64,000 nt of DNA from Pseudomonadota bacterium (GTDB lineage: Bacteria > Pseudomonadota > Alphaproteobacteria > SP197). Below the pieces are notes generated by a model. It was not told the origin of the DNA, did not search any database, and worked only from the letters and a program-made list of their open reading frames with translations. The stretch is from positions 1 to 64,000 of the forward strand of contig JBCCIS010000016.1 of NCBI GenBank assembly GCA_039028155.1, in the 5' to 3' direction. This document shows, piece by piece, positions 1 to 64,000 of this stretch (positions are counted from its first letter, which is position 1; each line of letters starts with the position of its first letter). A program made the position numbers and the translations under genes.

Positions 1-830
1 GCGGCGCAAGCCTCGGTAATCCGGAAGCCTTGCCCACGGGCATGGCCGCTGGTTGCTGTGCGGCCTGCGATGCGTGCTCGGCGTGCTGTGCCGCGTGTGA
101 CGCGTGCGGTGGCTGTGGCGGATGTTGCGGCGCAAGCCTCGACAATCCGGAAGCCTTGCCCACGGGCATGGCTGCCGGTTGCTGTGCAGCCTGCGATGCG
201 TGCTCGGCATGCTGCGCGGCCTGTGATGCCTGCGGTGCTTGTGGCGGATGCTGTGGCGCCAGCCTCGACAATCCCGACGCCAGCATGATGTTTGCGTTGC
301 GTGCCAAGCAGGATGATCAGCCGTGGTGCGACGCACATGGCGATGCCGCGGAGGAATCCGACGCGCCATGCGGCGCCAGCCTCGGTAACCCGGAAGCCGT
401 GCCGACCGGCATGGCGGCTGGTTGCTGTGCGGCGTGTGACGCGTGCTCGGCCTGTTGCGCGGCATGTGATGCCTGCGGCGGTTGCGGTGGGTGCTGTGGC
501 GCAAGCCTCGACAACCCCGAAGCTCTGCCCACGGGCATGGCTGCTGGTTGTTGTGCGGCGTGTGACGCATGCTCAGCCTGCTGTGCGGCTTGTGACGCCT
601 GTGGCGCGTGTGGTGGCTGTTGCGGTGCTAGCCTCGACAATCCCGGGGCCTTGCCGAACGCTGTAGCGGCCGGCGCCGTGCTGACTGAGGGCAGCTTCGC
701 GGTGACCGCAAACGGTACTGTCATGCCTGGACCGTCGTTCGTGATGGAAAAGACGGAACCGGGTGTTGACGCCGACACCGATCACTGGCGCTACACCTTG
801 GTTACGCCGAATGGCAAGGTCGTCGCGTGA
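1..830 (+). CDS. Cys-rich tandem-repeat protein with P460-like cytochrome C-terminus (5' partial, frame broken at 3' end)
   Basis: The reading frame is open from the window edge (frame of base 3), so the true start lies upstream. It holds four 42-residue units, each with 11 cysteines in clusters such as CCAACDACSACC, arranged as two pairs separated by a 39-residue spacer. After the last unit comes a conserved-looking stretch with PGPSFVMEK and DHWRYTLVTPNGKV, which resembles the C-terminal part of P460-type cytochromes that carry Cys-rich repeats. Those proteins continue into a CXXCH haem motif. Here the frame stops at 828-830, and that motif lies in the -1 frame (827-931). A secreted rhodanese and a cytochrome c follow on the same strand, so a periplasmic redox or metal-binding role is plausible. 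The P460 assignment comes from remembered family motifs, not a search. Confidence 0.7.
   Translation, partial: GASLGNPEALPTGMAAGCCAACDACSACCAACDACGGCGGCCGASLDNPEALPTGMAAGCCAACDACSACCAACDACGACGGCCGASLDNPDASMMFALRAKQDDQPWCDAHGDAAEESDAPCGASLGNPEAVPTGMAAGCCAACDACSACCAACDACGGCGGCCGASLDNPEALPTGMAAGCCAACDACSACCAACDACGACGGCCGASLDNPGALPNAVAAGAVLTEGSFAVTANGTVMPGPSFVMEKTEPGVDADTDHWRYTLVTPNGKVVA
30..650 (+). repeat. Coding tandem repeat: four 126-bp Cys-rich units in a 369-bp higher-order repeat
   Basis: The units start at 30, 156, 399 and 525, each 126 bp (42 codons) and in frame. Units 1 and 3 carry GGCGGCC, while units 2 and 4 carry GACGGCC, so the pair is the higher-order unit. A 117-bp spacer (282-398) separates the pairs, giving a 369-bp period. 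The first bases of the window (3-29, encoding GASLGNPEA) match the end of that spacer (372-398), so at least one more higher-order copy probably lies upstream. Third-codon positions differ between copies while the protein is kept, which suggests selection on the protein. Confidence 0.9.
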
Positions 831-931
831 CCAACGGCGATTGTCTCAAGACGATGGCGCTCTGCATCGACTGTCACACTGGTGCAGAGGTGAGTTCGCT
901 GCTCCTCATTCCCGAGGAGGATCGAAGCTGA
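827..931 (+). pseudogene. Out-of-frame haem-motif tail of the Cys-rich cytochrome
   Basis: In the -1 frame relative to the preceding gene, 827-931 encodes about 34 residues beginning VTNGDCLKTM, with CIDCH (a CXXCH haem c motif) at 863-877, and ending LLIPEEDRS before TGA at 929-931. Related P460-type cytochromes read roughly GTVFGETNG, then CXXCH, then FLPEEYR, so joining ...GKVVA to VTNG... restores the expected layout with no change in length. No slippery heptamer is visible at the junction (GTCGCGTGACC). A one-base deletion in the genome or assembly therefore looks likelier than programmed frameshifting. Confidence 0.65.
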
Positions 932-941
932 TCATCTGCCG

Positions 942-1430
942 ATGACAGAGAACATCGTCCGAAAGATCTGGGGATGGGCCGTTCGCGGCCCATCCCTTGT
1001 TTTTGCGCTGGTGCTGTTGCACGCGGTGACGGCTTATGCGGACGAAGACGGTCTGCTATCTGCACCGGATGCCTGGCAGCGGTATGGCGATGGCGAGCTG
1101 TTGATCATCGACATCCGAACGCAATCAGAATGGCGCGATACCGGTATTCCCGAAGGTGCCGGGCGATCCAGCCTGTTTCTGTCCTATGGGTTGCCCAACC
1201 TTGACTTTGTCGATGAGGTGACGGCCCTGACAGGCGGTGATCGATCGCATCCCATCGCCTTGATTTGTGCTGCCGGCGTACGATCCGCTATCGCGCATGT
1301 GCTGCTCGAAAGCGAAGGGTTTGAACAGATCTACGACATCGGCGAGGGCATGGCCGGCAGCGGCGATGGTCCCGGCTGGGTTGCCAGGGGATTGCCCGTG
1401 GAAGATTGTGGCGACTGCTCGGGGTCGTAA
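942..1430 (+). CDS. Exported rhodanese-domain protein
   Basis: A 162-residue protein with a hydrophobic N-terminal signal segment (about residues 15-33, ending AYADE) and one rhodanese fold. LIIDIRTQSEW matches the D-x-R stretch of rhodaneses, and the active-site loop is C-A-A-G-V-R-S near residue 109, so the sulfur-accepting cysteine is present. The C-terminus ends in a CGDCSGS tail with two further cysteines. Rhodaneses transfer sulfane sulfur or act as thiol relays. An exported one between a Cys-rich cytochrome and a small cytochrome c suggests periplasmic thiol or sulfur redox work, but the substrate cannot be read from sequence. It starts 11 bp after the frameshifted cytochrome tail, consistent with one transcript. 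Confidence 0.85.
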   Translation: MTENIVRKIWGWAVRGPSLVFALVLLHAVTAYADEDGLLSAPDAWQRYGDGELLIIDIRTQSEWRDTGIPEGAGRSSLFLSYGLPNLDFVDEVTALTGGDRSHPIALICAAGVRSAIAHVLLESEGFEQIYDIGEGMAGSGDGPGWVARGLPVEDCGDCSGS

Positions 1431-1516
1431 ACGTACGGCACATCGTATATGTCATGTAGGCGAAAGATCGCACTAACGTCACCGGTCTTTGAGTTCTTTC
1501 CCAACGGCGAATTTCG

Positions 1517-1903
1517 ATGAAGCTTGGCACCGCTTTAGGATCCGCTTTGGCGCTTGGGCTCGCCGCGCAGTCGGCCTGGGCAGAAGGCGACGCGGCCCAG
1601 GGTGAAAGGGTGTTCAATCGCTGCAAGGTCTGCCACACGATCGAACTGGACGGTGCGCCGAAACAAGGCCCCAATCTATTCGGTGTTTACGGAAGTCCGG
1701 CGGGTACGAATCAACCGGGGTCTCTCCATTCGGGCAAGTTGGAGCAGTCCGGTGTCATCTGGGACGACGAGACGCTGGCTGAGTTTTTGGCCGGCCCGTC
1801 CAGGTTCATCTCCGGCGTCAGAATGACCTTTCGCCTGACCCGGGACGACGACATCGCCAACGTCATCGCCTATCTGAAGGCGAACAGAGCGGAACCCGAG
1901 TAA
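1517..1903 (+). CDS. Class I c-type cytochrome, periplasmic
   Basis: A 128-residue protein. Residues 1-22 form a signal peptide ending SAWA. The haem-binding motif CKVCH is at residues 36-40, followed by GPNLFGVYG, which is typical of mitochondrial-type/c2-type cytochromes. A likely distal methionine ligand is M103 in SGVRMTF, and the C-terminal helix has the usual IANVIAYLK pattern. It should be a soluble periplasmic electron carrier. It is the third gene of a same-strand set with the Cys-rich cytochrome and the rhodanese, 86 bp after the latter. The FISGVRMTF loop departs from the common PGTKM form, so its redox potential may be unusual (inference). Confidence 0.88.
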   Translation: MKLGTALGSALALGLAAQSAWAEGDAAQGERVFNRCKVCHTIELDGAPKQGPNLFGVYGSPAGTNQPGSLHSGKLEQSGVIWDDETLAEFLAGPSRFISGVRMTFRLTRDDDIANVIAYLKANRAEPE

Positions 1904-1928
1904 GGCCTAGAGCAGATCCTGCTCCGCC

Positions 1929-3128
1929 CTAAGGACCGACCAGGAAACAGTCGGCGCTCCTGGCCTTGAGTTCGTTGCAGATGGCCTGCGCCTCGGACTG
2001 AGCCGGCATCGGTCCGGCCTGCAGGCGGTAGACCGTGCCCGTCTCACCGCCGAGATCAACCATCAGGACACGGTGGGGCAGGCCGCCCAGCAGATCCGGG
2101 AACCGGCCGGTCATGTCCTGCCAGGCCGCTTCGGCGCGGTCCTCGCTCAGATAGGCGGCAATCTGGATATAGGGGCCGCCGCCCTGTGCCGGCGCCGTCG
2201 TCGTTTCGGTTTCCACGGCGGCCGTTTCGACGGTCTCGGTCGTCTCGGTCGTCTCAACGTCGCTGTAGTCGATGGCTGTGTTCTCGCTCGTCACTTCTGT
2301 ACCGCCGTCGCCAAAGCTCGGCTCCGGCACGGATTCGGCGGTCTCAACCACCGTCACCTCTGCCGTCTCGGTCTCGATGATGTCTTCGCTCGGCGCGTCT
2401 TCCAGGATGATCTCGGCGGTTTCCGTCGTGTCTGTCGTCTCCGTCGTCTCCACCGTTTCCGGCACCAGATCGGCCGCGGCGGTCTCATCGGGCGGTCCGA
2501 GTTCGGCGAGCCGATTTGCGGCCTGCTGAATGCCCGCCTCGGCCGCAGCCGCGTAGAGCCGGCGGGCTTCGTTCAGGTCGACGTCGGTTCCCAGGCCGGT
2601 CTCATAGGCATAGCCGGCGGAAAACTGGCCCATCGGGTTGCCCGCCTCGGCAGCGCGCTGGAACCACGAGAACGCCAGATCCTGATCGCGTGCGACGCCG
2701 TCGCCGCGATGATAGGCAATACCCAGGTTGAGCTGGGCGTCCGAAAGTCCCTGGGCCGCCGACAGCGTCCACCAGTAGACCGCGCGCGAGGCGTCCTTGG
2801 GAACGCCCAGGCCCTGTTGATAGATGTTGCCCAGGTTGAACTGGGCGCCGGGGTGGCCGCCCTCGGCGGCGGCCGCGTACCATTTGGCGGCCTCGGTATA
2901 GTCGCGGCCAATGCCGCGCCCGTTCTCATAAATGATGCCCATGCCGAACTGGGCTTCCAGATTGCCTTGCTCGGCCAGCGGCTGCCATTCCGCGATCGCG
3001 GCCGCGTAGTCGCCGGCGTCATAGGCCCGCATCCCGGCCTCGAAATCCGCATGGGCCGTCGACAGCGCGAGCACGCCGGCCAGCACCACGGACACCAAAA
3101 TACCGGATCGTTTCTGCACCGATCTCAT
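1929..3128 (-). CDS. Sel1-repeat protein with C-terminal SPOR domain
   Basis: About 399 residues from ATG at 3128; a GTG six bases upstream is a possible alternative, and a GGTGGG element lies just before the ATG. Residues 1-28 are a signal peptide ending AHADF. Four Sel1 (TPR-like) repeats follow (about 45-205), seen as AQFGMGIIYENGRG, AQFNLGNIYQQGLG, AQLNLGIAYHRGDG and GQFSAGYAYETGLG. A long Thr/Glu/Val-rich spacer (about 210-315, many TTET blocks) leads to a SPOR-type domain beginning YIQIAAYLSEDRAE. Sel1 repeats mediate protein interaction and SPOR domains bind denuded peptidoglycan, so this is probably a periplasmic septum or cell-wall protein. The low-complexity spacer may vary between strains. 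Confidence 0.85.
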   Translation of the reverse strand: MRSVQKRSGILVSVVLAGVLALSTAHADFEAGMRAYDAGDYAAAIAEWQPLAEQGNLEAQFGMGIIYENGRGIGRDYTEAAKWYAAAAEGGHPGAQFNLGNIYQQGLGVPKDASRAVYWWTLSAAQGLSDAQLNLGIAYHRGDGVARDQDLAFSWFQRAAEAGNPMGQFSAGYAYETGLGTDVDLNEARRLYAAAAEAGIQQAANRLAELGPPDETAAADLVPETVETTETTDTTETAEIILEDAPSEDIIETETAEVTVVETAESVPEPSFGDGGTEVTSENTAIDYSDVETTETTETVETAAVETETTTAPAQGGGPYIQIAAYLSEDRAEAAWQDMTGRFPDLLGGLPHRVLMVDLGGETGTVYRLQAGPMPAQSEAQAICNELKARSADCFLVGP

Positions 3129-3203
3129 ACCCACCTGTGTGTCACCCCAGGCGCTAAACTACCCCAGGGATGGCCCCGGGCCAACGGGACTTCGGCAGGC
3201 TGT

Positions 3204-4871
3204 TTATAACTTTGGTGCGCCGGCAAGGTTGCTGATGGCGCGTACCCTGAGGGTTTCCCGCTTGCCGCGAACCGCCAGTTCATGAGGCAACCCGGGCATC
3301 GCCGCGAGGCCCGCCAGCTCCACCACGCGTTCAGAGACAACGAGATCGCAGCTGAGGTCTTTGGTCGCCCCCTCCAGACGGCTCGCCGTGTTCACGACAT
3401 CGCCGATCGCGGTCATGTTCATGGTTTCGCCATAGCCCATCTCGCCGATCACGGCCGGTCCGGCATGGAGGCCGATCCCGAGTCGCAACGGCTGGTCGAT
3501 CTCCCTGGCGAGCGAGCGATTGAGTGCATCGAGAGCCTGGCCCATCGCGGTCGTCGCGTCGAGCGCCTGGCGGCAGCCATCGTCGACCGCGCTATCGACG
3601 CCGAACAGGGCCATGACGCCGTCACCAATGAACTTGTCGATCTGACCGCCGGCTCCCTCGATGGCGTGACCCATGGCTTCGAAGTACCGGTTCAGGACAA
3701 ACACGGTGTCATAGGGAAGCTTGGCTTCCGACAGGGTGGTGAAACCGCGCAGGTCGGCGAACAGCACGGCGATCTCCTGCTCCCGCCCGGCGCCGGCCGG
3801 GCGCGGCCTCGTCACCGCGTCAGCTGGACCGGCATGCGCCGGCAGCAGGGGCGTGACCGCGAGATCGGCGGTCGGGCGGATCTGGCAGGCAAGGCGAACA
3901 TGGGGCGGATTGCCGATACGCTCCAGAACCTTGGTTTCGTTTGCGTCGGGCGGTTCCACATCGTCGCGCCCGTGACCCAGGCGAACCCGGCAGGTTGAGC
4001 AGCGACCGCGTCCGCCGCAGACCGAGGCGTGGGGAATGCCGGCCATGCGGCTTGTCTCCAGAACAGTCGCGCCAGGCATGACGTCCACCAGTCGACCTTC
4101 CGGGTAGGTCAGTTGTGGCGCCTTGCGACGCGCGGCGAGGAGGGCGCGCAGCCAACGCGCCAGCAGTATCAGCGCGACAAGCGCCACCGTGCCGGCGATG
4201 GTCCAGAGCTGCGCCTGCCTCATCAAGGCGGTCAACTCGTTGAAGACGCTGCCGGCGCCGGTCGACGCGATGAGATCGGGCAGCCATTCGGGGTCTTGAG
4301 CAAGGCGCGCGACATCGATGCCGGCGCCGACAAATCCGGCGAGGGCGAGGATCGGGATCAGCAGCGCGACGCCGAACGCGCCCCACTGCCAGCGCGCATA
4401 CCACGGCTTCAGACGCAGCCAGAAGTGGACGCCCAAACAACCATGCAGCCAGGCGGTCACGATCAGGACCGACTGCAAGACACCCTTCCACGGTGCGTCG
4501 ACCCACAGTGCGTAGACAACATAAGGATAGGTGTCATTGACGCCGAACAGTTCGTGACCGCCGCGCGTTGCCGCAATGTGTTCGGCGACAAGCAGCGGGA
4601 TGGTCAGCCCCAACAGCAATTGCGCCCAATCGCGCGCGGGCATGGCCAGGCTGCTGCGTTGGTAGAGCGACCAAAAAACCAGTCCCAGATGCAGGATCAG
4701 AGCCGCGCAAAGCACGATTGTGCCGGGCGGGCTGCGCCAGACCCAGTCGAAGACGCCCCGCCCAGCCTCCATCCAGGCTAGCGAATGGATACCGAGCGCG
4801 TGGTTGATCAGATGGCTGGCCAGGAAGACCATCAGCACCAGCCCGGAAACCAGCCTGATGCGTGCGATCAT
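3204..4871 (-). CDS. Membrane-bound 2Fe-2S ferredoxin-class III adenylate/guanylate cyclase fusion
   Basis: A 555-residue protein in three parts. Residues 1-245 are a membrane region with about five or six helices and several histidines inside or near them (H20, H24, H29, H61, H98, H143, H149), recalling di-haem cytochrome b or succinate dehydrogenase anchors. Residues about 255-340 are a plant-type [2Fe-2S] ferredoxin domain with C285-x5-C291-x2-C294 and C329. Residues about 365-550 are a class III cyclase domain with metal aspartates D373 (FADLRGF) and D417 (KFIGDGVM). The layout suggests a cyclase controlled by membrane redox state (inference). Its start overlaps the stop of the upstream secreted-protein gene by 4 bp, so the two are translationally coupled. 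Confidence 0.87.
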   Translation of the reverse strand: MIARIRLVSGLVLMVFLASHLINHALGIHSLAWMEAGRGVFDWVWRSPPGTIVLCAALILHLGLVFWSLYQRSSLAMPARDWAQLLLGLTIPLLVAEHIAATRGGHELFGVNDTYPYVVYALWVDAPWKGVLQSVLIVTAWLHGCLGVHFWLRLKPWYARWQWGAFGVALLIPILALAGFVGAGIDVARLAQDPEWLPDLIASTGAGSVFNELTALMRQAQLWTIAGTVALVALILLARWLRALLAARRKAPQLTYPEGRLVDVMPGATVLETSRMAGIPHASVCGGRGRCSTCRVRLGHGRDDVEPPDANETKVLERIGNPPHVRLACQIRPTADLAVTPLLPAHAGPADAVTRPRPAGAGREQEIAVLFADLRGFTTLSEAKLPYDTVFVLNRYFEAMGHAIEGAGGQIDKFIGDGVMALFGVDSAVDDGCRQALDATTAMGQALDALNRSLAREIDQPLRLGIGLHAGPAVIGEMGYGETMNMTAIGDVVNTASRLEGATKDLSCDLVVSERVVELAGLAAMPGLPHELAVRGKRETLRVRAISNLAGAPKL

Positions 4872-5488
4872 CCGCCCCGGCCCGATATCGTGCTGTCGAT
4901 TGACGCGATCGGCCGGTTCGGCTTTTGCAACAGCATCAACTCAGGGACATAGCCGGTCGCCGTCACGATAAAATCCATGCTGACGGTTTCGCCCGGTTCG
5001 ACCACGCCGTCAAAGAACGTGACGTGGTCGCGCGGCTCGTCTTGCGAAACGCTTTGGGCGAAGCGGTTGGACGTGAAGGGGCGTCCTGCCTGCGCGTCCT
5101 GGCCGAACGACAGGCCGTCATAGATATCGCTTGGTGTGCCCAGCAGTTTCTGCAACTCGATGTCGAAAAATGTCCACGTCTGGTTGGTGGCGTTGGTGAC
5201 GATCTTGCGCAGCGCGAAGCCCGCCGGATGGTTGGTGGGGATCGCGTTGCCGATGCTGGGCCCAACGCCGCGGATCATCAGCACAGCGCCTTTGGTGCTG
5301 GTCACTTCCTCAACCACCGTTATCGGATCTTCGAGCGAGCCGCTGCCCCATGCCGCGAGCAATCGAAATCCGCCGAGCTCGTCGGTAAAGGTGAGGCCCT
5401 TGACCGTGATTGATTCGGCTGCCCCCGGCGAGGCTGCGGCAAGGCATAGAAGCGCAATGCCCAAAAGCTGGCCGGTTCGTCTCGTCAC
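4868..5488 (-). CDS. Exported protein of unknown function, coupled to the ferredoxin-cyclase
   Basis: A 206-residue protein with a clear signal peptide (LLGIALLCLAAASPGAAES, cleavage near residue 24) and no later membrane helix. The mature part is beta-rich, with stretches such as TVKGLTF and VSMDFIVTATGYVPEL. I recognise no catalytic motif. Its stop codon overlaps the ATG of the membrane ferredoxin-cyclase (4868-4871), which argues for a shared function. It could be a periplasmic sensor or ligand-binding partner that signals through the cyclase membrane domain. That is inference only, and a small secreted accessory or haem-delivery protein is equally possible. Confidence 0.7.
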   Translation of the reverse strand: MTRRTGQLLGIALLCLAAASPGAAESITVKGLTFTDELGGFRLLAAWGSGSLEDPITVVEEVTSTKGAVLMIRGVGPSIGNAIPTNHPAGFALRKIVTNATNQTWTFFDIELQKLLGTPSDIYDGLSFGQDAQAGRPFTSNRFAQSVSQDEPRDHVTFFDGVVEPGETVSMDFIVTATGYVPELMLLQKPNRPIASIDSTISGRGG

Positions 5489-5622
5489 CGTGACACCGTC
5501 ACAGCGATGGTGCCGTTGACCAAGAGATCACGGCCGAAAAGAAGGGCGACCTATCATCATCACATTATAGGCGATCAGCGTGATCCTGTTGACCCGTCAG
5601 TTGGCGCGCCTATGGTGGTTGT

Positions 5623-6762
5623 ATGAACGAGACATCCGACCTTATGGCGGGACAATTCCACGTTGCACATGCCAGCGCGGAGACGTGGCAGCAGGCTGCC
5701 CGATCCGTTGCAGAAGTCTTGGGCGATCGCGATGACGATACGCTCGGGTTCGTCTACGTCACCGATCATTTCGCTGACGCGCTGGGCGAGGTCGCCGGGT
5801 TCCTGGCTGCCGCGACCGGCGTCACGAGCTGGTGCGGCACCGTCGGCATCGGCATCTGCGCGACCGGCAAGGAGTACTTTGACCGGCCGGCGGTCGCGGC
5901 GATGACCGGCCGGTTCCCCGACGATGCGCTGAACCTGTTCACCAGCGCAGAGGAAGCGGTCCGCAGTTACGACGACCGACGCGGTGGCGCGATGGGGCAG
6001 GGCAGCTTCGCCGTCGTCCACGGCGACCCACGCATGCCGAATTTGGTCGAGGCAATCACCAAGCTGGCGCGCGATACCGACGGCTACCTGGTCGGCGGGC
6101 TCAGTTCATCGCGTGGCGTCACCATGCAGGTGGCGGGCCGGCCAATCGAACGCGAGATCTCCGGCGTCTTGTTCGACAGCGCCGTGCGCGTTACCACCGG
6201 CCTGACGCAGGGTTGTGTGCCGTTGGGCGGCATTCACCAGGTGACCAAAGTCGACGAAAACGTCGTCCATCGTCTCAACGACCGCCCGGCGATGGATGTG
6301 TTCGTCGAGGAGTTGGCGATCGAGGGTATCTCCGATCCACGGCAGCTTTCCGGCTCGCTGCACGTCGGCTTGCCGGTTTCCGGTTCTGATACCGGCGACT
6401 ACCTGGTGCGCAATCTGGTCGGTATCGAGCCCAACACCGGCGCCGTGGTGATCGGCGAGCGGGTCGGCATGGGCGATGCCCTGATGTTCTGTCGCCGCGA
6501 CCGTGCTGCGGCCGAGGCGGATCTCAAACGCATGGTCAACGATGCGCGCAAACGCGCGGGCAATGTGGCCGGCGGTCTCTATTTCAGCTGCCTGGCGCGC
6601 GGCCCCAACATGTTTGACGGCGCCCAAAGCGAGATGGACATCGTGCGCGAGGCCTTGGGCGACGTGCCGTTGGTCGGCTTCTTCGGCAATGGTGAGATTT
6701 CGTTCGATCGTCTCTATGCCTATACCGGGGTTCTCACCCTGTTCGAGACAGCCGACGGGTAG
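5623..6762 (+). CDS. FIST N- and C-domain protein
   Basis: A 379-residue soluble protein. The N-terminal half matches the FIST_N pattern: DDTLGFVYVTDHF, a GVTSWCGTVGIG segment and DGYLVGGLSSSRG. The C-terminal half matches FIST_C, with a VHRLNDRPAMDVFVEEL stretch, LFCRRD-like MFCRRD, and the closing GDVPLVGFFGNGEI plus YTGVLTLF. FIST domains are predicted small-ligand sensors, possibly for amino acids, often linked to signalling proteins. No output domain is fused here. The neighbour 10 bp downstream is a HAD-IIA phosphatase, probably co-transcribed. An in-frame ATG at 5644 is an alternative start. Confidence 0.88.
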   Translation: MNETSDLMAGQFHVAHASAETWQQAARSVAEVLGDRDDDTLGFVYVTDHFADALGEVAGFLAAATGVTSWCGTVGIGICATGKEYFDRPAVAAMTGRFPDDALNLFTSAEEAVRSYDDRRGGAMGQGSFAVVHGDPRMPNLVEAITKLARDTDGYLVGGLSSSRGVTMQVAGRPIEREISGVLFDSAVRVTTGLTQGCVPLGGIHQVTKVDENVVHRLNDRPAMDVFVEELAIEGISDPRQLSGSLHVGLPVSGSDTGDYLVRNLVGIEPNTGAVVIGERVGMGDALMFCRRDRAAAEADLKRMVNDARKRAGNVAGGLYFSCLARGPNMFDGAQSEMDIVREALGDVPLVGFFGNGEISFDRLYAYTGVLTLFETADG

Positions 6763-6771
6763 TGCGTCGCG

Positions 6772-7536
6772 ATGGATGTCCGGGCGGTACTTCTCGATCT
6801 GCAGGGCGTTCTCTACGAGGCCGGAACGCCGTTCCCCGGCGCGCGTGAAGCGGTCGAGCACATGGCCGCCGCCGGCTTGTCCCTGCGCTTCCTGACCAAC
6901 ACGACAACGCGACCGGCCCATGCCATCGCCGAGCGTATGCGCGACATGGGTTTTGTCCTGGAGAACAGCCAGCTCTTCACGCCCGTCATGGCCGCGCGTG
7001 GCGTGCTGCAGGATCGACAGCTAACACGCGCGCATCTGGCCGCCGATCCGTCGCTCGCGGATGATCTTGAAGGGTTCACCCTGTGTGACAGCGATGTCGA
7101 GGCCATCATCCTTGGGGACCTGGAACAGGACTTCACCTGGCAGCGCCTGAACGAGCTCTTCGCCATGCTGCGCGCGGGCGCTCAGCTGATCGCGCTGCAC
7201 AAGAACCGGTATTGTCGCCGGGGCGAGGACCTCGGTCTCGATCTCGGCCCGTTCGTAGCGGCGCTCGAGTATGCGACACGCGAAGAAGCCACTGTCGTCG
7301 GCAAACCATCACCGGCTTTCTTCGAAATGGCCATACGCGACATGAACGCCGACCCATCCGCCACGCTGATGGTCGGCGACGATATCGACAGTGACATCGG
7401 CGGCGGTGCCGAGGCTGGGCTGATGACCGTCCAGGTCATGACCGGCAAGTTTACCAAGGGCGACACCAAGTCCGCGGTCCAGCCGTCGCACCGCGTGACC
7501 TCCATCGCCGATCTGCCGGGGTTGCTGGGCATCTGA
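6772..7536 (+). CDS. HAD superfamily subclass IIA phosphatase (LHPP/NagD-like)
   Basis: A 254-residue cytosolic protein. Motif I is LLDLQGVLY, with Asp8 as nucleophile. The usual second aspartate of DxD is Gln, as often seen in the LHPP-like subgroup, which has DLSGVL. Motif II is FLTNTTTRP, the Lys of motif III is in VVGKPSPAFF, and motif IV is MVGDDIDSDIGGG. The cap lies between motifs II and III (subclass IIA). Relatives hydrolyse phosphoramidates, pyrophosphate or small phosphoesters, so the substrate is uncertain. It starts 10 bp after the FIST protein gene and ends before a convergent gene, so the two probably form one short operon. Confidence 0.85.
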   Translation: MDVRAVLLDLQGVLYEAGTPFPGAREAVEHMAAAGLSLRFLTNTTTRPAHAIAERMRDMGFVLENSQLFTPVMAARGVLQDRQLTRAHLAADPSLADDLEGFTLCDSDVEAIILGDLEQDFTWQRLNELFAMLRAGAQLIALHKNRYCRRGEDLGLDLGPFVAALEYATREEATVVGKPSPAFFEMAIRDMNADPSATLMVGDDIDSDIGGGAEAGLMTVQVMTGKFTKGDTKSAVQPSHRVTSIADLPGLLGI

Positions 7537-7554
7537 GTCCGCAAGCGGCCATCG

Positions 7555-8322
7555 TCACGTTGCGTAGTCGGGGTCGCGTTTGTCCAGCAGGCGGATCAGG
7601 CCGGGCCATTCCGTCGCGCCGTTGTAGTTGTAGTGATCCGACGCGGCCATCTGATCGCGGAAGCGGGCGACCTTTTGCGGGTCGATCAGATTCAATTCGC
7701 GATCCATGGCAAGCGTTTTGATCTGCGTCGAACAGGTCTGGCGCAGGAAGTAGGCTCTGAAGAACGCCGCCGCCGCAGTATCGCCCAACGCATAGTAACC
7801 GTGATTGCGGCTGATCAGGATTTGGTTGTCGCCGAGCCGCTCAACGAAGTGGTCGCCGAACGTCTCGTCTTCGTCGAACTCGTACTGGATGTAGCCAGTG
7901 ATGTCGCCCAGATAAACGGCGGGCTGGCTAAGCGGCAGGATTCCCTCCATGGTAGAACCGACCGCCATGACCTCTTCCTCGTGACCGTGCACGAAGACGT
8001 TCACCTCCGGCCGCGACCCGAAGATCCACTGGCAGAGGTTCTGGACGCCGTCGTTCAACCACGGCGCGTCGCGATCAACCGGCTGGCCGGCGGCATCGAT
8101 CTTTACCAGGGCGGATGCCCGCGCTTCTTCCCAGAACATGCCATAGGGATGAACGAGATAGTGGTCAGGCTGATCGGGAACCCTTGCGCTAATGGCGCCG
8201 TTCGCCAGATCCGACATGCCGTAGTGCGCGATGATCCGGAACAGCGCCGCCAGATCGACACGGGCCCGCCATTCGGCCTCGGAGCAATCGGTCGGCGACG
8301 TCCTTAAGGGTGTCACGGTCAT
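7555..8322 (-). CDS. Class II aldolase/adducin-family protein
   Basis: A 255-residue protein with the class II aldolase fold: DLANGAISARVPD near the start, HPYGMFWEEA, the metal pair in VFVHGHEEEVMAVG and a third histidine in SRNHGYYALGD. These enzymes use a divalent metal to cleave or decarboxylate hydroxy-acid or sugar-phosphate substrates, and some members have lost catalysis. Its ATG overlaps the stop of the dioxygenase gene by 4 bp (8319-8322). Translational coupling suggests it acts on a product of that dioxygenase, for example cleavage of a hydroxylated amino acid-type intermediate. That pathway step is inference. Confidence 0.87.
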   Translation of the reverse strand: MTVTPLRTSPTDCSEAEWRARVDLAALFRIIAHYGMSDLANGAISARVPDQPDHYLVHPYGMFWEEARASALVKIDAAGQPVDRDAPWLNDGVQNLCQWIFGSRPEVNVFVHGHEEEVMAVGSTMEGILPLSQPAVYLGDITGYIQYEFDEDETFGDHFVERLGDNQILISRNHGYYALGDTAAAAFFRAYFLRQTCSTQIKTLAMDRELNLIDPQKVARFRDQMAASDHYNYNGATEWPGLIRLLDKRDPDYAT

Positions 8323-9524
8323 GCAGGCTCTCCCATGTTAGATGCCCGTTCGCTGTCGGTCTGAAGCCTCAGCGTTCGACGGAGCGTTCGAATACGTGAG
8401 TGCAGATCGTCCCGGTCCGCATAAATACCCTCGATGAAGCGCGCACCGCCCTTTGTGTCGAAACCCGATCGCCCGTGCAGGGTGCGGCGGTTGTCGAAGG
8501 CGACGAGATCGCCCGGTTCGTAGCGAATGCGCATCTGATAGCGGGCGTTTTGGGCGCGCTCGCAGAAAGCTCGGTACGCACGGTAGGCACGCGCCTGGAT
8601 CTCAAGCGGCGCCCTCAGCGGCGCACGCAGAAAGGTGTTGTATCGGATGCTGGTGATATGCCCCTCGGCGTCGGTCTCGACCACCGGGCCGGATGCCCGA
8701 TAGTCGCTGACGCTGGCGCGGTTGTTGTATTCCCAGTGGTCGGTGATCAGCGAATGAAAGTGTTCAGGTGCCTCATGGCGCATGTCTTCGGCCACGCGGT
8801 AACCGTCCACATAAATGCCGTCGCCACCGGTCGCGGTGTTTTCGCGCGTATAGAGAAACTGGAGACCGTGCGGCGTTTCGCGGGTTGGTAGATCGATGTG
8901 CTGCAGAAGGCTGTCTGATGTATAGGCCTGGCTGTCAGGCTCGTCCTTGATTGCCAGGTCGTACTGGCGCCCGAAATTGCTTTCGCGCACCGGCCCGATC
9001 CGCGTGACGATCGCTTCCAACAGCCCGTCTTTTTGCGGCAGACCGCGCAGCCGGGTGATGCCGTAGTCCCGCAGCGCCTCGAGCCAGTCGAGAAAGACAC
9101 GCGGCTCCTCCAGAGCCATCGGCCCGTCGAAACTCGGCGGCGCATCGAGGCTGTCGCCATGCCACAGCATCGTCGCCGGTCGTTCCGCATTGCTGAGCCA
9201 GGCCGTGCCGCGCAACCAGCCGGGATGGTAGGCACTGGTCATGCCGTCGCTGAAAGAAACCGACACCGCGCCGTTGTCATCGTGCGACGTGGATACAATG
9301 ACGATATCGGCGTCGATGTCGGTCGGCGCCACGCACATCTCACGTACCGTCGGATGGATCGTCGTGGCATCGGGACTGTTTTCGCGCAGCAGCAGCACGT
9401 GGTGCTCGCTGGTGAGACCGTCCGACCACGTCACGCATAGCGCGTCTGTCGTGTGCGTCAGGTCGTCCACCGTGTGGTCCACCGGCCAGTGATCGAGATC
9501 GGGTGTCCAGGGCAGGTCGTCCAT
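8319..9524 (-). CDS. Gamma-butyrobetaine/trimethyllysine-type Fe(II)/2-oxoglutarate dioxygenase
   Basis: A 401-residue protein with a strong ribosome site (AGGAGG) before ATG 9524. Residues about 15-115 are the N-terminal DUF971-like domain typical of gamma-butyrobetaine dioxygenases (WSDGLTSEHH, FSDGMTSAYHPGWLRG). The Cys residues that bind zinc in many family members are absent here (LRENSPDATTIHP). Residues about 140-385 are the TauD-type core with iron ligands H209, D211 (LLQHIDLP) and H350 (RRTLHGRSGF), plus Arg362 for 2-oxoglutarate. The family hydroxylates gamma-butyrobetaine or trimethyllysine on the carnitine route. The coupled class II aldolase and the divergent GlxA-type regulator support a quaternary-amine catabolic module. 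The exact substrate is not proven. Confidence 0.83.
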   Translation of the reverse strand: MDDLPWTPDLDHWPVDHTVDDLTHTTDALCVTWSDGLTSEHHVLLLRENSPDATTIHPTVREMCVAPTDIDADIVIVSTSHDDNGAVSVSFSDGMTSAYHPGWLRGTAWLSNAERPATMLWHGDSLDAPPSFDGPMALEEPRVFLDWLEALRDYGITRLRGLPQKDGLLEAIVTRIGPVRESNFGRQYDLAIKDEPDSQAYTSDSLLQHIDLPTRETPHGLQFLYTRENTATGGDGIYVDGYRVAEDMRHEAPEHFHSLITDHWEYNNRASVSDYRASGPVVETDAEGHITSIRYNTFLRAPLRAPLEIQARAYRAYRAFCERAQNARYQMRIRYEPGDLVAFDNRRTLHGRSGFDTKGGARFIEGIYADRDDLHSRIRTLRRTLRLQTDSERASNMGEPA

Positions 9525-9563
9525 ATCGCCTCCTGCATCATCGCAATGTTAGGCGGACTCGCT

Positions 9564-9598
9564 GGAATTCACTTGACCAAAATTGGCATTCACTTAAC
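9564..9598. promoter_or_regulatory. Probable AraC-type operator: 14-bp direct repeat spaced 21 bp
   Basis: In the divergent gap between the dioxygenase and the regulator, GGAATTCACTTGAC (9564-9577) and GGCATTCACTTAAC (9585-9598) match at 12 of 14 positions, with a 21-bp period (two helical turns). Direct repeats at this period are the usual form of AraC/XylS-family sites, and the adjacent gene encodes such a regulator. Confidence 0.65.
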
Positions 9599-9625
9599 GT
9601 TTTCTTGCAACGCTGGGGCGCCCGC

Positions 9626-10555
9626 ATGCCCGATGTCGACATCGTTCTTACGGACCGATTCCCGATCCTGTCGCTTACCCTGGTGACTGAGCCGCTGCGC
9701 GTCGCTAACCGGGAGGACGCCGGACAGCGCTGGCGTTGGCGCTGTATCTCGGTAGAGGGTGGGCGGGTCACGAGTTCCAGTGGCTTTGCCGTCGACACGG
9801 TGCCGCCGGACGATCGCCGCGTCGACATCGTCCTGCTGCTCTCGTCTTATCAGCCGGAGACGGCGCTCGTGAAACCGCTGTTGCGTTGGCTGAAGGCTCG
9901 CGCCCGTGCCGGCGCCATGATGGGCTGCGTCGATACCGGCGCCATGATCTTCGCCGAGGCCGGTCTTCTGACCAAGGTGCCGGCGGCTGTCCACTTCGAG
10001 GCCCTGCGCGGTTACCGCGAGAGGTTTCGCGACGAGATGTTCGTCGACCGACTGTTTGATGTCTCCAGCAATCGCTGTTCGAGCGCTGGCGGCGTCGCGA
10101 CCATCGACATGACGCTTGGCCTGATCGAACGGTTCAGCGGCCGCGACCTCGCCGCTCGTGTCGCCGAGATCCTCACCTACCGGCCGACGGCATTCAGCGG
10201 TCCGCAGCAGAAACTCCTGACCGACACCTCGCTCAAGCGCCTCGACCGTAACCTGGCGAAGGCGGTTGACCTGATGATCGCCACCCTCGACCAGCCGCTG
10301 CCGGTCGCCGCCATCGCCGAGCGCATCGGTGTGCCCGACTGGACCCTCGGCCGACTGTTCAAACAGTATCTGAAGCAGACACCGGCAGCCTATTACCGCC
10401 ACCTCCGGCTGACCGAGGCGCGCAATCTCTTGAGGAACTCAAGCCTTAGGGTAAGCGAGATCGCCGGACTTTGCGGTTTCGAGAACCCGGAGAGTTTCGC
10501 GCGGGCCTATAAAAGGACATTCGGCAAGGCCGCGTCGCAAGACCGGCAACCCTGA
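9626..10555 (+). CDS. GlxA-family (DJ-1/PfpI plus AraC HTH) transcriptional regulator
   Basis: About 309 residues from ATG at 9626. A longer in-frame opening back to 9503 would run into the divergent dioxygenase gene and lacks family similarity. Residues 1 to about 190 are a DJ-1/PfpI-like ligand-sensing domain starting DIVLTDRFPIL, with EPLRVANR and GCVDTGAMIFAEAGLL. This pattern is typical of regulators of carnitine and glycine-betaine metabolism. Residues about 210-305 form the AraC double helix-turn-helix (IAERIGVPDWTLGRLFKQY, then VSEIAGLCGFENPESFARAYKRTFG). It probably activates the divergent dioxygenase-aldolase operon in response to a quaternary amine (inference). Confidence 0.87.
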   Translation: MPDVDIVLTDRFPILSLTLVTEPLRVANREDAGQRWRWRCISVEGGRVTSSSGFAVDTVPPDDRRVDIVLLLSSYQPETALVKPLLRWLKARARAGAMMGCVDTGAMIFAEAGLLTKVPAAVHFEALRGYRERFRDEMFVDRLFDVSSNRCSSAGGVATIDMTLGLIERFSGRDLAARVAEILTYRPTAFSGPQQKLLTDTSLKRLDRNLAKAVDLMIATLDQPLPVAAIAERIGVPDWTLGRLFKQYLKQTPAAYYRHLRLTEARNLLRNSSLRVSEIAGLCGFENPESFARAYKRTFGKAASQDRQP

Positions 10556-10576
10556 CAGCCACGCGCCGTCGCCGGC

Positions 10577-11443
10577 TTAGCGCACCCTCGGGAAGCTCTT
10601 GCACTCCATGGAGCCGCCATGAACCAAGCCTTCGCCGCGATAGGGTGGATCGGTCTCCTGGGGTTTGTCGTTATAGGTGATGTCGTCGCCGATCCAGTGC
10701 GTCGCGAGCGCGCGGCGGCGTGTCGACTTCAGCGAGTTACCGGGCGCGCTGTGGTGGCAGCGGTTGTGAAAGATCAGACAGTCGCCCGGTTCAAGCGGGG
10801 CATAGACGATTTCGTGCTCGCCCGGCACCAGATCCCAGTCCGGCGGTTCCGGACTGTTCGGCAAATCGGCATAGCCGTCATTGGGGTCGAAGTGAACGGC
10901 GCGATAGTCCCCGAACCAACGGTGCGAGCCCCTGACGAAGCGCAAGCCTGTTTCCATGGGAATGTGGTCAAGCGCAGTCCAGAGATTGCAAATTTGGTTG
11001 CCGCTGATCGGCCAATAAGCCTCGTCATAGTGCCATGGCGTCTTGCGGCTGGTCCCCGGCTCCTTCACCAGCATGAAGTCGAAATAGTAGATCAGTGACT
11101 TGGAACGCATGATCGTGCGCGCCAGGTCGGCGGCCGGCGACTCCATCGCGAAGCGGCGGAAGTTGTCGATGCGTTTCCACATGAAGGTGTCATAGAAAAA
11201 GAAACCGGGCTCGCCGGGTTCGGCGATGTGGAATTTGCTCTCGCGATGGGCTTCCGCAATCGCGATCTCCATACCCTCCGCCAGCGTCGCGATCCAATCG
11301 GCATCGAAGGCATCCCGCAGGCAGACCACGCCATCGCGTTCGTAGGCTTCGATGGCCGCTTCGACAGGCAAGCCGTTCTCAAGCTGAAAGGCGGGCAACT
11401 CCACGAGATCATGCACGACGGGTTGCTCAAGACTGGTGGACAT
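10577..11443 (-). CDS. Phytanoyl-CoA dioxygenase (PhyH)-family protein
   Basis: A 288-residue protein with the PhyH-type jelly-roll. An N-terminal YERDGVVCLRDAFD segment precedes the iron-binding HxD in PWHYDEAYWP, an RFVRGSHRWFGDY turn, and the distal histidine in HHSAPGNS, with the 2-oxoglutarate Arg in STRRRALATHW. It is a soluble Fe(II)/2-oxoglutarate-dependent hydroxylase. Bacterial relatives hydroxylate acyl groups, amino acids, ectoine or natural products, so the substrate is open. It sits convergent with the GlxA regulator and near the gamma-butyrobetaine-type dioxygenase, in a region rich in catabolic genes. Confidence 0.87.
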   Translation of the reverse strand: MSTSLEQPVVHDLVELPAFQLENGLPVEAAIEAYERDGVVCLRDAFDADWIATLAEGMEIAIAEAHRESKFHIAEPGEPGFFFYDTFMWKRIDNFRRFAMESPAADLARTIMRSKSLIYYFDFMLVKEPGTSRKTPWHYDEAYWPISGNQICNLWTALDHIPMETGLRFVRGSHRWFGDYRAVHFDPNDGYADLPNSPEPPDWDLVPGEHEIVYAPLEPGDCLIFHNRCHHSAPGNSLKSTRRRALATHWIGDDITYNDKPQETDPPYRGEGLVHGGSMECKSFPRVR

Positions 11444-11536
11444 GGCGGCCTCGGGTCCAAAGTTCTATCGAACCTTCGAAGCCTAAGTCGCGAACCCGCG
11501 CTAATCGAGCTTTGTTTCGGTGCTGCCGTCTGGCGC

Positions 11537-12529
11537 CTACTGCGTCGTGATCACGGAATCCGGATAGAAGGCGTGAAAGGCAAAGGCGAAGTCGACCGTA
11601 TAGACCTCATCGACCATGCCGGTCTCCGTCCGGCGTTGCACCACGACGTTCCCGACGTCGAAACTCGATGCGATCGTTGAGCTGTCCAGCGCGGACGCCT
11701 GACCGGGTTCCCACGTGATCACGATATCACCGTCTTCAAGCCGCTTCTGCTCTCGCAGCAGATCGAGCGCCCATGCCTTGTCGCCGACCCTGATCACGCG
11801 CGCCAGGGGTGCGATGCCTTCGGGCAGATCGCCGTCGAAAAACCCATAGGGTTCCGAGCGGCTGTCATAGCCGACATAGGGGTTCTGCCCATAGCGCCGT
11901 GACCCCTCGTTCGACGGCACCAGGACGTGGCCGGACGGAAACCGCTCCTTGAAGAGCGCGAAGGACTCAAGACGTGACGGATAGGGCACTAGGCGGGTAC
12001 CGGTCATCGAACCGACAATCGCTTCGCCGGTGAACTGTTGCCACCAGCTCTCGGTCTGTCGGTCGTACATGACGAGGTCGGAATTGCGCAGCTTGCCCGT
12101 GGTGCCGAAGTCCAGCACCTGGCCGTCAACGTCGCGATGGAAGACGATGCCGGTGTTGCACAGCGGACAGAATGTGATGGTGAGCGGCGTGCCGGCGATC
12201 TCGTCGTTGACAATTTCATGCCACATCAGGATTCGCAGCGGATAGGCACGCGCCTCGCCATCGACCTCGACCGTCAGCATCGGCTCGTTATCGGGTAGGT
12301 CGGCAGCCGTAACCGGTTCGAACTCAGGGGCGTCGATTGACGGAATGCCATCCTTGGGTGGACCGCCGGAGAGGATTTCGTCAAACGAGATGGACGTCGT
12401 ATCGAAATCCGTCTGCGTCCACTCCCACAGCCAGTCTGCCGGCTGCGCGTAGGACGTACTCGTCAGAAGCAAACCGGCCAAACACAGCGCGGCAAGCTGC
12501 AGACGTCGACGTGGCCACCAATCCCGCAT
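11537..12529 (-). CDS. DUF3179-domain exported protein
   Basis: A 330-residue protein with a signal peptide (LAALCLAGLLLTSTSYAQP, cleavage near residue 29). The body matches DUF3179: VEVDGEARAYPLRILMWHEI, TFCPLCNTGIVFHR with the conserved CPLCNT cysteines, GTTGKLRNSDLVMYDR, SWWQQFTGEAIVG and NPYVGYD. DUF3179 proteins are usually periplasmic and of unknown function; the paired cysteines suggest redox or metal binding. No neighbour clearly shares an operon with it. The aminotransferase upstream on the same strand is about 210 bp away, across a hairpin. Confidence 0.85.
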   Translation of the reverse strand: MRDWWPRRRLQLAALCLAGLLLTSTSYAQPADWLWEWTQTDFDTTSISFDEILSGGPPKDGIPSIDAPEFEPVTAADLPDNEPMLTVEVDGEARAYPLRILMWHEIVNDEIAGTPLTITFCPLCNTGIVFHRDVDGQVLDFGTTGKLRNSDLVMYDRQTESWWQQFTGEAIVGSMTGTRLVPYPSRLESFALFKERFPSGHVLVPSNEGSRRYGQNPYVGYDSRSEPYGFFDGDLPEGIAPLARVIRVGDKAWALDLLREQKRLEDGDIVITWEPGQASALDSSTIASSFDVGNVVVQRRTETGMVDEVYTVDFAFAFHAFYPDSVITTQ

Positions 12530-12663
12530 AACGGGACAAGCGTGAAAACTATGCCGAACACCGTCCAGTCAAGGCTTCGTGAGAGCAGGTGCTTTAGTTG
12601 CGCTACCTGTGCCGACCCGCAGCCCCGCTCGGCCATCCCGAGGATACTGCCATGGGTGGCCTC

Positions 12664-12690
12664 GGCGAAAACGCCTCTCGGCGTTTTGCC
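12664..12690 (-). terminator. Hairpin downstream of the class III aminotransferase gene
   Basis: GGCGAAAACGCC (12664-12675) and GGCGTTTTGCC (12680-12690) are near-perfect inverted repeats with one bulged base and a TCTC loop. The hairpin lies about 50 bp past the aminotransferase stop codon. There is no T-run, so its activity as a terminator is uncertain. Confidence 0.4.
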
Positions 12691-12740
12691 CCGGCGGCGG
12701 GGGTGCGTGCCAGCGATGCAAGCTAAACCATGAACCCCCG

Positions 12741-14054
12741 CTAGACTGACGCGATGGCGCGATCGATGGCAGGCACCAACAGGCCGACGAGTTCGTCAAG
12801 CTCGTCGCGCGTCGCGTTATAGGCCGGCGCGATAATGATCTGATCGCCTTTGACGCCGTCCACGTTGCCGCCGGTCGGATAGCAGATCAGACCGCCCTCG
12901 ACCGATTCCTTCATGATGCGGAAGTACATCTTGTGCTCCGGCGCGAACGGCTCCTTGGTCTCGCGATCCTCGACCAGTTCGACACCTTGGAAAAAGCCGC
13001 GCCCGCGGATGTTGCCGACATGAGGGTGCTGCCCCAGGGCCGCTTCCAGCTGATCGCGCAGGTATTGACCTTCTTCGGCCACGCGCGCAACCAGGTTGTC
13101 GCGGATCATGATCTTCTGAACTGCGGCACCAGCCGCACACGCTGTCGTGTGCGCGGTGAAGGTGTGGCCGGTGATTGGCATGCCGTGGACCCGGTTGATC
13201 GGCTCGGCGACCTTGTCGGTATAGACCGCGGCGCCAAGCGGCAGGTATCCGCCGCCCAGACCCTTGGCGATAGCCATGATGTCCGGCTCGACGCCGTCAT
13301 GCTCCAGGGCGCGCCAGGTGCCGCAGCGCCCGACCCCACACATGACTTCGTCGGAAATCATGAGGACACCATGGCGGTCGCAGATCTCGCGGATGCGCTT
13401 GGCGTAACCGTCGGGCGCCGGCACGGCGCCGCCGGCGGCGCCGACGATGGGCTCAAAGATGAATGCCGCGACCTTGTCGGCGCCAAGTCGCAGGATCTCT
13501 TCTTCCAGTTCGTTGGCGCAGTGTTCCGCAACGTCTTCCGGCTCGACGCCCTCGGGCGGTCGGTAGGTGTTGACCGGCGACAGGTGGCTCGCTTCCAGCA
13601 GCGAGCCGAAATAGGGTTCCTGGCGCGCCAAAAACCCGGAGACCGAGAGCGCACCCAGCGTGTTGCCGTGCCAGCTGCGCTGGCGCGCGATAAACCGGCG
13701 GCGCGACATCTCGCCGCGCGCGGCGTGATACTGCAGCGCCAGCTTCAGGCACGACTCCGTCGATTCCGAACCGCCGGTCGTGAAGATGCAGTGCTTGAGG
13801 TTGCCGCCACCCTGTTCGGTGACGATGTTCTGCAGCTCCTCCGCCGCATCGCTGCGGAAGTGATAACGATAGCCGAACGCGATGCGATCGAGCTGGTCCT
13901 TGATCGCCTCGTTCACCTCTTCGTTGCCATGGCCCAGGCAAAACGTCGCCGGTCCGCCGGAACCGTCGAGGTAGCGCTTGCCGTCGGTATCGTAGATGTA
14001 AATGCCCTTGCCCCAGGCAACCTTGGGCAACAGGTCGGAGGGTAAGTCAGCCAT
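12741..14054 (-). CDS. Class III PLP-dependent aminotransferase
   Basis: A 437-residue protein with the class III (omega-transaminase/acetylornithine type) pattern. DTDGKRYLDGSGG is followed by FTTGGSESTESCLKLA for cofactor phosphate, RSWHGNTLGA, the cofactor Asp in LMISDEVMCGVGR, and the Schiff-base Lys in MAIAKGLGGGYLPLG. AGGAG lies 10 bp before the start. Family members transaminate omega-amino acids, polyamines, taurine or beta-alanine, using pyruvate or 2-oxoglutarate. The neighbouring polyamine-type binding proteins favour a diamine or omega-amino acid substrate (inference). The Xre-type regulator just upstream is on the same strand and could belong to the same transcription unit. Confidence 0.88.
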   Translation of the reverse strand: MADLPSDLLPKVAWGKGIYIYDTDGKRYLDGSGGPATFCLGHGNEEVNEAIKDQLDRIAFGYRYHFRSDAAEELQNIVTEQGGGNLKHCIFTTGGSESTESCLKLALQYHAARGEMSRRRFIARQRSWHGNTLGALSVSGFLARQEPYFGSLLEASHLSPVNTYRPPEGVEPEDVAEHCANELEEEILRLGADKVAAFIFEPIVGAAGGAVPAPDGYAKRIREICDRHGVLMISDEVMCGVGRCGTWRALEHDGVEPDIMAIAKGLGGGYLPLGAAVYTDKVAEPINRVHGMPITGHTFTAHTTACAAGAAVQKIMIRDNLVARVAEEGQYLRDQLEAALGQHPHVGNIRGRGFFQGVELVEDRETKEPFAPEHKMYFRIMKESVEGGLICYPTGGNVDGVKGDQIIIAPAYNATRDELDELVGLLVPAIDRAIASV

Positions 14055-14082
14055 GGGTGTGTGCTCCTGAAGAAGTGCGGCC

Positions 14083-14119
14083 TAGAGCGGATAGCTGGCC
14101 TTGGGGCGAATGTCCAATG
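14083..14119 (+). repeat. Dispersed TAGAGCGGAT intergenic repeat, copy near the aminotransferase
   Basis: TAGAGCGGATAGCTGG (14083-14098) followed by GTCCAATG (14112-14119). The same two blocks occur at 16291-16326 with a spacing one base different. Shorter copies of the decamer lie in other gene gaps of this window (1908-1917 with one change, 18070-18079 and 38968-38977 inverted). Confidence 0.6.
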
Positions 14120-14140
14120 CCGTTCCGGAATGGCAGCGTT

Positions 14141-14959
14141 TCAAAACCGCGCAAAGAAGGCAAAGTCACCCTCTGCGCGCGTGTTGTCCGTGCAGTGGCG
14201 CACGAACTCCGGCAGATCTTCTGATCGAGGGTCAAGTGGCCCGCACTGGCGCAGGGCGGTGCGCACGTCCGGTTGCCTTCCCAGATATTGCCAGACTGTT
14301 CTGGCGCAGTGGATGTCGCGCGTACCGTCGGGCCAGATGCCGAGGATTAGGCCGGACAGAAACGTGGGTTCGGGATGGTCCGAGGTATAGAGCATGTGAC
14401 ACCAAAGGGTCCGTCCACTGCCTTGTTCGCGCTCGCAGGTCACGAGACGGTTCTGGGATTCCAGTATGATTCCGTCGTACTTCAGTCGCGATGGAACCAT
14501 GAAGTCGCCGGCAAGGTGTCGCTCGATGGTTCTGCACATCCAGACGTCCCCCTGCCGGTGAATCCGGCTGAGCGAGCGGTGTATGTATCCCCGACTCGCA
14601 TCGCTGCAGACATAGGAATGATAGAACCCCTCGTGAGCTTCAAGCAGTCCGAGGTTTGTGGATGATGGCTGGATCAGCCGTTCGACGGCATGTTCGATCG
14701 GTGTCTGGTGGTTGCCCAGACGAGGCGGCCGTAACCGAATGAGTTCCTTGAAGGCTGTCCGGTCGAGCAGGATTTCGTTGTCGTCGACGCCGAAGAAGTC
14801 GCAGATGCGCCGCAGCGTTGAGAGCGAAGGCTGCGCCTGGCCGTTCAGGTATTTGCTGAATTGTTGCCGGTTGATGCCGGCGCGCCGGCACACCTCGGAC
14901 GTCGACCGTCCGTAGCTGCAGAGCAGGCGCAAGTTGTCCGGCAGATGATCAATCGCCAT
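14141..14959 (-). CDS. Xre-type HTH transcriptional regulator with unknown C-terminal sensing domain
   Basis: A 272-residue protein. Residues about 8-65 are a lambda-repressor-like helix-turn-helix (STSEVCRRAGINRQQFSKYL, then TLRRICDFFGVDDNEIL). The remaining 200 residues are soluble and unlike a peptidase or cupin; GFYHSYVCSD and GDVWMCRTIERH are distinctive but unassigned. It is divergent from a solute-binding protein gene, with 126 bp between the two starts. That gap holds three copies of a TTATGCT motif, a plausible autoregulatory operator. It may control uptake of the binding-protein substrate and the downstream aminotransferase gene (inference). Confidence 0.8.
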   Translation of the reverse strand: MAIDHLPDNLRLLCSYGRSTSEVCRRAGINRQQFSKYLNGQAQPSLSTLRRICDFFGVDDNEILLDRTAFKELIRLRPPRLGNHQTPIEHAVERLIQPSSTNLGLLEAHEGFYHSYVCSDASRGYIHRSLSRIHRQGDVWMCRTIERHLAGDFMVPSRLKYDGIILESQNRLVTCEREQGSGRTLWCHMLYTSDHPEPTFLSGLILGIWPDGTRDIHCARTVWQYLGRQPDVRTALRQCGPLDPRSEDLPEFVRHCTDNTRAEGDFAFFARF

Positions 14960-14963
14960 CCTG

Positions 14964-15004
14964 TTTTATGCTACTTTATGCTGTTCCCGGTCAACTAGCA
15001 TAAC
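14964..15004. promoter_or_regulatory. Probable operator with three TTATGCT half-sites
   Basis: TTTATGCT occurs at 14965-14972 and 14975-14982 as direct repeats 10 bp apart (one helical turn), and AGCATAA, its inverse, at 14997-15003. The cluster begins 5 bp upstream of the Xre-type regulator start (14959) and lies in the divergent gap before the binding-protein gene, as expected for an autoregulatory site. Confidence 0.55.
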
Positions 15005-15085
15005 TATGTGGGCCTGTTATCGGTTCTGTATGCACTCTCCCTGCCTATATTGCGGCAACCCCACTCAGGAACGAGGAGAACGCAC

Positions 15086-16210
15086 ATGGACCTGTTCCGT
15101 ATGCCCCAGCGTATCGCCAGCGGGCAAAAGATCGACCGGCGTGAGATGATGCGGGCGATGGCCGCGCTCGGTATCGGCGTGACGGCGGTGCCGCTGCTGC
15201 CGAACGGCGCGCGCGCCAGCGATGGCGTCACCTATTTTACGTGGTCCGGCTACGAGGTGCCGGAGCTGCATCCCCAGTTCATCGAAAAACACGGTGACGG
15301 TCTTGTCGCCGGGACGTTCTTTGGCAACGAAGACGATGCGCTTGGCAAGCTGAGGACCGGATTCAAGGCGGACGTCTCGCACCCCTGCAGCTATTCGATT
15401 CCGCGCTGGAAGGAAGCCGGCGTCGTCGCACCCATCGATGTCAGCCGCCTGTCGAACTGGCCCGACCTGTTCGAGGGGCTCAGCAACACGCCGGACGCGG
15501 TGCGTGACGGTGAGGTCTACATGGTGCCGTTCGATTGGGGCAGTGCCTCGGTTCTCTACCGCACCGACCTGGTCGACCCCAAATATGTCGACGATCCGAC
15601 ATGGGGCATTCTCTATGACGAGGCCTATGCCGGACGCATGGCCATGTACAACAGCTCTGTCATCGTCGACATCGCCATGATGGTGAGCGGTTACGACAAC
15701 TACATGAGCTACACCGACGAACAGATTGCCGAAGTGCGTCCGCTCATGGAAAAGGGCCACAGCCTGTGGCGCTTTTACTGGGACGATCCGACGGAAGTGT
15801 CCCAGGGACTCGCGTCAGGTGAGTTGGTTGCCGCCTACGCCTGGAACGGCATGCCAGCCGAACTGCTCGATCAAGGCGTTCCGATCGAATACATGAACCC
15901 GAAAGAAGGCCAGATCACATGGGTCTGCGGTCTTGCGATCGATCCGCGCGGCGAAGCCGATGAACAACTGGTCTATGACTTCATCGATGCGATGATCTCG
16001 CCGGAAGCCGGCGTGTTCCAAATGGAGGTCTATAACTACGGCCATGCGAACCGAAAGGCCTTCGACAAGGTCTCGCCGGAGACTCTTGCACGCATCGGCA
16101 TGGCGGATCCTGACGAGGTCTTCAACCAGGGTGTTTTCATTCCAGCCCGCGAACCGGAGCTTGAAGAAAAACTGATCAGGTTGTCGAACGAAATCCAATC
16201 GGGTTTCTGA
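15086..16210 (+). CDS. Polyamine-type (PotD/PotF-like) extracellular solute-binding protein, paralogue 1
   Basis: About 374 residues from ATG 15086, preceded by GAGGAG. A longer opening to 15008 lacks similarity and crosses the promoter gap. The N-terminus carries a Tat-like signal (DRREMMRAMAALGIGV, cleavage after ARA). The mature protein opens with TYFTWSGYEVPELH and has HPCSYS, VPFDWGSASVLYRTD, WGILYDEAYAGRMAMYNS and VAAYAWNG, all features of spermidine/putrescine-type binding proteins. Closely related genes lie at 16805, 40315 and 41673. No ABC permease or ATPase gene is adjacent, so it either uses a transporter encoded elsewhere or serves as a sensor. The ligand is probably a small cationic amine (inference). 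Confidence 0.85.
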   Translation: MDLFRMPQRIASGQKIDRREMMRAMAALGIGVTAVPLLPNGARASDGVTYFTWSGYEVPELHPQFIEKHGDGLVAGTFFGNEDDALGKLRTGFKADVSHPCSYSIPRWKEAGVVAPIDVSRLSNWPDLFEGLSNTPDAVRDGEVYMVPFDWGSASVLYRTDLVDPKYVDDPTWGILYDEAYAGRMAMYNSSVIVDIAMMVSGYDNYMSYTDEQIAEVRPLMEKGHSLWRFYWDDPTEVSQGLASGELVAAYAWNGMPAELLDQGVPIEYMNPKEGQITWVCGLAIDPRGEADEQLVYDFIDAMISPEAGVFQMEVYNYGHANRKAFDKVSPETLARIGMADPDEVFNQGVFIPAREPELEEKLIRLSNEIQSGF

Positions 16211-16290
16211 GGACGTTCGAGCCAATCGTGGTCAGGTGGAGCCTGTTAGCGGATCCTCCTGACCGCGTGAATACGCTCACTTTCCGTGAG

Positions 16291-16326
16291 TAGAGCGGAT
16301 AGCTGGGCCAGCGCAAAAGTCCAATG
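16291..16326 (+). repeat. Dispersed TAGAGCGGAT intergenic repeat, second long copy
   Basis: TAGAGCGGATAGCTGG (16291-16306) and GTCCAATG (16319-16326), shared with the copy at 14083-14119. It lies between the convergent binding-protein and GFA-family genes. Confidence 0.6.
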
Positions 16327-16392
16327 ATGATCGCCGGAAAGACAAACTGTGCGGGACGCTAGCCGTGCAGACGCGGCACGCGGGAACCGCGC

Positions 16393-16785
16393 TCAGTAGC
16401 TTTTGCTCTGGGGAACGCCGTCATCGAGGTCGTAATAGTCCCCCTTGTCGTCGACAAACGTGTGTTTGGCGAGACGGCCACCGGTTGATGAGTCGAACAA
16501 ACCCATTGCGACAGATGTGAAGGCGTAGTCCTCCATCAGGGGATACCAAAACAAGGACGAGCCACAGACGGAGCAGAACCCTCGTTTCACCTGATCTGAC
16601 GACTGATACCAGGTGACCTTGTCTTCGCCATGAACTGTCAGCGCCGTGCGCCGGACGTTGACGGCCGCGAGAAAGTGGCCTGATTGCTTGCGGCACTGCG
16701 AGCAATGGCAGGCCTCGGCCGGGTGTTCCAGCTCGCCCGCCACCTCAAGCCTTACCGCACCGCAAAGGCACGTTCCCTTCAGCAT
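16393..16785 (-). CDS. GFA-family (glutathione-dependent formaldehyde-activating type) zinc protein
   Basis: About 130 residues from ATG 16785; a longer opening would overlap the upstream gene. Zinc-binding motifs of the GFA/CENP-V fold are all present: GTCLCGAVRLE, CHCSQCRKQSG and FCSVCGSSLFWYP. The founding enzyme condenses formaldehyde with glutathione, but most family members have unknown substrates. It starts 19 bp after the stop of the binding-protein gene on the same strand, so the two are probably co-transcribed. Formaldehyde handling would fit release by demethylation of methylated amines, together with the serine-cycle genes at 29633-32952. That link is inference. Confidence 0.85.
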   Translation of the reverse strand: MLKGTCLCGAVRLEVAGELEHPAEACHCSQCRKQSGHFLAAVNVRRTALTVHGEDKVTWYQSSDQVKRGFCSVCGSSLFWYPLMEDYAFTSVAMGLFDSSTGGRLAKHTFVDDKGDYYDLDDGVPQSKSY

Positions 16786-16804
16786 CGTGTGCCCTCTCAG
16801 AGAG

Positions 16805-17941
16805 TCAGAGCCCGCCTTTGACCTCGTCGGCGAGCGCGTTGATCTTGGCTTCGAGATCCGCGGGCAGGGCCGGGATGACGTGTCCACGCTCGAAGACCGC
16901 GCCGGGATCGGTGATGCCAAGGCGCGTCAGGGCCTCGGTCGACGCCAACTCGAACGCTTTCATGTTGGCGTGGCCGTAATCGTAGACCTCGATCTCGTAG
17001 ACGCCGGCTTCCGGTGAGATCATGGCGTCGATGAAGTCATAGACCATGGCCGGATCGGCCTGGCTGCGCGGATCGATGGTCAGGCCGCAGACCCAGGCAA
17101 ACTGGCCTTCCTTTGGGTTCATGTAGGTGACGGGCACGCCCTGTTCGACGAGCGGCTTGGTCATGCCGTTCCAGGCATAGGCCGCGACCAGATCACCGGT
17201 GGCAAGGTCGCGTGTGACCTCTGTCGGATCGGTCCAATAGAAGCGGAAAAGGCTGTTGCCTTTCTCAAGCAATGGACGGACCTCGTCCAACTGCGCGTCG
17301 GTGAAGGCCGAGAGATCGTCGTGGCCGTTCACCAGCATCGCGATATCGACCATGACCGCCGTGTCGTACATCGCCAGGCGCCCGGCATAGGCCTCGTCAA
17401 ACAGAATGCCCCAGCTGGGATCGTCGATGTACTTGGGGTCGACCAGGTCGGACCGGTAGAGCACCGACGATGTGCCCCAGTCGAACGGAACGAGATAATG
17501 CTCGCCGTCGCGTATGGTGTCCGGCAATTCGCGAAGCTGGGGAAACAGGTCCGGCCAGTTGCTCAGCCGGGTGACATCGATCGGACCGGCGACGCCGGCG
17601 TCGATCCAATGCGGCAGGGAATAGCTGCACGGATGGGCGACATCGGCACGGTAGTCGCGCTGCATCTTCAAGAGCGCTTCCTCCTCGCTGCCGAAGAACG
17701 TCGCGGCGACAGTGTCTTCGCCATAGGTCTCGATGAAGCCGGGGTGGAGTTCGCGCACTTCGTAACCGGACCAGGTGAAGTAAGCGATCAGATCCTGCGC
17801 GCCCGCGGTGCGCGGTGCCAGCGGCATAGCGGCAACGCCCAGCCCAAGCACAGCCATTGCCTGCATGACGTCGCGGCGACCGACGGCGTTCCCGCCCGCG
17901 ATGCGGTCGATGGTGCGGGAGAGCTGCCTCGTGGTCGTCAT
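16805..17941 (-). CDS. Polyamine-type solute-binding protein, paralogue 2
   Basis: About 378 residues from ATG 17941; an upstream in-frame opening to 18025 has no family features. The Tat-like signal is GRRDVMQAMAVLGLGVAAMP, with cleavage near TAGAQ. It is very similar to paralogue 1 throughout: AYFTWSGYEVRELHPGF, HPCSYSLPHW, VPFDWGTSSVLYRSDLV, WGILFDEAYAGRLAMYD, VAAYAWNGM and TYMNPKEGQFAWVCG. The C-terminus (ADEVKGGL) resembles the EEVKAGM ends of paralogues 3 and 4. No transporter membrane genes are nearby. It is followed by the GFA protein gene and lies divergent from an amidohydrolase gene, whose product could act on the imported compound (inference). Confidence 0.85.
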   Translation of the reverse strand: MTTTRQLSRTIDRIAGGNAVGRRDVMQAMAVLGLGVAAMPLAPRTAGAQDLIAYFTWSGYEVRELHPGFIETYGEDTVAATFFGSEEEALLKMQRDYRADVAHPCSYSLPHWIDAGVAGPIDVTRLSNWPDLFPQLRELPDTIRDGEHYLVPFDWGTSSVLYRSDLVDPKYIDDPSWGILFDEAYAGRLAMYDTAVMVDIAMLVNGHDDLSAFTDAQLDEVRPLLEKGNSLFRFYWTDPTEVTRDLATGDLVAAYAWNGMTKPLVEQGVPVTYMNPKEGQFAWVCGLTIDPRSQADPAMVYDFIDAMISPEAGVYEIEVYDYGHANMKAFELASTEALTRLGITDPGAVFERGHVIPALPADLEAKINALADEVKGGL

Positions 17942-18069
17942 GCCTGTCGGTGAACCCGGTCCAGTCGCTTGTCGGTCGTCAGTCGTCGGTCGGACGATCC
18001 TATGCCGCCCGGCGCGTGGCACCAAAGCATTTCCCCAGGACGGGGTTTAGACGCTGTTTCCAAAGCCAG

Positions 18070-18079
18070 ATCCGCTCTA
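18070..18079 (-). repeat. Dispersed TAGAGCGGAT motif, short copy (inverted)
   Basis: ATCCGCTCTA on the plus strand is the reverse complement of TAGAGCGGAT. It lies in the divergent gap between the binding-protein and amidohydrolase genes. The flank reads TAGAGCGGATCTGGCTTTGG on the minus strand, partly like the longer copies at 14083 and 16291. Confidence 0.45.
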
Positions 18080-18119
18080 GCCTTTTCCGATAGACCACAA
18101 GCGGGAGGGCGGCGCTGTC

Positions 18120-19568
18120 ATGGATGAGACGAAAGAGGTCACGGTCATCAAGAACGCGGCTTGGATCGCGGCGTGGGACGGCGAACAGCAGCGTCATATC
18201 TACTTGCGCAACGGCGACGTCGCGTTTGGCGACGGTGAACTAATCCATGTCGGCGGGCGCTATGACGGTGACGCCGCGCACCAGGTCGATGGTCGCGGGC
18301 TTTTTGTGATGCCGGGCCTGGTCGACATCCATAGCCACCCGACATCCCAGCCGCTCTACAAGGGCATCGTCGAGGAACTCGGCAATCCCGAACTCTGGTG
18401 GAGCGGGCTCTATGACGCAAAGGCCGTCTTCACCACCGACGTGGATGGCGAGCCGCACTCCGCCGCTGTCGCCTATGCCGAGATGCTGTTGTCGGGCGTC
18501 ACCACCTTCGTCGATCTGAGCCATCCGTTCGACGGCTGGGTCGAACTGATGGCCGCCAGCGGCGCGCGCGCGTATGCCGCGCCCATGTTCGGCTCGGCCG
18601 GATGGCATTCTGAGAATGGCCGGGAGGTCATCTATGACTGGCAGGCGGACGACGGCGCCGCCGACATGGCCGCGGCCGTCGCGGTTGTCGAAGCGGCCGA
18701 GGCGCATCCATGCGGCCGGCTGGGCGGCATGCCGTCACCGGCGACCAGCGATACCTGTTCGCCCGCATTGCTGCGCGACACCATGGACCTGTGCGAGGCG
18801 CGCGACTGGCGTTTCCATATGCATGTCTCCGAGAGCGTGCAAGAGGTGCAGGAAATCCGCCGCCGCCACGGTGTATCGCCGGTGCGCTTCCTGGCCGATC
18901 TCGATCTGATGAGGCCGCGCACCATCCTGGCCCACGCGATCTATATCGACACCCACAGCTGGGTGCGCTGGCACACGCGTGACGACCTGGATTTGATGGC
19001 GTCACGCGGTGTCAGTGTCGCCCATTGCCCAACGCCCTTCGCGCGCTATGGCGCGATCCTGGAAAGCTTCGGTGCTTACCGGCGCGCCGGTCTCAACATG
19101 GCGATCGGCACCGACACGACGCCCCACAACATGCTGGACGAGATGCGTTGGGCCTGCGTGCTGGCCAAGGCCGCCGACGACAACCTGGACGCCACGGTGA
19201 CCGCTGATGTGTTTGAGGCGGCGACAGTCGGCGGTGCTGCCGCGCTTGGCCGCGACGATATCGGCCGGTTGGCACCGGGGGCCCGCGCCGACCTTGTCAC
19301 CGTTGATCTTTCTCATCCGTCCATGCGGCCGGCGCGCGATCCCTTGCGCTGTCTGTTGTTCCATGGGCTCGAGCGCCCGATCAAGGCGGTCTATGTCGAC
19401 GGCAAGAAGGTGGTGGACGAAGGCAGGGTGCTGGGACTGGATTATGACGCCGCGCTAGCGGGTCTCGAAGCCGCGCAAGTCCGCAGCGAGGCCGGGATCG
19501 CTGAACGCCATTGGAGCGGCGGCAGCGCGATGGATATCGCGCCGCCTGCCATCCCGATGGGTGACTAG
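18120..19568 (+). CDS. Amidohydrolase-superfamily deaminase/hydrolase (TRZ/ATZ-like)
   Basis: A 482-residue protein of the metal-dependent amidohydrolase superfamily. The N-terminal beta-sandwich strand (VTVIKNAAWIAAWDG) leads to the metal motif PGLVDIHSHPTS. Further ligands are H in FHMHVSES, H in TILAHAIYID and D in AIGTDTTPHN, and the sandwich closes at GARADLVTVDL and KAVYVDGKKVV. These features suit cytosine deaminase, chlorohydrolase or guanine deaminase-like enzymes acting on cyclic or guanidino nitrogen compounds. GGGAGGG lies about 11 bp before the ATG. It is flanked by a LysR regulator gene (convergent) and a binding-protein gene (divergent). The exact substrate cannot be told. Confidence 0.85.
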   Translation: MDETKEVTVIKNAAWIAAWDGEQQRHIYLRNGDVAFGDGELIHVGGRYDGDAAHQVDGRGLFVMPGLVDIHSHPTSQPLYKGIVEELGNPELWWSGLYDAKAVFTTDVDGEPHSAAVAYAEMLLSGVTTFVDLSHPFDGWVELMAASGARAYAAPMFGSAGWHSENGREVIYDWQADDGAADMAAAVAVVEAAEAHPCGRLGGMPSPATSDTCSPALLRDTMDLCEARDWRFHMHVSESVQEVQEIRRRHGVSPVRFLADLDLMRPRTILAHAIYIDTHSWVRWHTRDDLDLMASRGVSVAHCPTPFARYGAILESFGAYRRAGLNMAIGTDTTPHNMLDEMRWACVLAKAADDNLDATVTADVFEAATVGGAAALGRDDIGRLAPGARADLVTVDLSHPSMRPARDPLRCLLFHGLERPIKAVYVDGKKVVDEGRVLGLDYDAALAGLEAAQVRSEAGIAERHWSGGSAMDIAPPAIPMGD

Positions 19569-19579
19569 CGGATAACTTC

Positions 19580-20500
19580 CTAGCTTTCCTTAAGCCGGCG
19601 GTCGCGCATCAGGCGCTGGTCGAGCAGGGCGACGATCATTTCCTCGATACGGCGGGCCTCGCTGCTGATCGAGTTGCGCGAGCGCGCCATGGCGAGCAAC
19701 GCCGGCACGGTGATCGGCGGCATGTCTTCCAGCACGGTCAGGTCGGCGGGCACCGTGTGGCGCGGCGCGATGCTGACGCCAAGACCCCGGCGCACCGCTT
19801 CCAGGCGCATCGAAAGACTAGTGGTCGACAGGACGATGCGCCAGGCCGGGCGCTCGCGCTCGACCAGGTCCAGCATGCGCTGGCGCGCGATACTGGGCGG
19901 CGACGGCAGGATCAGCGGCACGCGGCCGGAAAACTCCTCGGTCTTGGTGCCGACCGGGCCGATCCAGGCCAACGGCTCGATCCAGGCGAGGTCGTGGCGC
20001 CAGGCGCCGCCGCGCGTCGCGCCGGGCTCGCGCCGGACCAGGGCCAAATCGAATGCGCCTTGCGCCATCTGGTTGACGACGCTGGCCGGGTTGTCGGAGC
20101 GCACGTTGAGCGCGATCCGTTGGCTCGCGGCCTGCAGGTTGTTCAGATAGGCGGTCGCGATGTCCTCGGTCGCCCACAGACTGACGCTGCGGCGCTCGCC
20201 GGGCTCGACCAGACGCAGGCGCGCCTCTTCCTCCAGCCGCACGATCTCGCGCGCGTAGTCCAGCAGCATCTCGCCGTCGGATGTCAGGTGAACCTGGCGG
20301 CCCTCGCGCACGAACATGCTCTGGCCGGTGGCTTCCTCAAGCCGCTTGATCTGCAGGCTGACCGCCGACTGGGTGATGCCCAGGCGTTCGGCGGCGCGGG
20401 TAAACCCGCCGCTGTCGACGATCATGACCAGCGTGCGCAGGATGGTGATGTCCAGCGCCGCGCGCATCTGGGGGCGCGTCGGGGCGTCGTCGGTCAACAT
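19580..20500 (-). CDS. LysR-family transcriptional regulator
   Basis: A 306-residue protein. Residues about 17-76 are the LysR winged helix-turn-helix (TLVMIVDSGGFTRAAERLGI, then TQSAVSLQIKRLEEATGQS), and residues about 100-300 are the periplasmic-binding-like effector domain. It is convergent with the amidohydrolase gene (11 bp between stops). Upstream it faces a long gap containing two palindromes, one of which may be its own operator. LysR proteins usually regulate a divergent gene, but here the divergent membrane methyltransferase gene is more than 700 bp away. The target could instead be the adjacent amidohydrolase. It is a regulator with good confidence, ligand unknown. Confidence 0.88.
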   Translation of the reverse strand: MLTDDAPTRPQMRAALDITILRTLVMIVDSGGFTRAAERLGITQSAVSLQIKRLEEATGQSMFVREGRQVHLTSDGEMLLDYAREIVRLEEEARLRLVEPGERRSVSLWATEDIATAYLNNLQAASQRIALNVRSDNPASVVNQMAQGAFDLALVRREPGATRGGAWRHDLAWIEPLAWIGPVGTKTEEFSGRVPLILPSPPSIARQRMLDLVERERPAWRIVLSTTSLSMRLEAVRRGLGVSIAPRHTVPADLTVLEDMPPITVPALLAMARSRNSISSEARRIEEMIVALLDQRLMRDRRLKES

Positions 20501-21028
20501 GACGCCTCCTTGTCGGCCAAAACGGCGGCCGCCGTCGCGGATGAACCCATCAAGTGTGTTCCGCTTGCCCGTCGATAAATCCCGGGCCCGGCAGTCAGCG
20601 GAAGTCGTTTAGGGAATGATGCGTTAAGAACTGTGCAATTTGTTTCCACGAATGAGGTACTACCTTCTACCGTCATGCGCTCGACGTTTCGGTAACTTCC
20701 CCTACAAATTAGTTACATATTATCCACTTATTGACTACCACTTTTGATGGTGATTGCCGTCACGTTTCATCGTGAACCATGTTCACGATTGTATCGCCGG
20801 GGCGTATCGCGTCGCGATGCGCGAAACTGCCTCCGCCACGCCCGTATGCTGCCACCAAATCGCGTCAATTCTTCGGCCTGAGGTTTGGAGCGCCGTCATT
20901 CGCCCACGCTTGCCAGACCTTCGGTGGCGATCGACGGGTTGGCGGTCCAACGCTTCAAAAGCCTGGATGCCAAGCGTTCTGACTGTTCGCATGGGTGATT
21001 CTGCGTTGAGAGCCCGCGTGAACGAGCC
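20501..21028. other. Long gene-free stretch upstream of the LysR gene
   Basis: No convincing gene was found; the short open frames here have no recognisable domain and lack ribosome sites. The part from about 20630 to 20760 is richer in A and T than its surroundings and probably carries promoters. A perfect palindrome lies at 20769-20789 and a nested one at 21029-21075. The GC-rich remainder (20790-21020) may be an untranslated leader or decayed coding sequence; nothing else is visible in it. Confidence 0.4.
20769..20789. promoter_or_regulatory. Perfect 9-bp inverted repeat, candidate operator
   Basis: ATCGTGAAC (20769-20777), CAT, GTTCACGAT (20781-20789). Both arms match exactly around a 3-bp centre, about 270 bp upstream of the LysR start. 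Size and symmetry fit a dimeric regulator site. There is no T-run, so it is unlikely to be a terminator. Confidence 0.5.
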
Positions 21029-21075
21029 CTACCACCATTGAGGGTAAACAGCGTTTACTACCCCGAAAGTGGTAG
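21029..21075. promoter_or_regulatory. Nested inverted repeat upstream of the membrane methyltransferase
   Basis: Outer arms CTACCAC (21029-21035) and GTGGTAG (21069-21075) enclose inner arms GTAAAC (21044-21049) and GTTTAC (21053-21058) around AGC. It could be an operator, or a hairpin in the leader of the gene starting at 21216. Confidence 0.4.
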
Positions 21076-21215
21076 AATACTTCTCTGATCTTGTGTGCGG
21101 CTGTCGTCGATTGGCTGGGACGGGCGCCCGCACCGTTAAGAATGGGGCGCGAGCCTTCGTTAACGGCCCGCGTCGCGTTTTGACGCCAAGGTCATTTGCC
21201 GATAGTGCGCTTGCC

Positions 21216-22523
21216 ATGGAAAACGCGCACGGCACAGTGAGGGCGGGACTGCCGGCCTCGGTCACCAACGGATGGGTTTGCCTGGCGGGCCTCGGCGCCG
21301 TGGCGGCGGGGCTGGTGGTGATGACGTGGCTGGAGGTTGCGACGATCTGGGCGACCGCTGTCGCGCTGGTGCTGGTCGCGCTGCCGATGGCGCTCGGTGA
21401 TCTCCTCGTCCTCAAGGTTCACCGGCGCCCCACCAGTGGGCTGAACGGCCCGGATGTGCCATCGGGCCCGCCGAACGTCGCCCGCGTCGCGACAAAGCTG
21501 CTCGGGCTCGCCGTCATGGTCGCGCTCTTGGCGGTTTTTTATTGGGCGATGCCGATCTATGGCCGCGACTTCTACGCGCCCTTCATCACGCTCGCGACCT
21601 GGAGCCTGCCGCTGGTCGTTGTCCTCACCGTGCCCTATGTCATCTGGATTGACCGGCGCATGACGGAACCCGAGGACGGCGCCTGGCAGTGGGGTCAGCT
21701 CTGTCTCGGCCGTTGGCGGCGCCGAGACGGCCAGGCGCTCAAGACCTTCGTGCTCGGCTGGGTCATCCGCGCGTTCTTCCTGCCGCTGATGGTCTCGGCC
21801 TTTTATGACGTTATCGCCTGGGTCATGTCGAACCCGGTCGGCGGCGGGTTCGAGAACGCGTTCTGGGCCGTCACCTGGTTCTTCAAGGTCGCGCTCTTCG
21901 CCGACCTCGCGTTCGTCGCGATCGGCTATGTGCTGACGCTGCGTCTGCTCGACAACCACATCCGCTCGGTCAACCCGCTGGTCATCGGTTGGCTCGTCGC
22001 CTTGGTCTGCTATCAGCCGTTCTGGTCGGTCATCGCCAACCAGTATCTCAGCTACAACGACGGTTTCGGCTGGTGGGACTGGCTGAAGGACGACAGCGTC
22101 CTGGTCATCGGGTGGAGCGTGCTGATGGTGTTGACCAACATCGCGTGGGTCTGGGCCAACATGACTTTCGGCCTGCGCTTTTCGAACCTGACCCACCGCG
22201 GCATCCTGACCAACGGCCCCTACCGCTGGACCAAGCACCCGTCCTATATCGCGAAGAATATCTACTGGTGGCTCCTAAGCGTGCCATTCATCTCGCTGAC
22301 CAGCTGGGACGACGCGCTGCGCAACTGCCTGCTTCTGCTCGCCGTCAACGCGATCTACTACGCGCGCGCGCGCACCGAGGAGATCCATCTCTCCGAAGAC
22401 CCCGTCTACGTCGCCTATGCCCAATGGGTCGAACGCCACGGCATCTTCCGCTGGCTCGGCCGGCTGGTGCCGGCGCTTGCCTACCGCGCGCCGAAAGGGA
22501 CAGAGGCGGCATCGGCGCGATAG
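21216..22523 (+). CDS. Multi-pass membrane methyltransferase of the isoprenylcysteine carboxyl methyltransferase-like family
   Basis: About 435 residues from ATG 21216; the frame is open back to 21069, but that part is Arg-rich and not membrane-like. There are about eight to ten hydrophobic helices. The C-terminal third carries the family signature: LTHRGILTNGPYRWTKHPSY, YIAKNIYWW, then ARARTEEIHLSEDPVYVAY and QWVERHGIF. This is the SAM-binding core of ICMT/PEMT-type enzymes, which methylate lipids or thiol/carboxyl groups at the membrane. The unusually long N-terminal membrane region (about 250 residues before the signature) is not typical of the roughly 200-residue bacterial members. The substrate is unknown, and no operon partner is visible. 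Confidence 0.8.
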   Translation: MENAHGTVRAGLPASVTNGWVCLAGLGAVAAGLVVMTWLEVATIWATAVALVLVALPMALGDLLVLKVHRRPTSGLNGPDVPSGPPNVARVATKLLGLAVMVALLAVFYWAMPIYGRDFYAPFITLATWSLPLVVVLTVPYVIWIDRRMTEPEDGAWQWGQLCLGRWRRRDGQALKTFVLGWVIRAFFLPLMVSAFYDVIAWVMSNPVGGGFENAFWAVTWFFKVALFADLAFVAIGYVLTLRLLDNHIRSVNPLVIGWLVALVCYQPFWSVIANQYLSYNDGFGWWDWLKDDSVLVIGWSVLMVLTNIAWVWANMTFGLRFSNLTHRGILTNGPYRWTKHPSYIAKNIYWWLLSVPFISLTSWDDALRNCLLLLAVNAIYYARARTEEIHLSEDPVYVAYAQWVERHGIFRWLGRLVPALAYRAPKGTEAASAR

Positions 22524-22762
22524 GTCAGGTCCATCGCCACGCGTGATGTGGCGACCACCACCAGCACCAGGATCAAGACCACAACGGCGATCCACACCAT
22601 GACCCCATGGTTCTCGGCGAACAGCGAGACGAAGCTGCAAAACGAGACGAGCACGCCGCCGCCGAGCGCGCGTTTCAGCATCGAGAACTCGGCGCCCCAG
22701 GCCGTCCCCATGATCAGGATTAGGATCAGAAATCCAATGTGACGCATGAACCGGTGCACCAT
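22481..22762 (-). CDS. Small two-helix membrane protein, hypothetical
   Basis: About 93 residues if started at 22762; the frame is open to 22798 and another ATG lies at 22747. It has two hydrophobic helices (FLILILIMGTAWGAEF and MVWIAVVVLILVLVVVA) separated by a short loop. It is convergent with the membrane methyltransferase and overlaps its 3' end by about 43 bp, which weakens the call. The composition outside the overlap is that of a true membrane protein rather than an Arg-rich antisense frame. Function unknown. Confidence 0.45.
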   Translation of the reverse strand: MVHRFMRHIGFLILILIMGTAWGAEFSMLKRALGGGVLVSFCSFVSLFAENHGVMVWIAVVVLILVLVVVATSRVAMDLTYRADAASVPFGAR

Positions 22763-23031
22763 TCGGCAACTTCCCCGATGTGCCGGCGACATAAGCACCG
22801 TATAGCGGTTCGTGGAAAGCGCGCAGCCTTCACGGCCGTGCAGTGAGATCGAACATTCATCCCGTGCCGAATGCGTCGCCTTCTGTCATTGGCGATGCAA
22901 ATGACGTGCACAAGGCCAGGCAAAACGGCACGCCTCAAGTGACAGTATCGGGGTGATGTGCGAGTATTTCGGTGAGCGCTGCGCGCCATGACAAGTCTTC
23001 GTCATAGCGACTTGAGCGAGACACAAAGCCG

Positions 23032-24336
23032 ATGCTAGAGCTCATTCTGCGGCATGAATTCAGCAGCCTCTTGCCGCTCCGCGACCTCTCCGAAAACAAC
23101 GCCAACTCGGTCGACCAGAACGTCGTCCATGTTCTCGATGGACCAACCTCAACCGGCGGCTACTATCAGTTCAACGGCTCCAGCAGCCGGGTGTCGATTC
23201 CGTTCTCCACGATCTGGCAGAACCTCACTTTCATCCAAATTGACGCGGAAATTTGGATCGATACCCACGGTAAGCGCCACAACGTTGTCGAGGGACTGCT
23301 ATCGTTCTCACTTTATGTCCGCGCAAGCGGTGTGTTGTCGGCCACGATCTACGGCCTGACCGACGACGACAGTTTTATCGATACGCTCGGGACCCAACCG
23401 GCTGATCCATCGCCACCGGCCGGCGGCATAGCCGGGACGAACAGCATGACTGCCAATCTGGGCGTCGATCCCGATGACCCCGATTCGGGCGACGGCCCAA
23501 TCATTCCCGCCGGCAAAAAACTCGATTGGGTTGGCGTTAACAGCGATACCGGTCATGCACCGGATGGCGTGCGCCGGCTTGTTCCTGTCGGCCAGTGGGT
23601 ATCGGTTAGTTTCATCCGCGACGCGAAGGGTTTTCGTCTGTACATCGACGGAACCTTGGTTGGCGAACGCACCGATGAAGAGGCGCTGGTGCGTTCGGTG
23701 CAAGGCGCGCCCATTGTGATCGGCGCGTGGCCCAACTCTGACGCCTATACGCTCGCGGGTCGCGTCCGTAAGATTGAGATATGGAAGTACGACCACAGCT
23801 TCCGTTTCCGCGCCTTCCTATGCGGCTTCAAGGACGGCGACGAACGCGCGTACGCCGTTGCGCTCTATGCCAAGCTGATTGAGGCCATTGGCGACGAGGA
23901 AACGCGCAACACCATCACTGAGGTCCTGACCTGCCTGAACGCGGCCGAGGAGGGTCTTCTGAAGGCGATCCGCACGAGCGGCGACGATAAACACCGGATC
24001 GCCGAAGAGGGGTTCGCACGCTATTCCGAAATCTGGTGCGCGGGCGATCCTGGATCGACTGAGATGGACGACTTCATGGAGGACTTCATCCAATGGCTCA
24101 TGCGCAACTTCGGCGATGCGTTCCTGGAGTACCAGTGCCGGGTCGCCAAATGTCTAATGCCGCTTCGCGAGATTGGGTTGTGTGACGATGCCGCCCAACT
24201 TCGGCAATCCGACATCATCCGGCAGTTCTCGAAGATGGCGACGCAGGCGCACGTCGACGCGATGGATGGCTTCCTTTGCGGCGACCAGAAGGAAGTTGGC
24301 GCGTCGTACGATGAAAAGAGGGTTGATCCGGTATGA
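23032..24336 (+). CDS. LamG/concanavalin-like lectin-fold protein with C-terminal helical domain
   Basis: A 434-residue protein with no signal peptide. Residues about 30-255 look like a LamG jelly-roll: YYQFNGSSSRVSIPF, then VPVGQWVSVSFIRDAKGFRL followed by YIDGTLVGER and VIGAWPNSDAYTLAGRVRKI. These are the standard steps of pentraxin/LamG domains, which bind sugars or Ca2+. Residues about 265-434 are helical with scattered cysteines (C267, C305, C337, C375, C380, C391, C418) and no motif I know. Its stop overlaps the ATG of the next gene (24333-24336), so the two act as a unit. I do not recognise the combination. Confidence 0.6.
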   Translation: MLELILRHEFSSLLPLRDLSENNANSVDQNVVHVLDGPTSTGGYYQFNGSSSRVSIPFSTIWQNLTFIQIDAEIWIDTHGKRHNVVEGLLSFSLYVRASGVLSATIYGLTDDDSFIDTLGTQPADPSPPAGGIAGTNSMTANLGVDPDDPDSGDGPIIPAGKKLDWVGVNSDTGHAPDGVRRLVPVGQWVSVSFIRDAKGFRLYIDGTLVGERTDEEALVRSVQGAPIVIGAWPNSDAYTLAGRVRKIEIWKYDHSFRFRAFLCGFKDGDERAYAVALYAKLIEAIGDEETRNTITEVLTCLNAAEEGLLKAIRTSGDDKHRIAEEGFARYSEIWCAGDPGSTEMDDFMEDFIQWLMRNFGDAFLEYQCRVAKCLMPLREIGLCDDAAQLRQSDIIRQFSKMATQAHVDAMDGFLCGDQKEVGASYDEKRVDPV

Positions 24337-26012
24337 CCATATCGCTTGAAGATAAGAGGCGGCTCATGCTGGCCTATGAGCCGGTTCTGCTGTTGCATAG
24401 CCGGGATGCGGAGAACGTTCCCGTCGTGTTTCAAAGCTTTCTCGAGGAGTCGGGCCTATGGTCGTCCATCGGCCTGGGCAGCGCCGAGGAAGCGGAAGAT
24501 GTCCGGCTTCGTTGGGGCAACTCCAAGACTGCCGGCTTTCCCCGTTCGCCGGAGCGCGAGGCCGGAGATATCGCCCTCACTCCGCCCGACTTTGCCGACA
24601 ACTTTCTCATCACCGTCGGTGACGCCACATTCCCTGTTGCAAGCAAGTTCTTCTTTTTGTCGACGGGCGCATGGCATGACCCGGAGGGTGCGCAACTCGC
24701 TGGCGCCGACCTGCAGGCAGGCATCGTAAGCGCAGCGACGCCCACGGTCTCAGCCAACGTGCCTGAACTTTGGCGCAATTTTGGTTTTCGCCCAGATGGC
24801 GATGTGCCGACACCGGCGGAGAAGCGCCCGATACTGCATCGCTACTCGGTCGACGTCGTTGAGTACGCTGAGCTGCATAGTGCGCCTCGATTGCAGCCGG
24901 ACCGGTTGTTTGCCGGCAATCTCGAAGAGCTCGGCGAAAATCCCATCTTTCTCTTCTATCACTATCTCTTTCCGACACACGAGGAGAGACTCAGCACTGC
25001 CGAGTTGGCCGCTTTGGCGCTGGCATTGGCGCGCGAGAAGCCGGAAGCCTCGGTCAGGGAAATCCTTGAGGAGTTTTTCACGTTTGACCACCAAATCTTC
25101 GACACCGAGGGTACAGATGAAGTGCCCCCGGGAACTGAGCGTGCGCGATTTGGTTTGGACACGAAATCTTATGCCGGCGATATGCAGTGCGTCTGCGTGG
25201 TGATTCCAACCCAAGGTTCGGACGCCGTGGGCCAAGTGATCTTGCCCGGGGACGATGCCGCCTTGCCGGAACCTTTTGTCGTCGGTTTTGGCCGCCGGCT
25301 GCGCAGCCTGCGATTTGAAGTCGAACTGGGCAACGGCCAGACCACGCGCACGCGCCAGTTCATGCGTTCGAGCATGAGCTTTGAAGCGATCGGCAAGCAC
25401 CCCGTGGTCTATGTCGCCGGCGGCACCCACAACTTTTATGACTCAGCGGGGGACGACGGTGTCTGGCCACTCAATGTCGGCGCCGCCGGCTTTCCGCTGC
25501 CGACGGTGTCACCCGACGACGCGCCGCCGCAAGATGACGGCGACCTACGGAAATGGGCGTCGCTAACGTCGATCATGAAATGGCTCACTTTAGGCCCTCT
25601 GGCTGCTGCCTTGAGTACAGCCTTGGAAGCCGGCAGCGACGAATCCGAGGTCATTCCCGGGTCCGGCGCATCGACGGACCTACCCGGGCACGATGCGAGC
25701 GACAGCGTGCCGCTCGGCCCCGACGATGAGGGTACGGTCGTGATCGCGCCGGACGGGGTGATGCCCGCGAGCGACAATGTGCGGTTCTGGCGGCAGGACG
25801 TCCCCGACGCGGACCGTGATGCCGCCGAGTTGGCCGACATACTGCAAGCCGACCAAGCCTGGTGGCCTTACGCTCTTGATCCTTTGACCAACGGCTTCGA
25901 AGGCCGCTGGGGCGTCGACTGCACCGATGACCCGTTCGATGCGCGCCGTGGCGTCTTCTACCCCAACTTCCGCGAAAAGATGGTCGAGGGCCTTGTCCCC
26001 CTGATCGAATGA
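24333..26012 (+). CDS. Large protein with distant Vps62-like features, partner of the LamG protein
   Basis: A 559-residue soluble protein without a signal peptide. Two places resemble the Vps62 family: the N-terminal YEPVLLLHSRDAENVP segment, leading to VVFQSFLEE, and HPVVYVAGGTHNFYD near residues 356-370, which recalls the conserved 'HPVVYVARGSH' block. The rest has no clear domain. An Asp/Gly/Ser-rich linker lies near residues 430-470. The similarity is weak and was judged by eye only. It is translationally coupled to the LamG-like gene and ends about 40 bp before tRNA-Pro. A role in cell-surface or carbohydrate interaction is possible, but nothing proves it. Confidence 0.55.
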   Translation: MTISLEDKRRLMLAYEPVLLLHSRDAENVPVVFQSFLEESGLWSSIGLGSAEEAEDVRLRWGNSKTAGFPRSPEREAGDIALTPPDFADNFLITVGDATFPVASKFFFLSTGAWHDPEGAQLAGADLQAGIVSAATPTVSANVPELWRNFGFRPDGDVPTPAEKRPILHRYSVDVVEYAELHSAPRLQPDRLFAGNLEELGENPIFLFYHYLFPTHEERLSTAELAALALALAREKPEASVREILEEFFTFDHQIFDTEGTDEVPPGTERARFGLDTKSYAGDMQCVCVVIPTQGSDAVGQVILPGDDAALPEPFVVGFGRRLRSLRFEVELGNGQTTRTRQFMRSSMSFEAIGKHPVVYVAGGTHNFYDSAGDDGVWPLNVGAAGFPLPTVSPDDAPPQDDGDLRKWASLTSIMKWLTLGPLAAALSTALEAGSDESEVIPGSGASTDLPGHDASDSVPLGPDDEGTVVIAPDGVMPASDNVRFWRQDVPDADRDAAELADILQADQAWWPYALDPLTNGFEGRWGVDCTDDPFDARRGVFYPNFREKMVEGLVPLIE

Positions 26013-26052
26013 GGGTGGTCAATCGGCGATGATGAGGGGCGGGGAACGATAG

Positions 26053-26129
26053 TGGTCGGAGTGGGAGGATTCGAACCTCCGGCCCCCGCCTCCCGAAGAC
26101 GGTGCTCTACCAGGCTGAGCTACACTCCG
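26053..26129 (-). tRNA. tRNA-Pro (anticodon CGG)
   Basis: The minus strand folds as a full cloverleaf: acceptor CGGAGTG pairing with CACTCCG, a D-arm with GCTCAGCCTGGTAGAGC, anticodon stem CCGTC/GGCGG (one T-G pair) around loop TTCGGGA, and a T-arm GGAGG TTCGAAT CCTCC. It has an encoded CCA end. Loop position 34-36 is CGG, decoding CCG proline codons, with G37 as expected for proline tRNAs. Confidence 0.97.
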
Positions 26130-26210
26130 AACCAGAGCCGGGCTTATAGCGCCAAGGCCTTTGGCCCGCAACAGGTGTGAAAAGGGTGGCTCCGGCGAAT
26201 GCCGGAGGGC

Positions 26211-27260
26211 CTAGAACTCGCGGTCGACGCAGAACGCGACGAGTTCGAGAAGCGCGTCGCGGTAGGGGTTCTGGGGGAAGCCGGCGAGGGCTTCGGTGGC
26301 GCGGGCGCCGTGTTCCCTGGCGCGCGCCATGGCGTCGGCTAAGGCGTTGTGGCGTTGCATCAGCATCATCGCCTGGTCGAGGTCGCCGTCCTGCTGTTCT
26401 TCGTCTTCCAGGGTGCGTTTCCAGAACGCGCGTTCGGCTTCGTTACCGCGGGCGATGGCGTAGACGACGGGGAGCGTGATCTTGCCGTCGCGGAAGTCGT
26501 CGCCCACCGTCTTGCCCAGATCCGCCTCGCGTGCGGAATAGTCGAGCACGTCGTCGACAAGCTGGAAGGCGATGCCGAGCGACATGCCGTAGGTTCTGAG
26601 TGCAGCCTGGTTGGCGTCCGGTTCGTCGGCGACCACGGCGCCGATCTCGCTGGCCGCGGCGAACAGCGCGGCGGTCTTCGCGCCGATGACGTCCATGTAA
26701 GCGGCCTCGTCGGTCGCGATGTTGTTGGCGGTCATCAGCTGGTTGACCTCGCCCTCGGCGATCACGGCCGACGCATCGGAGAGGATCTTCAAGACCTCCA
26801 GTGACCCGTCGGCGACCATCAACTGGAAGGCGCGGGAGAACAGGAAGTCGCCGACAAGCACGCTCGGCTTGTTGCCCCACACCGCATTCGCCGTCGCGCT
26901 GCCGCGGCGAAGCGCGCTGTCGTCGACAACATCGTCATGCAACAAGGTCGCGGTATGGATGAACTCGACACAAGCCGCGAGGTCGATATGGCGGCGTCCG
27001 CCATAACCACACATGCGCGCCGTGGTCAGCGTCAGGATCGGACGCAGGCGTTTGCCGCCCGACGCGACCAGGTGGCCGGCCAATTGCGGGATCAAGGTGA
27101 CCGGGCTTTGCATGTGCTCGACGATCACCTGATTGACCAGGTTCAAGTCGTCGGCGACCAGCTCGCGCAACAGTTCATAGGACTGTCGAGCGGCGCTGGC
27201 GTTCTGCCCGGCGACGTTGACGGCAAGGCTCAAACCGTGGTCTCCCGTTGAATCACGCAT
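26211..27260 (-). CDS. ispB: Long-chain trans-polyprenyl diphosphate synthase (octaprenyl/decaprenyl type)
   Basis: About 349 residues from ATG 27260; a longer frame to 27320 has an unrelated Gly/Pro-rich lead. It has the two aspartate-rich motifs of chain-elongating prenyltransferases: LLHDDVVDDSALRRG (first) and FQLVDDVLDYSA (second), with SGGKRLRPIL for diphosphate binding and GDFLFSRAF between them. The lack of bulky residues just before the first motif fits a long-chain product, used for the ubiquinone side chain. It sits alone, divergent from the DUF2007 gene, as is common in alphaproteobacteria. Confidence 0.88.
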   Translation of the reverse strand: MRDSTGDHGLSLAVNVAGQNASAARQSYELLRELVADDLNLVNQVIVEHMQSPVTLIPQLAGHLVASGGKRLRPILTLTTARMCGYGGRRHIDLAACVEFIHTATLLHDDVVDDSALRRGSATANAVWGNKPSVLVGDFLFSRAFQLMVADGSLEVLKILSDASAVIAEGEVNQLMTANNIATDEAAYMDVIGAKTAALFAAASEIGAVVADEPDANQAALRTYGMSLGIAFQLVDDVLDYSAREADLGKTVGDDFRDGKITLPVVYAIARGNEAERAFWKRTLEDEEQQDGDLDQAMMLMQRHNALADAMARAREHGARATEALAGFPQNPYRDALLELVAFCVDREF

Positions 27261-27391
27261 AAGACCGCCGGCTTGACCCGGCGGCCCCCAATCGACAGCA
27301 TCCAAAAGCGGCTGCCTCATCTACCACTTTAGCACTCCCTTCAAGCGCGGCCCAAGCAGAACCGTTTCACTGGTTTGAGAGACCGACACCC

Positions 27392-27619
27392 TTGAAAGAA
27401 CTGTTACGCACCAACGACCCCGTCCAGATCTCCTTCGCCAGCGCGCTTTTGAAGGAGGCGGAGATCGCGTTTGACGTGTTCGATGCCCATACAAGCAGCC
27501 TGGAGGGCAGTGTTCTGGCCATTCAGCGGCGTTTGGTCGTGCTTGACGAGGATCTTGACGAGGCCCGCGCGATCCTGCGCGACGCGGGCCTGGACGTGCC
27601 CGATAGACCGGGTGGCTGA
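27392..27619 (+). CDS. DUF2007 small protein, TTG start
   Basis: A 75-residue protein matching DUF2007: LLRTNDPVQISFASALL then KEAEI near the start, a central AIQRRLVVLDEDLDEARAIL, and a short acidic C-terminus. The likely start is TTG at 27392, the first codon giving the family N-terminus (MKELLRTND). Its stop overlaps the start of the methyltransferase gene by 8 bp, indicating coupling. This neighbour pair, next to a divergent polyprenyl synthase gene, is frequent in alphaproteobacteria. Its role is unknown; it is sometimes described as a putative signalling protein. Confidence 0.82.
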   Translation: MKELLRTNDPVQISFASALLKEAEIAFDVFDAHTSSLEGSVLAIQRRLVVLDEDLDEARAILRDAGLDVPDRPGG

Positions 27620-28367
27620 AGCGGTGACCGAGGCGACGCGCGATACGCTGCTGGATGGCCGGGTTGTCTTGCGCCAACCCGCTGGCGGCCTGCGCGCGAC
27701 GTCCGATGCGGTCTTGTTGGCCGCGGCCGTGCGCGCCGGGCCGGTCGATCATATTCTGGACATGGGCTGCGGTACCGGCGCGGCGACGTTCTGTCTGACC
27801 GCGCGGGTCGAAGGCTGCCGCGTGACGGGCCTGGAAGCCGACAAGGCGCTGGCGGCGCTCGCCGCCACCAACGCCGCGTTGAACGAGGTCGAAGTGCGCG
27901 TCGATATCGTGGCCGACACGTTGCCCTTCACGACATCGCCGGCGCTCGACGGGCCGTTCGATCACGTCATGACGAACCCGCCCTATCTGCCAATCGGGCG
28001 GGCCCGTCGCAAGGACGATACGGCGCGTGACCGGGCGACCGTCGAAAGCGTTGACCTGGCGACCTGGCTGGGTTTCGCGCTCGACCGGCTGCGACCGCGT
28101 GGGACGCTGACCGTCGTGCATCGCGCCGACCGCCTGGACGACCTGCTTGACGTGTTGTCGGGGCCGGCCGGTGACATCGCGATCTTTCCGCTTTGGTCAA
28201 ACGCTGAAGACGACAAGCCGGCGCGCCGGGTTCTGGTGCGCGCGCGCAAGGGCGTCAACGCACCGCTTCGTCTGCTGCCGGGGCTCGTCATGCATGATCG
28301 CGGCGGTGGCTTCTCCAAAGTCGCGGAAACCGTCCTGCGTGATGGCAAGGCGCTTGCCTGGCCCTGA
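27612..28367 (+). CDS. TrmN6-like N6-adenine tRNA methyltransferase
   Basis: About 251 residues from GTG 27612; a second GTG at 27624 is possible. The frame remains open to 27471, but that region is the antiphase shadow of DUF2007. It has a Rossmann SAM-binding motif ILDMGCGTGAATFCL, the acidic ribose contact in VTGLEADKALA, and the catalytic NPPY of adenine N6-methyltransferases in MTNPPYLPIGRARR. This fits the family that modifies A37 of tRNA-Val. The start overlaps the DUF2007 stop. No frameshift or odd residue was noticed. Confidence 0.87.
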   Translation: MAEAVTEATRDTLLDGRVVLRQPAGGLRATSDAVLLAAAVRAGPVDHILDMGCGTGAATFCLTARVEGCRVTGLEADKALAALAATNAALNEVEVRVDIVADTLPFTTSPALDGPFDHVMTNPPYLPIGRARRKDDTARDRATVESVDLATWLGFALDRLRPRGTLTVVHRADRLDDLLDVLSGPAGDIAIFPLWSNAEDDKPARRVLVRARKGVNAPLRLLPGLVMHDRGGGFSKVAETVLRDGKALAWP

Positions 28368-28393
28368 TTCGCATCGACTGGTGTCGCATGGCG

Positions 28394-28421
28394 TTGAGTC
28401 GCCGGGCCTTGAGTCGCCGGG
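28394..28421 (+). repeat. Short direct repeat before the S49 peptidase gene
   Basis: TTGAGTCGCCGGG occurs at 28394-28406 and again at 28409-28421 (15-bp period), in the 100-bp gap between the methyltransferase and S49 peptidase genes. It could be slippage or a pair of regulator half-sites. Confidence 0.4.
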
Positions 28422-28467
28422 GCGCGATCCCATCTCTTAGGATCGAAACTGAGAGGCCGGTTTTGGT

Positions 28468-29313
28468 ATGAAGAAGCTGTTTTCGCTTATCCCGCTCCCC
28501 AAGTTTCTGCGCCGGCGCCCGCAGATCGCCGTGCTGCGGTTGGACGGCGTCATCGCGCCGCGCGGGCGCAGGGGCAAGGGAATCTCCATTGAAAGCCATG
28601 CGAGCGCAATCGAGCAGGCGTTCGGCGTAGCGCGCGCCAAGGCGGTCGCCCTCGTCATCAACTCGCCGGGCGGCTCGCCGACGCAATCGGCCCTGGTGCA
28701 TGACCGCATCCGCGCGCTGGCGGACGAAAAGAAACTGCCGGTCTACGCCTTTTGCGAGGACGTTGCGGCATCGGGCGGCTACTGGCTCGCCTGCGCGGGC
28801 GATGAGATCTATGCCCAGCCAAGTTCCATTGTCGGTTCGATCGGTGTCATCTATTCCGGTTTCGGATTTGTCGATGCCATAGCCAAGCTCGGCGTCGAGC
28901 GCCGGCTGCACACGGCCGGCACGCGCAAGAGCATGCTTGATCCGTTTCGTCCCGAAGACCCGGACGACGTGACGCGGTTGCGCGATCTGCAGGACGAACT
29001 GCACGAGATCTTCAAACAACACGTACGCAACCGTCGCGGCGGCCGCCTGAAGGGTGACGACGACGAACTCTTCAGCGGCGCGTTTTGGTCCGGCCAACGA
29101 AGCCTCGACCTCGGCCTGGTCGACGGCATCGGTGACGTGCGCACCGTCATGCGCGAGAAATTCGGCGACAAGGTGAAGTTCAAGGCTGTGCACGTCTCCC
29201 GACCGCTGCTTTCCCGGCTGGGGCTTGGCGCGGGCAAGGTCGGCGAGGGCTTCGCCGAGGCGCTTGCCGACGAGACCGAACAGCGTCTGGCGTGGAACCG
29301 CTACGGGCTCTGA
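28468..29313 (+). CDS. S49 (SppA/SohB-type) serine peptidase
   Basis: A 281-residue short-form signal peptide peptidase-like enzyme. The core has VINSPGGSPTQS, the nucleophile S102 in DVAASGGYWLACAGD, QPSSIVGSIGVIYSGFGF, and a probable general-base Lys154 in GTRKSMLDPFRP, aligned with the Ser-Lys dyad of bacterial SppA. There is only a weak N-terminal hydrophobic stretch, so it may associate with the membrane peripherally or be cytosolic. It follows a 100-bp gap and is followed by a hairpin with a T-run, so it is probably monocistronic. Confidence 0.88.
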   Translation: MKKLFSLIPLPKFLRRRPQIAVLRLDGVIAPRGRRGKGISIESHASAIEQAFGVARAKAVALVINSPGGSPTQSALVHDRIRALADEKKLPVYAFCEDVAASGGYWLACAGDEIYAQPSSIVGSIGVIYSGFGFVDAIAKLGVERRLHTAGTRKSMLDPFRPEDPDDVTRLRDLQDELHEIFKQHVRNRRGGRLKGDDDELFSGAFWSGQRSLDLGLVDGIGDVRTVMREKFGDKVKFKAVHVSRPLLSRLGLGAGKVGEGFAEALADETEQRLAWNRYGL

Positions 29314-29417
29314 CGTCGACCATCTGCGATCATCCCGATCGTTCGTCCAGCTTCCGGAACAAGGCAAAACGACCGTGACGCCAATGACCGTCCTAACGTT
29401 CGGTCTAAATTGGTTCC

Positions 29418-29441
29418 AAAACGAATCCGATTCGTTTTTTT
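29418..29441 (+). terminator. Hairpin plus T-run after the S49 peptidase gene
   Basis: AAAACGAAT (29418-29426), loop CCG, ATTCGTTTT (29430-29438), then three more T. The 9-bp arms are perfect. The stem is A/T-rich, so it may be weak, but its position about 100 bp past the stop and the T-run fit an intrinsic terminator. Confidence 0.55.
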
Positions 29442-29542
29442 GGTCTAGGCGATTGATCTCGTCATCCAGGAAGTGCGGTTTTCGGCCCAGATCGTCATGA
29501 AACTGGCCTGTTTTGTACGAAAAGACGCCCGTTCTTGACTGT

Positions 29543-29575
29543 TTCCTACTTGTAAATTGGTTTGCCTAGTAGGAA
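29543..29575. promoter_or_regulatory. 8-bp inverted repeat upstream of the serine-cycle operon
   Basis: TTCCTACT (29543-29550) and AGTAGGAA (29568-29575), perfectly inverted with a 17-bp spacer, centred about 75 bp before the first start codon. It is a candidate operator for the sga-mtkA-mtkB operon. The upstream part of this roughly 320-bp gap holds the terminator at 29418. Confidence 0.45.
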
Positions 29576-29632
29576 GGCTCGCGCGTCGTTATAGGGCGAT
29601 TCTCTTGACGACTCGCAATGGGAGTGCTGGCC

Positions 29633-30823
29633 ATGCCGACCCAGAACCCGATTTTCATTCCGGGCCCGACCAATCTTCCCGAAGCCGTGCGCCGCGCGCT
29701 GGATGTCCCGATGGAGGACCAGCGGGCGCCCGACTTCCCCGACTTCACGCTGCCGCTGTTCGCCGACCTGAAGCGGGTCTTCAAGACAGAGACCGGCGAA
29801 GCGTTGATCTTTCCGGCATCCGGCACCGGCGGCTGGGAAGCCGCTCTGACCAACATGCTGTCGCCCGGCGACAAGGTGCTGACCAGCCGCTTCGGTCAGT
29901 TCTCGATGCTGTGGGCGGAGATGTGCGAGCGTCTGGGGCTCGAGGTCGTCCTTGCCGACGTGCCGTGGGGCGAAGGCGTGCCGCTTGATCAGTTCGCGGA
30001 GATCCTGGCCGCCGACAAGGGGCACGAGATCAAAGCGGTGCTCGCCTGCCACAACGAGACGGCGACCGGTGTCACCAGCGATATTGCCGGCGTGCGCCGC
30101 GTGCTGGACGACACCGGCCATCCGGCCCTGCTGTTCGTCGACGGCGTCAGCTCGATCGCCAGCATCGATTTCCGCATGGACGAATGGGGCGTCGACTGCG
30201 CGGTCAGCGGTTCGCAGAAGGGCTTCATGCTGCCGCCCGGTCTGGCGCTGATCGCCGTCAGCCAGCGCGGTCTGGAAGCCACCAAGTCGGCGAAGCTTCC
30301 GCGTTGCTATTTCGATTTCCAAGACATGCTGAAGCTCAACCGCAGCGGCTTCTTCCCCTATACGCCGGCCGTCGGCTTGATGCGCGGTCTGCGCGCCTCG
30401 CTTGACCTGCTGCTGGAGGAAGGGCTCGACAACGTCTTTGCCCGCCACTATCGCATGGCCGAAGGTGTGCGCCGCGCGGTTGCCGCGTGGGATATGGAAC
30501 TGGTTTCGGCCGGACCGCAGTGGCGCTCCGACACGGTCAGCGCCATCCGCGTGCCCGATGGCGCGGATGCGACGGCGGTCATCTCAGGCGCCTACCACCG
30601 TTACGGTCTGTCGTTGGGCACTGGCCTGGCGCAGCTTTCGGGCAAGGTGTTTCGCATCGGCCACCTGGGCAGCGTCACCGAACTGATGCTGATCAGTGCG
30701 CTTGCCGGTGCTGAAATGGCGATGCGCGATGCGGGTATCGCCGTAGAATTGGGATCGGGTGTCGCCGCCGCCCAATCGTGGTACCGGGAAGGTAGCGAGG
30801 CGCTTGCGCAGGCTGCCGAGTAG
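29633..30823 (+). CDS. sgaA: Serine-glyoxylate aminotransferase (class V)
   Basis: About 396 residues. ATG 29633 is chosen over 29618 because GGGAG lies 8 bp before it. It has the class V pattern: FIPGPTNLPEAVRRAL, PASGTGGWEAAL, CHNETATGV, VDGVSSIASIDF and the Schiff-base Lys in SGSQKGFMLPPGL. Family members transfer the amino group of serine to glyoxylate, giving hydroxypyruvate and glycine, a step of the serine cycle for C1 assimilation. Alanine- and aspartate-using relatives are similar. The assignment is strengthened because both malate-CoA ligase subunits follow directly (53 bp, then 4 bp), the arrangement known from methylotrophs. Confidence 0.87.
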   Translation: MPTQNPIFIPGPTNLPEAVRRALDVPMEDQRAPDFPDFTLPLFADLKRVFKTETGEALIFPASGTGGWEAALTNMLSPGDKVLTSRFGQFSMLWAEMCERLGLEVVLADVPWGEGVPLDQFAEILAADKGHEIKAVLACHNETATGVTSDIAGVRRVLDDTGHPALLFVDGVSSIASIDFRMDEWGVDCAVSGSQKGFMLPPGLALIAVSQRGLEATKSAKLPRCYFDFQDMLKLNRSGFFPYTPAVGLMRGLRASLDLLLEEGLDNVFARHYRMAEGVRRAVAAWDMELVSAGPQWRSDTVSAIRVPDGADATAVISGAYHRYGLSLGTGLAQLSGKVFRIGHLGSVTELMLISALAGAEMAMRDAGIAVELGSGVAAAQSWYREGSEALAQAAE

Positions 30824-30875
30824 AAAGCCCGGTTAAACATCGCCCGCCCATGAGGCGGGTCCGGGGAGGGGACAG

Positions 30876-32054
30876 ATGGACATTCACGAGTACCAGGCCA
30901 AGGAACTCTTGGCCGACTTCGGTGTGCCCGTGCCGCGAGGCGGGCTCGCCTATAGCCCTGAACAGGCAGCCTATCGTTCGCAGGAACTTGGCGGCGAGCG
31001 CTGGGTCGTCAAGGCCCAGATCCACAGTGGCGCGCGCGGCAAGGCCGGCGGCGTTCTGATGTGCGGCGACCAGCACGAGGTGTGGGACGCCGCCGACGCG
31101 CTGCTCGGCAAGCGGCTGGAGACGATCCAGACCGGTCCGCGCGGCAAGCTGATCCACCGGCTTTATGTCGAGGAGGCGACGCCGTTCGACCGCGAGATCT
31201 ATTTGGGTCTCGTGCTCGACCGCAAGTCCGAGCGCATCATGGTCGTGGCCTCGGCCGCCGGTGGCATGGAGATCGAGGAGATCGCCGAGGAAAAGCCAGA
31301 GTCGATCATCCGCGCAAGCGTCGATCCGGCGATCGGCATGGAAGCCTTCCAGGCGCGCGAAATGGCGTTCGGTCTGGGCCTTGACACAGCACAGGTCGCG
31401 CAGATGACACAGATCCTGCAGGGCTGCTACCGCGCCTTCACCGACCTCGACGCGACCATGGTGGAGATCAACCCGCTGGTCGTCACTGTCGACGGCCATC
31501 TGCTGGCACTCGACGCCAAGATGACGTTCGACGACAACGCGCTGTTCCGCCGTCCCAACGTGTCGGAACTGCGTGACAAGTCGCAGGAGGACATTCGCGA
31601 GCGCGATGCCGCCGACCGCGGTCTCAGCTATGTCGGCCTGGATGGCAATATCGGCTGCATCATCAACGGTGCCGGTCTTGCCATGGCGACCATGGACATG
31701 ATCAAGCATGCCGGCGGCGAGCCCGCGAACTTCCTGGATATCGGCGGCGGTGCGTCGCCGGAGCGGGTCACCAAGGCGTTCAATCTGGTGCTCTCCGACG
31801 ATGGGGTCGAGGCGATCCTGGTCAACATCTTCGCCGGCATCAACCGGTGCGACTGGGTCGCCGAAGGCGTCGTGCAGGCGGTGACGACGACCAAGATCGA
31901 CGTGCCGCTGGTTGTGCGCCTGGCGGGCACGAACGTGGAGCAGGGCCGCAAGATCCTGGATGACAGCGGTCTGGACATCATCACCGCCGATACGCTGGCC
32001 GATGCCGCCGATAAGGCGGTCGCCGCGTGGCGGCAAGCGACAGGGAAGGGGTGA
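30876..32054 (+). CDS. mtkA: Malate-CoA ligase (malate thiokinase) beta subunit
   Basis: A 392-residue ATP-grasp subunit like succinyl-CoA synthetase beta: [36 protein letters not shown] and a GGASPERV phosphate loop. Succinate- and malate-specific forms are hard to separate by motif. The malate assignment rests mainly on the gene order after serine-glyoxylate aminotransferase and before the alpha subunit. It makes malyl-CoA for cleavage to acetyl-CoA and glyoxylate. GGGGAGGGG lies just before the ATG. The cleavage enzyme (malyl-CoA lyase) is not in this window. Confidence 0.83.
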
Positions 32055-32058
32055 TCAG

Positions 32059-32952
32059 ATGAGCATTCTTCTCGACGAAACAACACCGGTTATCGTCCAG
32101 GGTTTCACCGGCAAGACCGGTACCTTCCACGCCCAGGAAGCCATCGACTACGGCACCAACGTGGTCGGTGGCGTGACCCCGGGCAAGGGCGGCACGACCC
32201 ATCTGGGCAAGCCGGTCTTCAACACGGTCAAGGACGCGGTGCGCGAGACCGGCGCCCAGGCGAGCCTGGTTCTGGTGCCGCCGCCGTTTGCCGCCGATTC
32301 GATCATGGAGGCCGCCGACGCCGGGATCAGCTTCTGCGTCTCGATCACCGACGGCATCCCGGCCCAGGACATGATGCATGTGAAGCGCTACATGCGCCGC
32401 TACCGCTACGAAAAGCGCATGCGCCTGATCGGACCCAACTGTGCGGGTGTCATCAGTCCCGGCAAGGCGATGATGGGCATCATGCCCGGCCACATCTATG
32501 CCCAGGGCAATATCGGCATCGTCGGCCGGTCGGGCACGCTGGGCTATGAAGCGGCGTCCCAGATGCAGGAGCTCGGTATCGGCATCACGACCAGCGTCGG
32601 CATCGGCGGCGATCCGATCAACGGCAGCTCGTTCCGCGACATCCTGGAGCTGTTCGAGCAGGACCCGGAGACGACGGCGGTCATGATGATCGGCGAGATC
32701 GGCGGTCCCCAGGAAGCCGAGGCCGCCCAGTTCGCCAAGGAGAACATGTCGAAGCCGGTGGTCGCCTATGTCGCCGGCCTGACCGCGCCCAAGGGCCGCA
32801 AGATGGGCCATGCCGGCGCGATCATCTCGGCGTTTGGCGAAAGTGCTGCCGAAAAGGTTGAGATCCTGAAGGAGGCCGGTATCGCCGTTGCGCCAAGCCC
32901 GGCCGAGCTCGGCTCGACCGTTGCCAAGGTGTTGGCCGAGAAAGCGGCGTAA
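32059..32952 (+). CDS. mtkB: Malate-CoA ligase alpha subunit
   Basis: About 297 residues from ATG 32059, 4 bp after the beta-subunit stop. It has the CoA-binding Rossmann domain (VIVQGFTGKTGTFHAQEAI, VGGVTPGKGG) and the ligase domain with the phosphohistidine loop KMGHAGAIIS. LIGPNCAGVISP and GIVGRSGTLGYE are typical of this subunit family. It pairs with MtkA to form malyl-CoA from malate, CoA and ATP. Succinyl-CoA synthetase alpha is the alternative reading. It ends 23 bp before the convergent ureohydrolase gene. Confidence 0.83.
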   Translation: MSILLDETTPVIVQGFTGKTGTFHAQEAIDYGTNVVGGVTPGKGGTTHLGKPVFNTVKDAVRETGAQASLVLVPPPFAADSIMEAADAGISFCVSITDGIPAQDMMHVKRYMRRYRYEKRMRLIGPNCAGVISPGKAMMGIMPGHIYAQGNIGIVGRSGTLGYEAASQMQELGIGITTSVGIGGDPINGSSFRDILELFEQDPETTAVMMIGEIGGPQEAEAAQFAKENMSKPVVAYVAGLTAPKGRKMGHAGAIISAFGESAAEKVEILKEAGIAVAPSPAELGSTVAKVLAEKAA

Positions 32953-32975
32953 CCAGACCCCTTTTGCTGAATCGC

Positions 32976-33977
32976 CTACCGCGTCGTCTGGATGCGGTCG
33001 GCGATCAGCGCGATCATCTCGAACATCAGGACCATCGCCGTCATCGACGTGATCTTGGCCGCGGTGTCCTTCGACGGGATCAGGCAGACAATGTCGGCGC
33101 CGATGATGTTCATGCCGCGCAGCCCATGGAATATCTCGACGATCTGCCAGCCGCGCATGCCGCGATGGACCGGCTCCAGGTTGGCGACGCCCGGTGCTTC
33201 CGTGGCGTCCAGCACGTCCAGGTCGAAGGTGATGTAGAGCGGCGCGTCCCCGACCCGCTCGCGAATGATCTTGATCGTCTCCTCAACACCGATCTTATGA
33301 AAGTCCTCGGCCGGTAACAGCTGATAGCCGAGTTTGCTCTCATAGATGTCCGGACGCGGTTTGATCGGGTTGCCGCGCATGCCGACCTGAATGCTCTTCG
33401 ACGGATCGACATGCTCCTCGACAACCGTGTAGGCCGCCCAGTGGGCCGCCGAGCGGATGTTGCCGAGCCAGTGCGGGATATGCATGTAGTCGTCGCGGTG
33501 GGCGTCAAAGTGTAGCAGAGCGGCTTTTTGGCCACCGGTCGTCTTGGCGTTGGCGCCGGCAAGGGCCTTCAGGATCGGTCCGGTGATCGCGTGGTCGCCG
33601 CCGATCGAGACGGGGCGGGCGCCCGCTTCGTCGACGGTCTTGTAATAGGCCTCGATGTGTTCGACGCTGATGTCGTTGACCATGGCCTGGGGCAGCGGCA
33701 CGTCGCCCAGATCGTGGACGCGGCAGACCTCCCACGGCACCATGCCGAAGGCCTGATGGCCACGCCGGTGCCAACCAGAGACGTTGCGCACGGCGCGCGG
33801 GCCCAGGTGCTGGTCGCGCTCGGTCGAGCCATTGCCGGAACTGTGCGGGACGCCGATCAAAGCGATGTCGCAGTCATTGGGGTCTTCGTTCCACGGGCAT
33901 TTGAAGAATGTCTGGATGCCCCACCAGTACCAGGCCTCCATCTCCTTTTTTGCCTTCGCAATATCAAAGTCGGTCAT
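32976..33977 (-). CDS. Ureohydrolase (agmatinase/arginase family)
   Basis: About 333 residues from ATG 33977; the frame is open to 34031 but Arg-rich and into the operator. It has binuclear manganese motifs of the family: SIGGDHAITGP, LLHFDAHRDDY and ITFDLDVLDATEAPGVAN. These should hydrolyse a guanidino group to urea and an amine. The last motif departs from the usual D-A-F-A-P-G form (DATEAPGVAN), so the substrate may not be agmatine. Guanidinobutyrate or another guanidino acid is possible. It is divergent from a TetR gene across a complex operator. The putative amine-binding proteins elsewhere fit arginine-derived nitrogen use (inference). Confidence 0.85.
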   Translation of the reverse strand: MTDFDIAKAKKEMEAWYWWGIQTFFKCPWNEDPNDCDIALIGVPHSSGNGSTERDQHLGPRAVRNVSGWHRRGHQAFGMVPWEVCRVHDLGDVPLPQAMVNDISVEHIEAYYKTVDEAGARPVSIGGDHAITGPILKALAGANAKTTGGQKAALLHFDAHRDDYMHIPHWLGNIRSAAHWAAYTVVEEHVDPSKSIQVGMRGNPIKPRPDIYESKLGYQLLPAEDFHKIGVEETIKIIRERVGDAPLYITFDLDVLDATEAPGVANLEPVHRGMRGWQIVEIFHGLRGMNIIGADIVCLIPSKDTAAKITSMTAMVLMFEMIALIADRIQTTR

Positions 33978-34049
33978 GCTTCGGTTCCTCTTCGATGACG
34001 CGCGACGTCGTACGACACGCCGCTCAGCCACTGGCTAGGGTGACGCTGA

Positions 34050-34093
34050 TTCGTAACAAAACGCTTGTTACGCAACAACTGTTTTGTTACGAA
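34050..34093. promoter_or_regulatory. TetR-type operator: 13-bp perfect inverted repeat with a third half-site
   Basis: TTCGTAACAAAAC (34050-34062) and GTTTTGTTACGAA (34081-34093) are exact inverted repeats with an 18-bp spacer. The spacer holds a further TTGTTACG (34065-34072). The octamer CGTAACAA thus occurs three times (34052-34059, inverse at 34065-34072 and 34084-34091). It lies between the divergent ureohydrolase and TetR starts, ending 5 bp before the TetR ATG. Confidence 0.8.
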
Positions 34094-34098
34094 GTGCC

Positions 34099-34689
34099 AT
34101 GCCCAGGTATGTCGATCATGAAGCGCAAAAAGCGCAGATTGCCGAGGCTGTGCTCACGGTCATGGCGCGTGATGGGCTGGAGCAGGTGACGATGCGCAAG
34201 ATCGCCGCCGAGCTGGGTTCGACGACCGGACTTCTGACCCACTACTTCGGCGACCGTGAGGCGCTTATCGCCCATGCGCTGGACCTCCAGGACTGCCGGC
34301 TGTTCGACGATCTGTCGGCGGTTGCCGTGGATGCCGTTGACGGGCGTGATGCCTTGCGCCGCACACTTCAGCGCTTGTGTCTTTTCGCCGATGCGGTGTC
34401 GGGCAGCGTGTTTTTCCTGCGGTTGGCCGCGGCGCCGAAGAGCGGCGCCATGGGTGAGCGGTCGCGGCGGATGTACCGGCGCTTTGAGAGGATCGTGCAA
34501 GCCCGGATTGAAAGCGCGGCTGCAGACGGTTCACTGGTACTGGGCCTGAGCTTGCGTGATGCCACAGACAGCCTTGTCGCGGCCGCTGATGGCATCTACT
34601 CGTGCGTCATCGCACGGCCGCGACGATTCCCACCTGGACGGCGGCTTGAGCTGATTGATATCGCGATCAAGGGCATCGAAATGCGTTGA
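34099..34689 (+). CDS. TetR-family regulator, BetI-like
   Basis: About 196 residues from ATG 34099. Residues about 10-55 form the TetR helix-turn-helix (VTMRKIAAELGSTTGLLTHY, then FGDREALIAHAL). The C-terminal ligand domain is helical with family-like LDLQDCRLFDDL and an EIDLID-like LELIDIAIKGI end. The close BetI-like features suggest a small amine or choline-like ligand. It almost surely binds the repeats at 34050-34093 and represses both itself and the divergent ureohydrolase gene (inference from position and symmetry). Confidence 0.86.
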   Translation: MPRYVDHEAQKAQIAEAVLTVMARDGLEQVTMRKIAAELGSTTGLLTHYFGDREALIAHALDLQDCRLFDDLSAVAVDAVDGRDALRRTLQRLCLFADAVSGSVFFLRLAAAPKSGAMGERSRRMYRRFERIVQARIESAAADGSLVLGLSLRDATDSLVAAADGIYSCVIARPRRFPPGRRLELIDIAIKGIEMR

Positions 34690-34743
34690 CCGGATGGTCG
34701 GTTCCGTGCACGTGGCGCGCCGGGGTCCCGCGCCGGACTTGAC

Positions 34744-34766
34744 GTTTGCGCCGGGGCGGCGCAAAC
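34744..34766 (+). promoter_or_regulatory. Hairpin in the leader of the Cache-cyclase gene
   Basis: GTTTGCGCC (34744-34752), loop GGGGC, GGCGCAAAC (34758-34766). The perfect 9-bp GC-rich stem ends 9 bp before the ATG at 34776. It could end transcripts from the TetR gene or sit next to the ribosome site and limit translation. There is no T-run. Confidence 0.45.
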
Positions 34767-34775
34767 GAAGGGTCT

Positions 34776-36641
34776 ATGGCGGCAAGCACATCTTCAGATC
34801 GGATTGACGCTGGGTCGGCGCCCGGGCACAGGCGCAAGCCTTGGCGCATTCCCATTGCGATGCTGCTGGGGCTCTGCCTGGGCACGCTTGTGCTGCTGGC
34901 GGCCGCCAGCGTTCTGGTGATCAGTATTTGGAGCGGGATCCAGTCGACCATTGATCTACTCCAGGACCAGGCCGTCTTCGCAATCGACACGGTCGAGGCG
35001 CGGCTTGAAGAGCATCTGATCCCGGCCGAAGATCAGCTCGACTTTATCAACGATCTGATTGTGGCGGGGCGCCTTGACCCCAATGACGATCAGCAGATGG
35101 AAAACGTTCTGACCGGTGCGCTGGCCGCGACACCCCAGGTCGACGGCATCATCTTTGTCGATACCGGCGGCAGGCTTCGGGGTGTCGGACGTGTCGGCGG
35201 GGGCGCCTACTGGATCAGTGATGAGTATGTCGGCGGGCCGGATATCGACGCGCTGACCGACGACATCGACAGCATGCAAGGTGGCGGCTGGGGCAATGTC
35301 GTCTGGTCGCCGGGCTTGGAGATCGCGGTTCAAACCATCCGCCGGCCCGTCATCGTCAATGGTGAGGTCATCGGCGTACTGGGTGTTGGCGTCTCGATTC
35401 AGAAACTCTCCCGTCTGTCCGCGGAACTGGAAGACGACTTCGGGCACCGCGTTTTCATTCTCCAGGGCGACAACATGGTCGTGGCGCACCCGTCGCTAGC
35501 CGATGATGTCGCCGCGATCGAGCGAGGCCTGTCGCCGGATAAGCCGGTGCCCCTGATCGATGAGGTCGATGATCCCATACTTGCCGTTATCTGGGGCGAG
35601 CCGACCCTTCCGGCCGAGGACATTTCGGGTACGGGCGTCCTGTCGCACATGATTGAGATTGACGGCGAGGAGTGGTTCTACGTCTATCACCGCATCGATA
35701 CGTTTGGGTCGATTTCGTGGCTTTTGGGCAGCTACTACCGCGGCAGTGATTTCGAGGACGAGTTCGAGCGATTGAACATGGCTATCATCGCGGGCCTGCT
35801 TGTTTTGGCCCTGGGCGTGGCGGCCGCATTCTACATTGGACATCGCATTGCCGACCCCGTCCATCGCCTCGCTATCTCGGCGCAGCACATCGGCGCGCTT
35901 GAGTTCGACAAGGTGGACCCGCTCGCGCGAAGCCGTATGCGCGAGTTGGATGAAGCCAACGGCGCGTTCAACTTGATGCTGACCGGCTTGCGTTGGTTTG
36001 AGAACTATGTGCCGCGCAAACTGGTGCACCGCCTGATGATTGAGGACCGCGACTTCGTATCCGAAGAGCGCGACGTCACCGTGATGTTCACGGACATTGT
36101 CGGGTTCACGCCCTTCGCCGAGAGCCTGCCGGCGGCCGAAACTGCAACATTCTTGAACGAACACTTCGCCCTCATCACGACTTGCGTCGAGGCTGAAGGC
36201 GGCACGGTCGACAAGTACATCGGCGATGCCGTCATGGCCTTTTGGGGTGCGCCCGAGCACCAGCCCGACCACGCCATGCGGGCTTGCCGTGCGGCCACGG
36301 CCATCGCCGAGGCGATCGGCCGTTTGAACATCGATCGCGAGGCCCGGGGCGAGCAGGCCGTTCACCTGCGCATCGGCCTGCACACCGGCTCGGTTGTTGT
36401 CGGCAATATCGGTGCACCCGACCGGGTCAACTACACTATCGTCGGCGACACCGTGAACACCTGCCATCGGCTGGAGCAACTGGGCAAGCTCTTCGATGGC
36501 GAACGTGACAGCGATACCGTCGTTTTGATCAGCGATGCAACCTGGCGCGCTCTGGACGGTTCGGCCGCCGCTCATCCCATTGGCCACCACGAAGTGAAGG
36601 GCCGTACGGCCAGTATCGAGGTCTACCGGTTGGACACCTGA
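34776..36641 (+). CDS. Cache-HAMP-adenylate/guanylate cyclase (class III), membrane receptor
   Basis: About 621 residues from ATG 34776. One helix at about 27-50, a periplasmic Cache-type sensor (about 55-340, with QVDGIIFVDTGGRLRGVGRV and VIGVLGVGVSI), a second helix (about 343-365), a HAMP-like linker (HRIADPVHRLAI) and a class III cyclase domain (about 430-600). The metal Asp residues lie in VMFTDIVGFTPF and DKYIGDAVMAFWG, with VNTCHRLEQLGK near the transition-state residues. The Lys in DKYIGD favours ATP. A periplasmic ligand is expected to control cyclic nucleotide output. It is independent of the redox-type cyclase at 3204-4871. Confidence 0.88.
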   Translation: MAASTSSDRIDAGSAPGHRRKPWRIPIAMLLGLCLGTLVLLAAASVLVISIWSGIQSTIDLLQDQAVFAIDTVEARLEEHLIPAEDQLDFINDLIVAGRLDPNDDQQMENVLTGALAATPQVDGIIFVDTGGRLRGVGRVGGGAYWISDEYVGGPDIDALTDDIDSMQGGGWGNVVWSPGLEIAVQTIRRPVIVNGEVIGVLGVGVSIQKLSRLSAELEDDFGHRVFILQGDNMVVAHPSLADDVAAIERGLSPDKPVPLIDEVDDPILAVIWGEPTLPAEDISGTGVLSHMIEIDGEEWFYVYHRIDTFGSISWLLGSYYRGSDFEDEFERLNMAIIAGLLVLALGVAAAFYIGHRIADPVHRLAISAQHIGALEFDKVDPLARSRMRELDEANGAFNLMLTGLRWFENYVPRKLVHRLMIEDRDFVSEERDVTVMFTDIVGFTPFAESLPAAETATFLNEHFALITTCVEAEGGTVDKYIGDAVMAFWGAPEHQPDHAMRACRAATAIAEAIGRLNIDREARGEQAVHLRIGLHTGSVVVGNIGAPDRVNYTIVGDTVNTCHRLEQLGKLFDGERDSDTVVLISDATWRALDGSAAAHPIGHHEVKGRTASIEVYRLDT

Positions 36642-36728
36642 TTTTATGCGGCCGGGCATGCAGTTTGGTGATGCGTCAGGCGACGAAACCGCTAGATTGT
36701 GCCGCCGTTTTCTGCCCGGAGAGTCGCC

Positions 36729-37808
36729 ATGAAGGCCGCAGTCTGTCGTGAGTTTGGTGCGCCCCTTGTCATTGAAGAGGTCACGCTTGAACCGCCGGGG
36801 CCGGGTGAGGTCCACGTCAAGCTTGCCGCTTGCGCGATCTGCCACAGCGACATCATTTTCATGGATGGCGGTTGGGGCGGGGCGCTGCCCGCGGTCTATG
36901 GCCATGAGGCGTCCGGCATTGTCGAGACCATCGGGACGGGCGTCGATGACCTGAAGCCGGGCGACCGTGTGCTGGTGACACTGATCCGCTCTTGCGGCCA
37001 TTGCTATCACTGCGCCCAGGGCGACCGGCATATCTGCGACACCGAGTTCCCGTTGGACCGACACGGCCCCCTGACCGATGGCGACAACCAGCCGCTGGCG
37101 CAGGGCCTGCGCACCGGCGCATTCGCCGAGGAGGTCGTTGTCGATCGCTCGCAGGTCGCGTCAATCCCCGACGACGTACCGCTTGATAGCGCGTCGTTGC
37201 TGTCGTGCGGTGTCATCACCGGGCTTGGCGCGGTCGTCAACACGGCGAATGTGCCGCAGGGCGCCAGCGTTGTCGTGATTGGTACCGGCGGCGTCGGTCT
37301 GAACAGCGTACAGGGGGCGGCCATCTCAGGCGCCTATCCGGTTATCGCCATGGACCTCGACGATGCGAAGATCGACGCTGCGAAGACGTTCGGCGCGACC
37401 CACGGCATCAACGCCAAGAGCAACGATGTCGTCGGCGCCGTCAAACAACTGACGGAAGGCCGCGGTGCCGACTATGTCTTCGTCACCGTCGGGTCGACGA
37501 AGGCAGCGGAGCAGGCCGTCGGCCTGATGCGCAAGGGCGGCACGCTGGTCATCGTCGGCATGCCTGCCAACGGCGAGATGGCGGAAATCGAAGTCGGCGA
37601 TATCGCCAACAATTCCCAAACGATCCTGGGCAGCAAGATGGGCTCGACCCGCCTGGCCGTGGATATTCCCAAGCTGGTCGCGCTTTACCGGAAAGGCCAG
37701 CTCAAGCTCGATGAGCTGATTTCGGGACGCTATCCCCTCGATCAGATCAATGAGGCGGTCGCCTCGGTCAGACGTGGCGAGGCGCTGCGCAATGTCATCA
37801 TCTTCTGA
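36729..37808 (+). CDS. Zinc-dependent alcohol dehydrogenase (MDR superfamily)
   Basis: About 359 residues from ATG 36729 ([10 protein letters not shown]). Catalytic zinc: C-x-I-C-H-S-D near the start and [12 protein letters not shown]. The structural zinc loop has four cysteines in [20 protein letters not shown]-binding Rossmann motif: [18 protein letters not shown]. It most resembles class III-like MDR enzymes that oxidise alcohols or thiol-adducts. The downstream enolase-superfamily gene starts inside its end (37792-37808 overlap), so the two probably serve one pathway, for instance oxidation then dehydration or racemisation of a hydroxy acid (inference). Confidence 0.86.
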
Positions 37809-38916
37809 CGCGCCGGCCATCGCCAAGGTCGAGACATTCTCGACCGAGTTCGTCAGCTTTGTCCGCGTCACTGCCGATGATGGCGCCGAGGGCTGGGGCC
37901 AGATCTCAACCTACCATTCGGATATCGCCGCGCTGGTGATGCACCGCCAGGTGGCGCCCCATGCACTGGGTCATGATGCCGAAGACATCGAGGGCCTGAG
38001 CCAGCTGATCCCAGAGCGCGAGCACAAGTATCCGGGCTCCTACATCTGCCGTGCATTGGGCGGGCTGGATACGGCCTTATGGGATCTACGCGGCAAACGT
38101 CAGGGCAAGAGCGTGTGCGAACTGTTGGGCGGCACGCCCAGGCCGTTTCCCGTCTACGGCTCCAGCATGCGACGCGACATTACGCCTGAGGACGAGGCAG
38201 ACCGGCTCAAGCGCCTATGTGATACCCACGGCTACACGGCCGTAAAGTTCCGGGTCGGGCGCGAATGCGGTCGTGATCACGATGAGTGGCCGGGTCGGAC
38301 CGAGGCGGTCGTGCCGGCCGTGCGCGAGGCGTTGGGCGACGACATGCGCCTGCTGGTCGACGGCAACAGCTGTTACTCGCCCAACAAGGCGATCGAGGTC
38401 GGTCACATGTTGCAGGACAACGGTGTGGTTCACTTTGAGGAGCCGTGTCCGTACTGGGAGATCGACTGGACGCGCGAGGTGAAGGAGACGCTTGATCTGG
38501 ACGTCACCGGCGGCGAGCAGGACAACTACCTGCCGGTATGGCGCTACATGATTGACAGCGGTGTCGTCGACGTGGTGCAGCCGGATGTCTGCTACATCGG
38601 CGGCTTGACCCGGACCCTAGAGGTCGCACGCATGGCAGAGGCGGCCGGTCTGCCGTGCACGCCGCACTCGGCCAATCTCTCTATGGTCACGGTATTCTCG
38701 CTGCACATGATGGGTGCCATCGCCAACGCCGGCCCTTACGTCGAGTTTTCGATCGAGCCGGACGAGGAATACTACCCCTGGCAAACTGATCTCTTTCGCC
38801 CGGCGCTTGTCGCCGAGGACGGCAAGGTGCAAATCCCGGACGGCCCTGGCTGGGGTGTCACGATCAGTCCCGACTGGCTCGATAGGGCGGCTTACCAGGT
38901 GAGCGAGGCCGCCTAG
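37792..38916 (+). CDS. Enolase-superfamily enzyme (mandelate racemase/muconate lactonising type)
   Basis: About 374 residues from ATG 37792, overlapping the dehydrogenase stop by 17 bp. The N-terminal capping domain is followed by the barrel, with the base loop AVKFRVGR, metal ligands D ([10 protein letters not shown]), E (HFEEPCPY) and E (VTGGEQDN), and a His-Asp pair from [10 protein letters not shown] and CTPHSANLS. The His-Asp dyad points to the mandelate racemase subgroup, often acid-sugar dehydratases. The KxR base loop replaces the usual KxK, so the exact reaction is open. The paired dehydrogenase suggests sugar-acid or hydroxy-acid catabolism. Confidence 0.85.
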
Positions 38917-38967
38917 GTCAGATCCTGTTTTGACAGGGTCGCTTCGCGATTCCGACGGGACGGGTGA

Positions 38968-38977
38968 ATCCGCTCTA
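38968..38977 (-). repeat. Dispersed TAGAGCGGAT motif, copy at the gltS stop codon
   Basis: ATCCGCTCTA (38968-38977) is the inverse of TAGAGCGGAT. Its last three bases are the complement of the gltS TAG stop codon. A similar element in one base-altered form (TAGAGCAGAT) lies at 1908-1917. Confidence 0.4.
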
Positions 38978-40183
38978 GCTCAAGAAACTGCGAATGATGA
39001 CGGCATTCGCCAAGTCGACAAAGAAGGCGGCGACCAAGGGCAGGATAATGAAGGCGTTGGGCGCGGGGCCGTTTTCCTTCGTCACCGCCGTCATGTTGGC
39101 CACCGCTGTCGGCGTCGCGCCCAGGGCAAAGCCGCCGAAGCCCGCACCCAGCACAGCGGCTTCATAGTTGCTGCCCATGCAGCGGAACAAGACAAACAGC
39201 ACGAACAGCATGACCACCACGGCCTGCAGAACCATGATGCCGAGCAAGGGACCAGCCAGACCGGCGAGGGTCCAAAGCTGCATGCTCATGAGCGACATCG
39301 CCAGAAAGATGTTCAGCGAATAGTCGGAGATCAGGGCGAGTGCTCGTGTCCGCGCCGGCCACGGCATCTTCGGCAGCAGGTAGGTCACCGTGTTGGACAT
39401 CAAGATCGCGACCAGCAGGCAGGTCACGAAGAGCGGCAGCTTGAAGCCGCGCTCTTCCAGCTCGGCGTTGATCAGATAACCGATAATGATGGCGACGTTC
39501 AGCGCCAGCAACGCGGCCATGATGGAGATGTGATTGATCGTCCGTCCGCCATCGGTGTCATAGGCGATGCCGACAATGTTGGCGGCGTCCGGGTCGGCCT
39601 TCAGGTTGTTGCGGTCGATCAGGATCTTGGCCAGGGGGCCGCCGATCAGGCTCGCCAGGATCAGACCGAAGGTGGCGCAAGCGATGCCAATCTCCATCGC
39701 GTTGTCGATGCCGTAGCGCTCGGCAATGTCCGGTGCCCAGGCGATCGCCGTGCCGTGACCGCCGATCAGCGATGCCGATCCGGCGAGCACCGCGATCGGT
39801 TCCGGCAAACTGAAGATCGTCACACCGGCGAGGCCGACAAGATTCTGGATGACGATGTAACCGATCGTTAGAACCAGCAGAATGGCGAGCGCGCGCCCAC
39901 CGCGCAGGAGATCGGAGAACCGCGCGTTCAACCCGATCGCCGTGAAGAAGTAGACAAGCAGTTCGTCACGGTTCGACAGGCTGAACTCGATCGACAGATC
40001 GAAGATCGCGAAGACCGCATAGGTCACGCAGGCGGCAATCAGACCACCGGTGACCGGCTCGGGGATGTTGAAGCTGCGCAGGAACGCGATGCGCCGGGTC
40101 AGCAGCACGCCGACGAAGTAGACGATGATACCGATGGTCAGCGCGACGAAGTCGTCAACGTGCAATGTTTGGGCGTCAGCCAC
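38975..40183 (-). CDS. gltS: Sodium/glutamate symporter (GltS family)
   Basis: A 402-residue integral membrane protein with about ten helices. GltS signatures: IPEPVTGGLIAACVTYAVF near the start, DELLVYFFTAIGLNARF, SLIGGHGTAIAWAP (the conserved GGHGT loop), and in the second half the matching GAGFGGFALGATPTAVANM with NAFIILPLVAAFFVDLANA. The inverted two-repeat layout is complete. It should import glutamate or a related dicarboxylate with Na+. It lies on the minus strand, convergent with the enolase-superfamily gene and downstream of two binding-protein genes on the same strand. Confidence 0.9.
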   Translation of the reverse strand: MADAQTLHVDDFVALTIGIIVYFVGVLLTRRIAFLRSFNIPEPVTGGLIAACVTYAVFAIFDLSIEFSLSNRDELLVYFFTAIGLNARFSDLLRGGRALAILLVLTIGYIVIQNLVGLAGVTIFSLPEPIAVLAGSASLIGGHGTAIAWAPDIAERYGIDNAMEIGIACATFGLILASLIGGPLAKILIDRNNLKADPDAANIVGIAYDTDGGRTINHISIMAALLALNVAIIIGYLINAELEERGFKLPLFVTCLLVAILMSNTVTYLLPKMPWPARTRALALISDYSLNIFLAMSLMSMQLWTLAGLAGPLLGIMVLQAVVVMLFVLFVLFRCMGSNYEAAVLGAGFGGFALGATPTAVANMTAVTKENGPAPNAFIILPLVAAFFVDLANAVIIRSFLS

Positions 40184-40250
40184 CGCGGCCCCCTTTTCAC
40201 GACGACAATCAGCAAGGTTCTCAAGCCCCGTGTCTTACAGCACCCAGCGC

Positions 40251-40285
40251 AAAACAAAAGGGCCGGGGTGTCGCCACCCCGGCCC
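40251..40285 (-). terminator. Intrinsic terminator after binding-protein paralogue 3
   Basis: On the minus strand, CACGGGCCGGGGTGGCGACA and the following bases form a perfect 11-bp stem (arms 40275-40285 and 40260-40270) with a 4-base loop, followed by TTTTGTTTT (40259-40251). It begins about 30 bp past the binding-protein stop codon. Confidence 0.9.
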
Positions 40286-40314
40286 GTGAACAGCATTGAG
40301 AAAACCGAGTCGGC

Positions 40315-41484
40315 TTACATGCCGGCTTTGACTTCCTCGAACATGGTTTGGATGTCCTGCTGAGGCGTCATCTCGACCTGGAAGATACCGGTTTCCAAGA
40401 GGTCGCTCGGATTCTTCGACAGACCACGCTCGGCTAGCTCTTCCTCGCTCACCATGTCGTAGGCGCCGAGGTTGGCGTGACCGTAACCGTAGTTGATGAT
40501 CTCCCACGCACCGGCATCGGCACTGAGATAGGAGTCGAGAATCTGATGTGCCTTCTCGACCTGCTCCTCGCCTCTGCCGTCGTTGGACGGGTGGCGGACC
40601 AGACCGCAGACCCACGTCATGGCGCCTTCCTTCGGCTGCATGAACATGACCGGCAGGCCCTGGCCGCGCAGCGCGACGATCGAACTGTTCCACGTTGCCG
40701 CGGCAACCAGCTCGCCGGAGGCCAGCGACTGCTCGACGTCCGACATGGTGTTGGAATAGTAGCGCAACAACGGAAGCTGTTCGCGCAACAGATTGGCCGT
40801 CGTTTCCATGTCGGCGGGGTCCGAGAGGTCGTACGGGTCCTCGAGGCCGGCATAGATCGATGCAACGGCGACACCGTCGATCAAGCTGTCGATCATCGAC
40901 AGGCGACCGGCATACTTGGGATCCCACAGGATGCCCCAGGTGTGGTTCTCGACGTCGACATACTCCGGTGCCAGATCGGTGCGGAACGTGACAGAGGTTT
41001 GGCCCCAATCCATCGGCACGAACACGCGGTTGCCGCCCTGGATCGAACCATCCACTTCCTTCAGTGCCGGGATGATCTGATCCCAGTTCGACAGCATGTC
41101 CGTGTTGATCGGTGCCAAGAGGCCGGCATTGAACCAGCGATTCAGCTCATAGGTGCACGGCGCCATGACGTCAGGCTCGAAGCCCGCGCGCATCTTGGCG
41201 AAAGCCTCTTCCTCATCACCCCAAAAGGTGAAATTCGAAGCGCAGCCGTGGCTGTCGATGTACTGTTGGTGGAAATGGACTTCGTCGTAACCGGACCAAG
41301 TAAAGGTCATCGGATGACCGTCACCACAACTTGCGGCGGCAATCTCTTCGGCCTGTGCACCCTTGGTGAGCGGCACAACAGCCAGGCCGAAGCCAACGGC
41401 ACCAAGCACTGTGTGGATTTCGCGACGCGACATCTTGCCTTCGCGAATGCCGTCACAGATGCGGTTGACATCAAGATTTTTCAT
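40315..41484 (-). CDS. Polyamine-type solute-binding protein, paralogue 3
   Basis: A 389-residue protein with GGGAG before ATG 41484. The Tat-like signal is SRREIHTVLGAVGFGLAVV, with cleavage near GAQAEE. It has the family core TFTWSGYDEVHFHQQYI, APCTYELNRW, VPMDWGQTSVTFRTDLAP, WGILWDPKYAGRLSMIDS and MQPKEGAMTWVCGL, ending FEEVKAGM. The cysteine in AASCGDGHPM is particular to this paralogue. It has its own promoter gap and a strong terminator, so it is a single-gene unit without permease genes. Its closest neighbour in sequence is paralogue 4. Confidence 0.86.
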   Translation of the reverse strand: MKNLDVNRICDGIREGKMSRREIHTVLGAVGFGLAVVPLTKGAQAEEIAAASCGDGHPMTFTWSGYDEVHFHQQYIDSHGCASNFTFWGDEEEAFAKMRAGFEPDVMAPCTYELNRWFNAGLLAPINTDMLSNWDQIIPALKEVDGSIQGGNRVFVPMDWGQTSVTFRTDLAPEYVDVENHTWGILWDPKYAGRLSMIDSLIDGVAVASIYAGLEDPYDLSDPADMETTANLLREQLPLLRYYSNTMSDVEQSLASGELVAAATWNSSIVALRGQGLPVMFMQPKEGAMTWVCGLVRHPSNDGRGEEQVEKAHQILDSYLSADAGAWEIINYGYGHANLGAYDMVSEEELAERGLSKNPSDLLETGIFQVEMTPQQDIQTMFEEVKAGM

Positions 41485-41613
41485 TAATTCGTCTCCCTTT
41501 AGCGCAGTTTCGCGCTGGATTCGTTAGTGCAAACCGATCCCCTCAGGCCGGATCATTGCGCCTGGGGAGATCAAGGTCAACAAGTAGCCATAAAGAAGAC
41601 GCACGAGGGTGGC

Positions 41614-41648
41614 AAAAGAAAGGCGCCGGGACCTCAGGCCCCGGCGCC
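41614..41648 (-). terminator. Intrinsic terminator after binding-protein paralogue 4
   Basis: On the minus strand, 12-bp arms GGCGCCGGGGCC and GGTCCCGGCGCC (41648-41637, 41633-41622) around loop TGA, with one G-T pair, followed by TTTCTTTT (41621-41614). It starts 24 bp past the gene's stop codon. Confidence 0.9.
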
Positions 41649-41672
41649 CCGTGTGGACAATGCGGCGTATGG

Positions 41673-42830
41673 TTACATGCCGGCCTTGACCTCTTCGAAC
41701 ATTTCCTGAAGCCGGGCTTCCTGCTTCATCTCTTCTTGGAAGATGCCCTTCGACAGCACCTCATCCGGGTTCTTGGCCAGGCCATAACCAAGCAGCAGTT
41801 CTTCGTCGATCATCTCGTAGACGTTGTTGTTGGCGTGGCCGGCGGCCCACTCGGTGACTTCGTAGAAGCCGGCTTCCGGCGACATGTAGGCGTCCATGAC
41901 GTCATAAGCTTGCTGCTCGAGCGACGGATCCATCGTTGCCGACAGACAGATGCCACAGACCCAGGTCATCGGACCCTGTGGGTTGCCGTTCAGCGCCGGC
42001 TGGTCAGGCTTCATGAACGTCACGGGTACGCCTTGCTCGAGCAGGCGGATCCGCGAGCCATTCCACGTTGCCGACGCAACCAGCTCGCCCGCCGCCAAGG
42101 ACTGCTCAACATCTGACATACCGCCCGCGTAGTAGCGCAGCAGCGGCAACTGTTCCTGGAGGAGCTTCTTGGTCTCTTCAATCTCAAGCTCGTTCATGTC
42201 AAACGGGTTGAACCCGCCATAGATTGATGCGACCGCGACGCCGTCAATCAGGCTGTCGATCATCGACAGACGACCGGAATAGTTGGCGTCCCACAGGAAC
42301 CCCCAGCTTGCGTTCTCTGGCTCCAGATACTCCGGTGCAAGGTCATGACGGAACGTGATGGCGGTGAAACCGAAGTCCTGTGGCACGAAGTAGTGCTGAT
42401 CGTCGAACACGGTCCCTGGGATGTTCTTCAGGCTCGGCACAATGTCGTTCCAGTGTGTCAGCCTTGACGTATCGATCGGCGCGAGCAAGCCGGCCCGGTA
42501 CCATGGCGGAACCTTATAGGTGCACGGCATGATCACATCGGCTGGAAAGCCCGAGCGCAGTTTGGCGTAAGCCTCTTCTTCGTCGGCGAAGAACGAGAAG
42601 TCGGGTGCCGTGCCGTGCAGGTTGACATAGCTCGCGACAAAGGCCTCTTCCTCGTAGCCCGACCAGGTGAAGACCGTCGGGTGATCGCCGCTTTGCGCCA
42701 TCGCCGCGTGCATGGGGAAGGCCGTGGTCGTCAGACCAACGGCGGCCAGGGCTTGGTTAAACTGACGCCGGTCTATTTTGCCCGCGAGAAACTCGCGGCG
42801 CTTTTCGAGCATGTCGTTGACGTATCCCAT
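41673..42830 (-). CDS. Polyamine-type solute-binding protein, paralogue 4
   Basis: A 385-residue protein with AAAGGAGAG before ATG 42830. The Tat-like signal is DRRQFNQALAAVGLTTTAFP, with cleavage near AMAQS. The core reads VFTWSGYEEEAFVASYV, MPCTYKVPPWYRAG, VPQDFGFTAITFRHDLAPEY, WGFLWDANYSGRLSMIDS and VASATWNGS, ending FEEVKAGM. The DWG-x-x-S segment of the other paralogues is DFGFTA here, and FVPQDFG replaces VPFDWG, so ligand contacts may differ. It is transcribed alone, with its own terminator. No ABC membrane components are in the window. Confidence 0.86.
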   Translation of the reverse strand: MGYVNDMLEKRREFLAGKIDRRQFNQALAAVGLTTTAFPMHAAMAQSGDHPTVFTWSGYEEEAFVASYVNLHGTAPDFSFFADEEEAYAKLRSGFPADVIMPCTYKVPPWYRAGLLAPIDTSRLTHWNDIVPSLKNIPGTVFDDQHYFVPQDFGFTAITFRHDLAPEYLEPENASWGFLWDANYSGRLSMIDSLIDGVAVASIYGGFNPFDMNELEIEETKKLLQEQLPLLRYYAGGMSDVEQSLAAGELVASATWNGSRIRLLEQGVPVTFMKPDQPALNGNPQGPMTWVCGICLSATMDPSLEQQAYDVMDAYMSPEAGFYEVTEWAAGHANNNVYEMIDEELLLGYGLAKNPDEVLSKGIFQEEMKQEARLQEMFEEVKAGM

Positions 42831-42927
42831 AGGATGGCTCTCCTTTGCTGACGATTGGGGGTCGTTTGTTGTAACCCGAGTCCCTGCGGGATCGTAACGC
42901 TGTACGCTGTAGAGGTCGACTCACCTT

Positions 42928-44013
42928 ATGATTGTTGAGCGAACACACTACTACGCAAAATCCGGCTTGGTCGGTGAGGTCTTGGCGACCCGTCGCGAGG
43001 CGAGCCGCGTGCGCGTCGCGATGGGCTTGGCGCCGGGCGTGATCCAGCTTCGCGATGGTGGCGATGGCCCCGACGTTGCCTGGTGGTGTGCATTTCCCGA
43101 CCAGGCGACACACCAGGATGATCTCGACCGGCGGGACGCCAGTCCCGAGTTCGCCGCTGTCCGTCAACGAATGGCCGGGCTGGTCGACCGGTTCGAACGG
43201 CTGTTCGAACGCGATGACGACGAGCCGGTGACGCCGTCTGCCATGCAACCGACGGCTCTGAGTGATTGGCCTATCGTCCCGGAAGAACACAGTTTTTCGA
43301 GCCGCGGCCTGCTGTTGAAAGGCTATTTCTATCGTCCGCCGGGGCCGGGCCCGTTCCCCTGTGTGATCACCAACCACGGCAGCCAGATCCATCAGGGGAC
43401 CGACGATATCTGCCGGCCCGGCACGGCGGCGCTCTTGATGCAGTGGGGGATCGCTTCCTTCCTGCCGCACCGCGCGGGCTACGGCAATTCACCGGGTCCG
43501 GGGTGGCTTGAGGAGGTAACGGCCGAATTCGCAACCCCCGAATACGACGCGCAGCTGGCGCCGCGCCTTGATCGTGAAAGCGACGACGTGCTCGCCGCCC
43601 TCGATCACGTCTGCAGCCTCGACATCACACGCAGCGATCATATTGGCGTGATGGGGAGCAGCTTCGGCGGCACGACGACGCTGTTGGCGGCCGCAAAAAC
43701 CAACCGGTTTCGCTGCGCGGTCGAGTTCGCCGGCGCGGCGATCAACTGGGAGCACACGCCGGGCCTGCGCCAAACCATGCTGGCGGCGGTCGAAAAAGTC
43801 GCCTGTCCGATCTTCTTCATCCAGGCGGCGACCGACTATTCGACGCGCCCCACGGTTGAACTGGCCGCCGCCGCCCGGGCCGCCGGTATCACAACCGAAG
43901 AGAAGGTGTTCCCGGCCTGGGGCCTGACCCAGGACGAGGGCCATGTCTTCGAGCGCAACGGGCCGCATATCTGGGGGCCCGATGTCCGGCGTTTTCTGGA
44001 GCGATGGCTCTAG
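42928..44013 (+). CDS. Alpha/beta hydrolase (dienelactone hydrolase-like) fused to an ABM/NIPSNAP-like domain
   Basis: A 361-residue soluble protein. Residues 1 to about 95 resemble a dimeric alpha-beta barrel (ABM/NIPSNAP): a first strand MIVERTHYYAKSG, then VAWWCAFPDQATHQ and a helix ending DRFERLFERDD. Residues about 125-361 are an alpha/beta hydrolase with oxyanion HG in TNHGSQIHQG, nucleophile Ser in VMGSSFGGTTT, acid Asp in IQAATDYSTRP and His in DEGHVFERNG. The fusion is uncommon. The barrel may bind a small substrate or mediate oligomers. The hydrolase target is unknown. It is divergent from binding-protein paralogue 4. Confidence 0.82.
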   Translation: MIVERTHYYAKSGLVGEVLATRREASRVRVAMGLAPGVIQLRDGGDGPDVAWWCAFPDQATHQDDLDRRDASPEFAAVRQRMAGLVDRFERLFERDDDEPVTPSAMQPTALSDWPIVPEEHSFSSRGLLLKGYFYRPPGPGPFPCVITNHGSQIHQGTDDICRPGTAALLMQWGIASFLPHRAGYGNSPGPGWLEEVTAEFATPEYDAQLAPRLDRESDDVLAALDHVCSLDITRSDHIGVMGSSFGGTTTLLAAAKTNRFRCAVEFAGAAINWEHTPGLRQTMLAAVEKVACPIFFIQAATDYSTRPTVELAAAARAAGITTEEKVFPAWGLTQDEGHVFERNGPHIWGPDVRRFLERWL

Positions 44014-44230
44014 GCTCCACGGTATCAACTCATCCAGGACACACGAAAAGCATCCTAGAAACAACATTAGATTATGTGTCTAACGTAATGTTTTAGTTTA
44101 ATTTAGTCTCTTATCTTCATCCAATTGACCTCGCGCTCAGCAAGATCCGGGTGGCGATGGTTCCGCCGCCTCTTCATCTGTTGCCGGCAACGCAGTTTCG
44201 CATTTCCAGCAGCATCAGGAGGTAGGTGGC

Positions 44231-44995
44231 ATGGGTGTCCTTGACGGCAAGGTGGCGATTGTTACGGGCGCCAGTTCTGGCATCGGCTGGGCGTCGGCCT
44301 GGCTGTTTGCCCGCGAGGGCGCGCAGGTCGTCGTGACCGGTCGGCGCCAGGACGCGCTGGACAGTCTGGTCAAGCAGATCGAGGCAGATGGCGGAGAGGC
44401 CGTGGCGCTCGCCGGCGACATTACGGACGAGGCGCTTGCCAAGGCTTTGGTGGCGGTGGCGATCGACCGGTTCGGGGGCCTGGATATCGCCTTCAACAAC
44501 GCGGGGACCCTTGGCGAGATGGGCGATGTGGCGGACCTGTCGCTGTCCGGCTGGCGCGATACGTTGGACACCAATCTGACCGGCGCCTTTTTGGGCGCCA
44601 AGCATCAGATTCCGGCGATGATCGAACGCGGCAGCGGATCGCTGATCTTCAATTCGACCTTTGTCGGACACACCGTCGGCATGCCGGGGATGGCGGCATA
44701 CGCGGCCAGCAAGGCGGGGCTTGTCGGGTTGACCAAGGTGCTGGCAGCCGAACACGGCGGCCAGGGGATCCGGGTCAACGCGGTCCTGCCCGGCGGTACC
44801 GATACGCCGATGGGCCGCTCGGTCGCCAACACGCCGGAGGTCCGGGCTTTCGTGGAGAACCTGCACGCGCTCAAACGCACGGCAGCACCCGAGGAGATCG
44901 CGCAGACGGTGCTGCACTTGGCCTCCGACGCATCGAGCTTTGTCACCGGCGCGTCAATCCCGGTCGATGGCGGTGTCTCGATTACGCGAACCTAA
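44231..44995 (+). CDS. Short-chain dehydrogenase/reductase
   Basis: A 254-residue protein with AGGAGGT eight bases before the ATG. It has the cofactor motif VTGASSGIGWASAW, NNAGTLGEMGD, the catalytic S-Y-K set (FNSTFVGH then YAASKAGLVGL) and a C-terminal PVDGGVSITRT. The Arg in VVTGRRQD just after the second strand suggests NADP(H) preference. The substrate cannot be told. A 217-bp AT-rich gap upstream includes TTAGATTATGTGTCTAA, a 5-bp inverted repeat that could be a regulator site. It ends 2 bp before the convergent GNAT gene. Confidence 0.88.
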   Translation: MGVLDGKVAIVTGASSGIGWASAWLFAREGAQVVVTGRRQDALDSLVKQIEADGGEAVALAGDITDEALAKALVAVAIDRFGGLDIAFNNAGTLGEMGDVADLSLSGWRDTLDTNLTGAFLGAKHQIPAMIERGSGSLIFNSTFVGHTVGMPGMAAYAASKAGLVGLTKVLAAEHGGQGIRVNAVLPGGTDTPMGRSVANTPEVRAFVENLHALKRTAAPEEIAQTVLHLASDASSFVTGASIPVDGGVSITRT

Positions 44996-44997
44996 GG

Positions 44998-45468
44998 TTA
45001 GAGCGGCTTGATCATCAGCAGGCACGGGTTATCGGGGCCCCACAGCGTCTTGAACTCCTCGACCGGCAGGAAACCCATGGCTTGATAGAACAGCCTGGTG
45101 CGCTCGTAGAACGGGTCGTCATAGCTGGCGCCCAGCGTCTTAACGGCGAGCAGCGAGGCGCCTTGGCCGCGCGCCCAGTCGGCGGCGGCATCGACCAGGG
45201 CGCTGCCCACGCCCTGCCGGTGATGGCTCGCCAGGACACCGATCACATGCATGTCCACCGTCGCTTCGCTGGTCCGGTCGAGCGAGACAAACCCGGCGAC
45301 GTCGCCGTTGCCGTCGCGCCAACCCAGCATCGGCAATCGCCCAGCGGCCTTGATGTAGTTCTCGGTCGCCTCGGGAATGCCGAACCAATCCGGCAGGTCG
45401 GCCAGGATGCGCCGGCCAATGGCTTCGCGGTCGTCTGCGATGGCAATGACGCGGCGGTCGTCCTGCAT
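44998..45468 (-). CDS. GNAT-family N-acetyltransferase
   Basis: A 156-residue protein with the GNAT fold: VAGFVSLDRTSEATVDMHVI (strands 2-4), the acetyl-CoA pyrophosphate loop VLASHHRQGVGSALVDAA (Q/R-x-x-G-x-G/A motif A), LAVKTLGASYDD and the C-terminal FYQAMGFLPVEEF (motif B). The acceptor is unknown; relatives acetylate small amines or protein N-termini. It is convergent with the SDR gene and faces the gap before the EACC1-caspase pair. Confidence 0.86.
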   Translation of the reverse strand: MQDDRRVIAIADDREAIGRRILADLPDWFGIPEATENYIKAAGRLPMLGWRDGNGDVAGFVSLDRTSEATVDMHVIGVLASHHRQGVGSALVDAAADWARGQGASLLAVKTLGASYDDPFYERTRLFYQAMGFLPVEEFKTLWGPDNPCLLMIKPL

Positions 45469-45663
45469 TGTTCCATCCCTTCATAACGGTGTTGAAAGGC
45501 GCCTCTGGTCTTGCGGATCAGCGGCGGGCCGGCATCGTGAGGCGCCATGATGCCTCGATCGGCGAGTTGGCGTATACTGTGGCGCTGAAGACCGAGCGAG
45601 CTTGGCGTGTTGGTCTGGATCTGAGGCGTGAGCGCGGCCGAAAACCCGGGGTAGGGGGTGGCC

Positions 45664-46032
45664 ATGGACGCAACGGTAGCAATTTCCTGTGACAGTCTGG
45701 CAGAGGACGACCTCCAGAGCCTGACGCGGGAGCTGTCGACGACGATCAACCGCGAAACCGATGTCGGCGCGGCGATCCCCGAGGCGCAGCCCGAGCCGGG
45801 TTCCAAGGGCGACCCGGCTATCCTCCACACCCTGTTGCTGACCTTCATGACCAGCGGCGCGGCGGTGGCGATGTTTCAGGTCATCAAGTCCTATGTCGAG
45901 CGCAACAAGTCACTGACCATGACGTTCAAGCGGGCCGACGGTGAGGAGCTGGTCATCGACCAGACCAACATGAGCACCGATCAAATGGACAAGACGGTCG
46001 AGTTCGCGCGGGCGTTCTTCGACAAACCATGA
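45664..46032 (+). CDS. EACC1-like effector-associated component of a conflict system
   Basis: About 122 residues from ATG 45664; a GTG six bases earlier is an alternative. It has an N-terminal acidic helix region (LQSLTRELSTTIN), the turn GSKGDPAILHTLLLTFMTSG, a hydrophobic stretch AAVAMFQVIKSYVER and a closing beta/alpha part (MTFKRADGEELVID). This layout matches what I know of EACC1, the small constant partner found beside caspases and other effectors in bacterial conflict systems. The single hydrophobic helix may anchor it to the membrane. Its stop overlaps the caspase ATG by 4 bp. Judged by eye; a profile search would decide. Confidence 0.72.
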   Translation: MDATVAISCDSLAEDDLQSLTRELSTTINRETDVGAAIPEAQPEPGSKGDPAILHTLLLTFMTSGAAVAMFQVIKSYVERNKSLTMTFKRADGEELVIDQTNMSTDQMDKTVEFARAFFDKP

Positions 46033-47567
46033 CCGGCCAACGCTATGCCGTCCTGGTCGGCAGCAGCGTCTTTCCCCACGATGACACGTTGCTGGACCTG
46101 GCTTGCCCGGCAAACGATGTCGATGGCCTGAACGAGGTTCTGTCGTCTGATGCGTTTGGCGGGTTTACCGATGTCCAGGTCTTGAAGGACAGGCCGCACT
46201 ACGAGGTTCTGCGTCGTATCAATCAGACCCTGAAGAAGGTCGGCAAGGAAGACCTGGTTCTCATCTACTTCTCCGGACACGGCAAGCTGGATGGCGCCGG
46301 CCGGCTGCATCTGGCCACGACCGATACCGAGATCGCCGACCTGGAGTCGACCTCGGTGCCGGTCCAGAGCATCCGCAACTTCATCGACGTGTCGCCATCA
46401 ACCAAGACGGCCCTGATCCTGGATTGTTGTTACAGCGGCGCGGTCGGCGAAGCGTTCTTCAGAAGCGGCATCGACGATCAGCTCAATCTCGCAGCGCACG
46501 GTCGCGGCACCTTCATCATGACCGCCTCGACCGCCATCCAGGTCGCCAAGGAGAAGGAAGAAGACACCTACGGCATCTTCACCAAACATCTGATCGAGGG
46601 CATCAGGGGCGGCGCTGCCGACCAGGACGGCGACGGCTATGTCACCATGAACGAGCTCTACACCTACGTGCACGATCAGGTGTTGAACGAGAGCCATCAG
46701 GAACCGATGAAATGGGATCTGAACGTGCGCGGCGAGCTCATCATTGCCAAGAGCGGCACCGCGCCCTGGGAAGAGAGGCGGGCCCAGGTTCGCGAACGGC
46801 TGTTCGAACTCGCCAGCAAGGGCCTGATGCCCGACAGCATCCTCGCCAAGGCGCTTGAGGTAACGTCTCTCGGCCGTCAGGAACTGAACGGCGAGGCGCG
46901 GGACTACAGCGACCTTCTGGACGACCTGCTGGACAAGGACATCAGCACCGGCGAGTTCATCGACCAGTGGCTGAAGGTGAAGCAGGCGCCGCCGGCAGCG
47001 CCCGCCGAGCCGCAGACTGAGGCACCGTCAACCGCCGCGCAGTCAGAAGCGTCCAAACCCGAGGTCCCGAAACCCCGAACCGACACGACGGAGACGCGAA
47101 CCAAGCAGGAGTTGTGGCCGACGCCCCCGATGGCGGCAGAGTCAGAGCAAGAGAGCCCGGTTCAGGCTGCCGCAACGGCATCGCACCCTGCGACCCCACG
47201 CAATCAGGCGACACGTGAACTCGTCATGGCGCTCGGGATCTGGGCTGGGATGACCCTGTTGTTGATGATGGTGATCATGCTTGCCCTTGATGGCCCCGAT
47301 GATCCGTTGGCTATCGGTCTGTTTTCGATCGTCGGCATAGCGCTTGGGATTGGTCTGTGGATCTGGCGTCGCTTCAAGCAATCGATTGCCAGTCTCGCTA
47401 TTCACTGGCTTGGGTGGTCGGCGCAAGTCGCGGGTCTGATCTGGGTGACCGCCGCGGCCGGTGGAGAGGTCCCTCACTATTTGATCGGCTTTGGACTGGT
47501 GGCGGCGGCAAGCGGCGCTTACCTCTGCTACTGGTGGACCAAAATACGGCCCAAGGCGATGGCCTGA
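46029..47567 (+). CDS. Membrane-anchored caspase-like (peptidase C14) protease
   Basis: A 512-residue protein. Residues about 4-240 are a caspase/metacaspase domain with H84 in YFSGHGKL and the catalytic cysteine C134 in LDCCYSGAVG. Inside it lies an EF-hand-like loop DQDGDGYVTMNE (D198, D200, D202, E209), suggesting Ca2+ control. Residues about 245-320 are helical, then a Pro/Thr/Glu-rich stalk (about 320-395) and a C-terminal membrane part with about four helices (398-420, 428-446, 460-476, 483-503). Such proteins are linked to programmed death or anti-phage defence. It overlaps the EACC1-like gene by 4 bp. A third component is not visible. Confidence 0.86.
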   Translation: MTGQRYAVLVGSSVFPHDDTLLDLACPANDVDGLNEVLSSDAFGGFTDVQVLKDRPHYEVLRRINQTLKKVGKEDLVLIYFSGHGKLDGAGRLHLATTDTEIADLESTSVPVQSIRNFIDVSPSTKTALILDCCYSGAVGEAFFRSGIDDQLNLAAHGRGTFIMTASTAIQVAKEKEEDTYGIFTKHLIEGIRGGAADQDGDGYVTMNELYTYVHDQVLNESHQEPMKWDLNVRGELIIAKSGTAPWEERRAQVRERLFELASKGLMPDSILAKALEVTSLGRQELNGEARDYSDLLDDLLDKDISTGEFIDQWLKVKQAPPAAPAEPQTEAPSTAAQSEASKPEVPKPRTDTTETRTKQELWPTPPMAAESEQESPVQAAATASHPATPRNQATRELVMALGIWAGMTLLLMMVIMLALDGPDDPLAIGLFSIVGIALGIGLWIWRRFKQSIASLAIHWLGWSAQVAGLIWVTAAAGGEVPHYLIGFGLVAAASGAYLCYWWTKIRPKAMA

Positions 47568-47640
47568 ACCGCTGCAGCGGAACCGTGCGGCGAGCGCTTC
47601 AGTCCTTGACCACCGCCGACGCGCCCCTTAAGTGCCTGCC

Positions 47641-47934
47641 ATGTTCTCGATCCAGAAGATCGTTGTCTTCGCGATTATCATTGCCGCGTTGTGGATCGGC
47701 TTCCGGCTGGTCAGCAACATGGACAAGAAACGCAAGGCCGAGGAGCGGCAGAGCAGACGGGCGCGCGTGTCCTGGCGCGACCGGTTCAGAGGTCGTGGGC
47801 AGCCGCAAGGCGGTGCCGGGAGGACGGCAGGTCAGGTCGAGATGGCGGCGTGCCGCCAGTGCGGCGATTACGTGCCGGCGGCAGGCGCCAAGGGATGCGG
47901 CAAGGCTGACTGCCCCTATCCGCCCACCGCTTGA
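47641..47934 (+). CDS. Small membrane-anchored protein with a C-terminal Cys4 zinc-binding motif
   Basis: A 97-residue protein from ATG 47641. One N-terminal helix (IVVFAIIIAALWIGFRLV), a basic linker (DKKRKAEERQSRRARV) and a C-terminal CRQCGDYVPAAGAKGCGKADC with four cysteines in two close pairs, probably binding zinc. Its stop is about 97 bp before glyQ on the same strand. Small proteins of this type are often found just before glyQ in alphaproteobacteria, and I know no function for them. Confidence 0.72.
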   Translation: MFSIQKIVVFAIIIAALWIGFRLVSNMDKKRKAEERQSRRARVSWRDRFRGRGQPQGGAGRTAGQVEMAACRQCGDYVPAAGAKGCGKADCPYPPTA

Positions 47935-48031
47935 CCCGATCCCCCCTGACTCCTAAGTTGCGCCGCGATTTCAGCCGGCCGGGCGAACCGCACGCGGACA
48001 TGCCCCACGACATTCACGGAGACGGTTCGAG

Positions 48032-48925
48032 ATGACCGCGCCCAACGGGTCCGCCCTCCCGTTCCAACAGCTCATTCTGCGGCTCCAGGAGTTCTGGGCT
48101 GGGCAGGGCTGCGTCATCCTGCAGCCCTATGACATGGAGGTCGGCGCCGGCACCTTCCACTGGGCGACGACCCTGCGCAGCCTGGGGCCGGAACCCTGGA
48201 ACGTCGCCTACGTCCAGCCGTCCAGGCGGCCGACCGACGGGCGTTATGGTGAGAACCCGAACCGGCTGCAGCACTATTACCAGTTCCAGGTCCTGATGAA
48301 GCCGTCGCCGGACAACTTCCAGGATATCTATCTGGACAGCCTGAAGGCGATCGGCATCGATCCCCTGGCGCATGACATCCGCTTTGTCGAGGACGACTGG
48401 GAAAGCCCGACGCTGGGTGCCTGGGGGCTTGGCTGGGAAGTGTGGTGTGACGGCATGGAGGTCACCCAGTTTACCTATTTCCAACAGGTTGGCGGCTATG
48501 ACTGCCGCCCGGTGCCGGGTGAGGCGACCTATGGCCTGGAGCGGCTCGCCATGTATCTGCAGGGCGTCGACAACGTCTACGACCTCGACTGGAACGGCGC
48601 TGGCGTCAGCTATGGCGACGTCTATCTGCAGGCCGAGCGCGAGTTCTCCGCCTTCAACTTCGAGCATGCGGATACCGAGACCCTAACCCGCCACTTCGAA
48701 GACGCGGAGAAGGCATGTCACGCGCTGGTCGAAGCGCACCTGCCGCTGCCCGCCTATGACCAGTGCATCAAGGCGAGTCACACCTTCAACCTGCTGGACG
48801 CGCGCGGTGTCATCTCGGTCACCGAACGCGCGGCCTATATCGGCCGGGTGCGGGCGCTGAGCCGCGCCTGCGCCACCGAATGGCTGACCAGCCGTGGCCA
48901 TCTGGACGAGGCCGCCGATGGCTGA
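48032..48925 (+). CDS. glyQ: Glycyl-tRNA synthetase alpha subunit
   Basis: A 297-residue class II aminoacyl-tRNA synthetase subunit. Family motifs: [20 protein letters not shown], then [12 protein letters not shown], the Arg-rich [35 protein letters not shown] and [13 protein letters not shown]. It activates glycine with ATP in the alpha2-beta2 enzyme of most bacteria. The downstream glyS gene begins 8 bp before its stop, so equal expression is likely. No T-box or riboswitch-like structure was noticed before the start. Confidence 0.97.
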
Positions 48926-50999
48926 GCTGCTGTTCGAAATCTTCTCCGAGGAGATCCCCGCGCGCATGCAGCAGCGCGCCGCGGCTGATCTGGCGGAGCT
49001 TGTGACGAAGGCGCTCGGCGAGGCGCGGCTGGAGCACGAGCCCGCCCGTCACTTCGCGACGCCGCGCCGCCTGACCCTGGTGATCGACGGTTTGGCCCAG
49101 AACCAGCCGGATCTGAAGGAGGAGCGCAAGGGCCCGAAAGTGGGCGCGCCGGACAAGGCGGTCGAGGGTTTTGCCCGTTCCGCCGGCCTCGCCGTCGGCG
49201 ACCTGGTCGAACGCGATACCGACAAGGGTCCCTGCTGGTTCGCCGTGATCGAGCGCGTGGGCCGCGTGACCGGCGAGGTGCTGGCTGAAATCCTGCCCGC
49301 CGCCATGGTCGCGCTGCCGTGGCCCAAGTCCATGCGCTGGGGCGATCACGACGAACGCTGGGTCAGGCCCATGCACCGCATCACCGCGCTGTTCGATGGC
49401 GTGGTCGTGCCCTTCGCCTATGGCCCTGTCACCTCCGGCAACGAAACCGAGGGTCATCGTTTCCTGGCGCCCGGCGCGATATCGGTGACGGGGTTTGCGG
49501 ATTACGAAAAGAAGCTGCGCGACGCCAAGGTCGTGCTGGACGGCGGCGAGCGGCGCGGCTTGATCGAAGAGGGCGCGGCGCGCCTGGCGACGGATGCCGG
49601 GCTCGCTGTTGATGCGCCGAAGGGTTTGTTCGACGAGATCGCCGGGTTGGTTGAGTGGCCGGTCGTGTTGATGGGTTCGTTCACCGACGCCTTCATGGAG
49701 GTACCGCCAGAGGTGCTGGTCAGTTCCATGACCTCACACCAGCGCTACCTGCCGGTGCGCGACAAGGACGGCAAGCTGGCGCCGCGTTTCATCTTCGCCG
49801 CCAATGCCCCGGGCCTCGATGAAGGCAAGACGATCACCGGCGGCAACGAGCGCGTGTTGAACGCGCGCCTGGCCGATGCCCGGCACTTCTGGGATCAGGA
49901 CCGCAAGCGGTCACTTGCCGATCGCATTGACGATCTGAGTGCCGTCGTGTTTCACGCCAAGCTCGGCACCGTCGCCGATAAGACAACGCGCCTTATCAAG
50001 CTCGCGCGCCGACTGGCCGAATCGATTCCCGGCTGCGATGCCGAAAAGGCAGCACGCGCCGCCAACCTCGCCAAGGTTGACCTGACCACCGAGATGGTCG
50101 GCGAGTTCCCGGATCTGCAGGGCTTGATGGGCTCGTACTATGCTCGCCATGATGGTGAAGATGGCGCCGTCGCCACCGCCATCGCCGAACACTACGCGCC
50201 TCAGGGGCCCGGCGATGCCTGCCCCAGCGCGCCGGAAAGTGTCGCCGTCGCGTTGGCGGACAAGATCGATACGCTTGTCGGTTTCTTCGCCATGAACGAA
50301 AAGCCGACGGGCTCGAAGGACCCATATGCGCTTCGCCGCGGCGCGCTCGGCATCATCCGCCTGATCGTCGAGAACAACCTGCGCCTGCCGCTTGCCGCGG
50401 CTTTTCATGCTGCGGGCGACGCCTATCCCTGGCCGATGGCCAACGACGACAAACGCTCGAAGGACGACGTCGTCGCCGAGCTGCTCACTTTTATCGCCGA
50501 CCGACTGAAGGTGCATCTGCGCGGCGAGGGCGTGCGTCACGACCTGATCGACGCGGTCTTCGCCGAAAGCGGCGAGGATGACCTGGTGCGCCTGCTGGCC
50601 AAGGTCGAGGCGCTGAGCGCGTTCTTGTCGAGCGAGGACGGCGCCAACCTGCTGACCGCCTATCGCCGCGCCGGCAACATCGTGAAGATCGAGGAAAAGA
50701 AAGACGGGGTCGTTTATGATGGCGATGTCGACGCCGGTGCGCTTCAGGCCGACGAAGAGATGGCCGTCGTTGCCGGGCTAGCCGAGGCAGCGAACCACGC
50801 CGAGGCCGCGCTCGGCGAGGAACGTTTCGCCGATGCCATGGCGGCGCTCTCCGGTCTTCGCGCGCCGGTCGATGCGTTTTTTGACGAGGTGACCGTCAAC
50901 TGCGACGACGCGGGCTTGCGCGAAAACCGCCTGCGTCTGCTATCGGGTATCCGCCATGCGCTGGACCGCGTGGCCGACTTCTCCAGGATCGAAGGTTAA
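48918..50999 (+). CDS. glyS: Glycyl-tRNA synthetase beta subunit
   Basis: About 693 residues from ATG 48918, overlapping glyQ by 8 bp. An upstream in-frame ATG at 48894 lies inside glyQ and lacks similarity. It has beta-subunit motifs [17 protein letters not shown] at the N-terminus, [18 protein letters not shown], and the HD-like and DALR anticodon-binding region near the C-terminus ([20 protein letters not shown]). It supplies tRNA recognition for the tetrameric enzyme. The complete pair shows no frameshift, and ppdK begins 4 bp later. Confidence 0.97.
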
Positions 51000-51003
51000 C
51001 GGC

Positions 51004-53655
51004 ATGACCGCGTGGGTTTACGGCTTCGGAGACGGCAAGGCTGACGGTGATGCCAGCATGAAGAACCTGCTGGGCGGCAAGGGCGCCAACCTGGCGGAGA
51101 TGGCCAGCCTGGGTTTGCCGGTGCCGCCCGGCTTCACCATCACCACCGAAGCCAGCATCGCGTTCTTCGAGAAAGAGCGCAGCCTGCCCGACGGCGTCGA
51201 GGCCGAAGTCGCCGCCGCCCTGGCCGTTGTCGAGAGCCAGGTCGGCCGCAAGCTGGGCGATGCGGCAAAACCGCTGCTGGTCTCCGTGCGTTCAGGCGCG
51301 CCGGTCTCCATGCCCGGTATGATGGATACGGTGCTGAACCTGGGCCTTAACGACGACACGGTCGAAGGCCTGGCGGCCGAAAGCGGTGACGCGCGGTTCG
51401 CCTATGACAGCTACCGCCGTTTCATCCAGATGTATGGCAACGTCGTCCTGGGCATGTCCCACGGCGATTTCGAGGAGATCCTCGATGACGTCAAGGACGA
51501 GGAGGGGGTGTTCGAGGACGCCGCACTTCCGGCCGAGGCGCTGAAGGATCTCGTCGGGCGTTACCGCACGCTGGTCAAGGAAACGCTGGGCAGGGATTTC
51601 CCGCAAGCCCCTGGCGAGCAGCTTTGGGGCGCGATCCACGCGGTGTTCGACAGCTGGATGAACCAGCGCGCCATCGACTACCGCGCAATCCACGATATTG
51701 CCGAAGACCTGGGTACCGCCGTCAATGTGCAGGCGATGGTGTTCGGTAACATGGGCGAGGATTGCGCTACCGGCGTCGCCTTCACACGCAACCCGGATAC
51801 CGGCGCCAAGGCGGTGTTCGGCGAGTTCCTGGTCAACGCGCAGGGCGAGGACGTGGTCGCCGGCCTCAGAACGCCGCATCCCATCGGCAGGCTGAACGAG
51901 CCCGACGGCACGTCGATGCAGGAACTGATGCCCAAGGCTTTCGACGAACTCATGCGCATCCAGGATCTGCTGGAACGTCACTATCGCGACATGCAGGACG
52001 TCGAGTTCACGATCGAAAAAGACAAGCTGTGGATGCTGCAGACGCGGGGCGGCAAACGCGGCATCCAGGCGGCGCTGAGGATCGCCACCGACATGGTCGC
52101 CGAAGGCTTGATCGACAAGGCCGGTGCCTTGATGCGGATCGACCCGAAGGACCTTGACCGCCTGCTGCATCCGGTCCCCGATCCGCGCGCGCCGCGCAAG
52201 GTGATCGCTAGGGGACTGCCGGGCTCCCCCGGCGCCGCCTCCGGCATCGCCGTCTTTACCGCGGACGAGGCCCAGGCCATGAGCGGCGACGGCAAGGCGG
52301 TCATCCTGGTCAGGCCGGAAACCAGTCCTGAGGACATTCACGGCATGCACGCCGCGCGCGGTATCCTGACCAAGCACGGCGGCCAGACCAGCCACGCGGC
52401 CTTGGTCGCCCGGGGCATGGGACGTCCTTGCGTGACCGGCGCCGGTCATATCCGTGTCGATGTCGACGGCGGCCAGTTCAGCATCGGCGACGTCACGGTC
52501 AAACGCGGCGACACCATCACCATCGACGGCTCGACCGGCGAGGTCATCCAGGGCGAGATCCCGACCATCGAGCCGGAACTGTCGCCGGAGTTCGCGACGC
52601 TGATGACCTGGGCCGACGAACTGCGCTCGCTGAAGGTGCGCGCCAATGCCGAGACACCGGATGACGCCAAGAAGGCGCGCGAGTTCGGCGCCGAGGGCAT
52701 TGGTCTCTGCCGCACCGAGCACATGTTCTTCGACAGCGACCGCATCATCGCCATGCGCGAGATGATCATGGCCGAGGACGAGGCCGGTCGGCGCGCGCCG
52801 CTCGACCGCATTTTGCCGATGCAGCGCGCCGATTTCGTCGAACTGTTCCACATCATGGCCGGCCTGCCGATCACGATCCGTCTGCTCGATCCGCCGCTCC
52901 ACGAATTCCTGCCGACCAGCCAGCAGGAGCTTGAGGAACTGGCCAGTCATATGGACGCTGATGTCGAGCACGTGCGCATTCGCGCGGGTTCGTTGCGTGA
53001 ACTCAATCCCATGCTCGGCCATCGCGGCTGCCGCCTCGGCATCTCCTATCCGGAGATCTATGAGATGCAGGCGCGCGCCATCTTCGAGGCTGCGGTCGAG
53101 GCGGAGAAACAAGCGGGCAAAGCGGTGCTGCTGGAGATCATGATACCGCTGGTCGCGACCCGCCAGGAACTGGATATCCTGAAGCAGCGTATCGATGACG
53201 TGGCCGAGGCGGTGCGCCAGGAGACCGGCGGTGATCCACGCTACGTCACCGGCACCATGATCGAACTGCCGCGCGCGGCGCTGCGTGCCAGCGAGATCGC
53301 CGAGACCGCCGAGTTCTTCAGCTTCGGCACCAACGATCTCACCCAGACGACGTTTGGCATCAGCCGCGACGATTCAGGCCGCTTCCTGGATCGTTATCAG
53401 CACGAGGGGATCTTCGAGATCGATCCCTTTGTCAGCATCGACCGCGAGGGCGTCGGCGAGCTGGTCGAAATCGCGACCGAACGCGGCCGCGCCTCGCGGG
53501 CCGATCTGAAGCTCGGCATCTGCGGCGAACACGGCGGCGACCCCGCCTCGATCACCTTCTGTCAGGAGATCGGCCTCGACTACGTCTCCTGCTCGCCCTT
53601 CCGCGTGCCCATCGCGCGTCTGGCAGCGGCGCAGGCAGCGGTGAAGGCGGGCTGA
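51004..53655 (+). CDS. ppdK: Pyruvate, phosphate dikinase
   Basis: About 883 residues from ATG 51004, 4 bp after glyS. The nucleotide-binding domain starts VYGFGDGKADGDASMKNLLG and includes SVRSGAPVSMPGMMDT. The central phosphohistidine domain has HGGQTSHAALVARGMGRPC, with the catalytic histidine after TS. The C-terminal PEP/pyruvate barrel holds RTEHMFF, a metal site around ELVEIATERG and the active cysteine in DYVSCSPFRVPIAR. It interconverts pyruvate, ATP and phosphate with PEP, AMP and diphosphate. In a serine-cycle organism it may help supply PEP for oxaloacetate formation (inference). Confidence 0.96.
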   Translation: MTAWVYGFGDGKADGDASMKNLLGGKGANLAEMASLGLPVPPGFTITTEASIAFFEKERSLPDGVEAEVAAALAVVESQVGRKLGDAAKPLLVSVRSGAPVSMPGMMDTVLNLGLNDDTVEGLAAESGDARFAYDSYRRFIQMYGNVVLGMSHGDFEEILDDVKDEEGVFEDAALPAEALKDLVGRYRTLVKETLGRDFPQAPGEQLWGAIHAVFDSWMNQRAIDYRAIHDIAEDLGTAVNVQAMVFGNMGEDCATGVAFTRNPDTGAKAVFGEFLVNAQGEDVVAGLRTPHPIGRLNEPDGTSMQELMPKAFDELMRIQDLLERHYRDMQDVEFTIEKDKLWMLQTRGGKRGIQAALRIATDMVAEGLIDKAGALMRIDPKDLDRLLHPVPDPRAPRKVIARGLPGSPGAASGIAVFTADEAQAMSGDGKAVILVRPETSPEDIHGMHAARGILTKHGGQTSHAALVARGMGRPCVTGAGHIRVDVDGGQFSIGDVTVKRGDTITIDGSTGEVIQGEIPTIEPELSPEFATLMTWADELRSLKVRANAETPDDAKKAREFGAEGIGLCRTEHMFFDSDRIIAMREMIMAEDEAGRRAPLDRILPMQRADFVELFHIMAGLPITIRLLDPPLHEFLPTSQQELEELASHMDADVEHVRIRAGSLRELNPMLGHRGCRLGISYPEIYEMQARAIFEAAVEAEKQAGKAVLLEIMIPLVATRQELDILKQRIDDVAEAVRQETGGDPRYVTGTMIELPRAALRASEIAETAEFFSFGTNDLTQTTFGISRDDSGRFLDRYQHEGIFEIDPFVSIDREGVGELVEIATERGRASRADLKLGICGEHGGDPASITFCQEIGLDYVSCSPFRVPIARLAAAQAAVKAG

Positions 53656-53659
53656 AGGA

Positions 53660-53773
53660 CCCTTACCCTCCCAATGCGTCGCGTCGGGTCCCTCCCTCTC
53701 CCGCAAGCGGGCGGGGGGAAAAGGGTCACTGCCACGTTCCCTCGCCCCTTTGGGGGAAAGGGAAGGGTGAGGG
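53660..53773. repeat. CCCTCACCC-bounded intergenic palindromic repeat, copy 1
   Basis: CCCTTACCC (53660-53668) and GGGTGAGGG (53765-53773) form imperfect terminal inverted repeats. Inside is CCTCCCTCTCCCGC, followed by AAGCGGGCGG, also palindromic. A longer relative lies at 63846-64000 with the same opening pattern. It begins 5 bp after the ppdK stop. Confidence 0.75.
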
Positions 53774-53792
53774 GGGTGGTGGTGCGTATGGG

Positions 53793-54686
53793 CTAAAAAC
53801 TCACCCAGTCCGGTTTGACCGGTGTCAGCGGCACGCCGTCGGCGATCAAGTCGTCACCCTTGTCGCGGGCTTCGTCCAGGCGGTCGGTGCGGATGAGTGC
53901 GATGCCGGTACGGCCATTGCCTGATCGAACTTCGCCGATCTCCGCCTTGCCGGCCATGATTGGCGTGCCGGCGGGCGGCAGGTCGCCGTCGACATCGATG
54001 CGGAACAGGCGCTTGCGGATCTTGCCCCGGTGTTTGGTGCGTGCGGTCAACTCCTGGCCGACGTAACAACCCTTGCTGAAATCGACGGCGTTCAGCTCTT
54101 CGAAATTGCTTTCCAGGATGAACGACTTGTCGATCAGCACGTCGCGCCCGGCTTCCGGTACGCCGAGCTCCAGGCGCAGCGCTTCGTAGTCATCGACCGT
54201 GCCGGCGGCGTCGCCAACGATGGCCGGCGTTTCACCCGCCGGATGGATCATGCGCACACCCAGCGCGGCAAGGCGCGGGTCGACATAGATCATCGAGGTG
54301 CCCCAGCGCCAGGCATTGCCGGCACCGGCATTCAGCTTGGCGCGCGCCGCCGCGCCGTCGCCGGTCAGGGCGGAAACGCTCAAGGCGTCGCTCAAGTCGG
54401 AAATCTCGACCTTGCTGCGGAGCTTGTAGAAGGTCAGGCGCTTGGCGAGATCGGCCAGGCGCTCTTTGTCGGTCTCCAGCAGATAGCCGCCGTCGCCGTC
54501 GTCGGCGATCAGGAAATCGAACAGGAACTTGCCCTGGGGTGTCAGCAGCGCCGCATAGATGGCGCGCGCCGGGTTCACCAGCTCGATGTCGTTGGTGATC
54601 AGTCCCTGCAGGAAGGCGGTGGCCTCCGGACCGGTCACGCCCAGCACGCCGCGCCCGGGCAGTGCAATCGTCTTGATAGCGGTCAT
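53793..54686 (-). CDS. ygfZ: Folate-binding YgfZ/GcvT-like protein (iron-sulfur cluster maintenance)
   Basis: About 297 residues. ATG 54686 is chosen over 54692 because GGAGAGGG lies at correct spacing; an opening to 54779 is Arg-rich and not family-like. It has the COG0354 signature KGCYVGQELTART with the conserved Cys, plus a GcvT-like folate fold (FLQGLITNDIELV, YAALLTPQGKFLFDF). YgfZ acts with tetrahydrofolate to maintain iron-sulfur proteins such as MiaB. It is divergent from the glycosyltransferase operon (110-bp gap). Confidence 0.9.
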   Translation of the reverse strand: MTAIKTIALPGRGVLGVTGPEATAFLQGLITNDIELVNPARAIYAALLTPQGKFLFDFLIADDGDGGYLLETDKERLADLAKRLTFYKLRSKVEISDLSDALSVSALTGDGAAARAKLNAGAGNAWRWGTSMIYVDPRLAALGVRMIHPAGETPAIVGDAAGTVDDYEALRLELGVPEAGRDVLIDKSFILESNFEELNAVDFSKGCYVGQELTARTKHRGKIRKRLFRIDVDGDLPPAGTPIMAGKAEIGEVRSGNGRTGIALIRTDRLDEARDKGDDLIADGVPLTPVKPDWVSF

Positions 54687-54796
54687 CGACATCCCTCTCC
54701 GTGTCGACCCATAAGGTGGTCGGCCAGGGCGGCCGTGACAAGTCAACGTTTTGTCGGCCTTGGACTTAGGCGCCAGCAAACCCTATAAACCGCGCC

Positions 54797-55822
54797 ATGG
54801 ATGTGGTTCTTATCGACGATTCCTTTGCCTTTGACGGCTATACCCCGCGCAACGATCCGCTGGGCGGGCCGGAGAAGGGGCTGGTCTATCTGGCCGAGGC
54901 GCTGGCGCGCAGGGGGCACGCGGTCACCGTCTATAACCGGTGCGAGCAGGCCATAACCTGTGCGGACGTCGCCTGGCGGCCGATCGATGACGGTCTGCCG
55001 GAGACCGCCGACCTGCTGATCGCACTGCGCCACGCCGAACTTCTGGATACGGTCGCGGCGCGCCACCGCATGCTGTGGTTGGTGACACCCGCCAGCATCC
55101 TGAAGCGCGCCGACGCGGCTGCGGCCATGGAGCGGCACCCGGCGACCCCATTACTGTTCATGGGCGCAACCCATCGCGCGACCTGGGACGGTCCGGACGA
55201 GCGCGCCAAGGTCGTGCTGCCGGGCGTGGCGCCGGCCTACCTCGAATCCGAGGCGCCGGCCGGATACTGGCCGTCACGCGCGATTGTCACGACCCATCCG
55301 CGCATGGACCTTGACTGGCTGATCGACCGCTGGACCGCGAAGATAGAGCCGTTGATCAAGGGTTCGGAGCTGCACATCTATTCCGGTTCGCTCTATGCCG
55401 GCAGCCAGGATCGCACCATGGACCCGTCTCTGCGGCCGCTGCTGGATCAGGCGCTGGCGGCCGCGGATCAGGGCGTCAAGGTGATGCGCCCGCTTGCCGA
55501 CCACGACATGGCGGAAGTCTATCGCCGCGCCCGCGTGCATCTCTATCCCGGTGCGGAACGCGAGGTCTACGCCTCGACGCTTGCGGAATCCCAGGCCGCC
55601 GGCCTGCCCGGTGTTGCGCGCCGGCTGGGTGCTGCCCAGGAACGCATCACCGATGGGCGCAGCGGTTTTCTGACACCTGACGATGAGGCCTTCGTCAATT
55701 GCGCTGTGCTGTGCCTGAAGGAAGACATCGTCTATCGCGGGCGCAGCAAGGACGCCATTCAGATGCAACGCGGCCGCACCTGGGACGATGCCGCCGCCGA
55801 GATCGAGGCGATGGCGGCGTGA
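54797..55822 (+). CDS. Glycosyltransferase (GT4-like), first gene of a glycosylation operon
   Basis: A 341-residue protein with a GT-B like layout: LGGPEKGLVYLAEALARRGH near the start (the usual 'GG-x-E' acceptor loop of GT4 enzymes) and a C-terminal ERVYAS-like EREVYASTLAESQAAGLPGV, where GT4 donors bind sugar nucleotide. The typical E-x7-E motif appears as EREVYASTLAE. It is probably cytosolic, adding a sugar to a lipid-linked acceptor of LPS or capsule. The gene is followed 31 bp later by a GT2 gene and then by overlapping GT4 and asparagine synthetase genes. Confidence 0.83.
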   Translation: MDVVLIDDSFAFDGYTPRNDPLGGPEKGLVYLAEALARRGHAVTVYNRCEQAITCADVAWRPIDDGLPETADLLIALRHAELLDTVAARHRMLWLVTPASILKRADAAAAMERHPATPLLFMGATHRATWDGPDERAKVVLPGVAPAYLESEAPAGYWPSRAIVTTHPRMDLDWLIDRWTAKIEPLIKGSELHIYSGSLYAGSQDRTMDPSLRPLLDQALAAADQGVKVMRPLADHDMAEVYRRARVHLYPGAEREVYASTLAESQAAGLPGVARRLGAAQERITDGRSGFLTPDDEAFVNCAVLCLKEDIVYRGRSKDAIQMQRGRTWDDAAAEIEAMAA

Positions 55823-55853
55823 TGCGCCAACCAGCCGCAGCAGCGTTCATCCG

Positions 55854-56609
55854 GTGAGCGTTCGCCTGAGCGCCGTTGTGGTGGCGCGCAACGAAGAGGC
55901 CCAACTTGAGGCCTGCCTTGCCTGCCTCGACTTCTGTGACGAGATCGTCGTCGTGCTGGATCGCAGCACCGATGATTCGGCGTCGATCGCACGGCGCCAC
56001 ACCGATCACGTGATCGAAGGCGCGTGGGAGATCGAAGGGCCGCGCCGCAACACCGGCCTGGACGCCGCGGCCGGTGACTGGATCCTGGAAGTCGATGCGG
56101 ACGAACGCGTGACGTCGGCGCTTGCCCAGGAGATCACGTCGGTCATCCAGACTGCCACCGCGCCCGCCCATTTCCTCGTGCCGTTCGACAATTATATCGG
56201 CGAGCGGCGCGTGCGTTATGGCTGGGGCGGATCGTGGGGCGTCAGCGCGGCGGTGCGTCTGTTTTCGCCGGGCGCCAAACGTTGGGGCGACGACCGCATA
56301 CATCCCTCGCTTGTTCTGACGGGGGAGAAGCGCTGGCTGAAAGAGCGCATGGATCATTATGTCGACCGCAACATCTCCGACATGATCCAGCGGCTCGACC
56401 GCTACACCACCGCCCGCGCGCAAGACCTGAGAGCGAGCGGCGACATCGGCACGCTTGCCGGCAACGTCCGTCGTTTCTACTCGCGTTTCTTCAAATGCTA
56501 CATCGCGCGCCAGGGATACCGGGAGGGCGGCTACGGTTTCCTGAACGCCACGTTCGCCGGGCTCTATCCGCTGATCTCGCACTTGAAGGCGCGGTTGGAG
56601 CGCGATTGA
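55854..56609 (+). CDS. Family 2 glycosyltransferase, LPS-core type
   Basis: About 251 residues from GTG 55854; the frame is open to 55788, but that part overlaps the upstream gene. It has GT-A fold motifs: LSAVVVARNEEAQLEACLAC near the N-terminus, DEIVVVLDRSTDDS, the metal-binding DxD in LEVDADERV, and RLFSPGAKRWGDDRIHPSL. This resembles WaaE/KdtX-type LPS core glucosyltransferases. Its TGA shares a base with the next ATG (56609), indicating coupled translation. Confidence 0.85.
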   Translation: MSVRLSAVVVARNEEAQLEACLACLDFCDEIVVVLDRSTDDSASIARRHTDHVIEGAWEIEGPRRNTGLDAAAGDWILEVDADERVTSALAQEITSVIQTATAPAHFLVPFDNYIGERRVRYGWGGSWGVSAAVRLFSPGAKRWGDDRIHPSLVLTGEKRWLKERMDHYVDRNISDMIQRLDRYTTARAQDLRASGDIGTLAGNVRRFYSRFFKCYIARQGYREGGYGFLNATFAGLYPLISHLKARLERD

Positions 56610-57631
56610 TGCGTCTTGTGCAGGCGATGGCGGGTGCGGAGGTCGGCGGCGCCGAGGCATTCTTCATGCGCCTGGTGCCCGGCCTGGCCGATGCCGGCCT
56701 TGAGCAGCGCGCGATCATCCGCCGCCACGACGTGCGTCAGGAAACCCTGAACCTCGCCGGGGTCGAAACCGTGGGCCTGCGTTTCGGCGGGCCGTTCGAC
56801 CTCTCGACGCGTTTCGCCTATGGCCGCGCGGTCAAAGAGTTTGCGCCCGATGCCGTGCTGACCTGGATGAATCGGGCGACCACGCTGTGCCCGCGCGGGT
56901 CCTATGTGCATCTGGCGCGGCTCGGCGGCTTCTATGATCTCAAGTACTACCGGCGCTGCGACCATCTGATCGGCAACACGCGAGGCATCTGCGATTACCT
57001 GATCGGTCAGGGCTGGCCCGCCGAGCGCACCCACTATCTGCCCAACTTCGTCGATGCCGACGAGCAGCCTCCCATCGACAAGGAGTCGATGCGCACCCCC
57101 GACGACATGAAAGTCGTGCTCGCCATGGGCCGGCTGCACCCTAACAAGGCATTCGACGTGCTGATTGAAGCCATGGCCGAGGTGCCGGATGCCATGCTTT
57201 GGCTGGCCGGCAGTGGTCCGCTTCAGACTCGTCTTGAGGACCACGTCCACACGTTGGGCCTGGAAGGCCGGGTCAGGTTTCTTGGCTGGCGCGATGATGG
57301 CGCCGCATTGATGGCGGCGGCCGATGTCCTGGTCTGCCCGTCGCGCCATGAACCCCTTGGCAATGTGGTTCTGGAGGGCTGGGCCCACCACCGGCCGGTG
57401 GTTGCCGCGGCTAGCCAGGGGCCGTCGGAACTGATCGAGGACGGTAAGACCGGCCTCCTGGTGCCGGTCGATCAAGCGCGGCCGCTCGCGGCGGCGATCA
57501 ACGCCTGCCTCACCGACCAGACGCTTGCCGCCGAGCTTGTCGAGGCGGGGTTTTCCACCTATCGCGAGACCTTCGCGCGCGATGTCGTTGTGCGCGACTA
57601 CATCGACCTGCTCAACACGGTGACCGCCTGA
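56609..57631 (+). CDS. Family 4 glycosyltransferase
   Basis: A 340-residue GT-B enzyme: MAGAEVGGAEAFFMRL acceptor loop, central HLIGNTRGICDYL and PNFVDADEQP, and a donor-binding half with VVLAMGRLHPNKAFDVLIEA, WLAGSGPLQTRLE and SRHEPLGNVVLEGWAHHRPV (E-x7-E motif). It probably transfers a hexose to an LPS or exopolysaccharide acceptor. Its start overlaps the GT2 stop (TGATG) and its stop overlaps the asparagine synthetase start (57629-57633), so three genes are chained by one-base overlaps. Confidence 0.9.
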   Translation: MRLVQAMAGAEVGGAEAFFMRLVPGLADAGLEQRAIIRRHDVRQETLNLAGVETVGLRFGGPFDLSTRFAYGRAVKEFAPDAVLTWMNRATTLCPRGSYVHLARLGGFYDLKYYRRCDHLIGNTRGICDYLIGQGWPAERTHYLPNFVDADEQPPIDKESMRTPDDMKVVLAMGRLHPNKAFDVLIEAMAEVPDAMLWLAGSGPLQTRLEDHVHTLGLEGRVRFLGWRDDGAALMAAADVLVCPSRHEPLGNVVLEGWAHHRPVVAAASQGPSELIEDGKTGLLVPVDQARPLAAAINACLTDQTLAAELVEAGFSTYRETFARDVVVRDYIDLLNTVTA

Positions 57632-59394
57632 TGTGCGGCCTGGCCGGTGTGCTCGCCCGTCCGGGTGAGGAGGTGCCCGAGGCAACCCTGGACGCGTTGT
57701 CCCGTGCGCTTGCCCATCGCGGTCCTGACGGCGAGGGGCGGTTCCGCAACGGCCCCCTTGCCATGGTCCATCGCCGTCTCGCGATCATCGACCTTGTCAC
57801 CGGCGATCAGCCGATGACGGGACCGAGCGGTGCGACGTTGATCGCCAATGCGGAGATCTACAATCACGTGGAGTGGCGGCGTGTCCTGTCGGAGGTCCGG
57901 TTCGCGACCCAGTCGGACTGCGAGGTTCCGCTGCATCTCTTCGAGCGCGACGGCGCCGACTTCACCAAGGGTCTGCGCGGCATGTACGCCATCGCGTTGT
58001 GGGACCGCGCGCAGGAACGGCTCTACCTGGCGCGCGACCCGTTTGGCATCAAACCGCTCTATGTCGCTGAGACCGCGATGGGGCTGGCCTTCGCGTCGGA
58101 GGCACAGGCGTTTGTCGCGTCCGGCCTGGTCGAGGCCGCCGTCAACGACGCCGCGCTGGGCGAGCTCCTGCAGATGCAGTTTACGACGGGCCGGCGCACC
58201 ATCTTCCAGCATGTGGAGCGAGTCCTGCCCGGTGAGACGATCGTCGTCGAACAGGGCCGCATCGTTGAACGCTTGCGCCGCTCCGCACTGCCCGAACTGG
58301 ACAGCGCCAATTGGGACGAGAAAGACGCCATGGAGCGTCTCGACGCCGCGTTGCTCGACAGCGTGCGGGTGCACGAACGCGCCGACGTGCCCTACGGCAT
58401 GTTTCTTTCCGGCGGCGTCGACAGCTCCACAGTGTTAGCGGCGATGGCGCGTCTCGATGACCGCCCGGTGCGTGCCTATACGGTCGGCTTCGACATTCCC
58501 CATGCGCGCGACGAACGCCGCCATGCCGCCGAGGTGGCGGCAGCCGCCGGTGCCGATCATGTCGAGGTGAGTTTCGGCGAGGACGACTTTTGGGCGCTGT
58601 TGCCCGACGTTGCCGCCGCGATGGATGACCCCGCCGCCGACTACGCGACGCTGCCAACCTACAAACTGGCGCGCCAGGCGGCGGAGGACGTGAAGGTCGT
58701 CTTGTCGGGCGAAGGCGGCGATGAACTCTTTGCCGGTTACGGGCGCTATCGCCGCATGCTGCGGCCCCGGCTGTTGGGTGGCGGCAAGTTGCGGCGCAAG
58801 GGCACGTTCGAAGGGCTCGAAGTTCTGTTCGACGGTCATGCCGGGTGGCGCATGGGGCTGGACGTGGCGGCGCAGGCCTTCAAAAAGCCGGGGCGCAGCG
58901 CGTTGCAGGTGGCGCAGGCCGTCGACATGGCGGACTGGCTGCCAAACGATCTCTTGACCAAGCTCGACCGCTGCCTGATGGCCCATGGTGTCGAAGGCCG
59001 GGTGCCGTTGCTCGACAACCACGTCGCCGATGTCGCGTGGCGCTTGCCGGACGCCATGAAGATCCGCAGACGCCAGGGCAAGTGGCTGCTGCGTTCCTGG
59101 CTCGATCGGGAATTGCCGGCCGCCGATGCGTTCTCGGCCAAACGCGGCTTCACCGTGCCGGTCGGTGAATGGATCGCCCGGCGCGGCGCGGAGATCGGCC
59201 ACTTGGTCGCCGCGCAACCGGCCATCGAGGCGATCGCCTATCCAGCGCAGGTCGTCAGGTTGTTCGAACAGGCAGCCAAGAAGCGATCAGGCTTTGCCGC
59301 GTGGACACTGCTCTTCTATGCACTGTGGCATGCCCGCCACATCGATGGCGTAGCGACTCAAGGATTGTCGGTGGAAGAAGCGCTTCGCGCCTGA
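57631..59394 (+). CDS. asnB: Glutamine-hydrolysing asparagine synthetase
   Basis: A 587-residue protein with N-terminal nucleophile Cys2 (MCGLAGVLARPG), class II glutaminase motifs (HRGPDGEG and HRRLAIIDLVTGDQPM), and the synthetase half with pyrophosphate loop GMFLSGGVDSSTV and GEGGDELFAGYGRYRR. It makes amide bonds from glutamine ammonia, either asparagine or a modified acid. Its place at the end of a glycosyltransferase operon with overlapping reading frames suggests that it amidates a surface sugar or lipid head group instead of serving general asparagine supply (inference). No catalytic residue is missing. Confidence 0.92.
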   Translation: MCGLAGVLARPGEEVPEATLDALSRALAHRGPDGEGRFRNGPLAMVHRRLAIIDLVTGDQPMTGPSGATLIANAEIYNHVEWRRVLSEVRFATQSDCEVPLHLFERDGADFTKGLRGMYAIALWDRAQERLYLARDPFGIKPLYVAETAMGLAFASEAQAFVASGLVEAAVNDAALGELLQMQFTTGRRTIFQHVERVLPGETIVVEQGRIVERLRRSALPELDSANWDEKDAMERLDAALLDSVRVHERADVPYGMFLSGGVDSSTVLAAMARLDDRPVRAYTVGFDIPHARDERRHAAEVAAAAGADHVEVSFGEDDFWALLPDVAAAMDDPAADYATLPTYKLARQAAEDVKVVLSGEGGDELFAGYGRYRRMLRPRLLGGGKLRRKGTFEGLEVLFDGHAGWRMGLDVAAQAFKKPGRSALQVAQAVDMADWLPNDLLTKLDRCLMAHGVEGRVPLLDNHVADVAWRLPDAMKIRRRQGKWLLRSWLDRELPAADAFSAKRGFTVPVGEWIARRGAEIGHLVAAQPAIEAIAYPAQVVRLFEQAAKKRSGFAAWTLLFYALWHARHIDGVATQGLSVEEALRA

Positions 59395-59412
59395 CGCGGA
59401 AGCCTTCTGATC

Positions 59413-60276
59413 TCAAACGGAAACTTCCTGACCTTCGCGGGCCAGCACGGTGCCCGGGTGATCGTGCGCCAGATGCTCTTCGCGTTGGTTCAAGACGTCG
59501 TCGTCGTCCTCGGGCGCGTGGCCGGAGAGAACCAGCTTCGAAACCTGGGCATCGGTCGCCAGCCGTGTCGCGGCGGTCCAGGCGCATTCCTTGGACTGAC
59601 CGTTGATCAAGGGCGGGCCGAAGATGATCATGTCGGCGTCGCCGGCAAACGCGACGATCGCCTCAACCGTGTCCTCGTCATCCAGGCATGCGCCCGCGAG
59701 GTAACACACCGAACGCCCGCCATAGGTCACACGGTACGCGGTGCCGGGCGGGCAGCCGTTGAGCTTGCTGGTCGCGATCGTGACGCCGTCGCCGATATCC
59801 AGATCGATGCCGTCGGTGAAATCGCGGAAGCTGAGGTCCGCGTTGAAGACATCCAAGGGGACCGGAAAGATCGGGTCGTTCATCAGGCCGCTCAGCACAT
59901 CCTTGATGCAGGTCTCCGGCTGCGCGTTACCGCACCACAGACGAAAGCTGTTGGCCGGGTTGAACGCGGCGGCGAAGAACGGCAGCCCGCAGATGTGATT
60001 GAAGCGCGTGGTGCTGAAAAAGAGATCGCCCGCCACCGGGGATCGCGCCATCAGATCCTTGCCGAGTGCGCGAATGCCGGTGCCGGCATCGAAAATGAGC
60101 AAGCGTCGGTTGCACCGCATTTCGATGCAAGGCGAGTTTCCGCCAAATCCCTGGGTCATCGCGCCAGGCGCGGGCAATCCGCCACGCACGCCCCAAAACG
60201 TGACCCTTATCTCGGAGTTCGGCAAGCTGTCCCCCCGGTCGTCTCGCAGCTCCTGGTTTAGTCGATCACGAAACAT
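59413..60276 (-). CDS. Metallo-beta-lactamase-fold protein with lost metal ligands (probable pseudoenzyme)
   Basis: A 287-residue protein. The beta-lactamase scaffold is clear: VTFWGVRGGLPAPG, LLIFDAGTGIRALG and CGLPFFAAAFNPANSF. The usual HxHxDH motif reads T89-T-R91-F-N93-H94. The next His (NHPGG) is NGCPPG, the bridging Asp region (TDTEH-like) is AGACLDDED and the late D/E motif is altered, so little if any metal can bind. It starts 9 bp after the Memo-AMMECR1 gene on the same strand, so both are expressed together. It may be a structural or regulatory partner of the AmmeMemoRadiSam system (inference). Confidence 0.8.
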   Translation of the reverse strand: MFRDRLNQELRDDRGDSLPNSEIRVTFWGVRGGLPAPGAMTQGFGGNSPCIEMRCNRRLLIFDAGTGIRALGKDLMARSPVAGDLFFSTTRFNHICGLPFFAAAFNPANSFRLWCGNAQPETCIKDVLSGLMNDPIFPVPLDVFNADLSFRDFTDGIDLDIGDGVTIATSKLNGCPPGTAYRVTYGGRSVCYLAGACLDDEDTVEAIVAFAGDADMIIFGPPLINGQSKECAWTAATRLATDAQVSKLVLSGHAPEDDDDVLNQREEHLAHDHPGTVLAREGQEVSV

Positions 60277-60285
60277 GGCGGGTGG

Positions 60286-61674
60286 CTAGTCGGCTCCAGC
60301 GATTTTTACGGCCCGGAAGGTATGGGCGTTTATCGACGGCGACCAGTGATCGGCGTTCCAACCGGCCTTTTCCTTCAGGTAGCGGACAAAGTCCCTAGGT
60401 TCGGTGAGGTTTTGCCAGACCGCCGGAAGGAAGATCGCGCGCTTTTGCCCGTCGTCCAGGATCAGCCCGTCGATGCCGGGCGTCAGTCGTTCGATCAGAT
60501 CGTCCTCGTCGTTCACGTTCAGTGCCTGGGGTGCGCTCAACAGCGCAATCTCGATCGTGAGGTCGCCGAACTCACATTCCTCGAGCGGGCGGAACCGGGG
60601 ATCGTGGAACGCCGACTTGTAGGCATTCACCGCGACATCCTGGGCGAGGGGACGGTGCGCCTCGGCCGATCCGATACAGCCACGCAGTTCCTCGGCCTTG
60701 CGCAGCGTGACAAAACTGGCGACAGCGCGCGTCAGTGCCGGCGGTGTGTCGTCCCACGGCCCATCCGGTTCTCGACCGGTGGAGAGACCGTGGCGAATGG
60801 CCTGCTCTGCCAGCCGCCTGAGCGCACGACGGTGACCAAGCGCGATGATCTCAAGTTTATGGACGGGATCGCGGACATCCGTCGCGGCCCACGAACCATA
60901 GCCGACCACCTGGTCGCGCCGGCCGCTGGTGTCGCCGGAGTTTCTGAGGTCGAGAACATCGACATTGATGAAGTGGCGGCGGCCAATTTCGAGCAGGCCC
61001 TTCAAGCCGACCCGCCCGCACGCGTGATCGTCGCCGATGGCGTCCGGCCGGCAACCGGTGATCGCGCTGGATGTCGCGGCATCGATGCGCCGGGCGGTGT
61101 GATAGTCCAGGAAGTGGGTGAGATCGGTGCTGATCACGATCAGCGTCTCCGGTCCACCCCAAAGGTGCGCCAAGGCCTCGGCGACTTCGCTTGGCGACGC
61201 GTCGCCGGTCACAACTGGTACCAGCGAGAAGTCACCGAGGATGCGCTGCAGGAAAGGCAGATGGATCTCCAGGCTGTGCTCGGGCACGTGGGCGGCATCC
61301 ATTGGCCGGACGAACGGCAGGCCCGTCAGGTGTCGTACGGCATCGCGATCGATCGGCACCGTTCCCAGCGGCGTGCGATAGGCGTCGGCGCCGCTGACCG
61401 CGAGGCCACGGAAGCCGACATGGTGCGACGGTCCGAACAGCACCACGCGACTGATGCGTTCGCCGATCGCCGCGACCTGGGCATAAGCGCTGCCTGCCAC
61501 GGTGCCGGAATAGCGATAACCCGCGTGCGGGGCGATCACCGCCTTCAGCCGATCCAGCCGTTCCGGTGCCAGTTTCTCGGCGCTGGCGATATAGTCGTCG
61601 ACCGCCATGACCAGCGCCCCGGCGTCGCCTGGATACCAGGTCCCGGCAAGCTGAGGTTCACGGATGCCTGTCAT
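60286..61674 (-). CDS. Memo-AMMECR1 fusion of the AmmeMemoRadiSam system
   Basis: About 462 residues from ATG 61674; a GTG three bases upstream is the alternative. Residues 1 to about 268 are a Memo domain (REPQLAGTWYPGD, VIAPHAGYRYSG, FGPSHHVGFRG, EHSLEIHLPFLQ), with histidines that bind copper or iron in relatives. Residues about 275-455 are an AMMECR1 domain with the invariant LRGCIGS motif (ELRGCIGSAEAHRP). The two normally separate proteins are fused. It is divergent from the radical-SAM partner gene across about 100 bp, and followed by the metal-less MBL-fold gene. The chemistry of this three-part system is unknown. Confidence 0.92.
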   Translation of the reverse strand: MTGIREPQLAGTWYPGDAGALVMAVDDYIASAEKLAPERLDRLKAVIAPHAGYRYSGTVAGSAYAQVAAIGERISRVVLFGPSHHVGFRGLAVSGADAYRTPLGTVPIDRDAVRHLTGLPFVRPMDAAHVPEHSLEIHLPFLQRILGDFSLVPVVTGDASPSEVAEALAHLWGGPETLIVISTDLTHFLDYHTARRIDAATSSAITGCRPDAIGDDHACGRVGLKGLLEIGRRHFINVDVLDLRNSGDTSGRRDQVVGYGSWAATDVRDPVHKLEIIALGHRRALRRLAEQAIRHGLSTGREPDGPWDDTPPALTRAVASFVTLRKAEELRGCIGSAEAHRPLAQDVAVNAYKSAFHDPRFRPLEECEFGDLTIEIALLSAPQALNVNDEDDLIERLTPGIDGLILDDGQKRAIFLPAVWQNLTEPRDFVRYLKEKAGWNADHWSPSINAHTFRAVKIAGAD

Positions 61675-61776
61675 CACCGCCGTCCGTCATGACATCGCGC
61701 AGGGCAATACCCACATAGACATAAGGTCATAGGTGGGAAGGCCGAGGCTCGGTTGCGAGCCCGGTCAAGCGTGAGG

Positions 61777-62922
61777 ATGCCGGATACCGCCGAAAAGACA
61801 CAGGGAAATGACACCTTTGGCGTGGTTCCCGGCCGCTTTTGGCATGGCCTGGACGATGGCCGGATCCAGTGCGATCTGTGCCCCCGGTTTTGCAGGCTGA
61901 GCGAGGGCCAGCGCGGCCTTTGTTTCGTCCGCCAGGCCCAGAAGGGCGGGATCGTTTTGACGACCCATGGCCGTTCCAGCGGCTATTGCATCGATCCCAT
62001 CGAGAAAAAACCGCTTAACCACTTTTTGCCGGGTACGCCGGTTCTGTCTTTTGGCACGGCAGGCTGCAATCTGGCCTGCAAGTTCTGCCAGAACTGGGAT
62101 ATCTCGAAATCCCGGGAAGTCGACACTCTGGCCGATCAGGCGCCACCGGAGCGGATCGCCGCCGTGGCGCGAGACCTGGGCTGCCGTTCGGTCGCCTTCA
62201 CCTACAACGATCCCGTCATCTTCCATGAATACGCGGTCGACGTGGCGCACGCCTGCCGCGCGGTAGGCGTCAAGACGGTGGCTGTCACGGCCGGTTACAT
62301 GATGCCGGAACCCAGAGCCGAGTTTTTCGCCGTCATGGACGCGGCCAATGTCGATCTGAAGGCCTTCACCGAGCGGTTCTACAAGAAGATCTGTGCCGGC
62401 GATCTGGCGCCGGTCCTGGAGACGCTCGAGTACCTTAAACACGAAACCGACGTGTGGTTCGAGTTGACGACACTGTTGATCCCCGGCGAAAACGATTCAG
62501 CCGACGAAATTGACGCCATGACCCGCTGGGTCGTCGACAAGCTTGGGCCGGATGTGCCCATGCACTTCACCGCCTTTCATCCTGACTACCGCATGCTGGA
62601 CAAGACGAACACGCCGCCCGCGACCTTGACCCGCGCGTGCCAGATCGCGATCGCAAACGGCGTGCGCTACGCTTACACCGGCAACGTGCACGATCGCGAC
62701 GGCGACACGACGGTTTGCCCATCCTGTAAGACGCCGCTGATCGGCCGCGACTGGTACGAACTCACCCACTGGGGTCTGCAACAGGGCGGCCATTGCGGCA
62801 ATTGCGGTACCGCCGTGGCAGGTGTCTTCGAACAGCAGCCGGGCACCTGGGGGCGCAAGCGCCAACCGGTACGCCTCAGCAACATCGGAACGACTTCGGG
62901 CAACACCCTCCAATCGCGTTGA
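61777..62922 (+). CDS. amrS: AmmeMemoRadiSam system radical SAM enzyme
   Basis: About 381 residues from ATG 61777; TTG 61753 and GTG 61771 are alternatives. The N-terminal Cys cluster is CDLCPRFCRL with GLCFVR, and then the radical SAM motif C97-x3-C101-x2-C104 in GTAGCNLACKFCQNWDIS. The C-terminal zinc-ribbon tail is CPSCKTPL with CGNCGTAVAG. The radical SAM cluster is complete. It works with Memo and AMMECR1 proteins in a widespread conserved set of unknown product. The last 300 bases have a decayed duplicate at 63518-63813. Confidence 0.92.
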   Translation: MPDTAEKTQGNDTFGVVPGRFWHGLDDGRIQCDLCPRFCRLSEGQRGLCFVRQAQKGGIVLTTHGRSSGYCIDPIEKKPLNHFLPGTPVLSFGTAGCNLACKFCQNWDISKSREVDTLADQAPPERIAAVARDLGCRSVAFTYNDPVIFHEYAVDVAHACRAVGVKTVAVTAGYMMPEPRAEFFAVMDAANVDLKAFTERFYKKICAGDLAPVLETLEYLKHETDVWFELTTLLIPGENDSADEIDAMTRWVVDKLGPDVPMHFTAFHPDYRMLDKTNTPPATLTRACQIAIANGVRYAYTGNVHDRDGDTTVCPSCKTPLIGRDWYELTHWGLQQGGHCGNCGTAVAGVFEQQPGTWGRKRQPVRLSNIGTTSGNTLQSR

Positions 62923-62970
62923 CTTCCGTGTATCATGCGAACCAGCACAAGTTGGAGGAGGGCTGGACAA

Positions 62971-63483
62971 ATGAAACGTTACGGCAATGCGATCGTCGCC
63001 GTCGTGGTCATGTTGAGCGTTGCAGGATTATCCGTTGCCGCGCTTGCCGATGATGCGACCGAAGAAGCTGACAAAAAAGTTGCCTATGAATCCATCGAAC
63101 TATGGCTGAGCGGCACGACTTTGAAGCCTGAAGACGTTATGGCGCCGAACTATGTCAATCATTTGGACTCTCAGATAGGCCATGGCGACGCGCCGCAACA
63201 GAGGGACCTTGAGGCGCTCAAAGAGGATCTCGCACAGTTTCACGCAGCCTTCACCGATGTGCATGTGACGTCAAAGGAACAGGTTGCCGAAGGCGATATG
63301 GTTGCCACGCGGGTCGTGCTCAGTGCGGTTCACAGCGGCTCGTATCTCGGCGAAGAACCGACCGGCAAGACGATCACCTTCGACTCCGTCGAATTCACGC
63401 GCGTTGAAAACGGCAAGATCGTCGAGACGTGGGTGACCTGGGACAAGTACGGACTGTTCCAGCAGATCGGGCTCGTGAAGTGA
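62971..63483 (+). CDS. Secreted SnoaL/NTF2-like protein
   Basis: About 170 residues from ATG 62971, with GGAGGAGGG before it. Residues 1-27 form a signal peptide (NAIVAVVVMLSVAGLSVAAL, cleavage after ADD-like site). The mature part has the NTF2/SnoaL fold: YVNHLDSQIGHGD, LKEDLAQFHAAFTDVHVT, VATRVVLSAVHSGSYLG and VEFTRVENGKIVETWVTWDK. Such ester-cyclase-like proteins bind or isomerise small molecules. It lies between the radical-SAM gene and the decayed duplicate of its 3' end. Confidence 0.85.
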   Translation: MKRYGNAIVAVVVMLSVAGLSVAALADDATEEADKKVAYESIELWLSGTTLKPEDVMAPNYVNHLDSQIGHGDAPQQRDLEALKEDLAQFHAAFTDVHVTSKEQVAEGDMVATRVVLSAVHSGSYLGEEPTGKTITFDSVEFTRVENGKIVETWVTWDKYGLFQQIGLVK

Positions 63484-63517
63484 CAGAGGCGTCACAATTG
63501 TAAGCCAATCCGTTGCG

Positions 63518-63813
63518 CCGCATACTGGACAAGACGAACACGCCGCCCGCGACGCTAACCCCCGCGCGCCAAATCGCGATCGCAAACGGCGCGCGCTATG
63601 CTTACACCGGCAACGTGCACGACCGCGACGGCGACACGACGGTTTGCCCGTCTTGCGGCACACCACTGATCGGCCGTGATTGGTACGAACTCACCCACTG
63701 GGGACTGCAGCAGTGCAGCAGGTCGGCCATTGCGGCACGGCGATCGCCGGCGTGTTCGAACAGAGCCCTGGGACCCTGGGGCCGCAAACGCCAGCCCGTG
63801 CGGCTTAGCTCCA
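63518..63813 (+). pseudogene. Decayed duplicate of the radical-SAM gene 3' end
   Basis: 63518-63813 matches 62589-62884 of the radical-SAM gene (296 bases each). Translated, it gives LDKTNTPPATLT, YAYTGNVHDRDGDTTVCPSC and RDWYELTHWGLQQ, the same residues as the original, in a fragment that starts mid-gene. From about 63709 on there are indels (GCAGCAGTGCAGCAGGTC), so the zinc-ribbon CGNCG part is lost, while the end GRKRQPVRLS returns in frame. It lacks the radical-SAM cysteines and cannot work alone. Confidence 0.88.
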
Positions 63814-63845
63814 TGTCACCCTGACGGAGCCAATTGCGTGCACGA

Positions 63846-64000
63846 CCCTCACCCTCCCAGCGCTTCGCGCCGGGCCCGCCCTCTCCCGCTGACGGGAGAG
63901 GGAGTTCTTCGCCAGCCATTTTCCTTTGCCCCCGCGTGAGTGGGGGAGAGGGTTGCGCAGGCTTGGGCGCATCAGCGCCTTAGCCGAAGCTGGGTGAGGG
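63846..64000. repeat. CCCTCACCC-bounded intergenic palindromic repeat, copy 2
   Basis: CCCTCACCC (63846-63854) and GGGTGAGGG (63992-64000) are perfect 9-bp terminal inverted repeats, 155 bp end to end. Inside, CCCTCTCCCG (63879-63888) and CGGGAGAGGG (63893-63902) form a perfect 10-bp hairpin. Much of the first half matches the copy at 53660-53773. It may continue past the window. Confidence 0.8.

Follow-up and report, generated by a model that had tools for sequence, protein, structure and literature searches.

An exported-type cysteine-repeat gene with a decayed P460 domain and its DUF6969-associated relatives

The Cys-repeat gene at the contig edge

The window, i.e., the whole 64,000-nt stretch of DNA that was analysed, begins at base 1 of contig C16 of the draft genome G000 and opens inside a Cys-repeat gene (Table 1), whose reading frame runs without a stop from nucleotide 3 until it meets the TGA at 828-830. 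Its 5' part is thus missing: the gene must extend beyond the contig edge, and the TTG at position 30 is no real start. As a preliminary description of this DNA had proposed, the part present contains four 42-residue units of 11 Cys each, which the unit coordinates resolve into two pairs with a period of 123 aa (369 bp). Units 1 and 3 (A type) share SLGNPEA and CGGCGG, while units 2 and 4 (B type) share SLDNPEA and CGACGG. The four units account for 44 of the 46 Cys of the 275-aa frame, the other two lying in the linker. Thiols are accordingly dense in the repeats, in CxxC and CC arrangements, with a Cys at mostly every third residue. Further downstream than the features of Table 1, the window encodes a membrane protein with a 2Fe-2S ferredoxin domain and an adenylate/guanylate cyclase domain (3204-4871, minus strand), as well as a FIST-domain protein (5623-6762, plus strand), homologues of which are also found near the Cys-repeat gene in genomes G007 and G012 (L114, L031).

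Table 1. Features of the Cys-repeat gene and its conserved neighbours at the start of the window
Feature	Position	Strand	Length, match or comparison
Cys unit 1, A type, GASLGNPEALPTGMAAGCCAACDACSACCAACDACGGCGGCC, 11 Cys	3..128	+	42 aa
Cys unit 2, B type, GASLDNPEAL...CGACGGCC, 11 Cys	129..254	+	42 aa
Linker between pairs, GASLDNPDASMMFALRAKQDDQPWCDAHGDAAEESDAPC; without the CxVPR motif of the relatives' mid-domain	255..371	+	39 aa
Cys unit 3, A type, 11 Cys	372..497	+	42 aa
Cys unit 4, B type, 11 Cys	498..623	+	42 aa
Start of a fifth unit (GASLDNPGALPNAVAAG) merging into the P460 remnant; site of the ~75-aa P460 loss	624..671	+	unit-like up to AAG, then similar to AGAVLAKDSF of L029
P460 domain remnant, ending at the in-frame TGA (828-830); Glu in place of the Lys at the cross-link position	672..830	+	
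P460 C-terminal end (VTNGDCLKTMALCIDCHTGAEVSSLLLIPEEDRS, with CxxCH), read in a frame shifted by one base	827..931	+	dN/dS ~0.9 versus L029
Exported rhodanese-domain protein, conserved family neighbour	942..1430	+	PF00581
Exported mono-haem cytochrome c, conserved neighbour	1517..1903	+	PF00034

Selection on the repeats

A comparison of the first pair of units with the second over 88 aligned codons gives 47 synonymous changes for a single nonsynonymous one (binomial P ~2e-28), with dS saturated and dN at 0.005, in agreement with the earlier remark that the DNA differs at third positions while the protein is kept. Since 47 of 48 changes are synonymous, the region is coding, and GC-rich DNA read by chance or in the wrong frame is ruled out as an explanation. 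In addition, identical codons are found at 38 of 85 degenerate same-residue positions between the pairs, versus 37.5 expected from genome codon usage. With codon identity at chance and nearly all change synonymous, the repeat protein has been held while the memory of the DNA was lost and is, as judged from its codons, under very strong selection. Part of this record could be old, as the conservation may date mainly from before a recent loss of P460 (see below). Units within one pair are somewhat more alike in their codons than expected by chance, which suggests local conversion. Among eight other genes of the family, repeated-codon identity exceeds chance in two, most of them being at the chance level. 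Selection for codon scrambling was also considered for the window and is unsupported, codon identity being at chance and not below it.

The repeat-P460 family of Alphaproteobacteria

The window gene is an orthologue of alphaproteobacterial repeat-P460 proteins, and this family and locus assignment is well supported. The relatives share a layout in which a signal peptide is followed by Cys repeats, in nearly all cases a C-x-[VI]-P-R motif, further Cys repeats and, finally, a P460-type domain with CxxCH. The C-x-[VI]-P-R motif is absent from the part of the window gene that is present, the 5' part being beyond the contig end. The relatives' repeats are of the NPCAA, CGAC or CCAACDAC types and hold about 20 to 100 Cys, and the CCAACDACSACC type of the window is recognisable as a genus-level variant of the NPCAA/CGAC repeats. 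Homologues that pair Cys repeats with a P460 domain and a signal peptide therefore exist, and the refutation named in the preliminary description, the lack of any such pairing, fails. A close relative is found in an Alphaproteobacteria MAG (JANQGO010000243.1). Among 385 sampled genomes of the class, 55 match the query, 42 of them with both repeats and P460, and P460 fusions were found in this class only within the phylum sample.

Full-length members match PF16694 (1e-10 to 5e-4), the cytochrome P460/c'-beta family. The window's relatives end in this domain, with its CxxCH and fold and with a conserved Lys that aligns to the cross-link position. The model of the relative L029 has a pLDDT above 90 over most of this domain, and cytochrome c'-beta structures (top 6hih/7zqz) are all that it significantly matches in the PDB. 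The alphaproteobacterial family nonetheless differs from known P460 cytochromes by the 20 to 100 Cys that precede the domain, the members covered by a review (PMC11928373) not being described there as Cys-rich fusions, and by a Gly in place of the distal carboxylate of NeP460/McP460, as read from one weak alignment. Of the Pfam, NCBIfam and PHROG models, none covers the repeats themselves; the one exception, a match to Cornifin in a single member, is of low complexity and below threshold. Searches of PLSDB and PHROG gave no match, so that plasmid spread and phage origin are unsupported, and a literature search, with subscription journals largely outside its reach, found no paper on NPCAA repeats, on DUF6969, or on P460 with Cys-rich repeats or FGE. 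Of note, second P460-type paralogues, devoid of Cys repeats and with a FSGDPDEPRRHTRV-like N-terminus, are present in G001, G012 and G013 (L014, L012 and L013) and absent from G000 at the thresholds used.

Decay of the P460 domain in the window copy

The window copy has lost half of this domain. When compared with L029, it lacks about 75 residues from the N-terminal half of P460, THGGRFVNNYA among them, and the remnant joins the start of the fifth unit at AAG. A complete beta-sheet P460 domain with an in-frame CxxCH is present in L029 and absent from the window copy; the window protein has no Pfam match, and PF16694 is unmatched anywhere in the G000 genome. The remnant has 34 positions that are conserved in at least 80% of relatives; the window departs from the conserved residue at 11 of them, L029 at none. 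The changed residues include the Lys of AKDSF, which is invariant in A1 relatives and a Glu here. This Lys aligns, in a weak alignment (E 0.01), to a Met of NeCP-beta (7s5o), which we take to be Met79, given as the cross-link position in PMC11928373. Moreover, dN/dS versus L029 is 0.23 before the frameshift and 0.92 beyond it, the values for the rhodanese, the cytochrome c and the FIST protein being 0.14, 0.12 and 0.04, respectively. The dN/dS of the tail and the changes at conserved residues together indicate that the haem domain has decayed, the repeats still being constrained. The label "cytochrome" given in the preliminary description hence suits the relatives, whose Cys repeats do carry a P460-type domain; with the N-terminal half missing and a frameshift before CxxCH, it does not describe the window's product.

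The deletion and the frameshift are both seen in a single draft assembly of 118 contigs, at a contig end. They could thus be sequencing or assembly errors that hide a Cys-repeat P460 cytochrome as intact as the one in the same-genus genome G001, an explanation in keeping with a contig end caused by the repeat itself and with a P460 tail that is intact to its stop in the other frame. This is improbable, however, because an assembly error would not make the remnant diverge at conserved residues and because the missing half has no match elsewhere in the window's genome. In addition, mismatches to either parent are scattered over the junction between repeat and P460, where the stretch in common is short; a De Bruijn misjoin is not supported, as a k-mer assembler would find no long identical stretch there. 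A programmed frameshift was rejected as a lead, since another broken P460, in a repeat-P460 gene of G042 (L090, contig C94, 3127-3871), is shifted at a different place.

Alternatively, the whole gene could be a pseudogene of a repeat-P460 cytochrome on its way out, with the repeats a mere leftover. The loss of about 75 residues, the frameshift before CxxCH, the dN/dS of ~0.9 in the tail, the 11 of 34 altered residues, against none in L029, and the reduction of the locus to fragments in the same-family genome G003 would all fit. We nevertheless regard this as unlikely, although less so than an assembly error. Drift as free as that of the P460 tail would predict tens of amino-acid differences between the two pairs, in which a single nonsynonymous change and no stop are found; the C-terminus of the adjacent FGE-like protein is 98% identical to that of G001; and G007 has an intact Cys protein that lacks P460. 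Loss of the haem domain from a repeat protein still under constraint therefore remains our preferred reading. An AlphaFold model of the window protein has a pLDDT of 45, a low confidence from which no structural claim on the repeat is drawn.

The locus and its neighbours

The family locus has a conserved order, namely DUF6969, an FGE-sulfatase-like gene, the divergent Cys-repeat gene with or without P460, rhodanese and cytochrome c. In the relatives, the Cys-repeat gene is divergent from the FGE-sulfatase-like gene (PF03781), with DUF6969 (PF22308) next to it. The window gene belongs to such a syntenic locus with Cys repeats, DUF6969, FGE-like protein, rhodanese and cytochrome c. Downstream, synteny with G001 extends over the rhodanese (83% identity), cytochrome c (82%) and FIST protein (96%). 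Upstream, the partners are found on another contig of G000, C62, whose left end carries the C-terminal 108 residues of the FGE-like protein (98% identity to G001, L030), followed by DUF6969. A single assembly gap at the repeat thus most likely separates C62 from C16. A YHS-domain protein, with a score below the Pfam cut-off, is also encoded near DUF6969 on C62 (L106, 2046-2594). In the same-family genome G003, the locus (L089, contig C10, 3753-4493) is down to fragments of DUF6969, P460 and rhodanese.

Neither the FGE-like gene nor the rhodanese gene is universal, as they are found at 14 and 7 of 31 loci, respectively. The divergent neighbour in the relatives and on C62 belongs to the FGE/SUMF1 family (PF03781). 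Canonical FGE has a C-x4-C arrangement. The FGE-like subfamily instead has a CxxC within an invariant GGSWDDxGCG[VI]CR near its C-terminus. The Cys protein was also considered as an FGE target and this was rejected, its motif being C-x-[VI]-P-R (CxxPR) and not CxPxR.

DUF6969 and stand-alone Cys proteins

DUF6969 is present in about a quarter (90 of 385) of the sampled alphaproteobacterial genomes, and in 38 of 42 genomes with repeat-P460 proteins versus 52 of 343 others (Fisher P ~4e-23, phylogeny not corrected for). DUF6969 also accompanies Cys proteins that lack the haem domain. In G007, a sister genome of the same family assembled in two contigs, the locus consists of DUF6969, the FGE-like gene and a Cys protein with its own stop (24 Cys in frame), with P460, rhodanese and cytochrome c all missing. 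Small exported Cys proteins that stand alone likewise adjoin DUF6969 at four loci (L111, L112, L115 and L116) and repeat-P460 genes at three (L078, L083 and L087). NPC-type proteins, nearby or elsewhere in the genome, are found in 6 of 17 DUF6969 genomes without P460 versus 0 of 17 genomes without DUF6969. In the phylum sample, a Cys-repeat ORF lies within ~1.5 kb of about 8 of 20 DUF6969 loci versus 0 of 30 control stretches, by a fixed rule, although one designed around these repeats. Outside the class, the Cys-repeat proteins next to DUF6969 carry a different haem domain as fusion partner, a SoxA/TsdA-type cytochrome c, recognised by sequence in L138, L141, L143 and L144; the match to PF21342 was tested for a protein of G724 and for L103, the latter having no DUF6969 nearby. 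To judge from this distribution, the conserved core of the system is formed by the Cys repeats rather than by the haem domain, with DUF6969 and the FGE-like protein as partners.

Invariant His, Asp and Glu residues, found across 44 DUF6969 sequences, suggest that DUF6969 is a metalloenzyme. In G724 (L155, contig C4, 4500-10500), MNIO, DUF2063, DoxX, a small exported CGAK-repeat protein with 11 Cys and DUF6969 are encoded in a row (1081-4659 of the locus). This row ties DUF6969 to clusters of the bufferin/oxazolin type, the link to MNIO and copper being made at this one locus. G000 has a separate MNIO-DUF2063-DoxX set on contig C9, with a YHS-domain protein beside it (L156, 78000-84500).

Proposed function and comparison with known systems

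The Cys-repeat system is widespread and apparently undescribed, and probably serves the extracytoplasmic handling of metal ions such as copper. Our tentative model, which we rate at slightly less than even odds, is that the exported protein buffers metal, probably copper, through its thiolates, that DUF6969 and the FGE-like protein are its partners, and that the haem module, decayed here, is optional. The protein would be exported via its signal peptide, and the CxxC and CC thiols would capture soft metal ions, Cu(I) being the likeliest, so as to form a periplasmic buffer akin to bufferins or metallothioneins. DUF6969 and, sometimes, the FGE-like protein may act on or load these thiols, while the haem-c domain, which is P460 in Alphaproteobacteria and of the SoxA/TsdA type elsewhere, could form an optional redox module together with rhodanese and cytochrome c. 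In the window lineage, the haem domain has decayed while the repeats stayed selected. Metal binding by the repeats is plausible, and nothing suggests that they bind haem.

We infer a copper thiolate buffer from the presence of DUF6969 at the MNIO cluster of G724 and from what is reported for bufferins, since bufferin/oxazolin products chelate copper, fusions of Buf1, cytochrome c and FGE-sulfatase are reported, and FGE is described as a copper enzyme (PMC12452194). Like these MNIO-modified, exported, copper-chelating proteins (Buf_EGKCG/oxazolins), the window family is proteobacterial and has a signal peptide, many Cys and repeats; fusions to cytochrome c and FGE-sulfatase (PMC12452194) and a DUF6969 gene beside such a cluster in G724 are further points in common. 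In contrast, no MNIO (PF05114) is encoded at the window locus, and MNIO is absent from 15 of 23 tested genomes and from the recurrent neighbours of the family loci. The repeats also differ, being of the NPCAA/CGAC/CCAACDAC types and not EGKCG or DUF2282. Metallothioneins share the high Cys content and the CxxC and CC patterns, but the Cys-repeat protein is exported and not cytosolic, its repeats are much longer and it has no Pfam metallothionein match.

The repeats would also suit disulphide-linked or persulphide-carrying proteins. The main functional rival to a metal buffer is a sulphur (persulphide) carrier or relay acting with rhodanese and cytochromes, much as SoxYZ does for SoxA/TsdA. Rhodanese genes beside several loci, GGCGG-like stretches in units 1 and 3, and NPCAA repeats fused to SoxA/TsdA-type cytochromes c (PF21342) beside DUF6969 in other classes would be in line with such a role. 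The SoxA/TsdA-type domain, a haem domain distinct from P460, is absent from the window locus. Rhodanese, however, is limited to 7 of 31 loci, sulphur genes are lacking around the G007 gene and the stand-alone versions, and no sox operon was seen beside the loci in a non-systematic look, all of which makes a sulphur carrier rather unlikely. Least probable of all is a surface protein whose role is structural or disulphide-linked and has nothing to do with metal: the simple Ala/Gly/Cys composition and the low-confidence fold of the repeat region would suit it, whereas the tight association with DUF6969, bearing invariant residues of the metal-ligand type, and with the MNIO cluster in G724 would not be expected.

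An extension of the metal-buffer model, possible but more doubtful than the model itself, is that exported proteins with NPCAA, CGAC and CCAACDAC repeats form a class not yet described, with DUF6969 as the hallmark enzyme that modifies or metallates them. FGE-like proteins and MNIO would then be alternative co-maturases, and the c-type haem domains (P460 or SoxA/TsdA) would serve as interchangeable modules for output. The window lineage would be shedding its haem module, with the protein sequence of the repeat near-absolutely constrained. DUF6969, for which no paper was found, in any case gains a candidate substrate or partner in exported proteins with up to ~100 Cys. Should buffering of copper or other soft metals be combined with post-translational modification, these proteins would make up a sizeable bacterial metallophore family and offer a clue to why some P460-type cytochromes sit tethered to thiol-rich arms.

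Related repeats are also seen in other contexts. In G246 (L129, contig C3), an NPC-type repeat precedes a domain that resembles, by eye, a rhodanese-like/DUF442 phosphatase. In G574 (L104, contig C61, 3906-5043), two adjacent genes encode Cys repeats of the NPCNPCSMKKM type, one of them with a SoxA/TsdA-type cytochrome domain; DUF6969 was not seen on this contig, and the two genes adjoin one for a multi-haem-like protein.
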